A DNA stretch of 42,189 nt from Candidatus Gastranaerophilales bacterium (GTDB lineage: Bacteria; Cyanobacteriota; Vampirovibrionia; Gastranaerophilales; Gastranaerophilaceae): positions 1 through 42,189 of the forward strand of contig CALUPH010000016.1 of the NCBI GenBank assembly GCA_944322615.1, given 5' to 3'. The stretch's first letter is position 1; each line of letters starts with the position of its first letter. The position numbers and the translations under genes were made by a program. Of the stretch, positions 1 to 42,189 are shown piece by piece. The notes under the pieces are model-generated. The model did no database searches and was not told the DNA's origin. It worked only from the letters and a program-made list of their open reading frames with translations.

Positions 1-35
1 AGGGTTCGAACTCCCTGAAAGCTCATCAGGGCAAC
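1..35. other. Unresolved RNA-like fragment at left edge
   Basis: The first bases hold a TTCGAA core flanked by AGGG and CCCT, followed by a second possible hairpin CCCTGA / TCAGGG. It resembles a tRNA or tmRNA T-arm. However, a plus-strand T-arm would need an 8-nt loop, and a minus-strand reading gives a mismatched stem. No anticodon arm or CCA follows. It may be the edge of a structured RNA cut by the window. I cannot assign it. Confidence 0.25.
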
Positions 36-61
36 AAAAAAGAGCCTCTGAAAAGGCTCTT
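36..61 (-). terminator. Intrinsic terminator of tRNA-Asp
   Basis: Stem AAGAGCC / GGCTCTT with an 8-nt loop. Read on the minus strand it is followed at once by a run of T. It lies nine bases beyond the 3' end of tRNA-Asp. Confidence 0.8.
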
Positions 62-69
62 GATTTAAA

Positions 70-147
70 TGGCGGGACCGACGAGGCTCGAACTCGCGAC
101 CTTCTGCGTGACAGGCAGACACTCTAACCAAACTGAGCTACGATCCC
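70..147 (-). tRNA. tRNA-Asp (GTC)
   Basis: Read on the minus strand the cloverleaf is complete. The acceptor GGGATCG pairs with CGGTCCC allowing wobble, the anticodon stem TCTGC/GCAGA carries loop CTGTCAC (anticodon GTC), and the T-arm loop is TTCGAGC. The discriminator is G and the CCA is encoded. The length of about 78 nt fits. Confidence 0.95.
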
Positions 148-159
148 AACTGCAAAACT

Positions 160-188
160 ATTATATGCGGAACAAAAAAAAATTGCAA
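160..188 (-). promoter_or_regulatory. Promoter of tRNA-Asp
   Basis: Minus-strand -35 TTGCAA (183-188), 17-bp spacer, -10 TATAAT (160-165). The -10 ends 12 bp before the tRNA 5' end, so transcription would start just upstream of the mature tRNA. Confidence 0.7.
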
Positions 189-250
189 CACTATTCTTTC
201 TATTTTCCAATGTTTTTTATTTTTTCTAAATTTACATAACATCAGAGCAT

Positions 251-278
251 TTTACTAATATTCTTTTTGCAATATAAT
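251..278 (+). promoter_or_regulatory. Candidate promoter of glyS
   Basis: -35-like TTTACT (251-256), 16-bp spacer, -10 TATAAT (273-278). A start near 286 would leave a short leader holding the ribosome binding site AAGAGGG. Confidence 0.5.
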
Positions 279-310
279 TTAGATAATAATAAAGGATTAA
301 GAGGGAAATT

Positions 311-2338
311 ATGAATAAATATTTGTTGGAAATAGGAACAGAAGAACTTGCATACAAATTTATTCCTTCAGCAATGGAACAATTAAAAAATGAATTTTCA
401 AAAACATTAGAAGAAAATGAAATAAAGTTTTCAGATATAAAAGTATATGCAACACCAAGACGTTTAGCCGTAATAATAGAAAATATAGCAGAAAAGCAAG
501 AGGATATTGAAAAAACTATAAAAGGTCCTATTGCTAATATAGCATATGATGAAAACGGGAATTTAACAAAAGCCGCAATCGGTTTTGCAAATAAAAACGG
601 TATTAATCCTGAAAAATTATATAAACAAGATAATTATGTATGGGCAAAAATTGAGCAAAAAGGTAAAGATACAAAAGAACTTCTTAAATCAGCAGTACCT
701 AATATTATACTAAAGTTAAAAGGCACACACTTTATGAGATGGGCCGATTTAGATATAAAATTCCAACGTCCTATAAGATGGATAGTTTCTTTATTTAACG
801 AAGAAAAAGTTGAAGTTGAAATAGCAAATATAAAATCTTCAAATATTACAAGAGGACACAGATTTTCCAAAACAGAAATTGAAATAAAAAATCCTGATGA
901 ATATTTGGCAGTTTTAGAATCGGCAAATGTTATAGCGGATGTTCAAAAAAGGAAAGAAACTATAGTAAAACTTGCAAAAGAAAAAGCAAAAGAAATTGGA
1001 GCTGACATTGCAATTGATGAAGATTTACTGGATGAAGTAACTTTTATAACAGAATGGCCAATACCCGTAATATGTTCATTTGAAGAAAAATATCTTCAAA
1101 TTCCTGAAAAAGTTGTAGTTACAGTAATGGCAGTACATCAAAGATATTTCCCATTATATAAAGAAGGAAAGTTATTAAATAAATTTATAACAATAAGCAA
1201 TTATGTTGGAGATACATTTGAAAATATAAAAGCAGGTAACGAAAGAGTAGTTAAGGCAAGACTTGAAGATGCTATTTTCTTCGTACAAGAAGACACACAA
1301 AAACCGCTTTTAGCATATTTAGAAGCTCTCAAGGGTGTTACCTTCCAAAAAGGATTCGGTTCTGTATATGATAAAACACAAAGAATTTGCCAATTATCAA
1401 AAAGTATAGCAAAAGAATTAAACATACCAACACAAACAATAGAAAGAACAGCACTTCTTTGTAAAGCAGATTTAGTAACAAAGCTTGTATTTGAGTTTAC
1501 GGAACTTCAAGGATATATAGGAGCCGACTATGCTCTAAGAAGCGGAGAAACTAAAGAAGTTTCAAAAGGTATAATGGAACACTATTTCCCTTTGAATGCA
1601 GATTCTGAAGTAGCAGAAAGCATTGAAGGTCAGGTTGTAGGTATTGCAGATAAAATAGATACCGTTGTGACAGTATTTGCAGACGGAAAGAAAATATCGG
1701 GTTCACAAGACCCATTAGGTGTAAGACGTGCAACTCTTGGAATCTTAAAAACAATTTTAAATAAAGACTTAAAGATTAATCTTACCCAATTACTAAAACA
1801 AACTATTGAACTTCTACCTGTTCAAATTGAAGATAAAAATAAATTATTTGAGACAGTAAAGAGCTTTATGGAACAAAGATTAATTATTTTGTTATCTGAT
1901 AAATATAAACATGATATTCTTGAAGCTTGTATATCAGAAAAAGACGTACTTTCAGATTTAAAAGATTTAACAGTCAGACTTGATATTGTTTCAGACATTG
2001 TTAATAAAGAAACATATTCACAATTCCATGAAAGTATCAACAGAATTATAAGACTTATAAAAACAGAGAATGATTTTACAGCTGTAAAAGAAGGTTTATT
2101 TGTAATACAAGCAGAAAAAGACTTATATAATGCAGCAAAAAATATAAATGAAAATACACTTGATTATAATCAATTAGAAGAAAAATTAGTCAAAATAATT
2201 CCATTCATCACAGAATTTTTTGATAAAGTCTTAGTAATGGATAAAGATGAAAACATAAAGCAAAACAGGTTGAACTTACTATACTCAATAAAGCAAAAAT
2301 TTGCAAAACTTGCAGATTTCAGCAAAATTGTTTTCTAA
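311..2338 (+). CDS. glyS: Glycine--tRNA ligase beta subunit
   Basis: This is the beta subunit of the bacterial alpha2beta2 glycyl-tRNA synthetase, which charges tRNA-Gly in the cytoplasm. At 675 residues it is close to the usual ~690. It opens with the family signature NKYLLEIGTEELAYKFIPSA and keeps conserved blocks such as HFMRWADLDIKFQRPIRWI and a TVMAVHQRYFPL segment. The C-terminal part carries the HD-like region and the anticodon-binding region. The ATG at 311 is preceded by AAGAGGG at good spacing. The catalytic alpha subunit (glyQ) is not adjacent, so in this genome the pair appears to be split, or glyQ lies left of the window beyond the tRNA. A shared terminator separates it from the convergent HEAT-repeat gene. 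Confidence 0.96.
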   Translation: MNKYLLEIGTEELAYKFIPSAMEQLKNEFSKTLEENEIKFSDIKVYATPRRLAVIIENIAEKQEDIEKTIKGPIANIAYDENGNLTKAAIGFANKNGINPEKLYKQDNYVWAKIEQKGKDTKELLKSAVPNIILKLKGTHFMRWADLDIKFQRPIRWIVSLFNEEKVEVEIANIKSSNITRGHRFSKTEIEIKNPDEYLAVLESANVIADVQKRKETIVKLAKEKAKEIGADIAIDEDLLDEVTFITEWPIPVICSFEEKYLQIPEKVVVTVMAVHQRYFPLYKEGKLLNKFITISNYVGDTFENIKAGNERVVKARLEDAIFFVQEDTQKPLLAYLEALKGVTFQKGFGSVYDKTQRICQLSKSIAKELNIPTQTIERTALLCKADLVTKLVFEFTELQGYIGADYALRSGETKEVSKGIMEHYFPLNADSEVAESIEGQVVGIADKIDTVVTVFADGKKISGSQDPLGVRRATLGILKTILNKDLKINLTQLLKQTIELLPVQIEDKNKLFETVKSFMEQRLIILLSDKYKHDILEACISEKDVLSDLKDLTVRLDIVSDIVNKETYSQFHESINRIIRLIKTENDFTAVKEGLFVIQAEKDLYNAAKNINENTLDYNQLEEKLVKIIPFITEFFDKVLVMDKDENIKQNRLNLLYSIKQKFAKLADFSKIVF

Positions 2339-2370
2339 ATTACGAATAATAAAAATACAAAGAAAATAAT

Positions 2371-2397
2371 AAAGCCTAAGTTTAAAACTTAGGCTTT
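2371..2397. terminator. Bidirectional terminator shared by glyS and the HEAT-repeat gene
   Basis: A 10-bp perfect stem AAAGCCTAAG / CTTAGGCTTT with a 7-nt loop. T-rich sequence follows on both strands. The stop codon of the minus-strand gene lies in the loop, so the hairpin overlaps its last codons. Confidence 0.75.
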
Positions 2398-3617
2398 ATA
2401 TTTTCAATAACAGCTTTAATATTTGGATTTTTAATTTCTGCAATGATTTTATCAAAATTAATTCCATCAAGTGAATTCAAAGAATTCAAAGCAGTTAAAA
2501 CCTCACATAATATAGTTTCATCGTCAGACTCCAGTAATAATTTTAAATCAGGGATTGCTTCTCTTAAATTATATTCTACAATAACAGGAAGAACAGAATG
2601 AATATTATCTTTTGATTTTTTCAGTTCGTTTAAAACAAAGTTTTTTTGTAATTTCCAAAAATCTTCACCTTGAACTTGCAATAGCTTTAACACAGAAGAA
2701 ATTTCATATTTAGTGTCTTTACTTTCATCAAAAATATACTCTTGGTTTTCACAAAACATACTAAATTTAGAATAAGCGCTAAGCAAAATTTCTGCAATTT
2801 TGCTGGAATTAATATTTTCCACCTTATTTATATTTATTAGAAACTCTAAAACTTCAAAAAGTTCAAATTGGAAAATATCCGAGAGAGGAAGAATTTCGCC
2901 AAAACCGCTTAAAATGTTATCTATAGCAATGAGAGTATCGCTCATATATGCAGAAGATAATAAATTTAAAAGGCTATCCATATAAGAAATTTGTCCGGCA
3001 ATATTTTCCGGCATTTTTGAGGTTTTCATCGCTTTAAAAATTGCATCTAAGGGATAATTTCGACCATAAGCGGAAAAGAATTTAACTGCTTTTAATTTTT
3101 CAAAATCATCATCAGATTCCAACGTACTTAAAGCAATATCAAAAGATATATCATCTTGCATCTGCCCAAGAGCTTCGGCAGAATTATAACTTAATAATTC
3201 ATTATCTGAAAAAGCGTACTTACTCAATAACTCCAAAGCAACAGTATCAGGAATATAAGAAAAATACTTTGCAGCATATATTTTTTGTGATTCAGATCCC
3301 TTTTCAAGCATTTTAAAAATTTCATCAGTCAAATCTTGTGTGGCATGTTTTGCTAAAATACTTGCAAATAAATCATCATAATATACAGAATAAACATCAA
3401 AAAACTTTAAAATATTCAAATAGTTATCTTTAGACACCGCAGATTCTATATATTTATAAATATTATTTCTAATAAAATCAAAAAGGTAATCAGATTTTGC
3501 AACAAGCATTTCAAATAATTTAACATCTCCATTATTAACTAAATAAGAGGCAGCTTCTTGTGCCTTATTTTTATCTTTAGAGATCAAATCTTTAAAATAC
3601 AATTCTAAATCATTCAT
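2382..3617 (-). CDS. HEAT-repeat protein, function unknown
   Basis: A 411-residue, acidic, almost wholly helical protein without a signal peptide or membrane segment. It is built of irregular ~30-35-residue helical pairs of HEAT type; examples are EKGSESQKIYAAKYFSYIPD, FSDNELLSYNSAEALGQMQD and ESDDDFEKLKAVKFFSAYGR. The C-terminus repeats the theme (AIPDLKLLLESDDETILCEV). HEAT solenoids usually act as protein-binding scaffolds, and no partner is indicated here. It stands alone, convergent with glyS and downstream of the SLH gene terminator. The upstream sequence has no Shine-Dalgarno motif, and a TATAAT lies six bases before the ATG, so the mRNA may be leaderless. The next in-frame Met is about 37 residues in and would remove the first repeat. 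Confidence 0.7.
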   Translation of the reverse strand: MNDLELYFKDLISKDKNKAQEAASYLVNNGDVKLFEMLVAKSDYLFDFIRNNIYKYIESAVSKDNYLNILKFFDVYSVYYDDLFASILAKHATQDLTDEIFKMLEKGSESQKIYAAKYFSYIPDTVALELLSKYAFSDNELLSYNSAEALGQMQDDISFDIALSTLESDDDFEKLKAVKFFSAYGRNYPLDAIFKAMKTSKMPENIAGQISYMDSLLNLLSSAYMSDTLIAIDNILSGFGEILPLSDIFQFELFEVLEFLININKVENINSSKIAEILLSAYSKFSMFCENQEYIFDESKDTKYEISSVLKLLQVQGEDFWKLQKNFVLNELKKSKDNIHSVLPVIVEYNLREAIPDLKLLLESDDETILCEVLTALNSLNSLDGINFDKIIAEIKNPNIKAVIENIKPKF

Positions 3618-3623
3618 ATTGCT

Positions 3624-3652
3624 ATTATAAATTGAACAGCAATGTTTTACAA
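3624..3652 (-). promoter_or_regulatory. Promoter of HEAT gene, placing the start at or next to the ATG
   Basis: Minus-strand -35 TTGTAA (3647-3652), 17-bp spacer, -10 TATAAT (3624-3629), then AGCAAT and the ATG. The -35 box overlaps the outer arm of the terminator at 3649-3690. No ribosome binding site lies between. Confidence 0.55.
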
Positions 3653-3690
3653 GAAAAAACCCTTGAATAATATCAAGGGTTTTTTCTTGT
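3649..3690 (-). terminator. Strong terminator of SLH gene
   Basis: A perfect 18-bp inverted repeat: ACAAGAAAAAACCCTTGA, loop ATAATA, and its complement ending in TTTTTTCTTGT. It lies 24 bp past the SLH stop codon. The A/T tracts at both ends make it symmetrical, but the neighbouring genes make minus-strand use the natural reading. Confidence 0.85.
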
Positions 3691-3713
3691 ATTTATAGAA
3701 ATCAAATCAATTA

Positions 3714-5138
3714 CTATTGAGCAAATTCTTGAGTAGGCTCTTCTGTTTGAGTTTCAGGTGCAACAGGAGCAGTATCTGAAACAGGGTTATCAATAATAGT
3801 AGTTGTTGTATTTGAATATTGTTGAACATAATCATTATACAAACTGCAATCAACTTTTAATTCAACAAGAACATCTTCATCTTTACTAGCTTTAAAGTTT
3901 ACACCAGGAGTTAACCAACCGGTAGCAAGACCAACACCTGCACCAACAGGGAAGCCAATTGCCATACCGTCACCTGATCTGTCATTAGCAGCACCAATTG
4001 GAAGACCCAATGCAGCACCACCAATAGCCGCACCGGCAACAGTGTACTCTAATGGTTTTAACCATTTATTTTCACTCAATACACCTTCTTGATTATTTAA
4101 AACTCTTGCAATAAAAGGATATTCATGACCATTTGGGAAAACCATTTTTGTGAAATGTAAATATACTTCAGCATTTTTGTTAACCCATCTTTTATCTCTA
4201 AGTTCTTCAATAGTTGCATATAATTTAGTATTTGCAGGAATAATCAAAGTACCTTCTTTAGTTACAACATCCTTTTTGAAGTAGAAAGGAACAACATCTC
4301 CAATTTGTGCTTTTGTAGAGTTGAATTTTTCCAAGAAAGAAACTTTGAATACATTCTTCGCTAAAATAATTCTTCTTAAATTTGTAATATTAACTCTGTC
4401 AACGACAGCTTTACCATAAGTGTCTAAATGTTCAACAGAAAGAATATATTCTTGCGGTTCTTGAGCAATAGGTTCTTCAATAGGTTCTTCAGCCTTTTTA
4501 TCAGGAACAACCAAGTCTAAAGCTTTCATAAGTCTAGCAAGAAGAACAGCTGCTTCAGCTCTGTTCAATTCTCTGTTAGGATTTAATTCGGTTTCCAAAG
4601 GATAATTTACATATAAACCATATTTAATAGCTTTTGAGAAAGGAATAACACCCCAATCAGGAATTTCTTTTGAGTCGGCAAATTGATTTAAAACAGATGT
4701 ATCAACTTCTGTATCTTTTGTTATATGGCTCATTATAGAAGCAGTTTCAACTTTGGTAATAAATCTTTGCGGTTTAAATTCACCATCCGTATAACCATAA
4801 ATCAAACCAAATTGGTCAGATCTTGCAATTGAAGGATATCCAAATGTATCTTTTGTAACATCAGAATAATTAGGTTCAGCAGTAATAGGAGCTTGAGATA
4901 AACCTAAAGCTCTTAAAAGCCATTCTGTCCAATCAACCCTTGTTACAGTATCCAAAGGTCTATATGTATTATCCCCATATAAAGGAACAATATTTTTTGT
5001 TACAACATCTTCTATTTCTTCAGCAGCCCAATAATCATCAGGAACATCAGTGTAATCTTTTGCAAATGCGCCGGATACACCTGTTAACAACAATAATGCC
5101 GATAAGAATATTGTTGCTAAATTTTTTCTAATATCCAT
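3714..5138 (-). CDS. Exported SLH-domain protein with C-terminal glycine-zipper region
   Basis: A 474-residue exported protein. An N-terminal signal peptide (hydrophobic core, likely cleavage after GAFA) leads into three SLH-like repeats at about 27-80, 88-140 and 148-205, with motifs such as DVPDDYWAAEEIEDVV, GYTDGEFKPQRFITKVETAS and NRAEAAVLLARL. SLH repeats anchor proteins to cell-wall polymers or peptidoglycan. A short acidic Pro/Glu linker follows. Next comes a conserved ~200-residue module with a beta-rich part (IIPANTKLYATIEEL) and a glycine-zipper stretch near 370-415 (GAAIGGAALGLPIGAA). The tail is Thr/Gln/Glu/Pro rich. It is paralogous to the protein at 5995-7260, and the two genes diverge from a tRNA pair. 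Start: ATG with GTGAGG upstream. Confidence 0.8.
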   Translation of the reverse strand: MDIRKNLATIFLSALLLLTGVSGAFAKDYTDVPDDYWAAEEIEDVVTKNIVPLYGDNTYRPLDTVTRVDWTEWLLRALGLSQAPITAEPNYSDVTKDTFGYPSIARSDQFGLIYGYTDGEFKPQRFITKVETASIMSHITKDTEVDTSVLNQFADSKEIPDWGVIPFSKAIKYGLYVNYPLETELNPNRELNRAEAAVLLARLMKALDLVVPDKKAEEPIEEPIAQEPQEYILSVEHLDTYGKAVVDRVNITNLRRIILAKNVFKVSFLEKFNSTKAQIGDVVPFYFKKDVVTKEGTLIIPANTKLYATIEELRDKRWVNKNAEVYLHFTKMVFPNGHEYPFIARVLNNQEGVLSENKWLKPLEYTVAGAAIGGAALGLPIGAANDRSGDGMAIGFPVGAGVGLATGWLTPGVNFKASKDEDVLVELKVDCSLYNDYVQQYSNTTTTIIDNPVSDTAPVAPETQTEEPTQEFAQ

Positions 5139-5189
5139 TTGTACCTCACTTAAACTATAAAATATTAATACTATTCCACTTTACACAAA

Positions 5190-5218
5190 ATTATATGTTA
5201 AAATGATTTTTTAGGCAA
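5190..5218 (-). promoter_or_regulatory. Promoter of SLH gene 3714-5138
   Basis: Minus-strand -35 TTGCCT (5213-5218), 17-bp spacer, -10 TATAAT (5190-5195). The predicted leader is about 45 nt. Confidence 0.55.
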
Positions 5219-5301
5219 TAAAACTACGCCTAATAATGTAGAAACATTAATTGTTTATACTATTGACTTAATAAAAAACGAACATATTTTTTTTTGCCAA
5301 T

Positions 5302-5330
5302 TTGACTTAATTAGAAATAATACTTAAAAT
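5302..5330 (+). promoter_or_regulatory. Candidate promoter of a short plus-strand transcript
   Basis: -35 TTGACT (5302-5307), 17-bp spacer, -10 TAAAAT (5325-5330), on the plus strand facing away from the SLH gene. No annotated gene lies downstream before tRNA-Leu, which is on the other strand. Confidence 0.45.
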
Positions 5331-5381
5331 AATTTTATGAAGTTTTTATAAAGTTAGTTTGTTTCTCTTTTCAAGAAAGTT

Positions 5382-5450
5382 ATGAATTGTATTATATGGG
5401 TAATTATAATAATTGTAACATTCAATACAAATGCAAAGGAATTAATATAA
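5382..5450 (+). CDS. Possible 22-residue hydrophobic peptide
   Basis: ATG to TAA encodes MNCIIWVIIIIVTFNTNAKE plus LI. The hydrophobic core followed by NTNA looks like a signal peptide or a small membrane peptide. The only ribosome-binding candidate is AAGAAAG, placed very close to the ATG. One frame away, the sequence continues open for about 45 codons. The ORF could therefore be the front of a frameshifted small exported protein, or chance in AT-rich DNA. It lies between a plus-strand promoter and a hairpin followed by TTTT. Confidence 0.2.
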   Translation: MNCIIWVIIIIVTFNTNAKELI

Positions 5451-5542
5451 AAAATATTTATATTAATATTGATTTGAGCATTAAAATTAATACCAATATT
5501 TGCAATAATAAATCAAAAATATTAAATTTTTATTTATTTACA

Positions 5543-5568
5543 GACAATAACATTGGTTATTGTCTTTT
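5543..5568. terminator. Hairpin next to tRNA-Leu, better terminator on the plus strand
   Basis: Stem GACAATAAC / GTTATTGTC with loop ATTG. On the plus strand it is followed by TTTTAATAAT. On the minus strand it lies 12 nt beyond the tRNA-Leu 3' end but is followed only by TGTAAATAAAT. It may serve both strands. Confidence 0.55.
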
Positions 5569-5575
5569 AATAATA

Positions 5576-5659
5576 TGGTGGGCGTGAAGAGACTCGAACT
5601 CCCATGCCGAAGGCGCTTGATCCTAAGTCAAGTGCGTCTACCAATTTCGCCACACGCCC
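5576..5659 (-). tRNA. tRNA-Leu (TAG)
   Basis: Minus-strand cloverleaf with acceptor GGGCGTG / CACGCCC, anticodon stem CTTGA/TCAAG around loop CTTAGGA (anticodon TAG), a long variable arm of class II type, T-loop TTCGAGT, discriminator A and encoded CCA. Length 84 nt. Confidence 0.95.
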
Positions 5660-5688
5660 ATATTTAATTTTCAACTTTCAATAAATAC

Positions 5689-5717
5689 AATCTATAATAA
5701 GAGACATTAATTGTCAA
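5689..5717 (-). promoter_or_regulatory. Candidate promoter between the two tRNAs
   Basis: Minus-strand -35 TTGACA (5712-5717), 17-bp spacer, -10 TAGATT (5689-5694). It would let tRNA-Leu be transcribed independently of tRNA-Lys. Confidence 0.5.
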
Positions 5718-5730
5718 CTTCAAAAACAAA

Positions 5731-5803
<73 letters not shown>

Positions 5804-5813
5804 ATCTTTGATT

Positions 5814-5843
5814 ATTATAAAACAAAAAAAAATAATTTGTAAA
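5814..5843 (-). promoter_or_regulatory. Promoter of tRNA-Lys (CTT)
   Basis: Minus-strand -35 TTTACA (5838-5843), 18-bp spacer with a T run, -10 TATAAT (5814-5819), ending about 11 bp before the tRNA. Confidence 0.6.
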
Positions 5844-5923
5844 TTACATTTTTACACTGCATTCATGTCTCAAATAAAAAAGTACGAATAGCCAATAAAT
5901 ACAAGGGTCTTGACAAATAAATG

Positions 5924-5952
5924 TTGCATTAATGTTTTTAGTATTATATAAT
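5924..5952 (+). promoter_or_regulatory. Promoter of SLH gene 5995-7260
   Basis: -35 TTGCAT (5924-5929), 17-bp spacer, -10 TATAAT (5947-5952). A perfect TTGACA also occurs at 5910-5915, but no -10 lies at matching distance from it. Confidence 0.6.
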
Positions 5953-5994
5953 TTGAATGATTAGTTTAGTTTTACTAAAAATATGGAGAGAAAA

Positions 5995-7260
5995 ATGAAA
6001 AAGATTTTAGCCATGCTTGCTGTATTTTTCATGATGATAGCTTTCAATCCGGCAAATGCCGCTGTTTACAGCGATGTTCCTGCTGATTATTGGGCTAACA
6101 AAGAAATTTCAGCAGTTGTTAGTGACGGGGTTCTTCCTTTGTTAGAAAAAGAAGCATTCTACCCTGAAAAAGAAGTTTCAAGATCAGATTTTAATTCTGC
6201 ATTACTAAAAACATTAGGACACAGAATGACAACTTTATCTGAAACAAATCCATTCTCAGATGTAGTTTCTTCAAGAGCTGATTATGGTGATATATTACTT
6301 TCCTACAAACTAGGTTTAATATATGGCTATAACGACGGTACATTCAAACCAGATAGAATTATGACTAAATCAGAAGCAGCTTCTGTTATAAGCCATATTA
6401 CAAAGGACTTTAAAGGTGATGTAAAATCTTTAAATGCATTTACCGATAAAAACGCTGTTCCTGCTTGGGCAAAATTACAATATGCAAAAACAATTGATCT
6501 TGGCATTTATGTAAATTATCCGGATGCTGACAAATTATTACCAAATAAAAACTTAAACAGAGCTGAAGCTGCAGTATTATTATACAAGCTAAAAGAAAAA
6601 ATTGACTCTGTAAAAAAACAATATGTAAGTGATGAAAAAGTTCTTTCTACAGAACACTTAAATGTTACAAAGAAAGCTGAAGTTAATGAAGTACAAATTA
6701 CAAACCAAAGAAAAGTTGTTTTAGCTAAAAACATAATAAAAGGTTATTTCTATACTTACTTCACATCTAAAGATGCACAAGTTGGTGACACTGTAACATT
6801 TACAGCAAAAAATGATATTTATACAGAAGAAGGCACTTTAGTAATTCCGGCAAAAACAACAATGAAGGCCAAAATTACTTCAGTAGAACCTAAAAAATGG
6901 TGGAATAAAAACGATAAAGTTACTGTAGAATTTGAATCTATGACTTTACCTTGTGGTACTTGTGTTCCATTTAAAGCTGAAGTTATCAACAATAATGGCG
7001 TATTAACTGAAAACAGATGGGCAAAACCTGTTGGCTATACAGTTGGCGGTGCAGTTGTTGGTACAGGTGTTGGTATGGGCATAGCTGCAATTGCAACTCA
7101 AGATGATGATCATTTTGGTGAAGGCATTGCAATTGGTGCTCCTGTTGGTGCCGGTGTTGGTCTTTTGACAGGTTTAGCAACTCCAGGTAGAACATATAAA
7201 GCTAATGATGGCGACTATGTTTGGTTAGAATTAACTCAAGATTTATCTATTCCTAACTAA
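5995..7260 (+). CDS. Exported SLH-domain protein, paralogue of the one at 3714-5138
   Basis: A 421-residue exported protein. The signal peptide runs to about residue 23 (NPANA, then AVYSDVPADYW). Three SLH-like repeats follow, with motifs YGYNDGTFKPDRIMTKSEAAS and LNRAEAAVLLYKL. The C-terminal module matches its paralogue: an STEHLN...KAEVNEVQITN block, a segment with IPAKTTMKAKI, and a glycine-zipper at about 345-390 (VGGAVVGTGVGMGIA). It lacks the Pro/Glu linker and the Thr/Gln-rich tail of the other copy. The start at 5995 is chosen because GGAGAG lies five bases upstream; an in-frame ATG at 5983 overlaps that site. A strong terminator follows, so it is probably monocistronic. Confidence 0.82.
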   Translation: MKKILAMLAVFFMMIAFNPANAAVYSDVPADYWANKEISAVVSDGVLPLLEKEAFYPEKEVSRSDFNSALLKTLGHRMTTLSETNPFSDVVSSRADYGDILLSYKLGLIYGYNDGTFKPDRIMTKSEAASVISHITKDFKGDVKSLNAFTDKNAVPAWAKLQYAKTIDLGIYVNYPDADKLLPNKNLNRAEAAVLLYKLKEKIDSVKKQYVSDEKVLSTEHLNVTKKAEVNEVQITNQRKVVLAKNIIKGYFYTYFTSKDAQVGDTVTFTAKNDIYTEEGTLVIPAKTTMKAKITSVEPKKWWNKNDKVTVEFESMTLPCGTCVPFKAEVINNNGVLTENRWAKPVGYTVGGAVVGTGVGMGIAAIATQDDDHFGEGIAIGAPVGAGVGLLTGLATPGRTYKANDGDYVWLELTQDLSIPN

Positions 7261-7276
7261 TTAGATAAAACTTATT

Positions 7277-7309
7277 AAAAAAGCCTCTTGAAAATCAAGA
7301 GGCTTTTTT
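7277..7309 (+). terminator. Terminator of SLH gene 5995-7260
   Basis: Stem AAAAAAGCCTCTTG / CAAGAGGCTTTTTT with a five-base loop, 16 bp after the stop codon, ending in a six-T run. Confidence 0.9.
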
Positions 7310-7401
7310 AATGCCTTGATACAAAAGGGTTGAAATAAAAACATGTTCTTGCTAATATCTTGGCATAGTAGAAATTATAATTATTAAAGGTGGTGAATAA
7401 A

Positions 7402-7575
7402 ATGCCTGAAGTAAGAGTTGGTGATAACGAAAGTATTGAAAGCGCTCTTAAAAGATTTAAGAAAAAAATCCAAAAAGCTGGTATACTTTCAGAAATAAAA
7501 CGTCGCGAAAGATACGAAAAGCCTAGCATAAAGAAAAAACGCAAATCTGAAGCAGCTCGTAAAAGACGTGTATAG
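7402..7575 (+). CDS. rpsU: Small ribosomal subunit protein bS21
   Basis: A 57-residue, strongly basic protein of the 30S subunit, which acts in translation initiation. It matches the family in length and pattern: [20 protein letters not shown] at the N-terminus, an RRERYEKPS middle and a [14 protein letters not shown] tail. The start is the ATG at 7402, because the sequence before it (AAAGGTGG, spacing about 8) is the ribosome binding site. An in-frame GTG at 7390 lies inside that site. It is monocistronic between two terminators; a TATAAT at 7376-7381 is too close to the ribosome binding site to be judged a firm promoter. Confidence 0.93.
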
Positions 7576-7583
7576 TATATAAT

Positions 7584-7617
7584 AAATAAGAGAACTAATT
7601 AAATAGTTCTCTTATTT
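7584..7617 (+). terminator. Terminator of rpsU
   Basis: Stem AAATAAGAGAACTA / TAGTTCTCTTATTT with loop ATTAAA, 9 bp after the rpsU stop. The T-rich 3' arm takes the place of a separate T tract. Confidence 0.7.
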
Positions 7618-7635
7618 ACTTATGAAGGATATGTT

Positions 7636-9135
7636 ATGAAGAAAGAAATTGCTTGTTCAGTTATTGTCGCAGTATTATATGCAATTATTACATTAGTTGC
7701 AGTATTTCATCACGAAATTTGGGCTGATGAAGCACAAGTTTGGATGTTATGTAAACATTTATCAATTCCGCAATTAATTAATCACCTTCATAACGAAGGT
7801 CATCCATCCTTTTTTTATCTACTGGTAATGCCATTTGCGAAAATATTTTCAAATATATTATTTATGCAGTTAATATGCTGGGGTACAATGTGTATTGCCG
7901 TTTTTTTACTAATGTACAAATCAAAGTTCCCTCTTATTGTTAAGTTCGCAATTATTACAAGTGCTGGATTTTTATATTTTTTACCGGTAATAGCAAGAAG
8001 CTACTCAATAATTCCTGCTCTGATTTTTATATCTGCAATTTTATATTCAAGAAGAAAAGAAAATCCTATTTTATATGCAATACCGTTATTTCTACTTGCT
8101 AACACACACGCTATTATGTTTGGCTTCGTATCTATTCTTGCATTTTTATTTATCTATGAAACTTTAAAAGAAAAAGAATTTTTCAAAGGCAGAGTAATTT
8201 CAATAATCATAATATTATTAGGACTTGCTTTTGTTATATTACAACTTCATAATACGACCTCAAGTAATTTATACATAACATTTCAACAAAAAGAAATCAT
8301 TACAAATTTTATAAAAGTTACTCTATTTTTCTTTATCAACGCATACAATAAAATGATTACGGTTGAAAAATCTCTGCTTTGCCCTATTTTAGACATTATA
8401 GCTATTTTTACGTTAATAACAAGTTTTGTACTTTTATTTGTAAACCTTTACTTTAATAATAAAAAGCTATTTTTAATAAGTCTTATTGGTATTGGATTTC
8501 AATTTGGAATTTATATTTTTACATATAGCGCAAACACATACGTGACAAGAATTTTTTCAGCATTAATCATATTGATATTTTGTTTTTGGATATTATATGA
8601 ACAAAATGATTTCAACGGAAAACTAAAGATATGTAATAAGAAGATAACAACAATAATATTATCAATCTTCTTCTTTTTAACAAGTTACAACGGTTTAAAT
8701 TATTACAGAATGGATTTTAATTATAATTATGCAGGAGCAAAAGAAACTTCTGAATTCATTAAAAATAATATTAATAAAAAAGCAACTCTATTAATAGATA
8801 ATGAAGCTTATATGATATCTTTAGCTTACTACTTGCAAAATGAATATGAACTTCTTTCTGTAATAAGAAATAAGAATTTAGATTATGTAATATGGGATAA
8901 AATAAACGGTCAAAGACTTTCAAATAAAGCTTGGTATCAATATGCAAAAATATTTTCTGAAACATATAATAACAACATATACATAATCCGTTCATTTGTT
9001 GATGAAACAAATCCCAAAATGAAACAAGAGAAATTAAACAAAGAATATCAAAATAACTTTAGACTTATATTCTCTTCAACTCCCGGAATAGAACCTAACG
9101 AAGGATATAAGATATACGAATTCAAGAACAATTAA
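7636..9135 (+). CDS. Polytopic membrane protein, GT-C type glycosyltransferase-like
   Basis: A 499-residue integral membrane protein with roughly ten hydrophobic helices and a soluble C-terminal part after about residue 360. The first periplasmic loop carries HHEIWADEAQVWML, then NEGHPSFFYLL. An acidic pair after the first helix and an HP-x-FYLL helix are typical of GT-C enzymes (PMT/ArnT/GT39-like), which move sugars from polyprenyl-phosphate donors at the outer face of the membrane. An ARSYSIIPALIF helix also fits. The acceptor cannot be predicted; a cell-envelope glycan or glycoprotein is plausible, given the nearby SLH proteins. AAGGA lies six bases before the ATG. It converges with the next gene with only six bases between. 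Confidence 0.6.
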   Translation: MKKEIACSVIVAVLYAIITLVAVFHHEIWADEAQVWMLCKHLSIPQLINHLHNEGHPSFFYLLVMPFAKIFSNILFMQLICWGTMCIAVFLLMYKSKFPLIVKFAIITSAGFLYFLPVIARSYSIIPALIFISAILYSRRKENPILYAIPLFLLANTHAIMFGFVSILAFLFIYETLKEKEFFKGRVISIIIILLGLAFVILQLHNTTSSNLYITFQQKEIITNFIKVTLFFFINAYNKMITVEKSLLCPILDIIAIFTLITSFVLLFVNLYFNNKKLFLISLIGIGFQFGIYIFTYSANTYVTRIFSALIILIFCFWILYEQNDFNGKLKICNKKITTIILSIFFFLTSYNGLNYYRMDFNYNYAGAKETSEFIKNNINKKATLLIDNEAYMISLAYYLQNEYELLSVIRNKNLDYVIWDKINGQRLSNKAWYQYAKIFSETYNNNIYIIRSFVDETNPKMKQEKLNKEYQNNFRLIFSSTPGIEPNEGYKIYEFKNN

Positions 9136-9141
9136 AAAGAA

Positions 9142-10323
9142 TTAATTTTTCTTTGGTAGAAACAAACCAAAAACATTTAAAAATCTTTTTATTCTATCTA
9201 AAATTCCAAGTTTTTCAGAAACTGTAGAATTTTTTGGAGCGGGTAATGCCAATCTTTCTTGAGCTGGTGGAAGTGCTAAAATCTCATTAGATTTAGGTGC
9301 CCCCTTAGAACTCAATATTTGTTCCGGTTTTATTACAAATCTTGGTTTTTCTTGCATTGTTGGCATTATTTTAGGTTCAGGCAAAGCCAATATATTATTT
9401 TGTCTATTAGAAGCTGACTCAGGTGAAACATCAACAATTGGTTTTGATGAAACAGTAGGTGCAACTAACGGTTCCGGCGTAACATCAACAATTGGTTTTG
9501 AAGGAACTGTAGGCGTAACTGCAGGTTCCGGAGGGACTACAACTGTAGGTTTTGAAGGAGTTGTAGGCGCAACTGTCGGTTCAGGAGTTACATCAACTGT
9601 TGGTTGTGATGGAACTGTTGGAGAAGATGTTGCTTCCGGAGGAACATTCGTTACAGGAGTTGCAGAAACCTTTGACGAAATATTCTTGAAACTTGTTTTT
9701 ATATTTTTAGGCAAATCCACCAAACATTTTCCAATTGCTTTAATAGTTGACATATTCTTTGCTCCGTCAACTTTTGCAGCTTTTAAAGAAGATTTAGCAC
9801 CGGCAGCAGAAGCACCAATTGTAAAAGTGCCTGATCCCATATCCTGCCATGCCATTCTAGCTTCGTTATCGGTTTTAGCATTTACTTGTTTATAAATGCC
9901 CTTTCCAACTTGAACAGTACCGCCAACCAAACCGGCAGCGACCATAACAGGAGCTGCTGCACCACCCGTCAAAGCTATTAAAGCAGCACCACCTGCAATT
10001 GAAGCAGCTGTGATTGCCATATTTTTAGGAGAAGAAAATATTGTTTTTATTGGTTTTACAAGACCTTCTCCAAAATTCTTTATTTTTTCTTTGAAAGAAA
10101 TTTTACCATCATCTTTTCCGTCAGAAGTTGTAACTGACTTTTCACCCTGAGCATTTTGTGCTAAAGGTTTTACATCTGTAGTTTTTTGAAGTGTATCTTT
10201 ATTTATTTTTCCTGACAAGGCCGAATCCGGGAAATATTGTTTTTCAGCACGTCTAGCCGCCCAGATATCCATTATCTGATCTGTAAAATTACATAAATTT
10301 GTATCTACATAATTACGTGTCAT
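9142..10323 (-). CDS. Protein with alanine/glycine hydrophobic core and Pro-rich 18-residue repeats
   Basis: A 393-residue protein not assignable to a known family. Residues 1-95 are polar and without a signal peptide. Residues 100-140 form a hydrophobic Ala/Gly-rich stretch (ITAASIAGGAALIALTGGAA, then VMVAAGLVGGT), which could be one or two membrane helices or a glycine-zipper hairpin. Residues 228-299 are four consecutive 18-residue Pro/Val/Thr repeats of the form PEP-V-PT-PSKP-VDV. The C-terminus has two ILALP motifs (312-316 and 350-354) and a basic amphipathic end. Pro-rich repeats usually act as spacers or binding stalks. There is no clear ribosome binding site; the start is the first ATG. 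It lies downstream of the hydrogenase operon in the same direction, 84 bp away. Confidence 0.55.
   Translation of the reverse strand: MTRNYVDTNLCNFTDQIMDIWAARRAEKQYFPDSALSGKINKDTLQKTTDVKPLAQNAQGEKSVTTSDGKDDGKISFKEKIKNFGEGLVKPIKTIFSSPKNMAITAASIAGGAALIALTGGAAAPVMVAAGLVGGTVQVGKGIYKQVNAKTDNEARMAWQDMGSGTFTIGASAAGAKSSLKAAKVDGAKNMSTIKAIGKCLVDLPKNIKTSFKNISSKVSATPVTNVPPEATSSPTVPSQPTVDVTPEPTVAPTTPSKPTVVVPPEPAVTPTVPSKPIVDVTPEPLVAPTVSSKPIVDVSPESASNRQNNILALPEPKIMPTMQEKPRFVIKPEQILSSKGAPKSNEILALPPAQERLALPAPKNSTVSEKLGILDRIKRFLNVFGLFLPKKN
9427..9642 (-). repeat. Four tandem 54-bp coding repeats
   Basis: Encodes residues 228-299 of the preceding protein as four 18-residue units beginning PPEAT, TPEPT, PPEPA and TPEPL, each ending in a PxVxV pattern. 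The units differ at several positions, so the array is not recent. Confidence 0.8.
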
Positions 10324-10407
10324 AATAACCCAGTCAATAACATTGATTAAATATATAAAAAATATTTAACAATCAAAATTGCTTAATTATATATGAAACA
10401 TTACAAA

Positions 10408-11853
10408 TTATTTTAAATCACTACTTTGTTCCAGAAGATTATTTATTATTTTTTTGGCTATTTTAGGATTAGATATAGTTGAATTTCCACCAATACAACC
10501 ACCTTCACAGCACATAACTTCTATTAAATTACCATCAGGACAAGTTCCATCCTTAGCATACTTTTTCAATTGTCTTATAGATTCCTTGGTTAAACCATCA
10601 ATATAACAAGGTTTCGCTTTTTTATCATCAGGTAACAATGAATTAACAGCACCTGCGACACCTCCGGTTACACCATAATTACGTCCTTGCTTTGAACTTT
10701 CATATTGGTACTTTGTATCTTCCATATCTAAAATTTCAATTTTTCTACCAACCAAAAGAGCTCCAAGTTCATCTGCATTCATAACATAATCTATATTATC
10801 ATTTACTTGTACTTCTTTTCTCTTCGCAACACATGGACTTATAAACACAGTTATTGCATCTGGATATTTTTCTTTTACTATCTCAGCTGTATAAAATAAT
10901 GGTGTTTTCGTATCTGAAACATATTGTTTTATTTCAGGCAAATGTTTTTCGATAAGATTATTATAACCGGCACAACAAGAAGTAGTCATAAATGGTGCAC
11001 CGTTTTCCATCCTTTCAAGAAATTCAGCTGATTCTTTTCTTGTTGTTACGTCAGCACCTTGTGCAACTTCAACAACATCATAAAATCCTGCTTTTATCAT
11101 TGCTGATTTCAACTGAAAAATAGTCCCAGGGAATTGACCTGCAATAGCAGGAGCAAACATTGCTACAACTTTTTTCCCCATTTTTATAGCTTTTAAAATA
11201 TCAATCAATTGACTTTTTTCATTAACAGCTCCAAATGGACATGCAGCAACACATTTACCGCAAGATATACATTTTTCAAAATCTATGACAGCCGTTCCGT
11301 TATCACCTTTTGAAATAGCCCCAACAGGACATGCCTGTTCACAAGGAACAATCAAACGTACAATTGCATTATACGGACAAGCGCTAATACACATACCGCA
11401 ATTTTTACATTTTGAAGCATCTATATTACTTTTTCCGCCTGCTATTTCTATAGCACCAAATTTACATGTTTTCTCACAAGAACGAGCAACACAACCCTGA
11501 CATAAATCTGTCACATAAACTCTTGAAGGAACACACCCCTTACAAGCTGCCTCTATAATTGTTAACGGATTTTCTTCTGCCTCTTTTCTGTCAAGAGATT
11601 GAAGTGCAAAGTCCTCCAGTTTTTCTGATTCATCAAGATTTTCAAGAGAAAACCCCATATCTGCAATTATTCTGTCTTTTATAATTTCACGTTCTTTATA
11701 AATACAACATCTATATGGCACTTCGCAATCTTTTGGTCGCATTTGGAAAGGAATTGAAGCAGTATTTTTTTCAAACTCATTTGAATCAAAAGCTTGAACA
11801 AGTCTAATTAAAATATCTCTTTTTATGTGAATAGATTGACTATTATTATTCAT
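10408..11853 (-). CDS. [FeFe]-hydrogenase, group B type (monomeric, ferredoxin-like N-terminus)
   Basis: A 481-residue cytoplasmic iron hydrogenase that would reversibly reduce protons, probably with ferredoxin. A Cys-rich N-terminal half includes CKNCGMCISACP (149-160) and CISCGKCVAACP (195-206), typical of two [4Fe-4S] clusters, plus further Cys groups at 104-130 and 171-175. The H-cluster motifs are TSCCAGY (291-297), PCVAKRKE (340-347) and MCCEGGCIGG (447-456); the TSCCAGY and CCEGGC variants point to group B. The start at 11853 is chosen because AAGGTTGGTG precedes that ATG and it overlaps the upstream ferredoxin gene by 8 bp; an upstream non-ATG start would extend it by 24 residues. It is the last gene of the rex operon. 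The maturases HydE, HydF and HydG are not in the window. Confidence 0.88.
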   Translation of the reverse strand: MNNNSQSIHIKRDILIRLVQAFDSNEFEKNTASIPFQMRPKDCEVPYRCCIYKEREIIKDRIIADMGFSLENLDESEKLEDFALQSLDRKEAEENPLTIIEAACKGCVPSRVYVTDLCQGCVARSCEKTCKFGAIEIAGGKSNIDASKCKNCGMCISACPYNAIVRLIVPCEQACPVGAISKGDNGTAVIDFEKCISCGKCVAACPFGAVNEKSQLIDILKAIKMGKKVVAMFAPAIAGQFPGTIFQLKSAMIKAGFYDVVEVAQGADVTTRKESAEFLERMENGAPFMTTSCCAGYNNLIEKHLPEIKQYVSDTKTPLFYTAEIVKEKYPDAITVFISPCVAKRKEVQVNDNIDYVMNADELGALLVGRKIEILDMEDTKYQYESSKQGRNYGVTGGVAGAVNSLLPDDKKAKPCYIDGLTKESIRQLKKYAKDGTCPDGNLIEVMCCEGGCIGGNSTISNPKIAKKIINNLLEQSSDLK

Positions 11854-12109
11854 TTTCACCAACCTTTTTTTCAATGGCCAATAAAACCTTTTCAATAGTA
11901 GCCGATGAAATAACTTCACCATCAACCTTTACATATGGAGCTTTTGAATGCTTATCATCTGAAGAGCATTGTCCTAAACATAAACTTGGTTTAACAATCA
12001 CCTTATCACCATATTTTTGTGGAATTAAATCATATAATTCATTTAAAAAAGAACTTCCCATAACAAAACAAGTAGTTCCCGAACATATTCTTACTTCTAT
12101 TGTTTCCAT
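11846..12109 (-). CDS. Thioredoxin-like [2Fe-2S] ferredoxin (NuoE C-terminal type)
   Basis: An 87-residue protein with the thioredoxin-fold [2Fe-2S] pattern: CSGTTC (C9, C14) near the N-terminus and CLGQC (C44, C48) in the middle. Such proteins correspond to the C-terminal half of NuoE/HoxE and pass electrons to or from hydrogenases or NADH-linked subunits. It overlaps the group B hydrogenase gene by 8 bp, which suggests translational coupling and that it is that enzyme's partner. AAGGGG precedes the ATG. A 45-bp gap to the phosphatase gene is the widest in the operon. Confidence 0.85.
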   Translation of the reverse strand: METIEVRICSGTTCFVMGSSFLNELYDLIPQKYGDKVIVKPSLCLGQCSSDDKHSKAPYVKVDGEVISSATIEKVLLAIEKKVGENE

Positions 12110-12154
12110 ATATACCCCTTAATAAGCATCCAATAAAATTATTTTATCATATTT

Positions 12155-13312
12155 TTAAATATATCTTACATCAACTTTTTTTGTATATTTTTCTTCCAAT
12201 ATTTCAACTATTCTTTTAACAACATTTCTTCTTATTTCAATTTCCACAGGCATATTAGGATTATAATGAGCCTGATTTAATTTAACACCAACCATAAATT
12301 TAATTTCATCACTATCTAAAAGAAAATTAATTAATTTACCGGCTGCATCATCTTCCACAATTCCCTTCTCTAAATATTCTAACGTCTTAGTTAAAGTCAG
12401 AATACCTTCAGTAATCAAATCAACACCTTTCATATAAGAAATGCCCGGAAGTTTTCCAACGTTTAGATTTCTATCAGTTTCTATTTCCAAGTTTAATTCT
12501 CTGGCAATAAGATTAGCAGTGGTTCCGCCCGCTATTGCTTTTTTTCCGTTAAAACTATAAAAACTTTTAGCATATAAGGCATCTTGTTCCATATCATAAG
12601 GTGGACCTGTAAAGACAATTGATTTTCTCGGTTCTCTAAAATAGAAACAAACAACAGATGTATCATCTTTCAACTTGTGATCCGGTTCTATCAATTCAAT
12701 CTGTCTCAAAATATGTTTTGTAAGTTCATCTGAAGATATAAATGGAGTCTCTTTTAATTTATTTAAGACTATTTCAATAAGACCTTCTCTTCTTACCCCT
12801 AATCTTAATTCTTTAGTGCCCAATGCAGCTTGAGTAACACCATCAGAACAAAAAATTATTCTGTCATCCTTTTCTAACTTTATATTATATAAATGCATAT
12901 GACGATTTGGAAAAGTTTTAGACGTAATTACTCTTTCTTCAGGATTAAGAATTTGATTATTTCTAATCCATAAAAACTGAGGATTACCTTCTTCAACTAT
13001 TTTTGCATTACCTTCTTCATCACAGTCTATTGCTGAAAATGTAGAATAGCTGATTTTTCTTACTTTGCAAACCGGCAAGGAATTCATAATAGTTTCACAT
13101 GCTACTTTAATATCAGATTGAGCTTCTATAAACTTTAAAAGCATTGTAGCAGTCATACTTGCTAAAATATTCGCCTTTATTCCGCTTCCTAAACCATCAG
13201 ACAATATACCTATAACTCGGCCATTATCTTTATACCTTTTTGAAATAAAATAATCGCCATAAGCATTCTGGTTATATTTTTTTTCTTGACTGCATCCTAC
13301 ATCTATGAACAT
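12155..13312 (-). CDS. SpoIIE/PP2C-type protein phosphatase of the hydrogenase operon
   Basis: A 385-residue protein whose first ~235 residues form a SpoIIE-like PPM phosphatase domain. It has the metal-binding motif GILSDGLGSGIKAN near residues 35-48, FCSDGVT near 150 and DDTSVVCFYF near 217-226. These enzymes remove phosphate from Ser/Thr of regulatory proteins using Mn/Mg. The remaining ~150 residues (with AIAGGTTANLIARELN and a GVDLITEGILTLTKTLEYL segment) are a companion domain I do not recognise. The start codon overlaps the hydS stop (TAATG), so the two are translationally coupled. A phosphatase next to a PAS-bearing hydrogenase is a known arrangement for group C (HydS) enzymes. The substrate is unknown. 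Confidence 0.85.
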   Translation of the reverse strand: MFIDVGCSQEKKYNQNAYGDYFISKRYKDNGRVIGILSDGLGSGIKANILASMTATMLLKFIEAQSDIKVACETIMNSLPVCKVRKISYSTFSAIDCDEEGNAKIVEEGNPQFLWIRNNQILNPEERVITSKTFPNRHMHLYNIKLEKDDRIIFCSDGVTQAALGTKELRLGVRREGLIEIVLNKLKETPFISSDELTKHILRQIELIEPDHKLKDDTSVVCFYFREPRKSIVFTGPPYDMEQDALYAKSFYSFNGKKAIAGGTTANLIARELNLEIETDRNLNVGKLPGISYMKGVDLITEGILTLTKTLEYLEKGIVEDDAAGKLINFLLDSDEIKFMVGVKLNQAHYNPNMPVEIEIRRNVVKRIVEILEEKYTKKVDVRYI

Positions 13313-15036
13313 TATTTATCCTCTTCGGTATTACTTTCATAGTCTTTTGCTATTGAATCCAATAATACTTCAGTTTCTACCATATGTTCACCTAATAGAC
13401 AAGCTATTTCTTGAACAGTTGCTATATTTTTGGCAATTACATCTCTTGCCTTTTTTGCAATTTTTTCTCTATCCATTTCAGATTTTGTTACATCTGTTAT
13501 AACGGCACCGGCGATTTCCCCTGATTCGATAGTAAAAGCACTTATATCATATAATTTATCACCTATGGCATAGTGTTCTTTGTGTATATCTTGTCCTGAA
13601 CGTAATGCTGTTTTAAAAATATCACCAAATGGCACTATTCTTTCAATAGCTGCACCTTTTAATCCTTCTTCTCTTGATGAAAAGACATCATACATATCTG
13701 AACAAAACATCTTAAGAAAAGCATCATTGGTTTCTAATATATTATAATTTTTATCAACCATAACAACAGCAGCCGGCATACATCTCACCAAAGCTGCAGC
13801 TTTTCTTACTGCTATTTTTCGCATATATGATACACACATAGATGTCTCAGCATCTCCGGCAATTAAAGCATTTACAAAATCACGACACGTTGAATACCCG
13901 CATCCGCTGCAATTTAATTCATCTTCTTGTGAATGTTTACTTATTCTTTTTAAAGCTTCATCAATTTGTTCTATTGTATATTTTCGCTTTTCAACAGGTT
14001 GTGGTTTATAATTTTCACTTACAACAACTTCTGGTTCTTTTGGAACTTCATCACGATATTTCGTTGTTGTTAAAACATCAGAAGTTACAGCTATAATTCC
14101 TCTTTCAGTTGACAAACAAGGACCATTTACACATCCGCCTTCACAACCCAAGGCTTCTATAAATATTTTTCTTGTTAACTTATCTTCTTCTATACCATCT
14201 AATGCTTTATCAAAATTATTTATAGAACTTATACTTATCAAAGAAACTTTATTTTCATCTATCCCAACTTTTCGAATTGTTTCATTCATTCCGCCTTCAA
14301 TTGGATATAGTGCTCCTTCATATGCACCCTTTGGTACAAATTCAGAGCCTTCAATTTCTTCAATATCATGAATATTAATATCTTCATCTTTTAACCACAG
14401 ATTTAATTCTTCAAAGGTCAAAGAAGCATTAATTAACTCTTGATGAGAATCTGATTCTTTCTTCTTTGCAATACAAGGTCCAATAAATACAACAGCTATA
14501 TCATCACCAAATGTCTTCTTAAGTAACCCCGCATGAGTCAATGCCGGCGATACAATAGGCACAATATTTTTTGCAAACTTTGGCTTATACATTCTTATAT
14601 AATCGACAATAACAGGACACGCACTTGAAATAAACATTTCATTTTTATCAGATGAATTTATAATCTTTGCACATTCTATAGATACTTCCTGTGCTCCTAA
14701 AGCTGTCTCACTAACACCTTCAAAACCCAATTTTTTAAGTGCTGAAATCATTTTTTCTTTTTTGACACTATATACTCCAACCCAGCTTGGAGCTAGAGAT
14801 ACATATACTTTCTTATTTTGCAGAAACAATTTTTTTACTTTATCAATATCATTTCTGACTCTTTTTGCACCTGACGGACATACCATTACACAATGCCCGC
14901 ATGCAACACATCTTTCTCCTATTACATATGCACTGTTATCTTGTATTTTTATTGCCTTTACATGACATTCTCGAATACATTTATAACAATCATGACATTC
15001 ATTTTTTAATGTATAAACAGGATATAGATTATTCAA
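13312..15036 (-). CDS. hydS: Sensory [FeFe]-hydrogenase, group C, with PAS domain
   Basis: A 574-residue predicted H2/redox sensor. Two [4Fe-4S] motifs lie at 14-24 (CHDCYKCIREC) and 43-53 (CVACGHCVMVC). The H-cluster domain has SSACPVI (137-143), PCIAKKKE (187-194) and LGCEGGCVNGP (296-306). In the first motif Ala139 replaces the Cys used for proton transfer in catalytic enzymes, a change reported for HydS-type proteins. A third Fe-S site, CSGCGYSTC plus C401, precedes a PAS domain at about 412-520 (AAVVMVDKNYNILETNDAFLKMF). The C-terminus is helical. The start is TTG, since AAGGA lies 8 nt upstream and no ATG precedes the first Cys cluster. The PAS domain and the coupled phosphatase gene suggest signal output by dephosphorylation. 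Confidence 0.9.
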   Translation of the reverse strand: MNNLYPVYTLKNECHDCYKCIRECHVKAIKIQDNSAYVIGERCVACGHCVMVCPSGAKRVRNDIDKVKKLFLQNKKVYVSLAPSWVGVYSVKKEKMISALKKLGFEGVSETALGAQEVSIECAKIINSSDKNEMFISSACPVIVDYIRMYKPKFAKNIVPIVSPALTHAGLLKKTFGDDIAVVFIGPCIAKKKESDSHQELINASLTFEELNLWLKDEDINIHDIEEIEGSEFVPKGAYEGALYPIEGGMNETIRKVGIDENKVSLISISSINNFDKALDGIEEDKLTRKIFIEALGCEGGCVNGPCLSTERGIIAVTSDVLTTTKYRDEVPKEPEVVVSENYKPQPVEKRKYTIEQIDEALKRISKHSQEDELNCSGCGYSTCRDFVNALIAGDAETSMCVSYMRKIAVRKAAALVRCMPAAVVMVDKNYNILETNDAFLKMFCSDMYDVFSSREEGLKGAAIERIVPFGDIFKTALRSGQDIHKEHYAIGDKLYDISAFTIESGEIAGAVITDVTKSEMDREKIAKKARDVIAKNIATVQEIACLLGEHMVETEVLLDSIAKDYESNTEEDK

Positions 15037-15039
15037 CTT

Positions 15040-15270
15040 TTATTTCCTTAATATCTCTACAATTTTTTCAGGGGTCATCTCATAATAAATTGTACCATCT
15101 ATTTCAATAGTTGGTCCTTTTTCGCAAAGATTTTTACATCTCCCGCCATATATTTCTATTTGAGAATTTAAATTATTTTCTTTTATATAATCCTCTATGA
15201 ATCTGAGATTATCTGCATTTCCCCTTGCAAAGCAAGCACTGCCCATGCATATTTTTATTTCTTTTACCAT
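15040..15270 (-). CDS. Thioredoxin-like [2Fe-2S] ferredoxin before hydS
   Basis: A 76-residue protein with CMGSAC (C8, C13) and CKNLC (C45, C49), the thioredoxin-fold [2Fe-2S] pattern of NuoE/HoxE C-terminal domains. Its length and layout match the second ferredoxin of the operon, though the two sequences differ. The start overlaps the rex stop (TAATG) and the stop lies three bases before the hydS TTG. It is therefore tightly coupled to both and probably exchanges electrons with HydS. Confidence 0.85.
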   Translation of the reverse strand: MVKEIKICMGSACFARGNADNLRFIEDYIKENNLNSQIEIYGGRCKNLCEKGPTIEIDGTIYYEMTPEKIVEILRK

Positions 15271-15899
15271 TAATTATCCTCTACTCCATGATTTACCGTA
15301 AACTGCAAAAAATTTCCAATTAAGTTCTCATTCCAAACCTGTACATTGTTAGGAACAGATAAAACACAAGGAGTAAAATTCCATATATATCTAATTCCCG
15401 CCTTAACAATAAAATCAGTAACCTCTTGTGCATTTTTTCTGGGTACTGTTAAAATTACAATCTTTGCATCATTTTTCTCAGCTATTTTGGGCAAGTCCTT
15501 TAAATGGAAAATATCTTTCCCATTAATACTTGTACCGACTTTTTCCGGACTTATATCGAATAATGCTGATATATTAAATCCATAGGCTTCAAAATTGTCA
15601 TATTTAGCAAGAGCCATTCCTAAATTTCCGGAACCTACTATAAACGCTGTTTTAACTTTCTTAAATTTCAATGTTTCTTCAATTAAAAGCTTAAGTTCTT
15701 TGACTTTATATCCTACTTTACACTTACCTTTATAATTTAAAAGAGCAATATCTTTTCGAACCTGAGTATTATCAACATGTAATAGCTCAGCAATTTGAGG
15801 ACTAGAAATATATTCAATATTTTTTTCTATATAATCAGTCAAAATACTATGATATAAAGTTAATCTATTTATTACTTTATCAGTAAGATTCTTCTCCAT
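15270..15899 (-). CDS. rex: Redox-sensing transcriptional repressor Rex
   Basis: A 209-residue repressor that binds DNA when NAD+ is high and releases it when NADH rises, controlling fermentation genes. The N-terminal winged helix (about 1-75) has ISSPQIAELLHVDNTQVRKD. A Rossmann domain follows with FIVGSGNLGMALAKY (87-100), and the C-terminus has the conserved IRYIWNFTPCVLSVP block. The start at 15899 is preceded by AAAAGG at 7 nt; a longer frame reaching 15953 lacks a ribosome binding site. It is the first gene of the hydrogenase operon, and adhE, a classic Rex target, lies just upstream. I saw no clear Rex palindrome (TTGTGAA-N-TTCACAA or TTGTTAA-type) upstream of rex or adhE. Confidence 0.92.
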   Translation of the reverse strand: MEKNLTDKVINRLTLYHSILTDYIEKNIEYISSPQIAELLHVDNTQVRKDIALLNYKGKCKVGYKVKELKLLIEETLKFKKVKTAFIVGSGNLGMALAKYDNFEAYGFNISALFDISPEKVGTSINGKDIFHLKDLPKIAEKNDAKIVILTVPRKNAQEVTDFIVKAGIRYIWNFTPCVLSVPNNVQVWNENLIGNFLQFTVNHGVEDN

Positions 15900-15926
15900 C
15901 ACATAACCTTTTCTGAAACAAAAACA

Positions 15927-15955
15927 TTTATAACAAATTATATTAAAAAACACAA
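15927..15955 (-). promoter_or_regulatory. Promoter of the rex-hydrogenase operon
   Basis: Minus-strand -35 TTGTGT (15950-15955), 17-bp spacer, -10 TATAAA (15927-15932). It lies between the adhE terminator and rex, so the six-gene operon appears to start here. Confidence 0.55.
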
Positions 15956-15965
15956 GTTTATAAAA

Positions 15966-15999
15966 TAAAGAGAGGAACGCATTTCTACGTTCCTCTCTT
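15966..15999 (-). terminator. Terminator of adhE
   Basis: A 12-bp stem AAGAGAGGAACG / CGTTCCTCTCTT with an eight-base loop, 12 bp past the adhE stop, followed on the minus strand by TATTTTA. Confidence 0.8.
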
Positions 16000-16010
16000 G
16001 CATTTTGTTG

Positions 16011-18662
16011 CTATACAACACCATTATAAGCGTCAATATAGATTTTCTTAATATCTTCCATTAATGGATATACCGGGTTAGCACCTGTACATTGGTCATC
16101 ATATGCCAATTCTACTAATTCATCCAAGTTATCCATAAATGTCTTTTCATCAACACCAAAGTCTTTAATTGAATTTGGAAGATTAATTGCTTTCATTAAT
16201 TTATCAACTGCGTCTAACAACAATTGAACTTTTTCATCATCATTCTTTCCGCCCAAACCAAGTTCATCAGCGATTTGACCGTATTTTGTTTTTGCACAAG
16301 GGAACTTGTATTGTGGGAATATAGCTTGCTTTTTAGGAGCATCAGATGAATTATATTTAATAATTTGTCTGATTAATAAAGCGTTAGCTACACCGTGAGG
16401 AACGTGATACATAGCCCCAAGCTTATGTGCCATTGAGTGACATAAACCTAAGAATGAGTTAGCAAATGCCATACCAGCAATAGTTGCAGCGTAGTGCATC
16501 TTTTCTCTCGCAACAGGATCATTAGCACCTTCGTTATAAGAACGTTCTAAGTATCTAAATACTAATTTTGTTGCTTCTAAAGCATTTGAATTTGTAAAGT
16601 TTGTAGCCATACAAGAAACATATGCTTCAATAGCGTGAACTAAAGCATCAATACCAGATGCAGATGTTAAACCTTTTGGCATTCCATCAACAAAGTTTGG
16701 ATCTACAATTGCCATATTAGGTGTTAATGCGTAGTCTGCTATCGCATATTTTACTTGAGTTTCATCATCAGTAATAATAGCGAAAGGAGTTACTTCTGAA
16801 CCTGTACCTGAAGTTGTCGGGATAGCAACCATCATTGCTTTTTTACCTAGTTCAGGAATAGCACAGATTCTCTTTCTAATATCCATAAATCTCATTGAAA
16901 TATCTTCAAAGTTCGTATCAGGCTGTTCATACATTAACCACATGATTTTAGCAGCATCCATAGGTGAACCACCACCTAATGCAATGATTACATCAGGTTC
17001 AAAAGGTCTTAAGATAGAAAGTGCTTGGTTAATTGTTGATAATGTAGGATCAGGTTTAACATCAAAGAATACTTCATGTTCAATACCAATTTCATCTAAA
17101 ACATTAGTAATACTATCAACAGCACCTGAATTAAATAAGAATCTATCTGTAACAATGAATGCACGTTTCTTACCTGCTAATTCACGGAGAGCCAAGTCTA
17201 TAGCACCTCTCTTGAAGTATACTTTTGAAGGAACTTTAAACCATAACATATTTTCTCTCCTTTCAGCAACTGTTTTGTAGTTCAACAAGTTTTCAACTCC
17301 AATATTTCCGGATATTGCATTTTTACCCCAAGAACCACAACCAAGAGAAAGAGATGGTTCTAATTTAAAGTTATATAAATCACCAATACCACCTTGTGAT
17401 GAAGGAGAGTTTATTAAAATTCTACAAGCAGGCATTTTCTCTGCATATTGGTCAATTCTTGTTTTTGATCTTTCATCAGTATATAAAACAGCTGTATGAC
17501 CTGCACCACCTTTTATTACAAGTTCGTATGCCATTTCAGCAGCTTTTTCAAAGTTTTTTGCTCTATACATTGTAAGAATTGGAGATAATTTTTCTCTTGA
17601 GAATGGGTCGTCCCAATCTACTGCCGGTCTTTCTACCAACAATATTTTAGCATTATCAGGAGTTTTAAATCCTGCAAGTTCAGCTATCTTATGAGCCGGT
17701 TGACCAACTATAGCAGGATGAGCAGTTCCTCTCTTCGGATCAATGAAAGGAAGATCTATCATTTTCTTTTGTTCTGCTTTATTTACAAGATAAGCGCCTC
17801 TATATTCAAATTCTTTTTTAACTTCTTCATAAACACTATCAACAACAATTACAGATTGTTCTGAAGCACAAATCATACCATTATCAAATGTTTTTGACAT
17901 AAGAATTGAAGAAACAGCCATTTTGATATCAGCAGTTTCATCAATAACTGCAGATGTATTACCTGGACCTACACCTAATGCCGGGTTTCCTGATGAATAT
18001 GCAGCTTTAACCATTCCAGGACCACCTGTTGCAACAATACAAGAAATCGATGGGTGTTGCATTAATGCACTTGAAAGTTCTATTGAAGGAACATCAATCC
18101 ATCCGATAATATCTTCAGGAGCACCTGCTTTAACTGCTGCTTCTAATACTAATTTTGCTGCAGCGATTGTACATTTTGTTGCTCTTGGGTGTGGTGAGAA
18201 TATAATAGCATTTCTTGTCTTTAATGCTATTAATGATTTAAATATAGCTGTTGATGTTGGGTTTGTTGTAGGAATAATACCCGCAATTACACCTAAAGGT
18301 TCAGCTACTATTTTAATACCGTTTGCTTTATCTTCTTTTATAATTCCGCATGTTTTTGCATTTTTATGTTTATTGTAAATGTATTCAGAAGCAAAGTGAT
18401 TTTTAATAATCTTATCTTCTAATACACCCATGCCTGTTTCTTCAACAGCCATTCTAGCAAGTGGAATTCTGGCTTTATCAGCAGCTGTAGCAGCAGCCTT
18501 AAATATTGCATCTACTTGTTCTTGAGTGAATGTTTCATAGATTTTTTGAGCTTTTTTTACTTTAGAAATAAGAACTTCTAACTGGTCAAGAGTTTCAACA
18601 ACATCTGATTTGTTCAAAGCTTTTTCCAAAGATTCAACAGTCTTTTTACTTTTTGTTGTCAT
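16011..18662 (-). CDS. adhE: Bifunctional acetaldehyde-CoA / alcohol dehydrogenase
   Basis: An 883-residue enzyme, the normal AdhE length, that reduces acetyl-CoA to acetaldehyde and then ethanol with two NADH. The N-terminal aldehyde dehydrogenase domain (to about 450) has the catalytic Cys265 in NGMICASEQS. The C-terminal iron-dependent alcohol dehydrogenase domain (from about 475) has DVIIALGGGSPMDAAKIMW, ATTSGTGSEVTPFA-like (PTTSGTGSEVTPFAIIT) and the metal-binding block GLCHSMAHKLGAMYHVPHG. AdhE usually forms filaments (spirosomes). The start ATG has AAAGGA somewhat far upstream (about 11 nt). It is monocistronic, with terminators on both sides. Its place next to rex fits NADH-responsive control. 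Confidence 0.97.
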   Translation of the reverse strand: MTTKSKKTVESLEKALNKSDVVETLDQLEVLISKVKKAQKIYETFTQEQVDAIFKAAATAADKARIPLARMAVEETGMGVLEDKIIKNHFASEYIYNKHKNAKTCGIIKEDKANGIKIVAEPLGVIAGIIPTTNPTSTAIFKSLIALKTRNAIIFSPHPRATKCTIAAAKLVLEAAVKAGAPEDIIGWIDVPSIELSSALMQHPSISCIVATGGPGMVKAAYSSGNPALGVGPGNTSAVIDETADIKMAVSSILMSKTFDNGMICASEQSVIVVDSVYEEVKKEFEYRGAYLVNKAEQKKMIDLPFIDPKRGTAHPAIVGQPAHKIAELAGFKTPDNAKILLVERPAVDWDDPFSREKLSPILTMYRAKNFEKAAEMAYELVIKGGAGHTAVLYTDERSKTRIDQYAEKMPACRILINSPSSQGGIGDLYNFKLEPSLSLGCGSWGKNAISGNIGVENLLNYKTVAERRENMLWFKVPSKVYFKRGAIDLALRELAGKKRAFIVTDRFLFNSGAVDSITNVLDEIGIEHEVFFDVKPDPTLSTINQALSILRPFEPDVIIALGGGSPMDAAKIMWLMYEQPDTNFEDISMRFMDIRKRICAIPELGKKAMMVAIPTTSGTGSEVTPFAIITDDETQVKYAIADYALTPNMAIVDPNFVDGMPKGLTSASGIDALVHAIEAYVSCMATNFTNSNALEATKLVFRYLERSYNEGANDPVAREKMHYAATIAGMAFANSFLGLCHSMAHKLGAMYHVPHGVANALLIRQIIKYNSSDAPKKQAIFPQYKFPCAKTKYGQIADELGLGGKNDDEKVQLLLDAVDKLMKAINLPNSIKDFGVDEKTFMDNLDELVELAYDDQCTGANPVYPLMEDIKKIYIDAYNGVV

Positions 18663-18699
18663 AATGTTTCAAATCCTTTCGTGATTAAAATCTCTATTT

Positions 18700-18734
18700 A
18701 TAATAGACCATAAAGATAAACGAAAGTCAATCAA
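18700..18734 (-). promoter_or_regulatory. Candidate promoter region of adhE
   Basis: Two overlapping minus-strand possibilities: TTGATT (18729-18734), 16 bp, TATGGT (18707-18712); or TTGACT (18725-18730), 19 bp, TATTAT (18700-18705). Neither is ideal. Confidence 0.35.
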
Positions 18735-18754
18735 GTTCGGTATTAAGATAATAT

Positions 18755-18789
18755 AAAGAAAAAAGAGGCGGTTTAAAAACCGCCTCTTT
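18755..18789 (-). terminator. Terminator of the GH77 gene
   Basis: Stem AAAGAGGCGG / CCGCCTCTTT with an eight-base loop at 18762-18789, followed on the minus strand by TTTCTTTATA. It lies 14 bp past the stop codon. Confidence 0.85.
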
Positions 18790-18802
18790 CTCTTAATAAT
18801 TT

Positions 18803-20659
18803 TTATGCATTTAGTATTGTTCTATCTGCATCTTTTTTTGTCATTGGACCATTTTGTCTTAATACATTTGCAAAATAATCTAATTTATCAGTAATTGCCG
18901 AATGTCGACCATTATGCTTAGCCTTAATTGCTTTACTTAAAGCATCTGCAATATTTAAACCTTTACCTTGTGACAAATTTTCAAAATATTCACGTTCATA
19001 GTCTTGTGAAGCTCTATATGACCAGTTACCATCTGTAGTATTTGGCACATTTATCCTTCTTCTTGAACCCAAAATGTCAGGAAGTGTTGCAAATTGATTT
19101 TTAGTTGTAAATAACTCTGCAAACACTGCTTTTGAAAGCGCTTCTTGAGAATGTTCAAGTTCTTGCTTATTTAAATGTAAATCTTTTGATAAATAGCCGG
19201 CACGTTCTCTTCCATTCTCAACTTGTTCCAACAAGCTATAATCATCGTGAGTACCAGGTCCGATTGTATAATCTCCGGGTCTCATATTTTGGTACTTATT
19301 GTCACCTTTTGATTCATAATATTTTACACGACCCCAATTATCACCGCCATATCTTGTAATATGTATTAAAGTAGTACCTAAGTTCTTAACTGCATCTAAA
19401 GAATCATAAGAATTTCCGCCTAATAATTCAAGCAAAACTCTATCATGAGGTACATGATTTTCATCAGCAGCTTTTAGAACAATATCCTTTATAATTTGCT
19501 GTCCGTTATGACCGACTTTAGGCTGATGATCAAGTTTACGACCCAATTTATTTCCATTTGAATCAAAAACATCCTTGCCTTGATTTTGCCATGGTTCACA
19601 TATCATCGGTTTTATTAATTGCCAAGCGGCATCTATTCTAACACCGTCATATCTTTTGAAGAACAAATTAAATTTATTATAAAGTAATTCACCAGCTTCA
19701 CCGTTAATTTTATCAAAATTAATAGCCGGAGACCAACAAGAATATTTTCCGTCACCTATATCACATCCAAATTCGTAGTTTGGATAGAATGCTGATTTAT
19801 GTGCCCAAAAATCCTTTTGAGAAAAACCTATTTGGCAATCTCCGTATATACTAATACCTTGCTTATTAAAATTAGCTTTTGATTCCTTTTGTTGTTTATC
19901 TGCTATAAATTGAACAAATTTTTCGAAATCTACAACATTCGTTCCATCTTCATCTCGAATTTGTTTTAATTCTGCAATTCTTGTTTGATCACCATCTTTT
20001 GTTGCAAATATATTTTGATCTCGATGATTCCAAGTTCTTACATCTCTGGAACCATTTGCAATAGCAGTTGCTTCATACAAAGCATCACGTTCCACCCAAT
20101 AACTGTTTTCCTTTTCAAATTTTCCAAACTCTTTTTTTATTGGAGAAGATTCATCAAGTTGTTCAAAACGTTCATATGCTTTTTTAAGCATAGCTCTTTG
20201 ACCATCTTGCGCAAAAACATTATCATAATTTACTGAATCATGATTTGATACTCTTGTCATATATGAAGAATTCAAATCTTCCGTAGTTAAAAGATTGCCA
20301 TATGCTTTTTCGTTTAATTTATTCAAATCAATAATATGCATGCCAAGAGAAAAACCTGTACCGGAATATGGTGAACGTACATAGTTTGATATTTCACCTT
20401 GCGGTTGTAATTGAATAGAATTTACTCCGCACATTACCTTTAATAATCCGGCTAAATCTTGAGCTTCTGATGAAAAACTTGTTCCTATACCTGTATCATT
20501 TTTTAATGACGGTACACTAAAATCGAATATTGTAGCAGTTGTTTTATCAAGACCAAGCTCTCTTCTTGCATCTTGTTGTATTTTTTCAAATTCTTTTGTT
20601 TCTTTTGTAGTTAATGCTCTACCAAACGATGATGTACTTTGTATTGCAGAAATTTTCAT
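18803..20659 (-). CDS. Divergent GH77 4-alpha-glucanotransferase (MalQ-like)
   Basis: A 618-residue protein with the amylomaltase layout, predicted to disproportionate maltooligosaccharides or glycogen fragments. The motifs in order are: VRSPYSGTGFSLGMHIIDL (95-112), ENSYWVERDALYEA (184-197), ISIYGDCQIGFSQKDFWAHK (269-288), YDGVRIDAAW (337-346; Asp343 as nucleophile), LLELLGG (409-415; Glu411 as acid/base) and GTHDDYSLL (469-477; Asp as third carboxylate). All three catalytic acids are therefore present. Several blocks differ from classical MalQ (ELLGG in place of EDLG). The N-terminus, MKISAIQSTSSFGRAL, is an extra leader resembling that of the lytic transglycosylase at 34004-34879. GGAGAA precedes the ATG. 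It is monocistronic. Confidence 0.75.
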   Translation of the reverse strand: MKISAIQSTSSFGRALTTKETKEFEKIQQDARRELGLDKTTATIFDFSVPSLKNDTGIGTSFSSEAQDLAGLLKVMCGVNSIQLQPQGEISNYVRSPYSGTGFSLGMHIIDLNKLNEKAYGNLLTTEDLNSSYMTRVSNHDSVNYDNVFAQDGQRAMLKKAYERFEQLDESSPIKKEFGKFEKENSYWVERDALYEATAIANGSRDVRTWNHRDQNIFATKDGDQTRIAELKQIRDEDGTNVVDFEKFVQFIADKQQKESKANFNKQGISIYGDCQIGFSQKDFWAHKSAFYPNYEFGCDIGDGKYSCWSPAINFDKINGEAGELLYNKFNLFFKRYDGVRIDAAWQLIKPMICEPWQNQGKDVFDSNGNKLGRKLDHQPKVGHNGQQIIKDIVLKAADENHVPHDRVLLELLGGNSYDSLDAVKNLGTTLIHITRYGGDNWGRVKYYESKGDNKYQNMRPGDYTIGPGTHDDYSLLEQVENGRERAGYLSKDLHLNKQELEHSQEALSKAVFAELFTTKNQFATLPDILGSRRRINVPNTTDGNWSYRASQDYEREYFENLSQGKGLNIADALSKAIKAKHNGRHSAITDKLDYFANVLRQNGPMTKKDADRTILNA

Positions 20660-20774
20660 ACACTTTCTCCTAAAAATATAAAAGACCTGTCTATATAATA
20701 ACTGTAAAAATTTTTTTTGCTAGTTTGTAACAAGAGAAATAACGATGATAAAAATTTCTATAAATAATATAAAC

Positions 20775-20803
20775 TTAACAAAAAGCTTAAAATATGATAT
20801 CTT
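20775..20803 (+). promoter_or_regulatory. Candidate promoter of the Na+-dependent transporter
   Basis: -35 TTAACA (20775-20780), 17-bp spacer, extended -10 TGATATCTT (TATCTT at 20798-20803). It gives a leader of about 20 nt carrying GGAGG. Confidence 0.45.
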
Positions 20804-20831
20804 TTATCAAAGTAACTTGCTTGGAGGAACT

Positions 20832-22127
20832 ATGGAAAAGGCGCAATGGAGTTCTCATATCAGTTTTATTATTGCGACTGTAGGAAGTGCCGTGGGGCTT
20901 GGCAACATTTGGCGTTTCCCATATATTATGGGTAAAAATGGAGGTGCAATTTTTCTTTTAACATATTTATTGTTAATTGCTTTTATTTGTATTATTCCAT
21001 TATTATGTGAACTATTCATTGGCAAAATATATAAAAAAGATACTGTTTCCGCATTTGCAGAAATTAATCCTAAGTTTAAATGGTTTGGCTGGTTATGCAT
21101 AATAACTGTTATTTTAATACCTTGTTTTTATTTTGTCGTTGGCGGATGGATTTTAAACTACATATGGATTTTTCTAACAAATAGAATTCCGGAAAATTTT
21201 GCGCAGTATTTTTCTTCATTCAGTTCACAAATAACAGTACCTTGTTTTCTTTCTGTTCTCTTCTTATTAATGACTGCAATATTTCCATTTCGAGGTGTAA
21301 ATAAAGGAATAGAAAAAGCTAATAATATAATGATGCCTCTTTTTGCTTTAATGTTAATTATTATGGCTGTATATGCAGTAACACTACCCGGGGCAAAAGA
21401 AGGTTTAACTTTTATGTTTAAACCTGATTTCTCTCAATTTAATTCAAAAATGGTTCTTACTGCTTTAGGTCAAGCCCTTTTTACTTTAAGTATTGGAATG
21501 GGGGCTATAATAACTTATGGCAGTTACATGAAACAAGATACTAATATTATCAAATCTGCATATACTTTAATATTTTTTGATACATTAATAGCTGTTATTG
21601 CTGGTATTATGATTTTCCCTATTGTTTTTTCTTTCGGTGTAACCCCATCTGCCGGAGCTACTTTAGTATTTATCTCATTACCGGAAATGTTTGCGAAGTT
21701 ACCATTTCCTGCTATAACAGGACTATTATTTTTTATTCTTCTATTCTTTGCTGCAATAACTTCAGGTATTAGCATTATGGAAACTTCTGTTGCATCTTTT
21801 ATTAATCAATTTAAAATATCAAGACAAAAAGCTACTGTTATTTTAAGTATTATTATAGGAATAATAACTATTCCGTCTACCCTTTCATTTGGTCTTTTAA
21901 GCGATTTTAAATTAGGAGAAAAAAACTTTTTTGATTTTTTAGATTACACCACTTCTAATATTTTACTTCCTTTTAATACTTTATTAATCTGTCTAATTGC
22001 AGGTTGGTGCATCAAAGGACTTTGGAAAAACGAAATAGGAGAAAACTTTTTTGGATATTCATTCAATATTTTATTAAAATTTATTATTCCTGTAATTTTA
22101 ATATATGTTATTCTTAGTGGTTCATAA
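20832..22127 (+). CDS. Sodium-dependent transporter, neurotransmitter:sodium symporter (SNF) family
   Basis: A 431-residue inner-membrane transporter with about 11 hydrophobic helices, predicted to take up an amino acid or similar solute with Na+. The first helix holds the family hallmark TVGSAVGLGNIWRFPYIMG (about 16-34), which forms the Na+ and substrate sites, followed by NGGAIFLLTYL. Helix 6 has LGQALFTLSIGMGAIITYGS. The start at 20832 is chosen because GGAGG lies 4 nt upstream and the family signature begins shortly after; an upstream in-frame ATG would add 29 polar residues without a ribosome binding site. The substrate cannot be told from sequence. Confidence 0.92.
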   Translation: MEKAQWSSHISFIIATVGSAVGLGNIWRFPYIMGKNGGAIFLLTYLLLIAFICIIPLLCELFIGKIYKKDTVSAFAEINPKFKWFGWLCIITVILIPCFYFVVGGWILNYIWIFLTNRIPENFAQYFSSFSSQITVPCFLSVLFLLMTAIFPFRGVNKGIEKANNIMMPLFALMLIIMAVYAVTLPGAKEGLTFMFKPDFSQFNSKMVLTALGQALFTLSIGMGAIITYGSYMKQDTNIIKSAYTLIFFDTLIAVIAGIMIFPIVFSFGVTPSAGATLVFISLPEMFAKLPFPAITGLLFFILLFFAAITSGISIMETSVASFINQFKISRQKATVILSIIIGIITIPSTLSFGLLSDFKLGEKNFFDFLDYTTSNILLPFNTLLICLIAGWCIKGLWKNEIGENFFGYSFNILLKFIIPVILIYVILSGS

Positions 22128-22159
22128 AAAATAAGAGGCGATTACAACTCGCCTCTTAT
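22125..22159. terminator. Terminator between transporter and pyr operon
   Basis: Stem ATAAGAGGCG / CGCCTCTTAT with a nine-base loop at 22131-22159. On the minus strand a TTTTTTA tract follows directly, so it ends the pyr operon. On the plus strand it lies three bases past the transporter stop and is followed by weaker ATACTTATCTTTT. Confidence 0.8.
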
Positions 22160-22163
22160 ATAC

Positions 22164-22304
22164 TTATCTTTTAAATATTTCCGGATGATTTGAATTAGAT
22201 AAAACGATTTCTCTATACTCATTTTTATCTATATCAATTCCCATATTTTTGATATTAATTTGGAATTTTTTCTTTTTCTTTTGTACTTTATTTTTTTCGT
22301 CCAT
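22164..22304 (-). CDS. Small 46-residue basic protein at the end of the pyr operon, unknown
   Basis: An ORF of 46 codons that I do not recognise. The N-terminal third is Lys-rich (MDEKNKVQKKKKKFQ). The rest reads INIKNMGIDIDKNEYREIVL, then SNSNHPEIFKR. The start is well supported: AGGAAAG lies at good spacing and overlaps the region just after the carB stop, 9 bp upstream. The pyr operon terminator follows five bases after its stop codon, so the ORF fills the space between carB and the terminator exactly. It has no membrane segment, Cys or His cluster. Regulatory, structural or accidental roles are all open. Confidence 0.55.
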   Translation of the reverse strand: MDEKNKVQKKKKKFQINIKNMGIDIDKNEYREIVLSNSNHPEIFKR

Positions 22305-22313
22305 AAATCTTTC

Positions 22314-25300
22314 CTAACGATAAATTAATTCTGAATTTCTATATTTATCAATACTGTCATAAGTCAATTTATCATCCTTCATATAATATTTCAATGCTTC
22401 CAAATAAGCCTTAGCAGTATCTAGAACAGTAAAGCATGGTGTTGAATACATTTCTGCAATTGTTCTGATTAAAAAGCCTCTGTCTTCACTTCCATATCTA
22501 GCTGAATTATTATTTGTTGTAGGAGTATTTATGATAAAGCAAAGTTCTTTATTTTTCATATTTCTTTGTATTTTTTGGATATCAAATTTTTCAATTTCTT
22601 TTGATTCTATATTATGAAGTTTTAAAAATTTATGAGTACCGGTTGTTGCAACTAAGTTATAACCTAAATCAACAAGAGTTTTTGCCACCTCTACACTATC
22701 TTTCTTATAATGATCATTAATCGAGATTAATACATTACCTCTCTCCTTGGAAAGTTTATATCCGGCAGCTAAAAATCCTTTAATCAAAGCTCTTTCATAA
22801 TTAGTATCAACACCTAAGACTTCACCCGTAGATTTCATTTCAGGAGCCAAAGCCGGGTCTATCCTGTTTAATTTTTGGAACGAGAATATAGGTATTTTTG
22901 CACATACAAGATTCGTAGTATCTACCAATCCGGGCTTATAACCTTGTTCTATAATTGATTTACCCATTATTGCATCTATTGCAATTTTTACCATAGGGAT
23001 TCCCGTAACTTTACTTAAAATAGGAACAGTTCTTGAAGCACGCGGATTTACCTCAATTATATATGCAATATTATCCTTCAGTACAAATTGAATATTCATA
23101 AGCCCTTTTACTTTAAGTGCTCGTGCTATTTTTTCAGTATAATCTATCAAGTTTTTAATAACTTCATCAGATATTGTTCTTGTTGGATATAGTGCGATAG
23201 AGTCACCCGAATGTATTCCTGCTCTTTCTATATGTTCAGTAATTGCAGGAATTAATACATTCTCACCATCTGAAATTGCATCAAGTTCAAGTTCTGTACC
23301 TTCAATATATTGGTCGATTAAAATAGGATGTTCATCTGAGAATTTCAACGCTCCTTCAATATATGAAATAAGTTCATCTTTATTATAAACTACCTGCATT
23401 CCTCTTCCGCCTATTACATAAGATGGTCTTACCAAAAGCGGATACCCAAGTGTTTTTGCAACTTCTAATGCTTCTGATTGTTTTTTTATTGCAAATCCTT
23501 TTGGTTGCGGTATTTTCAATTCTCTCAATAACTGTTCAAATAATTTTCTATCTTCAGCTATATTAATTGAATCTAATGACGTACCTAAAATTTTAACACC
23601 TCTTGCGTGAAGTTTTGGAGCCAAATTAATAGCCGTTTGTCCTCCAAATTGAACCATTACACCTTCAGGATTTTCTTTTTCGATTATATTCATTATGTTT
23701 TCAATATGCATTGGTTCAAAATATAATTTATCTGCAACATCAAAATCTGTTGAAAGCGTTTCAGGATTTGAATTTACAATTAATGACTTATAATTATGAT
23801 TTCTTACTTCCCAGGCTGCATGTACAGAACAATAGTCAAATTCTATACCTTGACCTATTCTTATCGGACCTGAACCTAAAATCAAAATTTTCTTATCTTC
23901 ACTATTAGAATTGCTTTCATCAAATTCATTGTATGTTGAATAATAATATGGAGTGTAAGCTTTAAATTCAGCCGCACAAGTGTCAACAATTTTAAATGAA
24001 GCACTTATTGAATTTTCTTTTCTCATTTTTTCAATATCAGATAATGAATTTTGAGTATATTTTGCTATTTCTTCATCTAAAAAGCCTTTTTCTTTTGCTT
24101 CTAAATATAAATCGGGAGTTAAAGTTTCACTTTTCAACCTATTTTCAAAATCAACCAAACTTTTTATTTTATATATAAACCATTTATCTATTTTTGTTAT
24201 TTTATTGATTTCATCAACACTAATACCACGATTTATAGCTTCTGCAACTCTAAAAATTCTTCTGTCATCTTGAACATGCAAAAGTGCTTTTAGTTCTTCT
24301 TCGCTACATTCAATATGACGACCTCTTAATAGACCTGTATATTTGGACTCTATTGAAGTTATAGCTTTTTTGAATGAACTTTCAAATGTTCTTCCGATAG
24401 CCATTACTTCGCCTGTAGCTTTCATTTTTGTACCAAGAATTCTATCGCCGTGTTTAAATTTATCAAACGGCCATTTAGGAATTTTAGTTACAACATAATC
24501 GATTGCAGGTTCAAAGGCTGCAACTGTTTTCTTTGTAATTGAATTTGGTATTTCGTGGAGATTATATCCGATTGCTATTTTTGTTGTTATTTTTGCAATA
24601 GGATAGCCTGTTGCTTTAGAAGCTAGAGCTGATGAACGGCTTACTCTTGGGTTAACTTCTATTACATAATATTGATTACTTACAGTATCTAAAGCAAATT
24701 GGACATTACATCCGCCTTCAATTTTCAACGCTTTAATAATCTTCAATGCTGCACTTCTTAGCATTTGACATTCTTTATTAGTTAAAGTTTGTGTTGGGGC
24801 TACTACAAAACTGTCACCCGTATGAATACCAATAGGGTCAATGTTTTCCATATTACATATTGCAATACTTGTATTATTTGCATCTCGAATTACTTCATAT
24901 TCAATTTCTTTATATCCTGCAATACTCTTTTCAACAAGAACTTGAGAAATAGGACTTAAAGACAAACCTGTATATACTATCTCTTCATACTCACCATAGT
25001 TATTGGCAATACCACCCCCGGTACCTCCAAGAGTATATGCAGGTCTTACAATAATTGGGAAACCTATCTTTTGTGCAAATTTCTTTGCTTCTTCAAAACT
25101 CGAAACAATGTCACTTTCAGGTATGGGTTCACCTATTTCCAGCATAAGATTTTTAAATAGCTCTCTATCTTCTGCTTTTTTTATTGATTCAATTTTGGTA
25201 CCTAAAAGTTCAACATTGTATTTTTCCAAAATTCCGGCTTCATATAAGCTTACTGCAAGATTCAAACCTGTTTGACCGCCTAAGGTTGCGATAATTCCGT

Positions 25301-25550
25301 TTGGTCTTTCTTTATCTATTATATAAGTTAACGATTCTACAGTTAAAGGTTCTATATAAACTTTATCCGCAATATTTTCATCTGTCATAATTGTTGCAGG
25401 GTTTGAGTTTACAAGAACCACTTCAATTTTTTCTTCTTTTAGTGCTCTACAGGCTTGAACACCTGCATAATCAAACTCAGCAGCCTGACCTATAACTATA
25501 GGACCTGAACCGATTACTAAAACTTTTTTTATTTTTGTATTTATTGGCAT
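22314..25550 (-). CDS. carB: Carbamoyl phosphate synthase large subunit
   Basis: At 1078 residues it has the full CarB length. It makes carbamoyl phosphate from ammonia, bicarbonate and two ATP, with ammonia channelled from CarA. Two homologous ATP-grasp halves are visible: the first begins VLVIGSGPIVIGQAAEFDYA, the second ILILGSGPIRIGQGIEFDYC near residue 560. Glycine-rich loops YTLGGTGGG and YVIGGRGM mark the two ATP sites. The last ~150 residues form the MGS-like regulatory domain (LVATTGTHKFL), where UMP or ornithine effectors bind in other species. It lies 48 bp after the pyrF-carA fusion, in the same operon. Confidence 0.97.
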   Translation of the reverse strand: MPINTKIKKVLVIGSGPIVIGQAAEFDYAGVQACRALKEEKIEVVLVNSNPATIMTDENIADKVYIEPLTVESLTYIIDKERPNGIIATLGGQTGLNLAVSLYEAGILEKYNVELLGTKIESIKKAEDRELFKNLMLEIGEPIPESDIVSSFEEAKKFAQKIGFPIIVRPAYTLGGTGGGIANNYGEYEEIVYTGLSLSPISQVLVEKSIAGYKEIEYEVIRDANNTSIAICNMENIDPIGIHTGDSFVVAPTQTLTNKECQMLRSAALKIIKALKIEGGCNVQFALDTVSNQYYVIEVNPRVSRSSALASKATGYPIAKITTKIAIGYNLHEIPNSITKKTVAAFEPAIDYVVTKIPKWPFDKFKHGDRILGTKMKATGEVMAIGRTFESSFKKAITSIESKYTGLLRGRHIECSEEELKALLHVQDDRRIFRVAEAINRGISVDEINKITKIDKWFIYKIKSLVDFENRLKSETLTPDLYLEAKEKGFLDEEIAKYTQNSLSDIEKMRKENSISASFKIVDTCAAEFKAYTPYYYSTYNEFDESNSNSEDKKILILGSGPIRIGQGIEFDYCSVHAAWEVRNHNYKSLIVNSNPETLSTDFDVADKLYFEPMHIENIMNIIEKENPEGVMVQFGGQTAINLAPKLHARGVKILGTSLDSINIAEDRKLFEQLLRELKIPQPKGFAIKKQSEALEVAKTLGYPLLVRPSYVIGGRGMQVVYNKDELISYIEGALKFSDEHPILIDQYIEGTELELDAISDGENVLIPAITEHIERAGIHSGDSIALYPTRTISDEVIKNLIDYTEKIARALKVKGLMNIQFVLKDNIAYIIEVNPRASRTVPILSKVTGIPMVKIAIDAIMGKSIIEQGYKPGLVDTTNLVCAKIPIFSFQKLNRIDPALAPEMKSTGEVLGVDTNYERALIKGFLAAGYKLSKERGNVLISINDHYKKDSVEVAKTLVDLGYNLVATTGTHKFLKLHNIESKEIEKFDIQKIQRNMKNKELCFIINTPTTNNNSARYGSEDRGFLIRTIAEMYSTPCFTVLDTAKAYLEALKYYMKDDKLTYDSIDKYRNSELIYR

Positions 25551-25598
25551 TTCTATCTCTTTCTATAATTTCAATTACCTTATCAAACTTTCAGACTG

Positions 25599-27434
25599 TT
25601 AAACCAAAAGCTTTTTCTCTTTTTCTACATTTTCTATCCAGCTTGATATAACTTTATTTGCATCATATGGTCCTGCTGTTAATTCAGGATGGAATTGAAC
25701 AGTTTTTATTTTATATTTATCACAACTGATTCCTTCTATAGTATTATCATTTAAGTTGATGAATGTTGTTTTTACATCAGCAGGAAGAGAATCAGACTCA
25801 ACAGCATAACTATGGTTTTGAGCTGTAATAAATATTTCATTTGTTTCCATATTCATTACAGGATGATTTCCGCCCCTGTGACCGTATTTAAGTTTATAAG
25901 TTTTTGCTCCTAGTGCCAGTGATATTATTTGATGTCCAAGACAAATTCCAAATAAAGGTAATTTACCTAATAATTCTTTTGCTGTTTCTATAGCTTGTTT
26001 TGCGTCTTCAGGATTTCCAGGTCCATTTGATATAAGTACAGCATCAGGATTTTCATTTAGAATATCTTCAGCTTTTGCATCTGCCGGGAAAACCGTAATA
26101 TCGCAATTTAAAGCTTTGAAATTTTCAAGTATGCTCTTTTTTATACCCATATCTATAATTGCAAGTTTTATTCCTGTTCCTGAATATTTTTCTACTTTAT
26201 AAGTAGTAACATCCATTGTAATATCTTTACTTATCCTGTAATTTCTCATCTTTTCTTTTATTTCAGGAGTAATATCACCTGTCGTTATAGCACAATTCAT
26301 TGCACCATAATTTCTTATGATTTGAGTAAGATGTCTTGTATCTATACCTTTTAAACCTACTATATTATTTTGTTTTAGGTATTCTGCCAAAGGTAGTGCA
26401 CTTTTATAATGAGATTCATGTTCACACATATTCTTTACAATAAAACCTTTAGCGTGAATTTTTCCTGATTCAAAATCATCTTTATTAATTCCGTAATTAC
26501 CTATTTCAGGATATGTCATAACTATTGTTTGACCTGCATAAGAAGGATCTGTAAGTATTTCTTGATAACCAACCATTGATGTATTAAATACAATCTCACC
26601 ATAAGAAGTTCCGTCTGCTCCAATTGATTCACCTTCAAAAATCATGCCGTTTTCAAGAATCAATTTACCTTTTGAAACCGCATAAGATTTATTTTGAGTA
26701 AGCATTGCATTTTCAATTTCTTCGTATATCATTTGAATTGCTTTAACTCTATCTTCTGCACTTGTAACGGCTCTTCCTATAACCAAATAATCAGCACCTT
26801 CTTTTATTGCAATACTTGGTGTAGCAAGACGCTTTTGATCATTCTTATTTGACCAATCAGGTCTTATGCCGGGGCATAGAACTTTAAAGTCTTTACCGCA
26901 TACTTGCTTGATTTTCTTAGCTTCCCAAACACTTGCAACAACGCCATCCAAACCTGCATTTTTTGCCATCAAAGCCAAATGAATAGCATATTCGTTCGGT
27001 TTATAAGGAACTTTAAGTTCTTTTTGCAAACTTTCTTCGCTTATACTTGTTAAAACCGTAACACCTAGTATAACCGGATTTTCTTTACCAAGTTCTTTTG
27101 CTGTTTTTCTTGCTGCTTCTTGAGCCATTCTCATCATTTCTTCACCACCTGTTGTGTGAAGATTAAAAAATGAGGCACCATTTCTGATTATATTTTCGGA
27201 TGCTTTTGCAACTGTATTGGGTATATCATGGAGCTTAACATCAAAAAAGAACTTTATATTTTGTTCTTTCATAAAGTTAAAAATTTCATAGCCGTTACCT
27301 GTATACATTTGCAAGCCGACTTTAAATATACCGACATAATCTTTAAGTTCGGTAATTAATTGTTTTGCTTGTTCAGGTGTATCAACATCTAAAGCAAGTA
27401 CGATTTTTTCTTTGATTTCTGGTCTTATTTGCAT
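25599..27434 (-). CDS. pyrF-carA: Fusion of orotidine 5'-phosphate decarboxylase and carbamoyl phosphate synthase small subunit
   Basis: A 611-residue two-enzyme fusion. Residues 1-240 are PyrF, which decarboxylates OMP to UMP: LALDVDTPEQA, the catalytic block FFDVKLHDIPNT (63-74) and ADYLVIGRAVT (215-224). A short linker (240-254) leads into CarA, residues 255-611, the glutamine amidohydrolase subunit: LENGMIFEGESIGADG, SNGPGNPEDA and FGICLGHQ with Cys498 as nucleophile, plus His582 and Glu584 of the triad. Both halves have normal length and intact catalytic residues, so this is a genuine in-frame fusion, not a degraded gene. It joins the last step of UMP synthesis to the first. AGGATAA precedes the ATG, and pyrC ends 6 bp upstream. 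Confidence 0.93.
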   Translation of the reverse strand: MQIRPEIKEKIVLALDVDTPEQAKQLITELKDYVGIFKVGLQMYTGNGYEIFNFMKEQNIKFFFDVKLHDIPNTVAKASENIIRNGASFFNLHTTGGEEMMRMAQEAARKTAKELGKENPVILGVTVLTSISEESLQKELKVPYKPNEYAIHLALMAKNAGLDGVVASVWEAKKIKQVCGKDFKVLCPGIRPDWSNKNDQKRLATPSIAIKEGADYLVIGRAVTSAEDRVKAIQMIYEEIENAMLTQNKSYAVSKGKLILENGMIFEGESIGADGTSYGEIVFNTSMVGYQEILTDPSYAGQTIVMTYPEIGNYGINKDDFESGKIHAKGFIVKNMCEHESHYKSALPLAEYLKQNNIVGLKGIDTRHLTQIIRNYGAMNCAITTGDITPEIKEKMRNYRISKDITMDVTTYKVEKYSGTGIKLAIIDMGIKKSILENFKALNCDITVFPADAKAEDILNENPDAVLISNGPGNPEDAKQAIETAKELLGKLPLFGICLGHQIISLALGAKTYKLKYGHRGGNHPVMNMETNEIFITAQNHSYAVESDSLPADVKTTFINLNDNTIEGISCDKYKIKTVQFHPELTAGPYDANKVISSWIENVEKEKKLLV

Positions 27435-27440
27435 TTTTAT

Positions 27441-28715
27441 TTATCCTATATTAATTATTTTACCTTTTATTATTGTCATTTTGGGTTTACCTTTTAATTT
27501 ATAACCGTCAAATGGAGAAATACGGCATTTTGATTTAAATTTTGAAGCATCGACAACCCACTCTTCATTCAAATCAATTACTGTCATATTAGCTTCTTTC
27601 CCGATTTCGATAGAGCCTTGATTTGGAATATTTAAAATCGAAGCAGGTGAATATGTTAATTTTTTTATTGCCTCAATTAAACTCAATTTTCCTGTATGAA
27701 CAAGATAAGTAAGTGTAATACCTAGAGCAGTTTCAAACCCTGCAAGTCCCATTGGAGCCATTTGGATAGGAAGTTGTTTTTCATGAACAGTATGTGGAGC
27801 GTGATCTGTAGCTATTACATCTATTGTTCCATCCTGAAGACCAGTTATTACTGCTTCTAAATCTTCTTTTGTTCTCAATGGCGGATTAACTTTGTATTTT
27901 GCATCATAATCAACGATATCGTTTTCAGTCAAACTAAAATAATGAGGAGCTGTTTCTGCCGTTACATTCAAACCTTCTTTTTTTGCTTGTCTGATAAGTT
28001 CAATAGAGCGTTTTGTTGATATATGTGCGAAATGATATTTCCCATTTACGGCTCTTACAACTTCAAGTTCTCTGGCAACTGCCAATGATTCTGTAATATC
28101 AGGTATTCCTTTCAACCCAAGACGAGTTGAAACTTTACCTTCATTTATTACTCCGCCATTAGCTAATGATGAATCCTCCGAATGCGAAATAATTACTGCA
28201 TTATGAGAATTTACATATTTCAATGCTTCTTTTAATAAATGCATATTTTCAACAGGCTTACCATCATCAGAAAATGCAATTGCACCGTTTGAAATAAGTT
28301 CTGAAACATTAACTATCTTCTCGTTTGAAAGTCCTTTTGTAACAGCACATATAGGGTGGAACCCAATATCTGATACTTCTTTTGCCTTGATTATTGTATA
28401 CATTAATGTTGTAGAATTATCAACAGGCGGATTTGTATTTGCCATAGGACAAATTGCAGTATAACCTCCATTTATAGCGGAAGATATTCCCGTCTTTATT
28501 GTTTCTTTTGAGTTAAAACCTGGTTCTCTAAGATGGCAATGAATATCAACAAGTCCGGGAGTTAGTATTTTCCCGGTCAAATCAATGATTTCTTCACTCT
28601 GACTTGGAACAATATTAACAGCTATTTCTTTTACAATTCCATTTTCTATACGTATATCAGAAATACCTTCATAATTTGTTTTCGGATTTATTATTTTTGC
28701 ATTTTTAAGAAGCAT
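27441..28715 (-). CDS. pyrC: Dihydroorotase
   Basis: A 424-residue class I dihydroorotase that closes carbamoyl-aspartate to dihydroorotate. The metal-binding motif is DIHCHLREPGFNSKE. The block GGYTAICPMANTNPP follows. IATDHAPHTVHEKQ near residue 305 contains the catalytic Asp. The start ATG overlaps the end of pyrB by 11 bp, with AAAGGGG inside pyrB as the ribosome binding site. Confidence 0.96.
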   Translation of the reverse strand: MLLKNAKIINPKTNYEGISDIRIENGIVKEIAVNIVPSQSEEIIDLTGKILTPGLVDIHCHLREPGFNSKETIKTGISSAINGGYTAICPMANTNPPVDNSTTLMYTIIKAKEVSDIGFHPICAVTKGLSNEKIVNVSELISNGAIAFSDDGKPVENMHLLKEALKYVNSHNAVIISHSEDSSLANGGVINEGKVSTRLGLKGIPDITESLAVARELEVVRAVNGKYHFAHISTKRSIELIRQAKKEGLNVTAETAPHYFSLTENDIVDYDAKYKVNPPLRTKEDLEAVITGLQDGTIDVIATDHAPHTVHEKQLPIQMAPMGLAGFETALGITLTYLVHTGKLSLIEAIKKLTYSPASILNIPNQGSIEIGKEANMTVIDLNEEWVVDASKFKSKCRISPFDGYKLKGKPKMTIIKGKIINIG

Positions 28716-29622
28716 TATTGTCCCCTTTCAATAATGTATTCAATATTGCCATTCTTACATATACACCATTTTGTGCTTGTTCTAATATAGTTTTTCCTAC
28801 TTGATTATCAAGAAGTTCAGAGGAAACTTCTATATTTCTGTTTGCAGGTCCGGGATGCATTAAAATAACATCCTTTGCTGCATATTTTCTTAACAATTCT
28901 GTATCTATTTCATACAGTCTTTTGTATTCGGAAGAATCAGGATAACCTTCTTTCTCATGTCTTTCGTTTTGAACTCTTAAAACCATTACTACATTTGAAC
29001 CGTCAATAGCTTCTTTTACTTCGTTATGATAATGAATATTAAAAGCCTGTTCATTTTCAAACTGTAAATATGTAGGAGCACACAAATGAATATCTGCCCC
29101 GAATTTTGAAAGCAAACTTATGTTTGATTTTGCAACTCTGGAATGAGAAACATCACCAACTATTGTTATTTTTTTGCCTTCAACACTACCTATTTTTTCA
29201 AGCATTGTATAATAATCAAGTAATGCTTGAGATGGGTGTGCGTGAGTTCCATCTCCACCATTTACAAAATGAATAGGATACTTAACCAATCTCATTACAT
29301 TATTAATTATTCCTGATAAAGAATGTCTTATAACAACAGCATCTACCCCTAAAAAGTATAAATTTTCGATTGTATCTTTTAGACTTTCACCCTTTGAAAG
29401 TGATGAATGATTAGCATCAAAATTTATTATATTCATACCAAGTTTTTGAGCAGCTATTTCAAAACTACAGCGTGTTCTTGTTGAATTTTCGTAAAACATT
29501 AAAGAAAGAGTCTTTTTTTCAACATCAGACTTTTTTCTTCCTGTTTTAAATTCTTTTGCTAAATTTATGATATTTTCTATTTCTTCTTTAGAAATGCTTT
29601 TAATATCAATTAAATGCTTCAT
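28705..29622 (-). CDS. pyrB: Aspartate carbamoyltransferase catalytic subunit
   Basis: A 305-residue enzyme that joins carbamoyl phosphate and aspartate. The carbamoyl phosphate loop is FYENSTRTRCSFE (about 43-55). HPSQALLDYYT near residue 127 and LMHPGPANRNIEV near the C-terminus are further ATCase hallmarks. No regulatory pyrI is present in the window. It shares a TAATG stop/start with pyrE upstream and overlaps pyrC downstream. Confidence 0.96.
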   Translation of the reverse strand: MKHLIDIKSISKEEIENIINLAKEFKTGRKKSDVEKKTLSLMFYENSTRTRCSFEIAAQKLGMNIINFDANHSSLSKGESLKDTIENLYFLGVDAVVIRHSLSGIINNVMRLVKYPIHFVNGGDGTHAHPSQALLDYYTMLEKIGSVEGKKITIVGDVSHSRVAKSNISLLSKFGADIHLCAPTYLQFENEQAFNIHYHNEVKEAIDGSNVVMVLRVQNERHEKEGYPDSSEYKRLYEIDTELLRKYAAKDVILMHPGPANRNIEVSSELLDNQVGKTILEQAQNGVYVRMAILNTLLKGDNNAS

Positions 29623-30200
29623 TATGCGTTTGCCTTTACTTCTGTTCTGCTTCCCGGTTTAACAAGTTCTATACCTTCTTTGCATAAAGGACAATCATTA
29701 GGCTCATATACAACAGGATCTATTTGCAATAATGACTTGATATTATACTCTGTTTTTCCTTTTGTTCTGTCAACAATACATCCAACTGCAACAACTTCAG
29801 GTTCATATTCTTTAATAGCTTCCATTGTTTCTTTTATAGTTCTGGCTGTTGTAATTACATCTTCTATAATTACAACTTTTTCGCCTTTCTTTAAAGTATA
29901 ACCTCTTCTTAATTGCATTACTCCGTCTTTTCTTTCAACAAATAGATTACGTTTTTTTGCATTTTTTGCTGTCTCATAACCTATAATTACAGCACCTATA
30001 GCGGGAGCCACTATAGTATCAAATTCAATATCAGAAAGTTTTTCAGCAAGTCTTTTCCCTAACTCTGAAGTTATTTCAGGATATTGATACAACTTTGCAC
30101 ATTGAAAATAAATATCTGAATGCAAACCTGATGTAAGGCAAAAATGCCCGTGTAAAACACCTTCCGCCTGCTCTAATAAATTTAAAACTTCATTTGTCAT
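29622..30200 (-). CDS. pyrE: Orotate phosphoribosyltransferase
   Basis: A 192-residue enzyme that converts orotate and PRPP to OMP. The type I PRTase PRPP-binding motif is VVIIEDVITTARTIKE (about 108-123), preceded by a Lys/Arg-rich flexible loop (KRNLFVERKDG). The C-terminus has CPLCKEG, which could bind a metal, in a form seen in some longer OPRTs. The start overlaps the pyrD stop by one base. Confidence 0.94.
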   Translation of the reverse strand: MTNEVLNLLEQAEGVLHGHFCLTSGLHSDIYFQCAKLYQYPEITSELGKRLAEKLSDIEFDTIVAPAIGAVIIGYETAKNAKKRNLFVERKDGVMQLRRGYTLKKGEKVVIIEDVITTARTIKETMEAIKEYEPEVVAVGCIVDRTKGKTEYNIKSLLQIDPVVYEPNDCPLCKEGIELVKPGSRTEVKANA

Positions 30201-31114
30201 TATGCCCTCAATTCTTTCTTTAATTCATCTAAACTTTTAAACCCACTTTTATTTATATATTCATCCAGTTCTTCAACAAGTCTTTCTGCTGTATCAGGAT
30301 GTGTAAAATTGGATGTACCAATTTGAACTGCTTCAGCGCCTGCAGCAAAAAATTCAAGAACATCATCCAATGTTTCTATTCCGCCTATTCCGATTATTGG
30401 AATATTAATCACTTTATATAAACGAGAAACCGCATTAATTGCAACAGGTTTAATCCCTTTACCGGAATATCCGCCTTGAACTATTGTTTTTTTATATTTC
30501 CCATTTATTAATTCTAATTTTATTGAAGTACCCTTCAATGTATTTATTGCACTTACTGCGTTTGCACCGGCTTTTTCAGCTGCAATTCCTAATTTTTCTA
30601 TAGAAGTAACATTCGGAGTAAGTTTTATTATTAAAAATCCGCTATAAACTGCTCTTACTGCACTAACCAGTTCATATAAAGAATTTTCATCCGTTCCAAA
30701 CTCTAAACAGCCTGATTTCACGTTAGGACAAGAGACATTCAATTCAATGGCTTTAATCTTTTCATTTTCGCATTTTTTTGCAACTTGAACATATTCATCA
30801 ATGGTAGAACCTGCAACATTCATAATATAGTTAATATTATTTTGTTTAAGTTCAGGAATTTTTACTTCTATAAATTTTTCAATCCCAACATTTTCAAGCC
30901 CGATGGAATTTATCATGCCTGCTTCAGTTTCTGTAATTCTGATATGTTTATTTCCCGCACGAGGATATAAAGAAATCGCCTTAGTTACAATAGCACCAAT
31001 CTTTGAAACATCAATAAATTCATCAAATTCATTAGCATAACCATATGTACCTGATGCGGTCATAATCGGATTTTTCAATTCAAGTCCGTCAAAATTTACA
31101 CTTAACTTCCCCAT
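30200..31114 (-). CDS. pyrD: Dihydroorotate dehydrogenase B, catalytic subunit
   Basis: A 304-residue class 1B enzyme that oxidises dihydroorotate to orotate with FMN and passes electrons to PyrK and NAD+. It has the typical start LSVNFDGLELKNPIMTASGT, the active-site loop NVSCPNVKSGC with the class 1 catalytic Cys, and FMN-phosphate motifs IGIGGIETLDDVLEF and GAEAVQIGT. It overlaps pyrK by 13 bp, as expected for a heteromeric pair. Confidence 0.95.
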   Translation of the reverse strand: MGKLSVNFDGLELKNPIMTASGTYGYANEFDEFIDVSKIGAIVTKAISLYPRAGNKHIRITETEAGMINSIGLENVGIEKFIEVKIPELKQNNINYIMNVAGSTIDEYVQVAKKCENEKIKAIELNVSCPNVKSGCLEFGTDENSLYELVSAVRAVYSGFLIIKLTPNVTSIEKLGIAAEKAGANAVSAINTLKGTSIKLELINGKYKKTIVQGGYSGKGIKPVAINAVSRLYKVINIPIIGIGGIETLDDVLEFFAAGAEAVQIGTSNFTHPDTAERLVEELDEYINKSGFKSLDELKKELRA

Positions 31115-31851
31115 ACTACCTCATTTCCTTTAAATACAGGACCGTCTTTGCATACAGTAGCATTTATAATTTTACCGTCCTTTTTAATATCAATAACGCA
31201 ACCTCTACACACACCGATTCCGCAAGCCATAACTTTTTCCATTGCTACTTGAGTTTCAATTACGTATTTTTCACCCAACTCTGAGATTATTTTCAATACT
31301 ATATGAGGTCCACAAGCATATATGACTTCAGGTTTATATTCATTGATAATTACACCTATATAATTTAAAACACTGCCTTTTTCACCAAAAGAACCATCAT
31401 CTGTGCATATTTTATCTATTTCCATACCTTTAGGTATTTCATCTTTATTCAAAAAACCGGCAATAAAACAATTTTCTATATTTCCATTGTCTAATTTTGT
31501 CTTTAAATAAGAAATAGGAGCGGCTCCAATACCTGCTCCAATTAACAATGCTTTTTTATTTTTGATATCAAATGAATTACCGAAAGGACCTGCAATATCT
31601 ATATTATCACCAACTTTTAACGACTTTATATATTTTGTACCTTTGCCTCTTTCTTTAAATAGAATACCAATTTTTCCATCATTATTTGAATAAACACTAA
31701 ATGGTCTTCTCAAAGTTAAACCGTTACAATAAATTGATATAAATTGACCGGCTTCAACCCAAACAGGATTCTCGCATTCAATTTCAATAAAATAAGAACT
31801 TGAACTCACTTTCTCTATTTTATTAACTTTTGCTTTGTATATCTTCTTCAT
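31102..31851 (-). CDS. pyrK: Dihydroorotate dehydrogenase B, electron transfer subunit
   Basis: A 249-residue FAD and [2Fe-2S] subunit that links PyrD to NAD+. The FAD-binding motif is LRRPFSVYSN, the NAD-binding loop is LIGAGIGAAPISYLK, and the [2Fe-2S] ligands sit in MACGIGVCRGC near residue 210 plus a later Cys (ATVCKDGPVF). It is the first structural gene of the pyr operon, following a leader with an attenuator-like hairpin. Confidence 0.95.
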   Translation of the reverse strand: MKKIYKAKVNKIEKVSSSSYFIEIECENPVWVEAGQFISIYCNGLTLRRPFSVYSNNDGKIGILFKERGKGTKYIKSLKVGDNIDIAGPFGNSFDIKNKKALLIGAGIGAAPISYLKTKLDNGNIENCFIAGFLNKDEIPKGMEIDKICTDDGSFGEKGSVLNYIGVIINEYKPEVIYACGPHIVLKIISELGEKYVIETQVAMEKVMACGIGVCRGCVIDIKKDGKIINATVCKDGPVFKGNEVVWGS

Positions 31852-31878
31852 AATACTCTTTCTTATTAATTTTCAAAA

Positions 31879-31918
31879 AAATTCAAAAAAAAAGAAAAAC
31901 AGACAGTTTTTCTTTTTT
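31879..31918 (-). terminator. Attenuator-like hairpin in the pyr leader
   Basis: A 13-bp inverted repeat AAAAAAGAAAAAC / GTTTTTCTTTTTT with loop TGTCT on the minus strand. Its 3' arm runs into nine T, then GAATTTTTTTG. It lies between the pyr promoter and the pyrK start, 37 bp from the ATG, so it would end transcription before the operon unless prevented. The stem is mostly A-T and only moderately stable. Confidence 0.5.
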
Positions 31919-31924
31919 CTATAT

Positions 31925-31954
31925 TTATTCAATTTTTATCAAATAATGTTTCAT
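31925..31954 (-). CDS. Possible pyr leader peptide (9 residues)
   Basis: ATG to TAA encodes MKHYLIKIE. AAGG lies 8 nt upstream. The stop codon is 6 bases before the 5' arm of the attenuator hairpin, so a ribosome at the stop would cover that arm. Very short ORFs occur often by chance in AT-rich DNA; position is the main argument. Confidence 0.35.
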   Translation of the reverse strand: MKHYLIKIE

Positions 31955-31976
31955 GTCATTTACCTTATTTTTAAGT

Positions 31977-32005
31977 ATTATCTGACCAATAATATTTAAA
32001 GTCAA
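31977..32005 (-). promoter_or_regulatory. Promoter of the pyr operon
   Basis: Minus-strand -35 TTGACT (32000-32005), 17-bp spacer, -10 GATAAT (31977-31982), close to consensus. The predicted leader of about 118 nt holds the leader ORF and the attenuator-like hairpin. The rest of 31852-32128 shows no gene. Confidence 0.65.
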
Positions 32006-32128
32006 TTTAAAAACAAAACTTTTTTACATTAAGTTTTTTTATTATCCTCAAATATAGTCAACTAGGGCATTTTAGAAATTAATCGTTCGTAATAAATTAC
32101 CATAGTAATGTTTATGAAAGGAATTTAT

Positions 32129-32554
32129 ATGTTTTTACACGGTGAAATTACAAAAGACTTATCAAGGGCAAAAAAATTCTTTGAAGATATAATTTCTTAT
32201 ACAATTGGACCATTCACGCTAGATGACATAATAATAAATAAAACAAATTCTATTAATATAGTTGATGTAAGAGAGTACGATGACTATATAAAAGGACATA
32301 TTCCTTACGCTGTTCATATTCCATATAAAGAAATTCAAAATCATATGGAAATGCTCGAGAAAGACAAAATCACAGTAATATATACATATTCAGACTCTTG
32401 TCCGAGAGCATATAATACAGCTTTAACTCTCGTAGACAAACACTATCCAGCAATTACTCTAAGAGGCGGATTCAAAGAATGGAAAAAATTTGATTTAGAT
32501 ATAATTAAAACCGACTCACCACACTATGAAGATTCTGACGAAAAAGAAAATTAA
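32129..32554 (+). CDS. Rhodanese-like domain protein
   Basis: A 141-residue single rhodanese-like domain with a ~40-residue N-terminal extension. VDVREYDDYIKGHIPYAVHIP and LRGGFKEWKKFDLDI are standard rhodanese blocks. In the active-site loop (IYTYSDSCPRAYNTA) the usual catalytic Cys position after Tyr is Thr, and a Cys lies four residues later. Some rhodanese-like proteins share this layout, so persulfide chemistry is possible but unproven. The start at 32129 is chosen because AAAGGA lies 6 nt upstream; two upstream ATGs overlap or precede that site. It converges with the DUF4145-like gene. Confidence 0.75.
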   Translation: MFLHGEITKDLSRAKKFFEDIISYTIGPFTLDDIIINKTNSINIVDVREYDDYIKGHIPYAVHIPYKEIQNHMEMLEKDKITVIYTYSDSCPRAYNTALTLVDKHYPAITLRGGFKEWKKFDLDIIKTDSPHYEDSDEKEN

Positions 32555-32575
32555 AAATCTATCTCATAAAAAACT

Positions 32576-32601
32576 AACCCTAAGTATATTTGCTTAGGGT
32601 T
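32576..32601. terminator. Bidirectional terminator of rhodanese and DUF4145-like genes
   Basis: Stem AACCCTAAG / CTTAGGGTT with an eight-base loop, followed by TTGAGTTT on the plus strand and AGTTTTTT on the minus strand. The stop codon of the minus-strand gene (32594-32596) lies inside the 3' arm. Confidence 0.75.
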
Positions 32602-33268
32602 TTGAGTTTATAAGAACAGCTATAGATACAAAAACAATAATAAAAATAGAAATACAAGATAAAATACCTATTATTTTCCAGAATAAAGAAAGTTTAATCT
32701 CTTTTTTTTGGACACTTTTTTCGAATTTATTGTTATTATCATTTTTTCTTTTTGAAGTTTTATCTAATTTATAGTCTGACTGCCGTTTTTTTTCAGCTTC
32801 ATATTTTTCTTTTAAAGATGGTTTTGATTTTTTCTCAGTAATAAGCAGTTCAACATCATAGTTAAGTTTTAAAATATTAGCTGAAGCACCCAAATTATAT
32901 ACACTATAATTTATTGCGATTTCAAATGAACGTTTTAAACATTCAAGCGCAGTCATAGCATCTTTTTTTACTTTACCTGAATGAACCGATTGATTTCCGT
33001 TTTTTTTAAGAAAATACAAATCATCAATAAATTCTTTTTCTTGAATACTCCCCGTAGAATTATCTTTCAATGTCGCTAACATTTCATCAAAAGAGCCTGT
33101 CTGCTTATTATTTTCAATAAGCATTTCCTTACAAATTTGTTCTCCAAAGCGTCTGGTTTGAGTCATACATTGCTCAAAATATTCATCACGATATAATTTT
33201 TCTGCCTCAGAGATAATTTCAAATAGATTTTTATTTACTTTTTTTAAAAACTGAAAATTTGTAACCAT
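32594..33268 (-). CDS. DUF4145-like helical protein with C-terminal membrane anchor
   Basis: A 224-residue protein. Residues 1-125 form a helical domain with the pattern of DUF4145: AEKLYRDEYFEQCMTQTRRF, then EQICKEML, and a DDLYFLKKNGNQSVHSGKV block resembling the 'R-N-x-x-H' part of that family. A charged, Lys-rich linker (about 150-190) leads to one membrane helix near the C-terminus (ISCISIFIIVFVSIAVLI-like; IGILSCISIFIIVFVSIAVL). The topology is tail-anchored with a cytoplasmic domain. DUF4145-like domains accompany restriction and other nucleic-acid enzymes, but none is adjacent here. The start is the ATG at 33268; a TTG further upstream is possible. No strong ribosome binding site is seen. 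Confidence 0.55.
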   Translation of the reverse strand: MVTNFQFLKKVNKNLFEIISEAEKLYRDEYFEQCMTQTRRFGEQICKEMLIENNKQTGSFDEMLATLKDNSTGSIQEKEFIDDLYFLKKNGNQSVHSGKVKKDAMTALECLKRSFEIAINYSVYNLGASANILKLNYDVELLITEKKSKPSLKEKYEAEKKRQSDYKLDKTSKRKNDNNNKFEKSVQKKEIKLSLFWKIIGILSCISIFIIVFVSIAVLINSKP

Positions 33269-33342
33269 ACTAAACCCACGGCAAAATAATAACAAAAAAA
33301 TTTTATTAATATCCCATCCAAATGGAGTAGGGAGAAAAATAA

Positions 33343-33359
33343 GTTTTATGATATAAAAC
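33343..33359. repeat. Short perfect inverted repeat
   Basis: GTTTTAT-GAT-ATAAAAC lies between two divergent genes (the DUF4145-like gene and the unknown gene at 33478). It could be an operator or chance in A/T-rich DNA. Confidence 0.25.
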
Positions 33360-33477
33360 AGATATAGTTGAGAAAGATTTTTAGATATAAGAGTTTAAAA
33401 TACTTTTAAAACGAGCTGGAATTTAACTAAATTTCTTTATTTGACAAGGATAAGAGTGAGAAAAGGATACACTAGTA

Positions 33478-33942
33478 ATGAATGAATTAAAAGAAAACAT
33501 CAAAAAGTACTTACTTGTAAAATATGCTGAAACAAGAGTAAATGAATGCAGCAGTCATTTATCTAAATCTATTCCTTGGATTCAAAGAAAGGGTCTTACT
33601 AATACAATTCAAACACATTGCAAAGTACTTCTAAATACTTTAATAAATGGTTCTGAAAAACAATCATTCCGCCAAAATAAATTTATAGTTGATTCTATAT
33701 TAAAATACACTTTAGGTAAAAGTGAAAATCTACTAAAATCAAATAAAAAAGCTAAAGATATAAAAACATACATGCAACTTAATTCTTTTATTGTATATGA
33801 TGAAATCATGAAAGGTGTTTCTACTAATAAAAGTAAAAGAGCAATTAGATTTAATATCGAAAAACAATTATCAGATATTCAAGAAAGAATTGACTCAAAA
33901 GTCAGTATTGAAGAAATACTTCAAGAAAAAATCGGTGCTTAA
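33478..33942 (+). CDS. Unknown 154-residue basic helical protein
   Basis: I do not recognise this protein. It is rich in Lys, Asn, Ser and Ile, predicted mostly helical, with no signal peptide or membrane segment. The features visible are two Cys (C24, C48), a segment SKSIPWIQRKGLTNTIQTHC and a C-terminal amphipathic helix (EKQLSDIQERIDSKVSIEEI). A perfect TTGACA occurs at 33441-33446, and AAAGGA lies about 10 nt before the ATG. If a GATACA at 33466 is the -10, the transcript would start at the ATG. It is monocistronic with a strong terminator. Confidence 0.6.
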   Translation: MNELKENIKKYLLVKYAETRVNECSSHLSKSIPWIQRKGLTNTIQTHCKVLLNTLINGSEKQSFRQNKFIVDSILKYTLGKSENLLKSNKKAKDIKTYMQLNSFIVYDEIMKGVSTNKSKRAIRFNIEKQLSDIQERIDSKVSIEEILQEKIGA

Positions 33943-33963
33943 TAAATAAAATGTAATATATAG

Positions 33964-33990
33964 AAAAGAAGGAGTTAACTCCTTCTTTTT
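33964..33990. terminator. Terminator between the unknown gene and the lytic transglycosylase
   Basis: A perfect 11-bp stem AAAAGAAGGAG / CTCCTTCTTTT with loop TTAA. A/T runs on both sides make it usable on both strands. It lies between two convergent stop codons. Confidence 0.85.
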
Positions 33991-34003
33991 TATTAAATTA
34001 ATT

Positions 34004-34879
34004 TTAACTGTTCAATATAAAATCTACAACTTGTGGATATTCATCTAATTGACTAAGTTTCTCATATTTTTCAATATAATCTTGACCATAATCTGTAATT
34101 TTAGTAGCCCAAGCACCATCATGATAACTCCAAGCTACAGCATTTTTTATATTTACACCGGTAGGCAGATATTCGCCATTTTCCAAATCAGCACTTCTTT
34201 TATCATGCAAAAATCTTAGATTATAAATACAAGCATCCAAATTTTTATATGGATCTTTCACTTCTAATTCATTTTCACTACCTTCTAAACCAAAATAATA
34301 ATTTAAATAATCCGCGGTATCTTTCGTTATTTGAAAGGCCCCATACGCATCTGATACACTTTTTAAGAGTTCGCCATCATCGTCATATATTCTGCCGTTA
34401 GATTCAATCCAAAGAATTTTTAATACATCCATAACATCAACTTTTCCATCCCCAAGTAAAGCAACTCTTTCTTTTATTAAAGGAAGAGCATCTTCACCAA
34501 GTTGTTCAGAATATGTATCCAAAGCCTGAATGATTTTATCGTATTCGGTTTTTATTTCAGAATTAGTACTAAGAATATCCAATGCCGATACTATTTCTTC
34601 TTCTTCATGTTTTTCAACAATCGAAGTATTATTAAAATCAGTCACTTCACTTTCTTTTTTATCATCAAGTTTAGTTGATAAACCAAACACTCCGCCTATA
34701 AGTATGCCTAAAACTGCAAGATACGAAACAGTATTTTGTAATTGTTGTTTTGCTGCTGTGCTTCTATTAGACCTGGAAGAAAAACTTACAGTTTTATCAA
34801 AAGGCACAACTTTCATATTCTTTGAACGATATGCCGGAAGACTAATATTGTATGCAGTATTTATACCTGATATTTGCAT
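34004..34879 (-). CDS. Membrane-anchored lysozyme-like (SLT) lytic transglycosylase
   Basis: A 291-residue protein predicted to cleave peptidoglycan. After an unusual N-terminal leader (MQISGINTAYNISLPAY and VPFDKTVSFSSRS) comes one membrane helix at about 51-68 (VSYLAVLGILIGGVFGL). A low-complexity linker with EEEE follows, then an SLT-like domain from about 120. Its marks are VLKILWIESNGR with the catalytic Glu159, SDAYGAFQITKDTADYL, DPYKNLDACIYNLRFLHD and NAVAWSYHDGAWA. The domain would lie outside the membrane. The start at 34879 is an ATG with GGGG upstream; a TTG start six codons earlier is less likely. It stands alone. Confidence 0.75.
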   Translation of the reverse strand: MQISGINTAYNISLPAYRSKNMKVVPFDKTVSFSSRSNRSTAAKQQLQNTVSYLAVLGILIGGVFGLSTKLDDKKESEVTDFNNTSIVEKHEEEEIVSALDILSTNSEIKTEYDKIIQALDTYSEQLGEDALPLIKERVALLGDGKVDVMDVLKILWIESNGRIYDDDGELLKSVSDAYGAFQITKDTADYLNYYFGLEGSENELEVKDPYKNLDACIYNLRFLHDKRSADLENGEYLPTGVNIKNAVAWSYHDGAWATKITDYGQDYIEKYEKLSQLDEYPQVVDFILNS

Positions 34880-35018
34880 TTCCTTACCCCTATTCAAAGG
34901 ATATAAAACAAATAACCGGCTTTTTTTGTTTTTTCTGTAAATATTTATTAAGCAATGAAATGATTAAATTTTCAAATTAAAAATTCACAAATAAAAACAA
35001 TAAATATAAAATAATAAA

Positions 35019-36269
35019 TTAAAATTTTTCCAATCTCACATCAGCTGCCAATTTATGTGCAAAAAGTCCTTCTTTTTCAGCGAGATAAGAAGCGTTTATT
35101 GCCGTTTCTTTAATAGATTTTTCTCTTATTATTTGATAAGTCTGTATTTTTATATAATCAAAAACACTTAAACCGCCAGAATATTTGGCAACTTGATTGG
35201 TTGGCAAAGTATGATTAGTACCTGAAACATAATCACCAAAAACTTCTGCACTATAATTACCAATAAATAATGAACCGTAATTATTAAATTTATTAATAAG
35301 ATTTTCCGCATTTTCTAAACATAATTCCAAATGTTCAGGTGCTTTTTTATTAGATAAAGCAACAGCTTCATCTAAATATCTCACAACAACGGCAAATGAT
35401 TTATTATAAGATTGTTCAGCGATTTCACGTGTTTGAAGATTTTTTAAATATTCTTTAGCCTTCTCATCAACTTTTTGAGCAAATTCTTTAGAAAAACATA
35501 TTAAAAATGCGCGGGCATCCTTATCATGTTCACATTGAGCAAGAATATCAGCAGCAACAAACTCTGGTTTAGCCGTTTCATCAGCAATAATTAACACTTC
35601 AGATGGCCCGGCCAAAAAGTCTATACCGCATTCTCCATAAACTTGCTTTTTTGCCGATGTTACAAATTTATTACCCGGTCCTACTATCTTGTTTACTTTT
35701 TGAATAGATTCGGTTCCATAAGCCATTGCAGCTATTGCTTGGACTCCGCCTATTCTGTATATTTCATCAGCACCTGCATAATATGCCGCAGCAACTGTTA
35801 CAGGTTGTATTTTAGGTGACATTGCGACAACTCTTTTTACACCTGCAACTTTCGCTGGAACCACAGTCATTATTGCACTACTCGGAAGAGGATAATTTCC
35901 GCCGGGTATATAACAACCAACAGACTCTATAGGGATAATTTTATGTCCAAGAATATTTCCGTTAACTTCAACTTCCAATTCTTTTAAACTTGATAACTGA
36001 GCCTTTGCAAATTCCTTTACATTTTTTACCGCAAACTTTATTGTTTCAATAGTTTTTTCATCTACTTGTTTTATTGCTTCTTTTATCTCATCTTCAGTCA
36101 ATTTAAATGCAGATAAATCTCCATCACCAAATTTTTTAGCATATTTTCTAACAGCATTATCACCATCTTTTCTGACAGCATTAATAATGTCATTAACAGA
36201 AGATATACTTTCAAACTCTATCTTAGAAAAGAAATTTTTATCCAATTCATCATAAGTACTTATCTGCAT
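35019..36269 (-). CDS. hisD: Histidinol dehydrogenase
   Basis: A 416-residue zinc enzyme that oxidises histidinol to histidine in two NAD+-dependent steps. Family blocks include VGCYIPGGNYPLPSSAIMTV, the signature IVGPGNKFVTSAKKQVYGEC with GIDFLAGPSEVLIIAD after it, and the metal/base region KAPEHLELCLEN. GTNHTLPTNQVAKYSGGLSV marks the C-terminal part. AAGGATG precedes the ATG. It follows the HisA-HisI-HisE fusion by 56 bp in the same direction, so the two probably form an operon. hisG, hisB, hisC, hisF and hisH are not in the window. Confidence 0.96.
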   Translation of the reverse strand: MQISTYDELDKNFFSKIEFESISSVNDIINAVRKDGDNAVRKYAKKFGDGDLSAFKLTEDEIKEAIKQVDEKTIETIKFAVKNVKEFAKAQLSSLKELEVEVNGNILGHKIIPIESVGCYIPGGNYPLPSSAIMTVVPAKVAGVKRVVAMSPKIQPVTVAAAYYAGADEIYRIGGVQAIAAMAYGTESIQKVNKIVGPGNKFVTSAKKQVYGECGIDFLAGPSEVLIIADETAKPEFVAADILAQCEHDKDARAFLICFSKEFAQKVDEKAKEYLKNLQTREIAEQSYNKSFAVVVRYLDEAVALSNKKAPEHLELCLENAENLINKFNNYGSLFIGNYSAEVFGDYVSGTNHTLPTNQVAKYSGGLSVFDYIKIQTYQIIREKSIKETAINASYLAEKEGLFAHKLAADVRLEKF

Positions 36270-36325
36270 TTTTCATCCTTTTCTTTTTATTGAAATTTAT
36301 ATATACATTCTAACAAAATTATCAG

Positions 36326-37552
36326 TTATTTTGTTCTTGAAGCCAAGTTATTTATTATATCTTGCGGAGTTACATTATGCATTGCCATAAAAGTAAGCAT
36401 ATGATAAGCCAAATCACTTGCTTCCCATTCTAACCCATCACCTTGTTCATAATTGACAGATTCAAATGCTTCTTCCATAACTTTTCTTTTTAAATAGAAT
36501 TCATTTTTAAACAATTTTGTTGTATAAGAGCCGTCAGGAAGCTTTGCTTTTCTATCCAAAAGCAAATTATACAGTTCATTTATACAAAATTCCCTATCTT
36601 CAAAACAAGAATAACGACCTGTATGACAAGCAACACCTTTTTGTTTAACCTTGAATAATAATGCATCTTGATCACAATCAAATTTAGCACTTATTAATTC
36701 TTGAGTATGACCTGAAGTCAAACCTTTTGTCCACAATTCATTTCTTGAGCGACTCCAATATGTAGCCAATCCTTCTGATAATGATTTTTTCAACGATTCT
36801 TTATTTGAATATGCAAGCATTAATACTTGTTTTGTTTCAACATCTTGAACAATAGTCGGAATCAAACCATTTTGTTTATCAAAATCCATAACAGCAATAT
36901 AAGCATCTTCAAGATTTACGGCACCTGTATAAATACTCATACCAAGTTGAGTTGAAACATTCATTTTAACTAGAGTTTTAATTTCATCAATAGTAGAAAT
37001 ACCACCTGCAGCAATCAGAGTTTTTTTAGTAAGTTTTCTGATTTCTTTAATAGCTTCAATATCAGTACCTTGCATCATACCTTCTTTATCAACAATGGTA
37101 TATAGATATCCTGCACATAAATTATCAAATCTTTTAACATAATCAGCAGGAGTTGCTTCAACTTCTTTAGTCCAACCTTGCGTTGTCACTTTACCTTTTT
37201 TAGCATCAATAGCGACAATAACCTTATCTTTTGGCAATTTTGAAAGAAATTCTTCATTTGCGGCAGTACCTATAATAATTTGTTTTGCACCATTAGCAAG
37301 AATTCTTTTTGCTTTTTCCTTATCTCTAATTCCACCACCAACTCTGCAATGGGCGATTTTGCAGATTTCTTTAATAAGAGCTTCATTATCGCCCTTATTC
37401 ATAGCGGCATCTAAATCTATTACACTAATTTCTCCGAAACGTGAATAATATTTTGCCAGTTCTAATACATTTTCTCTTTCTAATACCTTTTCTTTTCCTT
37501 GTCTTAATTGGACAGCTTTTCCATCCATTAAGTCAATACTTGGAATAATCAT
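36326..37552 (-). CDS. hisA-hisIE: Triple-domain histidine biosynthesis fusion HisA-HisI-HisE
   Basis: A 408-residue protein with three enzymes in line. Residues 1-225 are HisA (ProFAR isomerase): [18 protein letters not shown] with catalytic Asp7, VGGGIR, and [11 protein letters not shown] with the second Asp155. Residues 228-325 are HisI (PR-AMP cyclohydrolase): [10 protein letters not shown], metal-binding DCDQDALLF (292-300) and CHTGRYSCF with zinc ligands C309 and C316. Residues 326-408 are HisE (PR-ATP pyrophosphatase): [15 protein letters not shown] and [14 protein letters not shown]. In pathway order HisE, HisI and HisA act one after another, so the chain carries three successive steps. 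HisIE fusions are common; HisA joined in front of them is not something I know as common. AAAGGG precedes the ATG. Confidence 0.92.
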
Positions 37553-37579
37553 AATTCGCCCTTTCTTTTTCCTATTTAA

Positions 37580-37607
37580 ATTATAGGTTAAACATATTTA
37601 CTTTCAA
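37580..37607 (-). promoter_or_regulatory. Promoter of the his genes
   Basis: Minus-strand -35 TTGAAA (37602-37607), 16-bp spacer, -10 TATAAT (37580-37585), about 27 bp before the hisA-hisIE start. It sits back to back with the mnmA promoter. Confidence 0.6.
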
Positions 37608-37619
37608 AATCATTTTTAT

Positions 37620-37649
37620 TTGCCAACTTTTTTGAATTATAATTATAAA
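37620..37649 (+). promoter_or_regulatory. Promoter of mnmA-bioB-cysK
   Basis: -35 TTGCCA (37620-37625), 18-bp spacer, -10 TATAAA (37644-37649). Confidence 0.55.
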
Positions 37650-37672
37650 GTAATAAACGGAGGCATAGTTAA

Positions 37673-38776
37673 ATGAAAGTTCTTGTAGGAATGTCAGGTG
37701 GAGTTGATTCTTCAGTAGCGGCGCTTTTACTAAAAGAACAAGGTTATGAAGTAATAGGTGCAACTATGTCTCAATGGGGCAGCAGTGATTTTTTTAATGC
37801 ATTAAATAAAAAAATAGCAAATCAAGATATAAAAATCTCAACTCATTCAGCTTGCCTTTGCCCTAATAAGGAAGAAGATATAAATCAAACAAAAAAGATT
37901 GCGGAAAAACTCGGAATAGAGTTTCACGTCATCGATTGTTCAAAGGAATATGAAGAAATAGTTATAAATTATTTTAAGAAAGAATATATGGAAGGGCGCA
38001 CCCCAAACCCTTGCGTATGCTGCAACAGATATATAAAATTCGGAATATTTCCCGAACTGGTGAGAAAAGCAGGCATTAAATTTGATAAGTTTGCAACAGG
38101 TCATTATGCACAAATAATAAAGGAAAATAACAGATATATATTAAAAAGAGGAATTAATCCAAAGAAAGACCAGTCATATTTTTTATATGGATTAACTCAA
38201 GAACAGCTTTCAAAAACAATAATGCCGCTTGGAACATACGCGAAAGAACAAATTAGAGAAATAGCAAGAGAACACGGATTAATTGTAGCAGATAAACCAG
38301 ACAGTCAAGATTTTTATAATGGCGACTATAATGACATTCTTAATGAAAAACCAAAAAAAGGTAATATTGTTGATATTAAAGGAAATATATTAGGAACTCA
38401 TCAAGGTTTTTGGAACTATACAATAGGACAAAGAAAAGGAATCGGAGTTGCAGCAAGTGCCCCATTGTATGTTATAGAATTAAGAAAAGATACAAATGAA
38501 GTTGTTGTAGCATTTAAAGAAAATTCTTTAAACAAAGGTTTGATAGCCTCTGAAATTAATTTTTCAGCTATAGAAAACATAACTACTCCAATAAGTTGTC
38601 AAGTAAAAATAAGATCTTCACAAAAGCCAAAACCTGCAACAATAAAACCATTGGAAAACGGAAATATAGAAGTCTTGTTTGATGATATGCAGCCTCCGAT
38701 AGCAACAGGTCAATCAGCAGTTTTTTATGACGGAGAAACCGTACTTGGCGGAGGCATTATAGAAAGTGTATTTTAA
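37673..38776 (+). CDS. mnmA: tRNA 2-thiouridine(34) synthase
   Basis: A 367-residue PP-loop enzyme that adds sulfur to U34 of tRNA-Lys, -Glu and -Gln. The ATP-binding motif is VGMSGGVDSSVAALLL. The first catalytic Cys lies in TPNPCVCCNRYIKFG, which gives a C-x-x-C form instead of the D-x-x-C of E. coli. FATGHYAQI and NYTIGQRKGIGVA are conserved. In the usual position of the second catalytic Cys (SxxICF) it reads PDSQDFYNGDY, with no Cys. GGAGG precedes the ATG. It shares TAATG with bioB downstream. A likely substrate, tRNA-Lys(TTT), is encoded at 41849-41924. Confidence 0.93.
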   Translation: MKVLVGMSGGVDSSVAALLLKEQGYEVIGATMSQWGSSDFFNALNKKIANQDIKISTHSACLCPNKEEDINQTKKIAEKLGIEFHVIDCSKEYEEIVINYFKKEYMEGRTPNPCVCCNRYIKFGIFPELVRKAGIKFDKFATGHYAQIIKENNRYILKRGINPKKDQSYFLYGLTQEQLSKTIMPLGTYAKEQIREIAREHGLIVADKPDSQDFYNGDYNDILNEKPKKGNIVDIKGNILGTHQGFWNYTIGQRKGIGVAASAPLYVIELRKDTNEVVVAFKENSLNKGLIASEINFSAIENITTPISCQVKIRSSQKPKPATIKPLENGNIEVLFDDMQPPIATGQSAVFYDGETVLGGGIIESVF

Positions 38777-39687
38777 TGAATAAAGAAGAACTTTTAAAAC
38801 TATATAATTCTGATTTAGAACAACTTTTAGAGAAAGCTTCAAAATATATAAAAAATGAAGTGGAATTTTGTTCACTAATCAATGCAAGAAGCGGAAAATG
38901 TTCGCAAGATTGTAAATACTGTGCACAAAGCGCACATTATAGGACTGATATAGAAGAATACCCTTTAATTTCAAAAAAAGAAGTCATAAAAGCGGCTGAA
39001 GAAGCAAAAACTAATGGCGTTATCAGATTTGCAGTTGTAACCTCGGGCAAATCCCCCGATGAAGAAAATTTTGATAAAATCCTTGGATTTATTGATGAAC
39101 TAAATAAAATTGAAGGAATAAGAAGCTGTGCTTCAATCGGTATTTTAAATGAAGAACAAGCCAAAGAACTTTCTAATCACGGACTTAAAAGATTCCATCA
39201 TAATATAAATACGTCAGAATCATATTATAAAGACATATGTACAACTCACACTTGGAAAGACAGATTAAATACATGTAAGCTGGTAAAAAAATATGGAATG
39301 GAATTATGCTGCGGGGTAATTCTCGGCATGGGTGAAACTATTGAACAAAGAATAGAAATGGCAATCGAATTAAGTGAAATAGAACCTGAATCTATACCAA
39401 TTAACATATTAATGCCAATTCCAAAGACTCCTTTTGAAAATTATAATAATAAAATAGATGAAGAAAATATTCTAAGAACCCTTGCAATATTCAAAATAGC
39501 AAATCCAAAATCTATTATAAGATTTTGTGGCGGCAGAATGAAATTATCTGATAAAAATCAAGAACTTGCACTAAAAACTTGTGTCGAAGGAATTTTAACA
39601 GGGAATTACCTTACAACAACAGGCAAAAGCCCACAAGAAGATATTAATACACTAAAAAAACTAAATAAAAATTTGAGAAAGGTGTAA
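38776..39687 (+). CDS. bioB: Biotin synthase
   Basis: A 303-residue radical-SAM enzyme that inserts sulfur into dethiobiotin. The SAM-cluster motif is CSQDCKYCAQS (C42, C46, C49). Compared with E. coli BioB, the auxiliary-cluster ligands are partly changed: the C97 position reads RFAVVTSG (Ala86), C128 is kept (RSCASIG, C118), C188 is kept with an extra Cys (LCCGVILG, C178 and C179), and the Arg260 region reads IRFCGGR with an added C251. It is slightly shorter than usual. No other biotin genes are nearby. It is coupled to mnmA by a TAATG overlap. Confidence 0.92.
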   Translation: MNKEELLKLYNSDLEQLLEKASKYIKNEVEFCSLINARSGKCSQDCKYCAQSAHYRTDIEEYPLISKKEVIKAAEEAKTNGVIRFAVVTSGKSPDEENFDKILGFIDELNKIEGIRSCASIGILNEEQAKELSNHGLKRFHHNINTSESYYKDICTTHTWKDRLNTCKLVKKYGMELCCGVILGMGETIEQRIEMAIELSEIEPESIPINILMPIPKTPFENYNNKIDEENILRTLAIFKIANPKSIIRFCGGRMKLSDKNQELALKTCVEGILTGNYLTTTGKSPQEDINTLKKLNKNLRKV

Positions 39688-39689
39688 TA

Positions 39690-40613
39690 ATGAAAATATA
39701 TAATAATTTAATTGAATTAATAGGAAATACACCCCTTGTAAGAATAAATAAATTAAATACTGGTTATAGTGATATTGCTGCAAAAGTTGAATTTTTCAAC
39801 CCTGCAGGTTCAATAAAAGACAGAGCTGCTTTAAGTATGATAGAAGAAGCAGAGAAAGAAGGATTAATCAAAGCTGGGGAAACAACAATAATTGAGCCTA
39901 CAAGCGGAAATACAGGAATTGGACTTGCACTTGTTTGCCTATTAAAAGGATATAAACTTATACTTACCATGCCTGATTCAATGAGTAAAGAAAGACGAGA
40001 TATTCTAAAAGCATATGGAGCAGAATTAGTTCTAACAGATGGAACAAAAGGAATGCAAGGAGCGGTTGATGAAGCAGAAAGACTTCATAAAGAGAATAAA
40101 AACTCGTTTATCCCGCAACAATTCAACAATCCTGCAAATCCTAAAATTCATTATGAAACGACAGCCGAAGAAATTTGGAATGATACAGACGGAAAAGTTG
40201 ATATTATTGTAGCCGGTGTTGGTACAGGCGGAACCATTTCCGGAATCGCAAAAAAGTTAAAAGAAAAAAATCCTAACATTAAAGCCATAGCAGTAGAACC
40301 ATATTCATCCCCTGTTATAACTCAAGGAAAAGCAGGTGCACATCAAATACAAGGAATCGGTGCAAATTTTATACCAAAGAATTATAATGCAGATTTAATT
40401 GATGAAGTTATAACCGTAAAAAATGAAGATGCGGTAAATACTGCAAGAAATTTAGCCGATAAAGAAGGTATCTTTGCCGGAATTTCCTCCGGAGCTGCGT
40501 TACACGCCGCAATTGAATTATCACAAAGACAAGAAAATAAAGGCAAATTGATTGTAGTAATTCTACCTGATACAGGTATGAGATACCTTTCAAGTGTAAT
40601 GTTTCAAGATTAA
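39690..40613 (+). CDS. cysK: Cysteine synthase
   Basis: A 307-residue PLP enzyme that makes cysteine from O-acetylserine and sulfide. It has LIELIGNTPLVRINKL at the start, the PLP lysine in FFNPAGSIKDRAA, TSGNTGIGLALV, the phosphate loop AGVGTGGTISGIAKKL and IFAGISSGAALHAA. It begins two bases after bioB, with AAAGGTG upstream, so it is the third gene of a sulfur-linked operon. No strong terminator follows; only a weak TTCAAG / CTTGAA hairpin at 40602-40618. Confidence 0.95.
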   Translation: MKIYNNLIELIGNTPLVRINKLNTGYSDIAAKVEFFNPAGSIKDRAALSMIEEAEKEGLIKAGETTIIEPTSGNTGIGLALVCLLKGYKLILTMPDSMSKERRDILKAYGAELVLTDGTKGMQGAVDEAERLHKENKNSFIPQQFNNPANPKIHYETTAEEIWNDTDGKVDIIVAGVGTGGTISGIAKKLKEKNPNIKAIAVEPYSSPVITQGKAGAHQIQGIGANFIPKNYNADLIDEVITVKNEDAVNTARNLADKEGIFAGISSGAALHAAIELSQRQENKGKLIVVILPDTGMRYLSSVMFQD

Positions 40614-40628
40614 CTTGAATCATAAATA

Positions 40629-41351
40629 CTAAGAAATGTGTTTCAAAAGATTTTCTATAGTTGAAGAACAATGTTCAGCCATATCCTCTTCAACAAATTC
40701 ATGATCTTTTGCTGCGTTATCGTCTGCCAAATCAGAAATTGCTCTTACAATAACACAAGGTACTTTATTTAAATTTGCAGTTTGAGCAATAGCAGCTCCT
40801 TCCATCTCAACTGCTAAAGCATTAAACATATTTTTTATCTGCAATTTCTTATCCAAAGAAGAAACAAAACAATCACCTGAAGCAATAACTCCTTTATGAT
40901 ATCTGATATTTGGAGCAGTATGCTGAAGTGCTTTTTCAAATTCATTAATTAACTTTGAGTCAGAATAAAATTTTGTAGGTTTATCTTTATCAATACCTGT
41001 ACACATATATCCCAAAGCATAACCAATAGCAGTAACATCAAAATCATATTGAACAAATTCTGTTCCTATAACAATATCTCCGACTTGCATATTTTCACCC
41101 AAGCCTCCGGCTATACCTGTATTTATAATAAAATCAGGATTAAATTTATCTATAATATATTGAACACAAATAGCGGAATTAACTTTACCTACACCACTTT
41201 GAACTAAAATAACTTTATGAGAATTAAGTTCACCAACATAAAATATACGTTTGCCTACTACTAACTTTTCAAGATTTTGGAGTTTAGATTTTAAGCTGTT
41301 AACCTCACACTCCATAGCCCCAATAATTCCAAAGGTAAACTTATTCTGCAT
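40629..41351 (-). CDS. mtnN: 5'-methylthioadenosine / S-adenosylhomocysteine nucleosidase
   Basis: A 240-residue enzyme that removes adenine from S-adenosylhomocysteine and methylthioadenosine. Motifs are FGIIGAMECEVNSLK, INTGIAGGLGENMQVGDIVI, AVEMEGAAIAQTA and VRAISDLADD with the catalytic Asp. It overlaps luxS by 11 bp. MtnN makes S-ribosylhomocysteine, the substrate of LuxS. Confidence 0.95.
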   Translation of the reverse strand: MQNKFTFGIIGAMECEVNSLKSKLQNLEKLVVGKRIFYVGELNSHKVILVQSGVGKVNSAICVQYIIDKFNPDFIINTGIAGGLGENMQVGDIVIGTEFVQYDFDVTAIGYALGYMCTGIDKDKPTKFYSDSKLINEFEKALQHTAPNIRYHKGVIASGDCFVSSLDKKLQIKNMFNALAVEMEGAAIAQTANLNKVPCVIVRAISDLADDNAAKDHEFVEEDMAEHCSSTIENLLKHIS

Positions 41352-41802
41352 ATTTCATTTTCTCCACTGTCCAATTTTTTAATACATCAGCCATATCAAT
41401 TGCAATTTCTTTTGCACCTTGAAGATTGTGTTCTAAATAATTACCGCATTCTTCTTTTTTAGTACCGGGAATTTCACCGTCAAAATTCTTTATAAACTCA
41501 AAACAATCCTTCATTATTTTTAAAGCATCCTCATGACTTATTGCATCACGAACAAGAAAATAAAATCCCGTTCTGCACCCCATAGGACCAATATAAACAA
41601 CATTTTGAGCAAATTCAGTATTTCTGGCATATGTTGCAAATAAATGTTCAAATGTATGCATTGCTGCATTTTCCAAATAATCATTATTATTTGGTTTTTT
41701 CATTCTTATATCATAAGTAACAATGTCACCATCAATTCTTGAAATATACATTCCTTTTTCCAAAATATCATGGTTGACAGTAAAACTTGCAATTTTTTTC
41801 AT
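41341..41802 (-). CDS. luxS: S-ribosylhomocysteine lyase
   Basis: A 153-residue metalloenzyme that splits S-ribosylhomocysteine into homocysteine and DPD, the precursor of autoinducer-2. The metal ligands are in HTFEHLFATYARN and ECGNYLEH, and the catalytic Cys is in MGCRTGFYF. The start at 41802 is an ATG with AGGAG 7 nt upstream; a TTG two codons earlier overlaps the spacing. It lies just behind the terminator of tRNA-Lys, with no visible promoter of its own. Confidence 0.95.
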   Translation of the reverse strand: MKKIASFTVNHDILEKGMYISRIDGDIVTYDIRMKKPNNNDYLENAAMHTFEHLFATYARNTEFAQNVVYIGPMGCRTGFYFLVRDAISHEDALKIMKDCFEFIKNFDGEIPGTKKEECGNYLEHNLQGAKEIAIDMADVLKNWTVEKMKYAE

Positions 41803-41817
41803 TTTCAAACTCCTGAT

Positions 41818-41844
41818 AATAAAAAAGCCTCGTTCCCGAGGCTT
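41818..41844 (-). terminator. Terminator between tRNA-Lys (TTT) and luxS
   Basis: Stem AAGCCTCG / CGAGGCTT with loop GGAA on the minus strand, followed by TTTTATTAT. It lies four bases beyond the tRNA CCA and about 15 bases before the luxS ribosome binding site. Confidence 0.8.
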
Positions 41845-41848
41845 AAAA

Positions 41849-41924
41849 TGGTGCGTCTGGCGCGATTCGAACGCGCGACCTATCCCTTAAAAGGGGAGTG
41901 CTCTACCTGCTGAGCTACAGACGC
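41849..41924 (-). tRNA. tRNA-Lys (TTT)
   Basis: Minus-strand cloverleaf with acceptor GCGTCTG / CAGACGC, anticodon loop CTTTTAA (anticodon TTT), T-arm GCGCG-TTCGAAT-CGCGC, discriminator A and encoded CCA. Length 76 nt. Confidence 0.96.
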
Positions 41925-41944
41925 ATTCGCCCGACTTCTTTTAT

Positions 41945-41973
41945 ACCATACCAAGAACATTTTTTAGAGTCAA
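41945..41973 (-). promoter_or_regulatory. Promoter of tRNA-Lys (TTT), possibly also luxS-mtnN
   Basis: Minus-strand -35 TTGACT (41968-41973), 17-bp spacer, extended -10 TGGTATGGT (TATGGT at 41945-41950). No other promoter is visible before luxS. Confidence 0.5.
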
Positions 41974-41983
41974 CAAGTTTTTT

Positions 41984-42016
41984 AATAATAAAAAGGTGAT
42001 TTATTTCTAAATCACC
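41984..42016 (-). terminator. Terminator of an unseen minus-strand transcript
   Basis: Stem GGTGATTTA / TAAATCACC with loop GAAA on the minus strand, followed by TTTTTATTATT. No minus-strand ORF ends near it. Confidence 0.7.
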
Positions 42017-42189
42017 GAGAGTTCTGTTATGGAATAAATAAGTAGTATTTGGACTTTATATCATGAATAAAAATTTTCTCTTTTCTGATTCCTCAATATC
42101 TAAAACGAGAGAATTTTTAAAAAGTTCATTTTTATTTTCAAATTAAAAATTTAAGATTTCATATTGCTAATTTGACAGAAGCTTATAGT
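42017..42189. other. Right-edge stretch without a recognisable gene
   Basis: All three minus-strand frames are broken by stops. An imperfect inverted repeat (about 42069-42082 with 42107-42119) could fold in RNA. A TTGACA at 42172-42177 on the plus strand may be the -35 of a promoter whose -10 lies outside the window. Confidence 0.35.

Follow-up and report, generated by a model that had tools for sequence, protein, structure and literature searches.

To our knowledge, UTP-sensitive attenuation that depends on a coupled ribosome is known mainly from enterobacteria. In pyrBI of Escherichia coli and Salmonella, a promoter, a leader reading frame (pyrL) and an intrinsic terminator precede pyrB, the first gene of the operon. 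A ribosome close behind RNA polymerase prevents the attenuator hairpin from forming, a pyrimidine-rich tract serves for sensing, and there is no dedicated regulator protein. The threshold distance between ribosome and hairpin is reportedly about 14-16 nt, a value attributed to Roland et al. With its 44 codons, the pyrL frame reads through the attenuator and ends 3 nt short of pyrB; the tract, TTTTTCTTCCC, precedes the attenuator hairpin, which is G-C rich.

In the rph (orfE)-pyrE operon of E. coli the upstream frame, a full gene, ends shortly before a terminator whose 3' arm, GTCGCC, is not made of pyrimidines only. Moving the stop codon away from the terminator, as in rph-1 of MG1655, is said to lower pyrE expression, a result credited to Bonekamp in 1984 and Jensen in 1993, both cited in PMC5933015. 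In Firmicutes, PyrR controls pyr leaders in which an intrinsic terminator again precedes the pyr genes. The trp and his leaders combine a short translated frame and an intrinsic terminator with control codons and a competing antiterminator, and in them more than 20 bp separate the leader stop from the terminator (PMC4824070). In E. coli, ribosomes repress a terminator nearly completely when it follows a stop codon by a few nucleotides, and termination returns once the distance exceeds about 30 nt (PMC4824070); a passage of the same source credits Roland et al. with a steep version of this effect for pyrBI. As a counterpoint, short distances from stop to terminator have also been taken to indicate uncoupling (PMC7858274).

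Full-text searches that paired attenuation with the names Melainabacteria and Gastranaerophilales, or with pyrimidine genes of cyanobacteria, turned up no account of the leader described below; most subscription papers lay outside these searches.

Anatomy of the Gastranaerophilales pyr leader

The window, which is the whole stretch of 42,189 nucleotides that was analysed, belongs to a genome of Candidatus Gastranaerophilales, gut bacteria akin to cyanobacteria, and carries on its minus strand a pyr operon with the order pyrK-pyrD-pyrE-pyrB-pyrC-pyrF/carA-carB. The elements of the leader all lie on the same strand, between the promoter and pyrK, the first gene:

32000 to 32005, minus strand: -35 element TTGACT of the pyr promoter, by sequence match; TTGAC in nearly all relatives of the genus
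31977 to 31982, minus strand: -10 element GATAAT, separated from the -35 element by a 17-nt spacer
31963 to 31966, minus strand: putative Shine-Dalgarno sequence AAGG of the leader frame, 8 nt before its ATG
31925 to 31954, minus strand: leader frame of nine codons (MKHYLIKIE) and TAA; a short frame lies in the same place in 18 genera
31919 to 31921, minus strand: relic stop TAG, in frame two codons past the present stop; it sits at the base of the hairpin, the usual stop position among relatives
31886 to 31920, minus strand: predicted terminator hairpin, with a purine-rich 5' arm (31920-31906), the loop TGTCT and a pyrimidine 3' arm (31900-31886)
31885 to 31899, minus strand: pyrimidine tract TTTTTCTTTTTTTTT, unbroken over 15 nt of 3' arm and U tract; proposed site of RNA polymerase slowing
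31885 to 31893, minus strand: run of nine T at the 3' end of the hairpin
31102 to 31851, minus strand: pyrK, dihydroorotate dehydrogenase electron transfer subunit, ATG at 31851 (NF000798, E 2e-46, 158 bits, below the curated cut-off of 219)
22314 to 31114, minus strand: pyrD, pyrE, pyrB, pyrC, the pyrF-carA fusion and carB, the last assigned by sequence and place only

The promoter, TTGACT-17-GATAAT, agrees with the consensus at 10 of 12 positions, and transcription would start near 31970. Nearly all relatives of the genus have TTGAC followed by a TATAAT-like hexamer at 17 nt (16 in one). In most congeners the leader ATG lies 21-22 nt from the -10 element and is preceded at 7-10 nt by AGG or AAGG; this ribosome site and the conservation of the frame suggest that it is translated. 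The hairpin has a folding energy of -12.1 kcal/mol (z -3.5). It contains two G-C pairs only and was missed by a simple terminator scan; with its T run it probably terminates transcription. The gene upstream of the leader is divergently oriented here, which rules out that the hairpin is the ordinary terminator of that gene. As for a second promoter downstream of the hairpin, the only candidate was a weak 9/12 match with an AAAAAT box at 31959-31932, which sits upstream of the hairpin anyway and was set aside.

These positions agree with the preliminary description, which had given the near-consensus promoter, the nine-codon frame at 31925-31954, the AAGG and the nine-T run correctly. Its hairpin "six bases after the stop" is right for a stem begun at that point; the distance is four bases when all pairs are counted. 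It had also held that the same geometry controls pyrBI, which is wrong in detail, given the course of pyrL through the attenuator and the place of its tract.

The likeness to pyrBI is one of mechanism, not of geometry. Promoter, leader frame and terminator come in the same order, and a sensing tract and a ribosome are the working parts proposed, but two anatomical features of pyrBI are absent. By the same reading procedure that was applied to the E. coli leaders, most Gastranaerophilales frames stop at the base of the hairpin, and their pyrimidine tract is formed by the 3' arm of the hairpin itself together with the U tract. In addition, the hairpin is AT-rich and the first gene is pyrK. The layout is closer to that of rph-pyrE, although the frame is not a full gene and the 3' arm is all pyrimidine; in this comparison the rph stop of MG1655 is displaced by the rph-1 frameshift that the strain carries. 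The control codons and competing antiterminator of trp and his were looked for in the leaders and were not found.

Elsewhere in the operon, the single reading frame at 25599-27434 fuses orotidine-5'-phosphate decarboxylase (PyrF) to the small subunit of carbamoyl-phosphate synthase (CarA).

Recurrence of the leader among relatives

Taken singly, the elements are not unusual. Promoter-like matches occur in this DNA at the level of chance (82 found, 75 expected), and a nine-codon frame is unremarkable in sequence so rich in A and T. The leader stands above chance because promoter, frame, stop position and hairpin recur in relatives. PyrK is up to 98% identical in named relatives, which are labelled Candidatus Gastranaerophilales or just Cyanobacteria or bacterium. 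The first 40 upstream regions examined, nearly all from the same genus, have promoter, frame, hairpin and U tract in that order. A search of the family with pyrK added 25 loci, most with the same layout, and a covariance model built from the genus alone found leaders in other genera before pyrK genes only about 50% identical. Altogether the layout is found before pyrK in almost every congener and in about 17 genera besides, among them members of two other families (G040, G045 and G048; G044). The preliminary description had named loss of hairpin and frame in relatives as the result that would count against it; both are kept, in other genera as well as in about 40 leaders from the genus and near relatives. 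In the f3 and f4 families of the order, relatives with pyrK have no such terminator leader.

Eleven genomes of ten genera of the family (G058, G061, G065, G070 and others), comprising all the pyrK-less genomes tested, are without both PyrK and PyrB. The loss in these genera seems to concern the pathway and not the leader as such, and the joint absence suggests that pyrimidine synthesis was lost early or more than once.

Several congeners have repeats between the pyr terminator and pyrK. Those at L009:1124-1456 consist of three copies of a 112-nt unit that are 99% alike, and similar repeats occur in L011, L016, L021, L022, L024, L026 and L027. In these congeners the leader is retained, though displaced up to 500 nt upstream of pyrK.

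Within 1.56 Mb of the window's genome, the pyr site alone combines a short frame and ribosome site with a long pyrimidine run, and no other operon has a convincing leader of this kind. A search of the whole genome with the model gave one match below E 0.8, the pyr site.

Stop codon, peptide and hairpin

In 43 of 58 leaders the stop codon falls between -15 and +8 nt of the hairpin core, taken as the outermost G-C pair. Shuffling the sequence between ATG and hairpin with dinucleotides preserved gives 9.0, a comparison that rules out chance placement; for each leader the start codon closest to the usual distance was taken, a choice that may slightly favour the pattern. The leaders are related by descent, so that per-leader counts overstate independence, an effect that is reduced, not removed, by taking one leader per genus, when 10.3 of 18 stops lie in range against 2.7 expected (p about 4e-4). 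The median distance from stop to core is 4 nt; in ordinary genes of the genome the terminator follows the stop at a median of 22 nt, and in 75% of them at more than 12 nt. The frame mostly has 9-17 codons. In the window the gap is 12 nt, which is still within the zone covered by a ribosome and, like the median, closer than the 14-16 nt of pyrBI. The exceptions include a frame that runs through the hairpin as pyrL does (L013), three that stop inside it (L009, L017, L026) and one that stops 17 nt before it (L023).

The stop of the window's clade lies 6 nt upstream of the usual one through a change of TAT to TAA, which gives GAA TAA ATA TAG in place of the GAA TAT ATA TTA TAG of L008. Six related genomes (L001-L005, L035) have the shortening at the positions of window 31927-31919, as TAG in one of them.

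These distances bear on the idea that the hairpin is a fixed partial terminator which holds pyr expression at a constant low level, the frame being incidental. In its favour, the predicted terminator is weak and short frames are frequent in AT-rich DNA, but the stop position is constrained across genera and the Shine-Dalgarno sequence and its start distance are kept; we consider this the least probable of the readings weighed here.

The peptide is another matter. Within the genus it is recognisably similar, MK(H/R)xLxKIEYx, as would be expected if a small molecule caused the nascent chain to stall the ribosome close to the stop, where it would block the hairpin. Against such an arrest peptide, codons 2-9 vary by 0.82, 0.82 and 0.65 bits at first, second and third positions, with no third-position excess. 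Third positions are no freer than the other two, and therefore conservation does not act on the peptide as such. Between IEY and the stop there are anywhere from 0 to 7 codons, and other genera have unrelated peptides (MNIKFKLEVNIN, MNIKMSKFEYIR, MSIKNKNIFIYT, MKFTDVFHTKFVYF and more). An arrest peptide is thus very unlikely, and a conserved micropeptide was rejected by the same codon-position test.

The hairpin is preserved in a different way. Thirty-four distinct stems over 18 genera keep their pairing with A-U/G-C exchanges at the same positions, a count made in register that is supportive only, since the hairpins had been selected for pairing; a covariation count on a MAFFT alignment (A1) was set aside with the hairpin out of register. 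The orientation of the pairs is more telling, as selection of hairpins does not impose it. Outside the apex, 95% of 5'-arm bases in the leaders are purines, compared with 61% in 208 end-of-gene terminators of the window's own genome chosen by the same rule. A 5' arm made up of purines only is seen in 16 of 18 genera, in 9% of the 208, and in none of 41 ordinary terminators from two other genera that bear the leader. The pyrimidine run formed by 3' arm and U tract has a median of 15 nt and is 86% U; the median in the 208 ordinary terminators is 9, and about 1% of them reach 15. The run also stands well apart from the ordinary terminators of the two other genera. The leaders have no pyrimidine-rich tract upstream of the hairpin, this run being the sole long one. 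Its conservation supports a putative role in pyrimidine sensing.

It is here that another form of ribosome coupling can be weighed, in which the leader would sense general translation capacity (the speed of initiation or elongation, or growth state) and the terminator would trim pyr expression when ribosomes are scarce. All the structural evidence for coupling fits this equally well, as does the freedom of the peptide. It leaves without explanation the pyrimidine-only 3' arm in 16 of 18 genera, and it fails to explain why 1.56 Mb of genome should hold the leader at pyr only; we judge it unlikely.

One leader of another genome (L130, G124:C21) shows full complementarity between its Shine-Dalgarno region, AAGGCAAAAC, and its terminator 3' arm, GTTTTGCCTT; the two could form an alternative pairing.

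Effector and proposed mechanism

The terminator might be controlled by PyrR or another RNA-binding regulator, or by a riboswitch, and PyrR in the Firmicutes offers a precedent. The preliminary description had noted the absence of PyrR from the window, and that absence extends to the whole genome: none of 58 genomes, this one included, has a match above the NF003549 cut-off, in a search whose controls were detected, and the weak match in the window's genome is HPRT. No PyrR-binding loop or antiterminator was found in the leader, and Rfam gave no credible match to it even at E up to 1. A second structure inside the frame, antiterminator or pause hairpin, can be folded in the window's leader, but z averages 0.04 across the 58 leaders and no other conserved fold appears. 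The RNA ahead of the hairpin is only about 50 nt long. Control by such a protein or riboswitch is accordingly highly improbable. Rho was not found in the window's own genome (G000) or in nine of ten relatives; NusG is present. The single Rho match, at the start of a contig in G003, may be contamination. With no PyrR, no other fold and no Rho, the ribosome is the natural effector.

We regard it as likely, from the comparative evidence, that the leader is a cis-acting attenuator of the pyr operon that couples transcription to translation, and that a ribosome standing at the stop of the leader frame lifts the attenuation when pyrimidines are short. RNA polymerase would start near 31970 and make about 85 nt of leader RNA. 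Loading of a ribosome on the leader frame would follow almost immediately because the Shine-Dalgarno sequence is within a few bases of the 5' end. When pyrimidine nucleotides are plentiful, the polymerase would be fast, the hairpin would form ahead of the ribosome and transcription would stop at the U tract. When UTP (and CTP) is scarce, the polymerase would be slowed in making the run of about 15 pyrimidines in the 3' arm and U tract. The ribosome, by then at the stop beside the hairpin base, would cover the 5' arm, no hairpin would form, and pyrK and the later genes would be transcribed.

The distances are consistent with this order of events. A ribosome in contact with polymerase needs about 26 nt. 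The pyrimidine run follows the start codon at a median of 57 nt and the stop at a median of 21 nt, so that a ribosome at the stop would be in or near contact with the polymerase. That the ribosome blocks the hairpin is suggested by the conserved stop position, and transcription and translation may be coupled in the Gastranaerophilales lineage. The translation-coupled attenuation proposed in the preliminary description is thus strongly supported by comparison of relatives; its second element, UTP as the signal, is a plausible reading of gene context and pyrimidine run, and the supply of CTP may contribute.

The compact layout, with one frame, one hairpin and a tract inside the hairpin, allows a direct test in a laboratory host. 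More tentatively, with chances that fall a little short of even, the leader may be a minimal one-hairpin sensor, in which the 3' arm and U tract, preserved as an uninterrupted run of pyrimidines through changes of the paired bases, would read UTP and CTP and a frame of about 12 codons would act as a ruler that brings the ribosome to the slowed polymerase. Such a sensor would have arisen independently of enterobacterial pyrBI, and it may be the standing pyrimidine control of Gastranaerophilales, which would manage it without PyrR and Rho.
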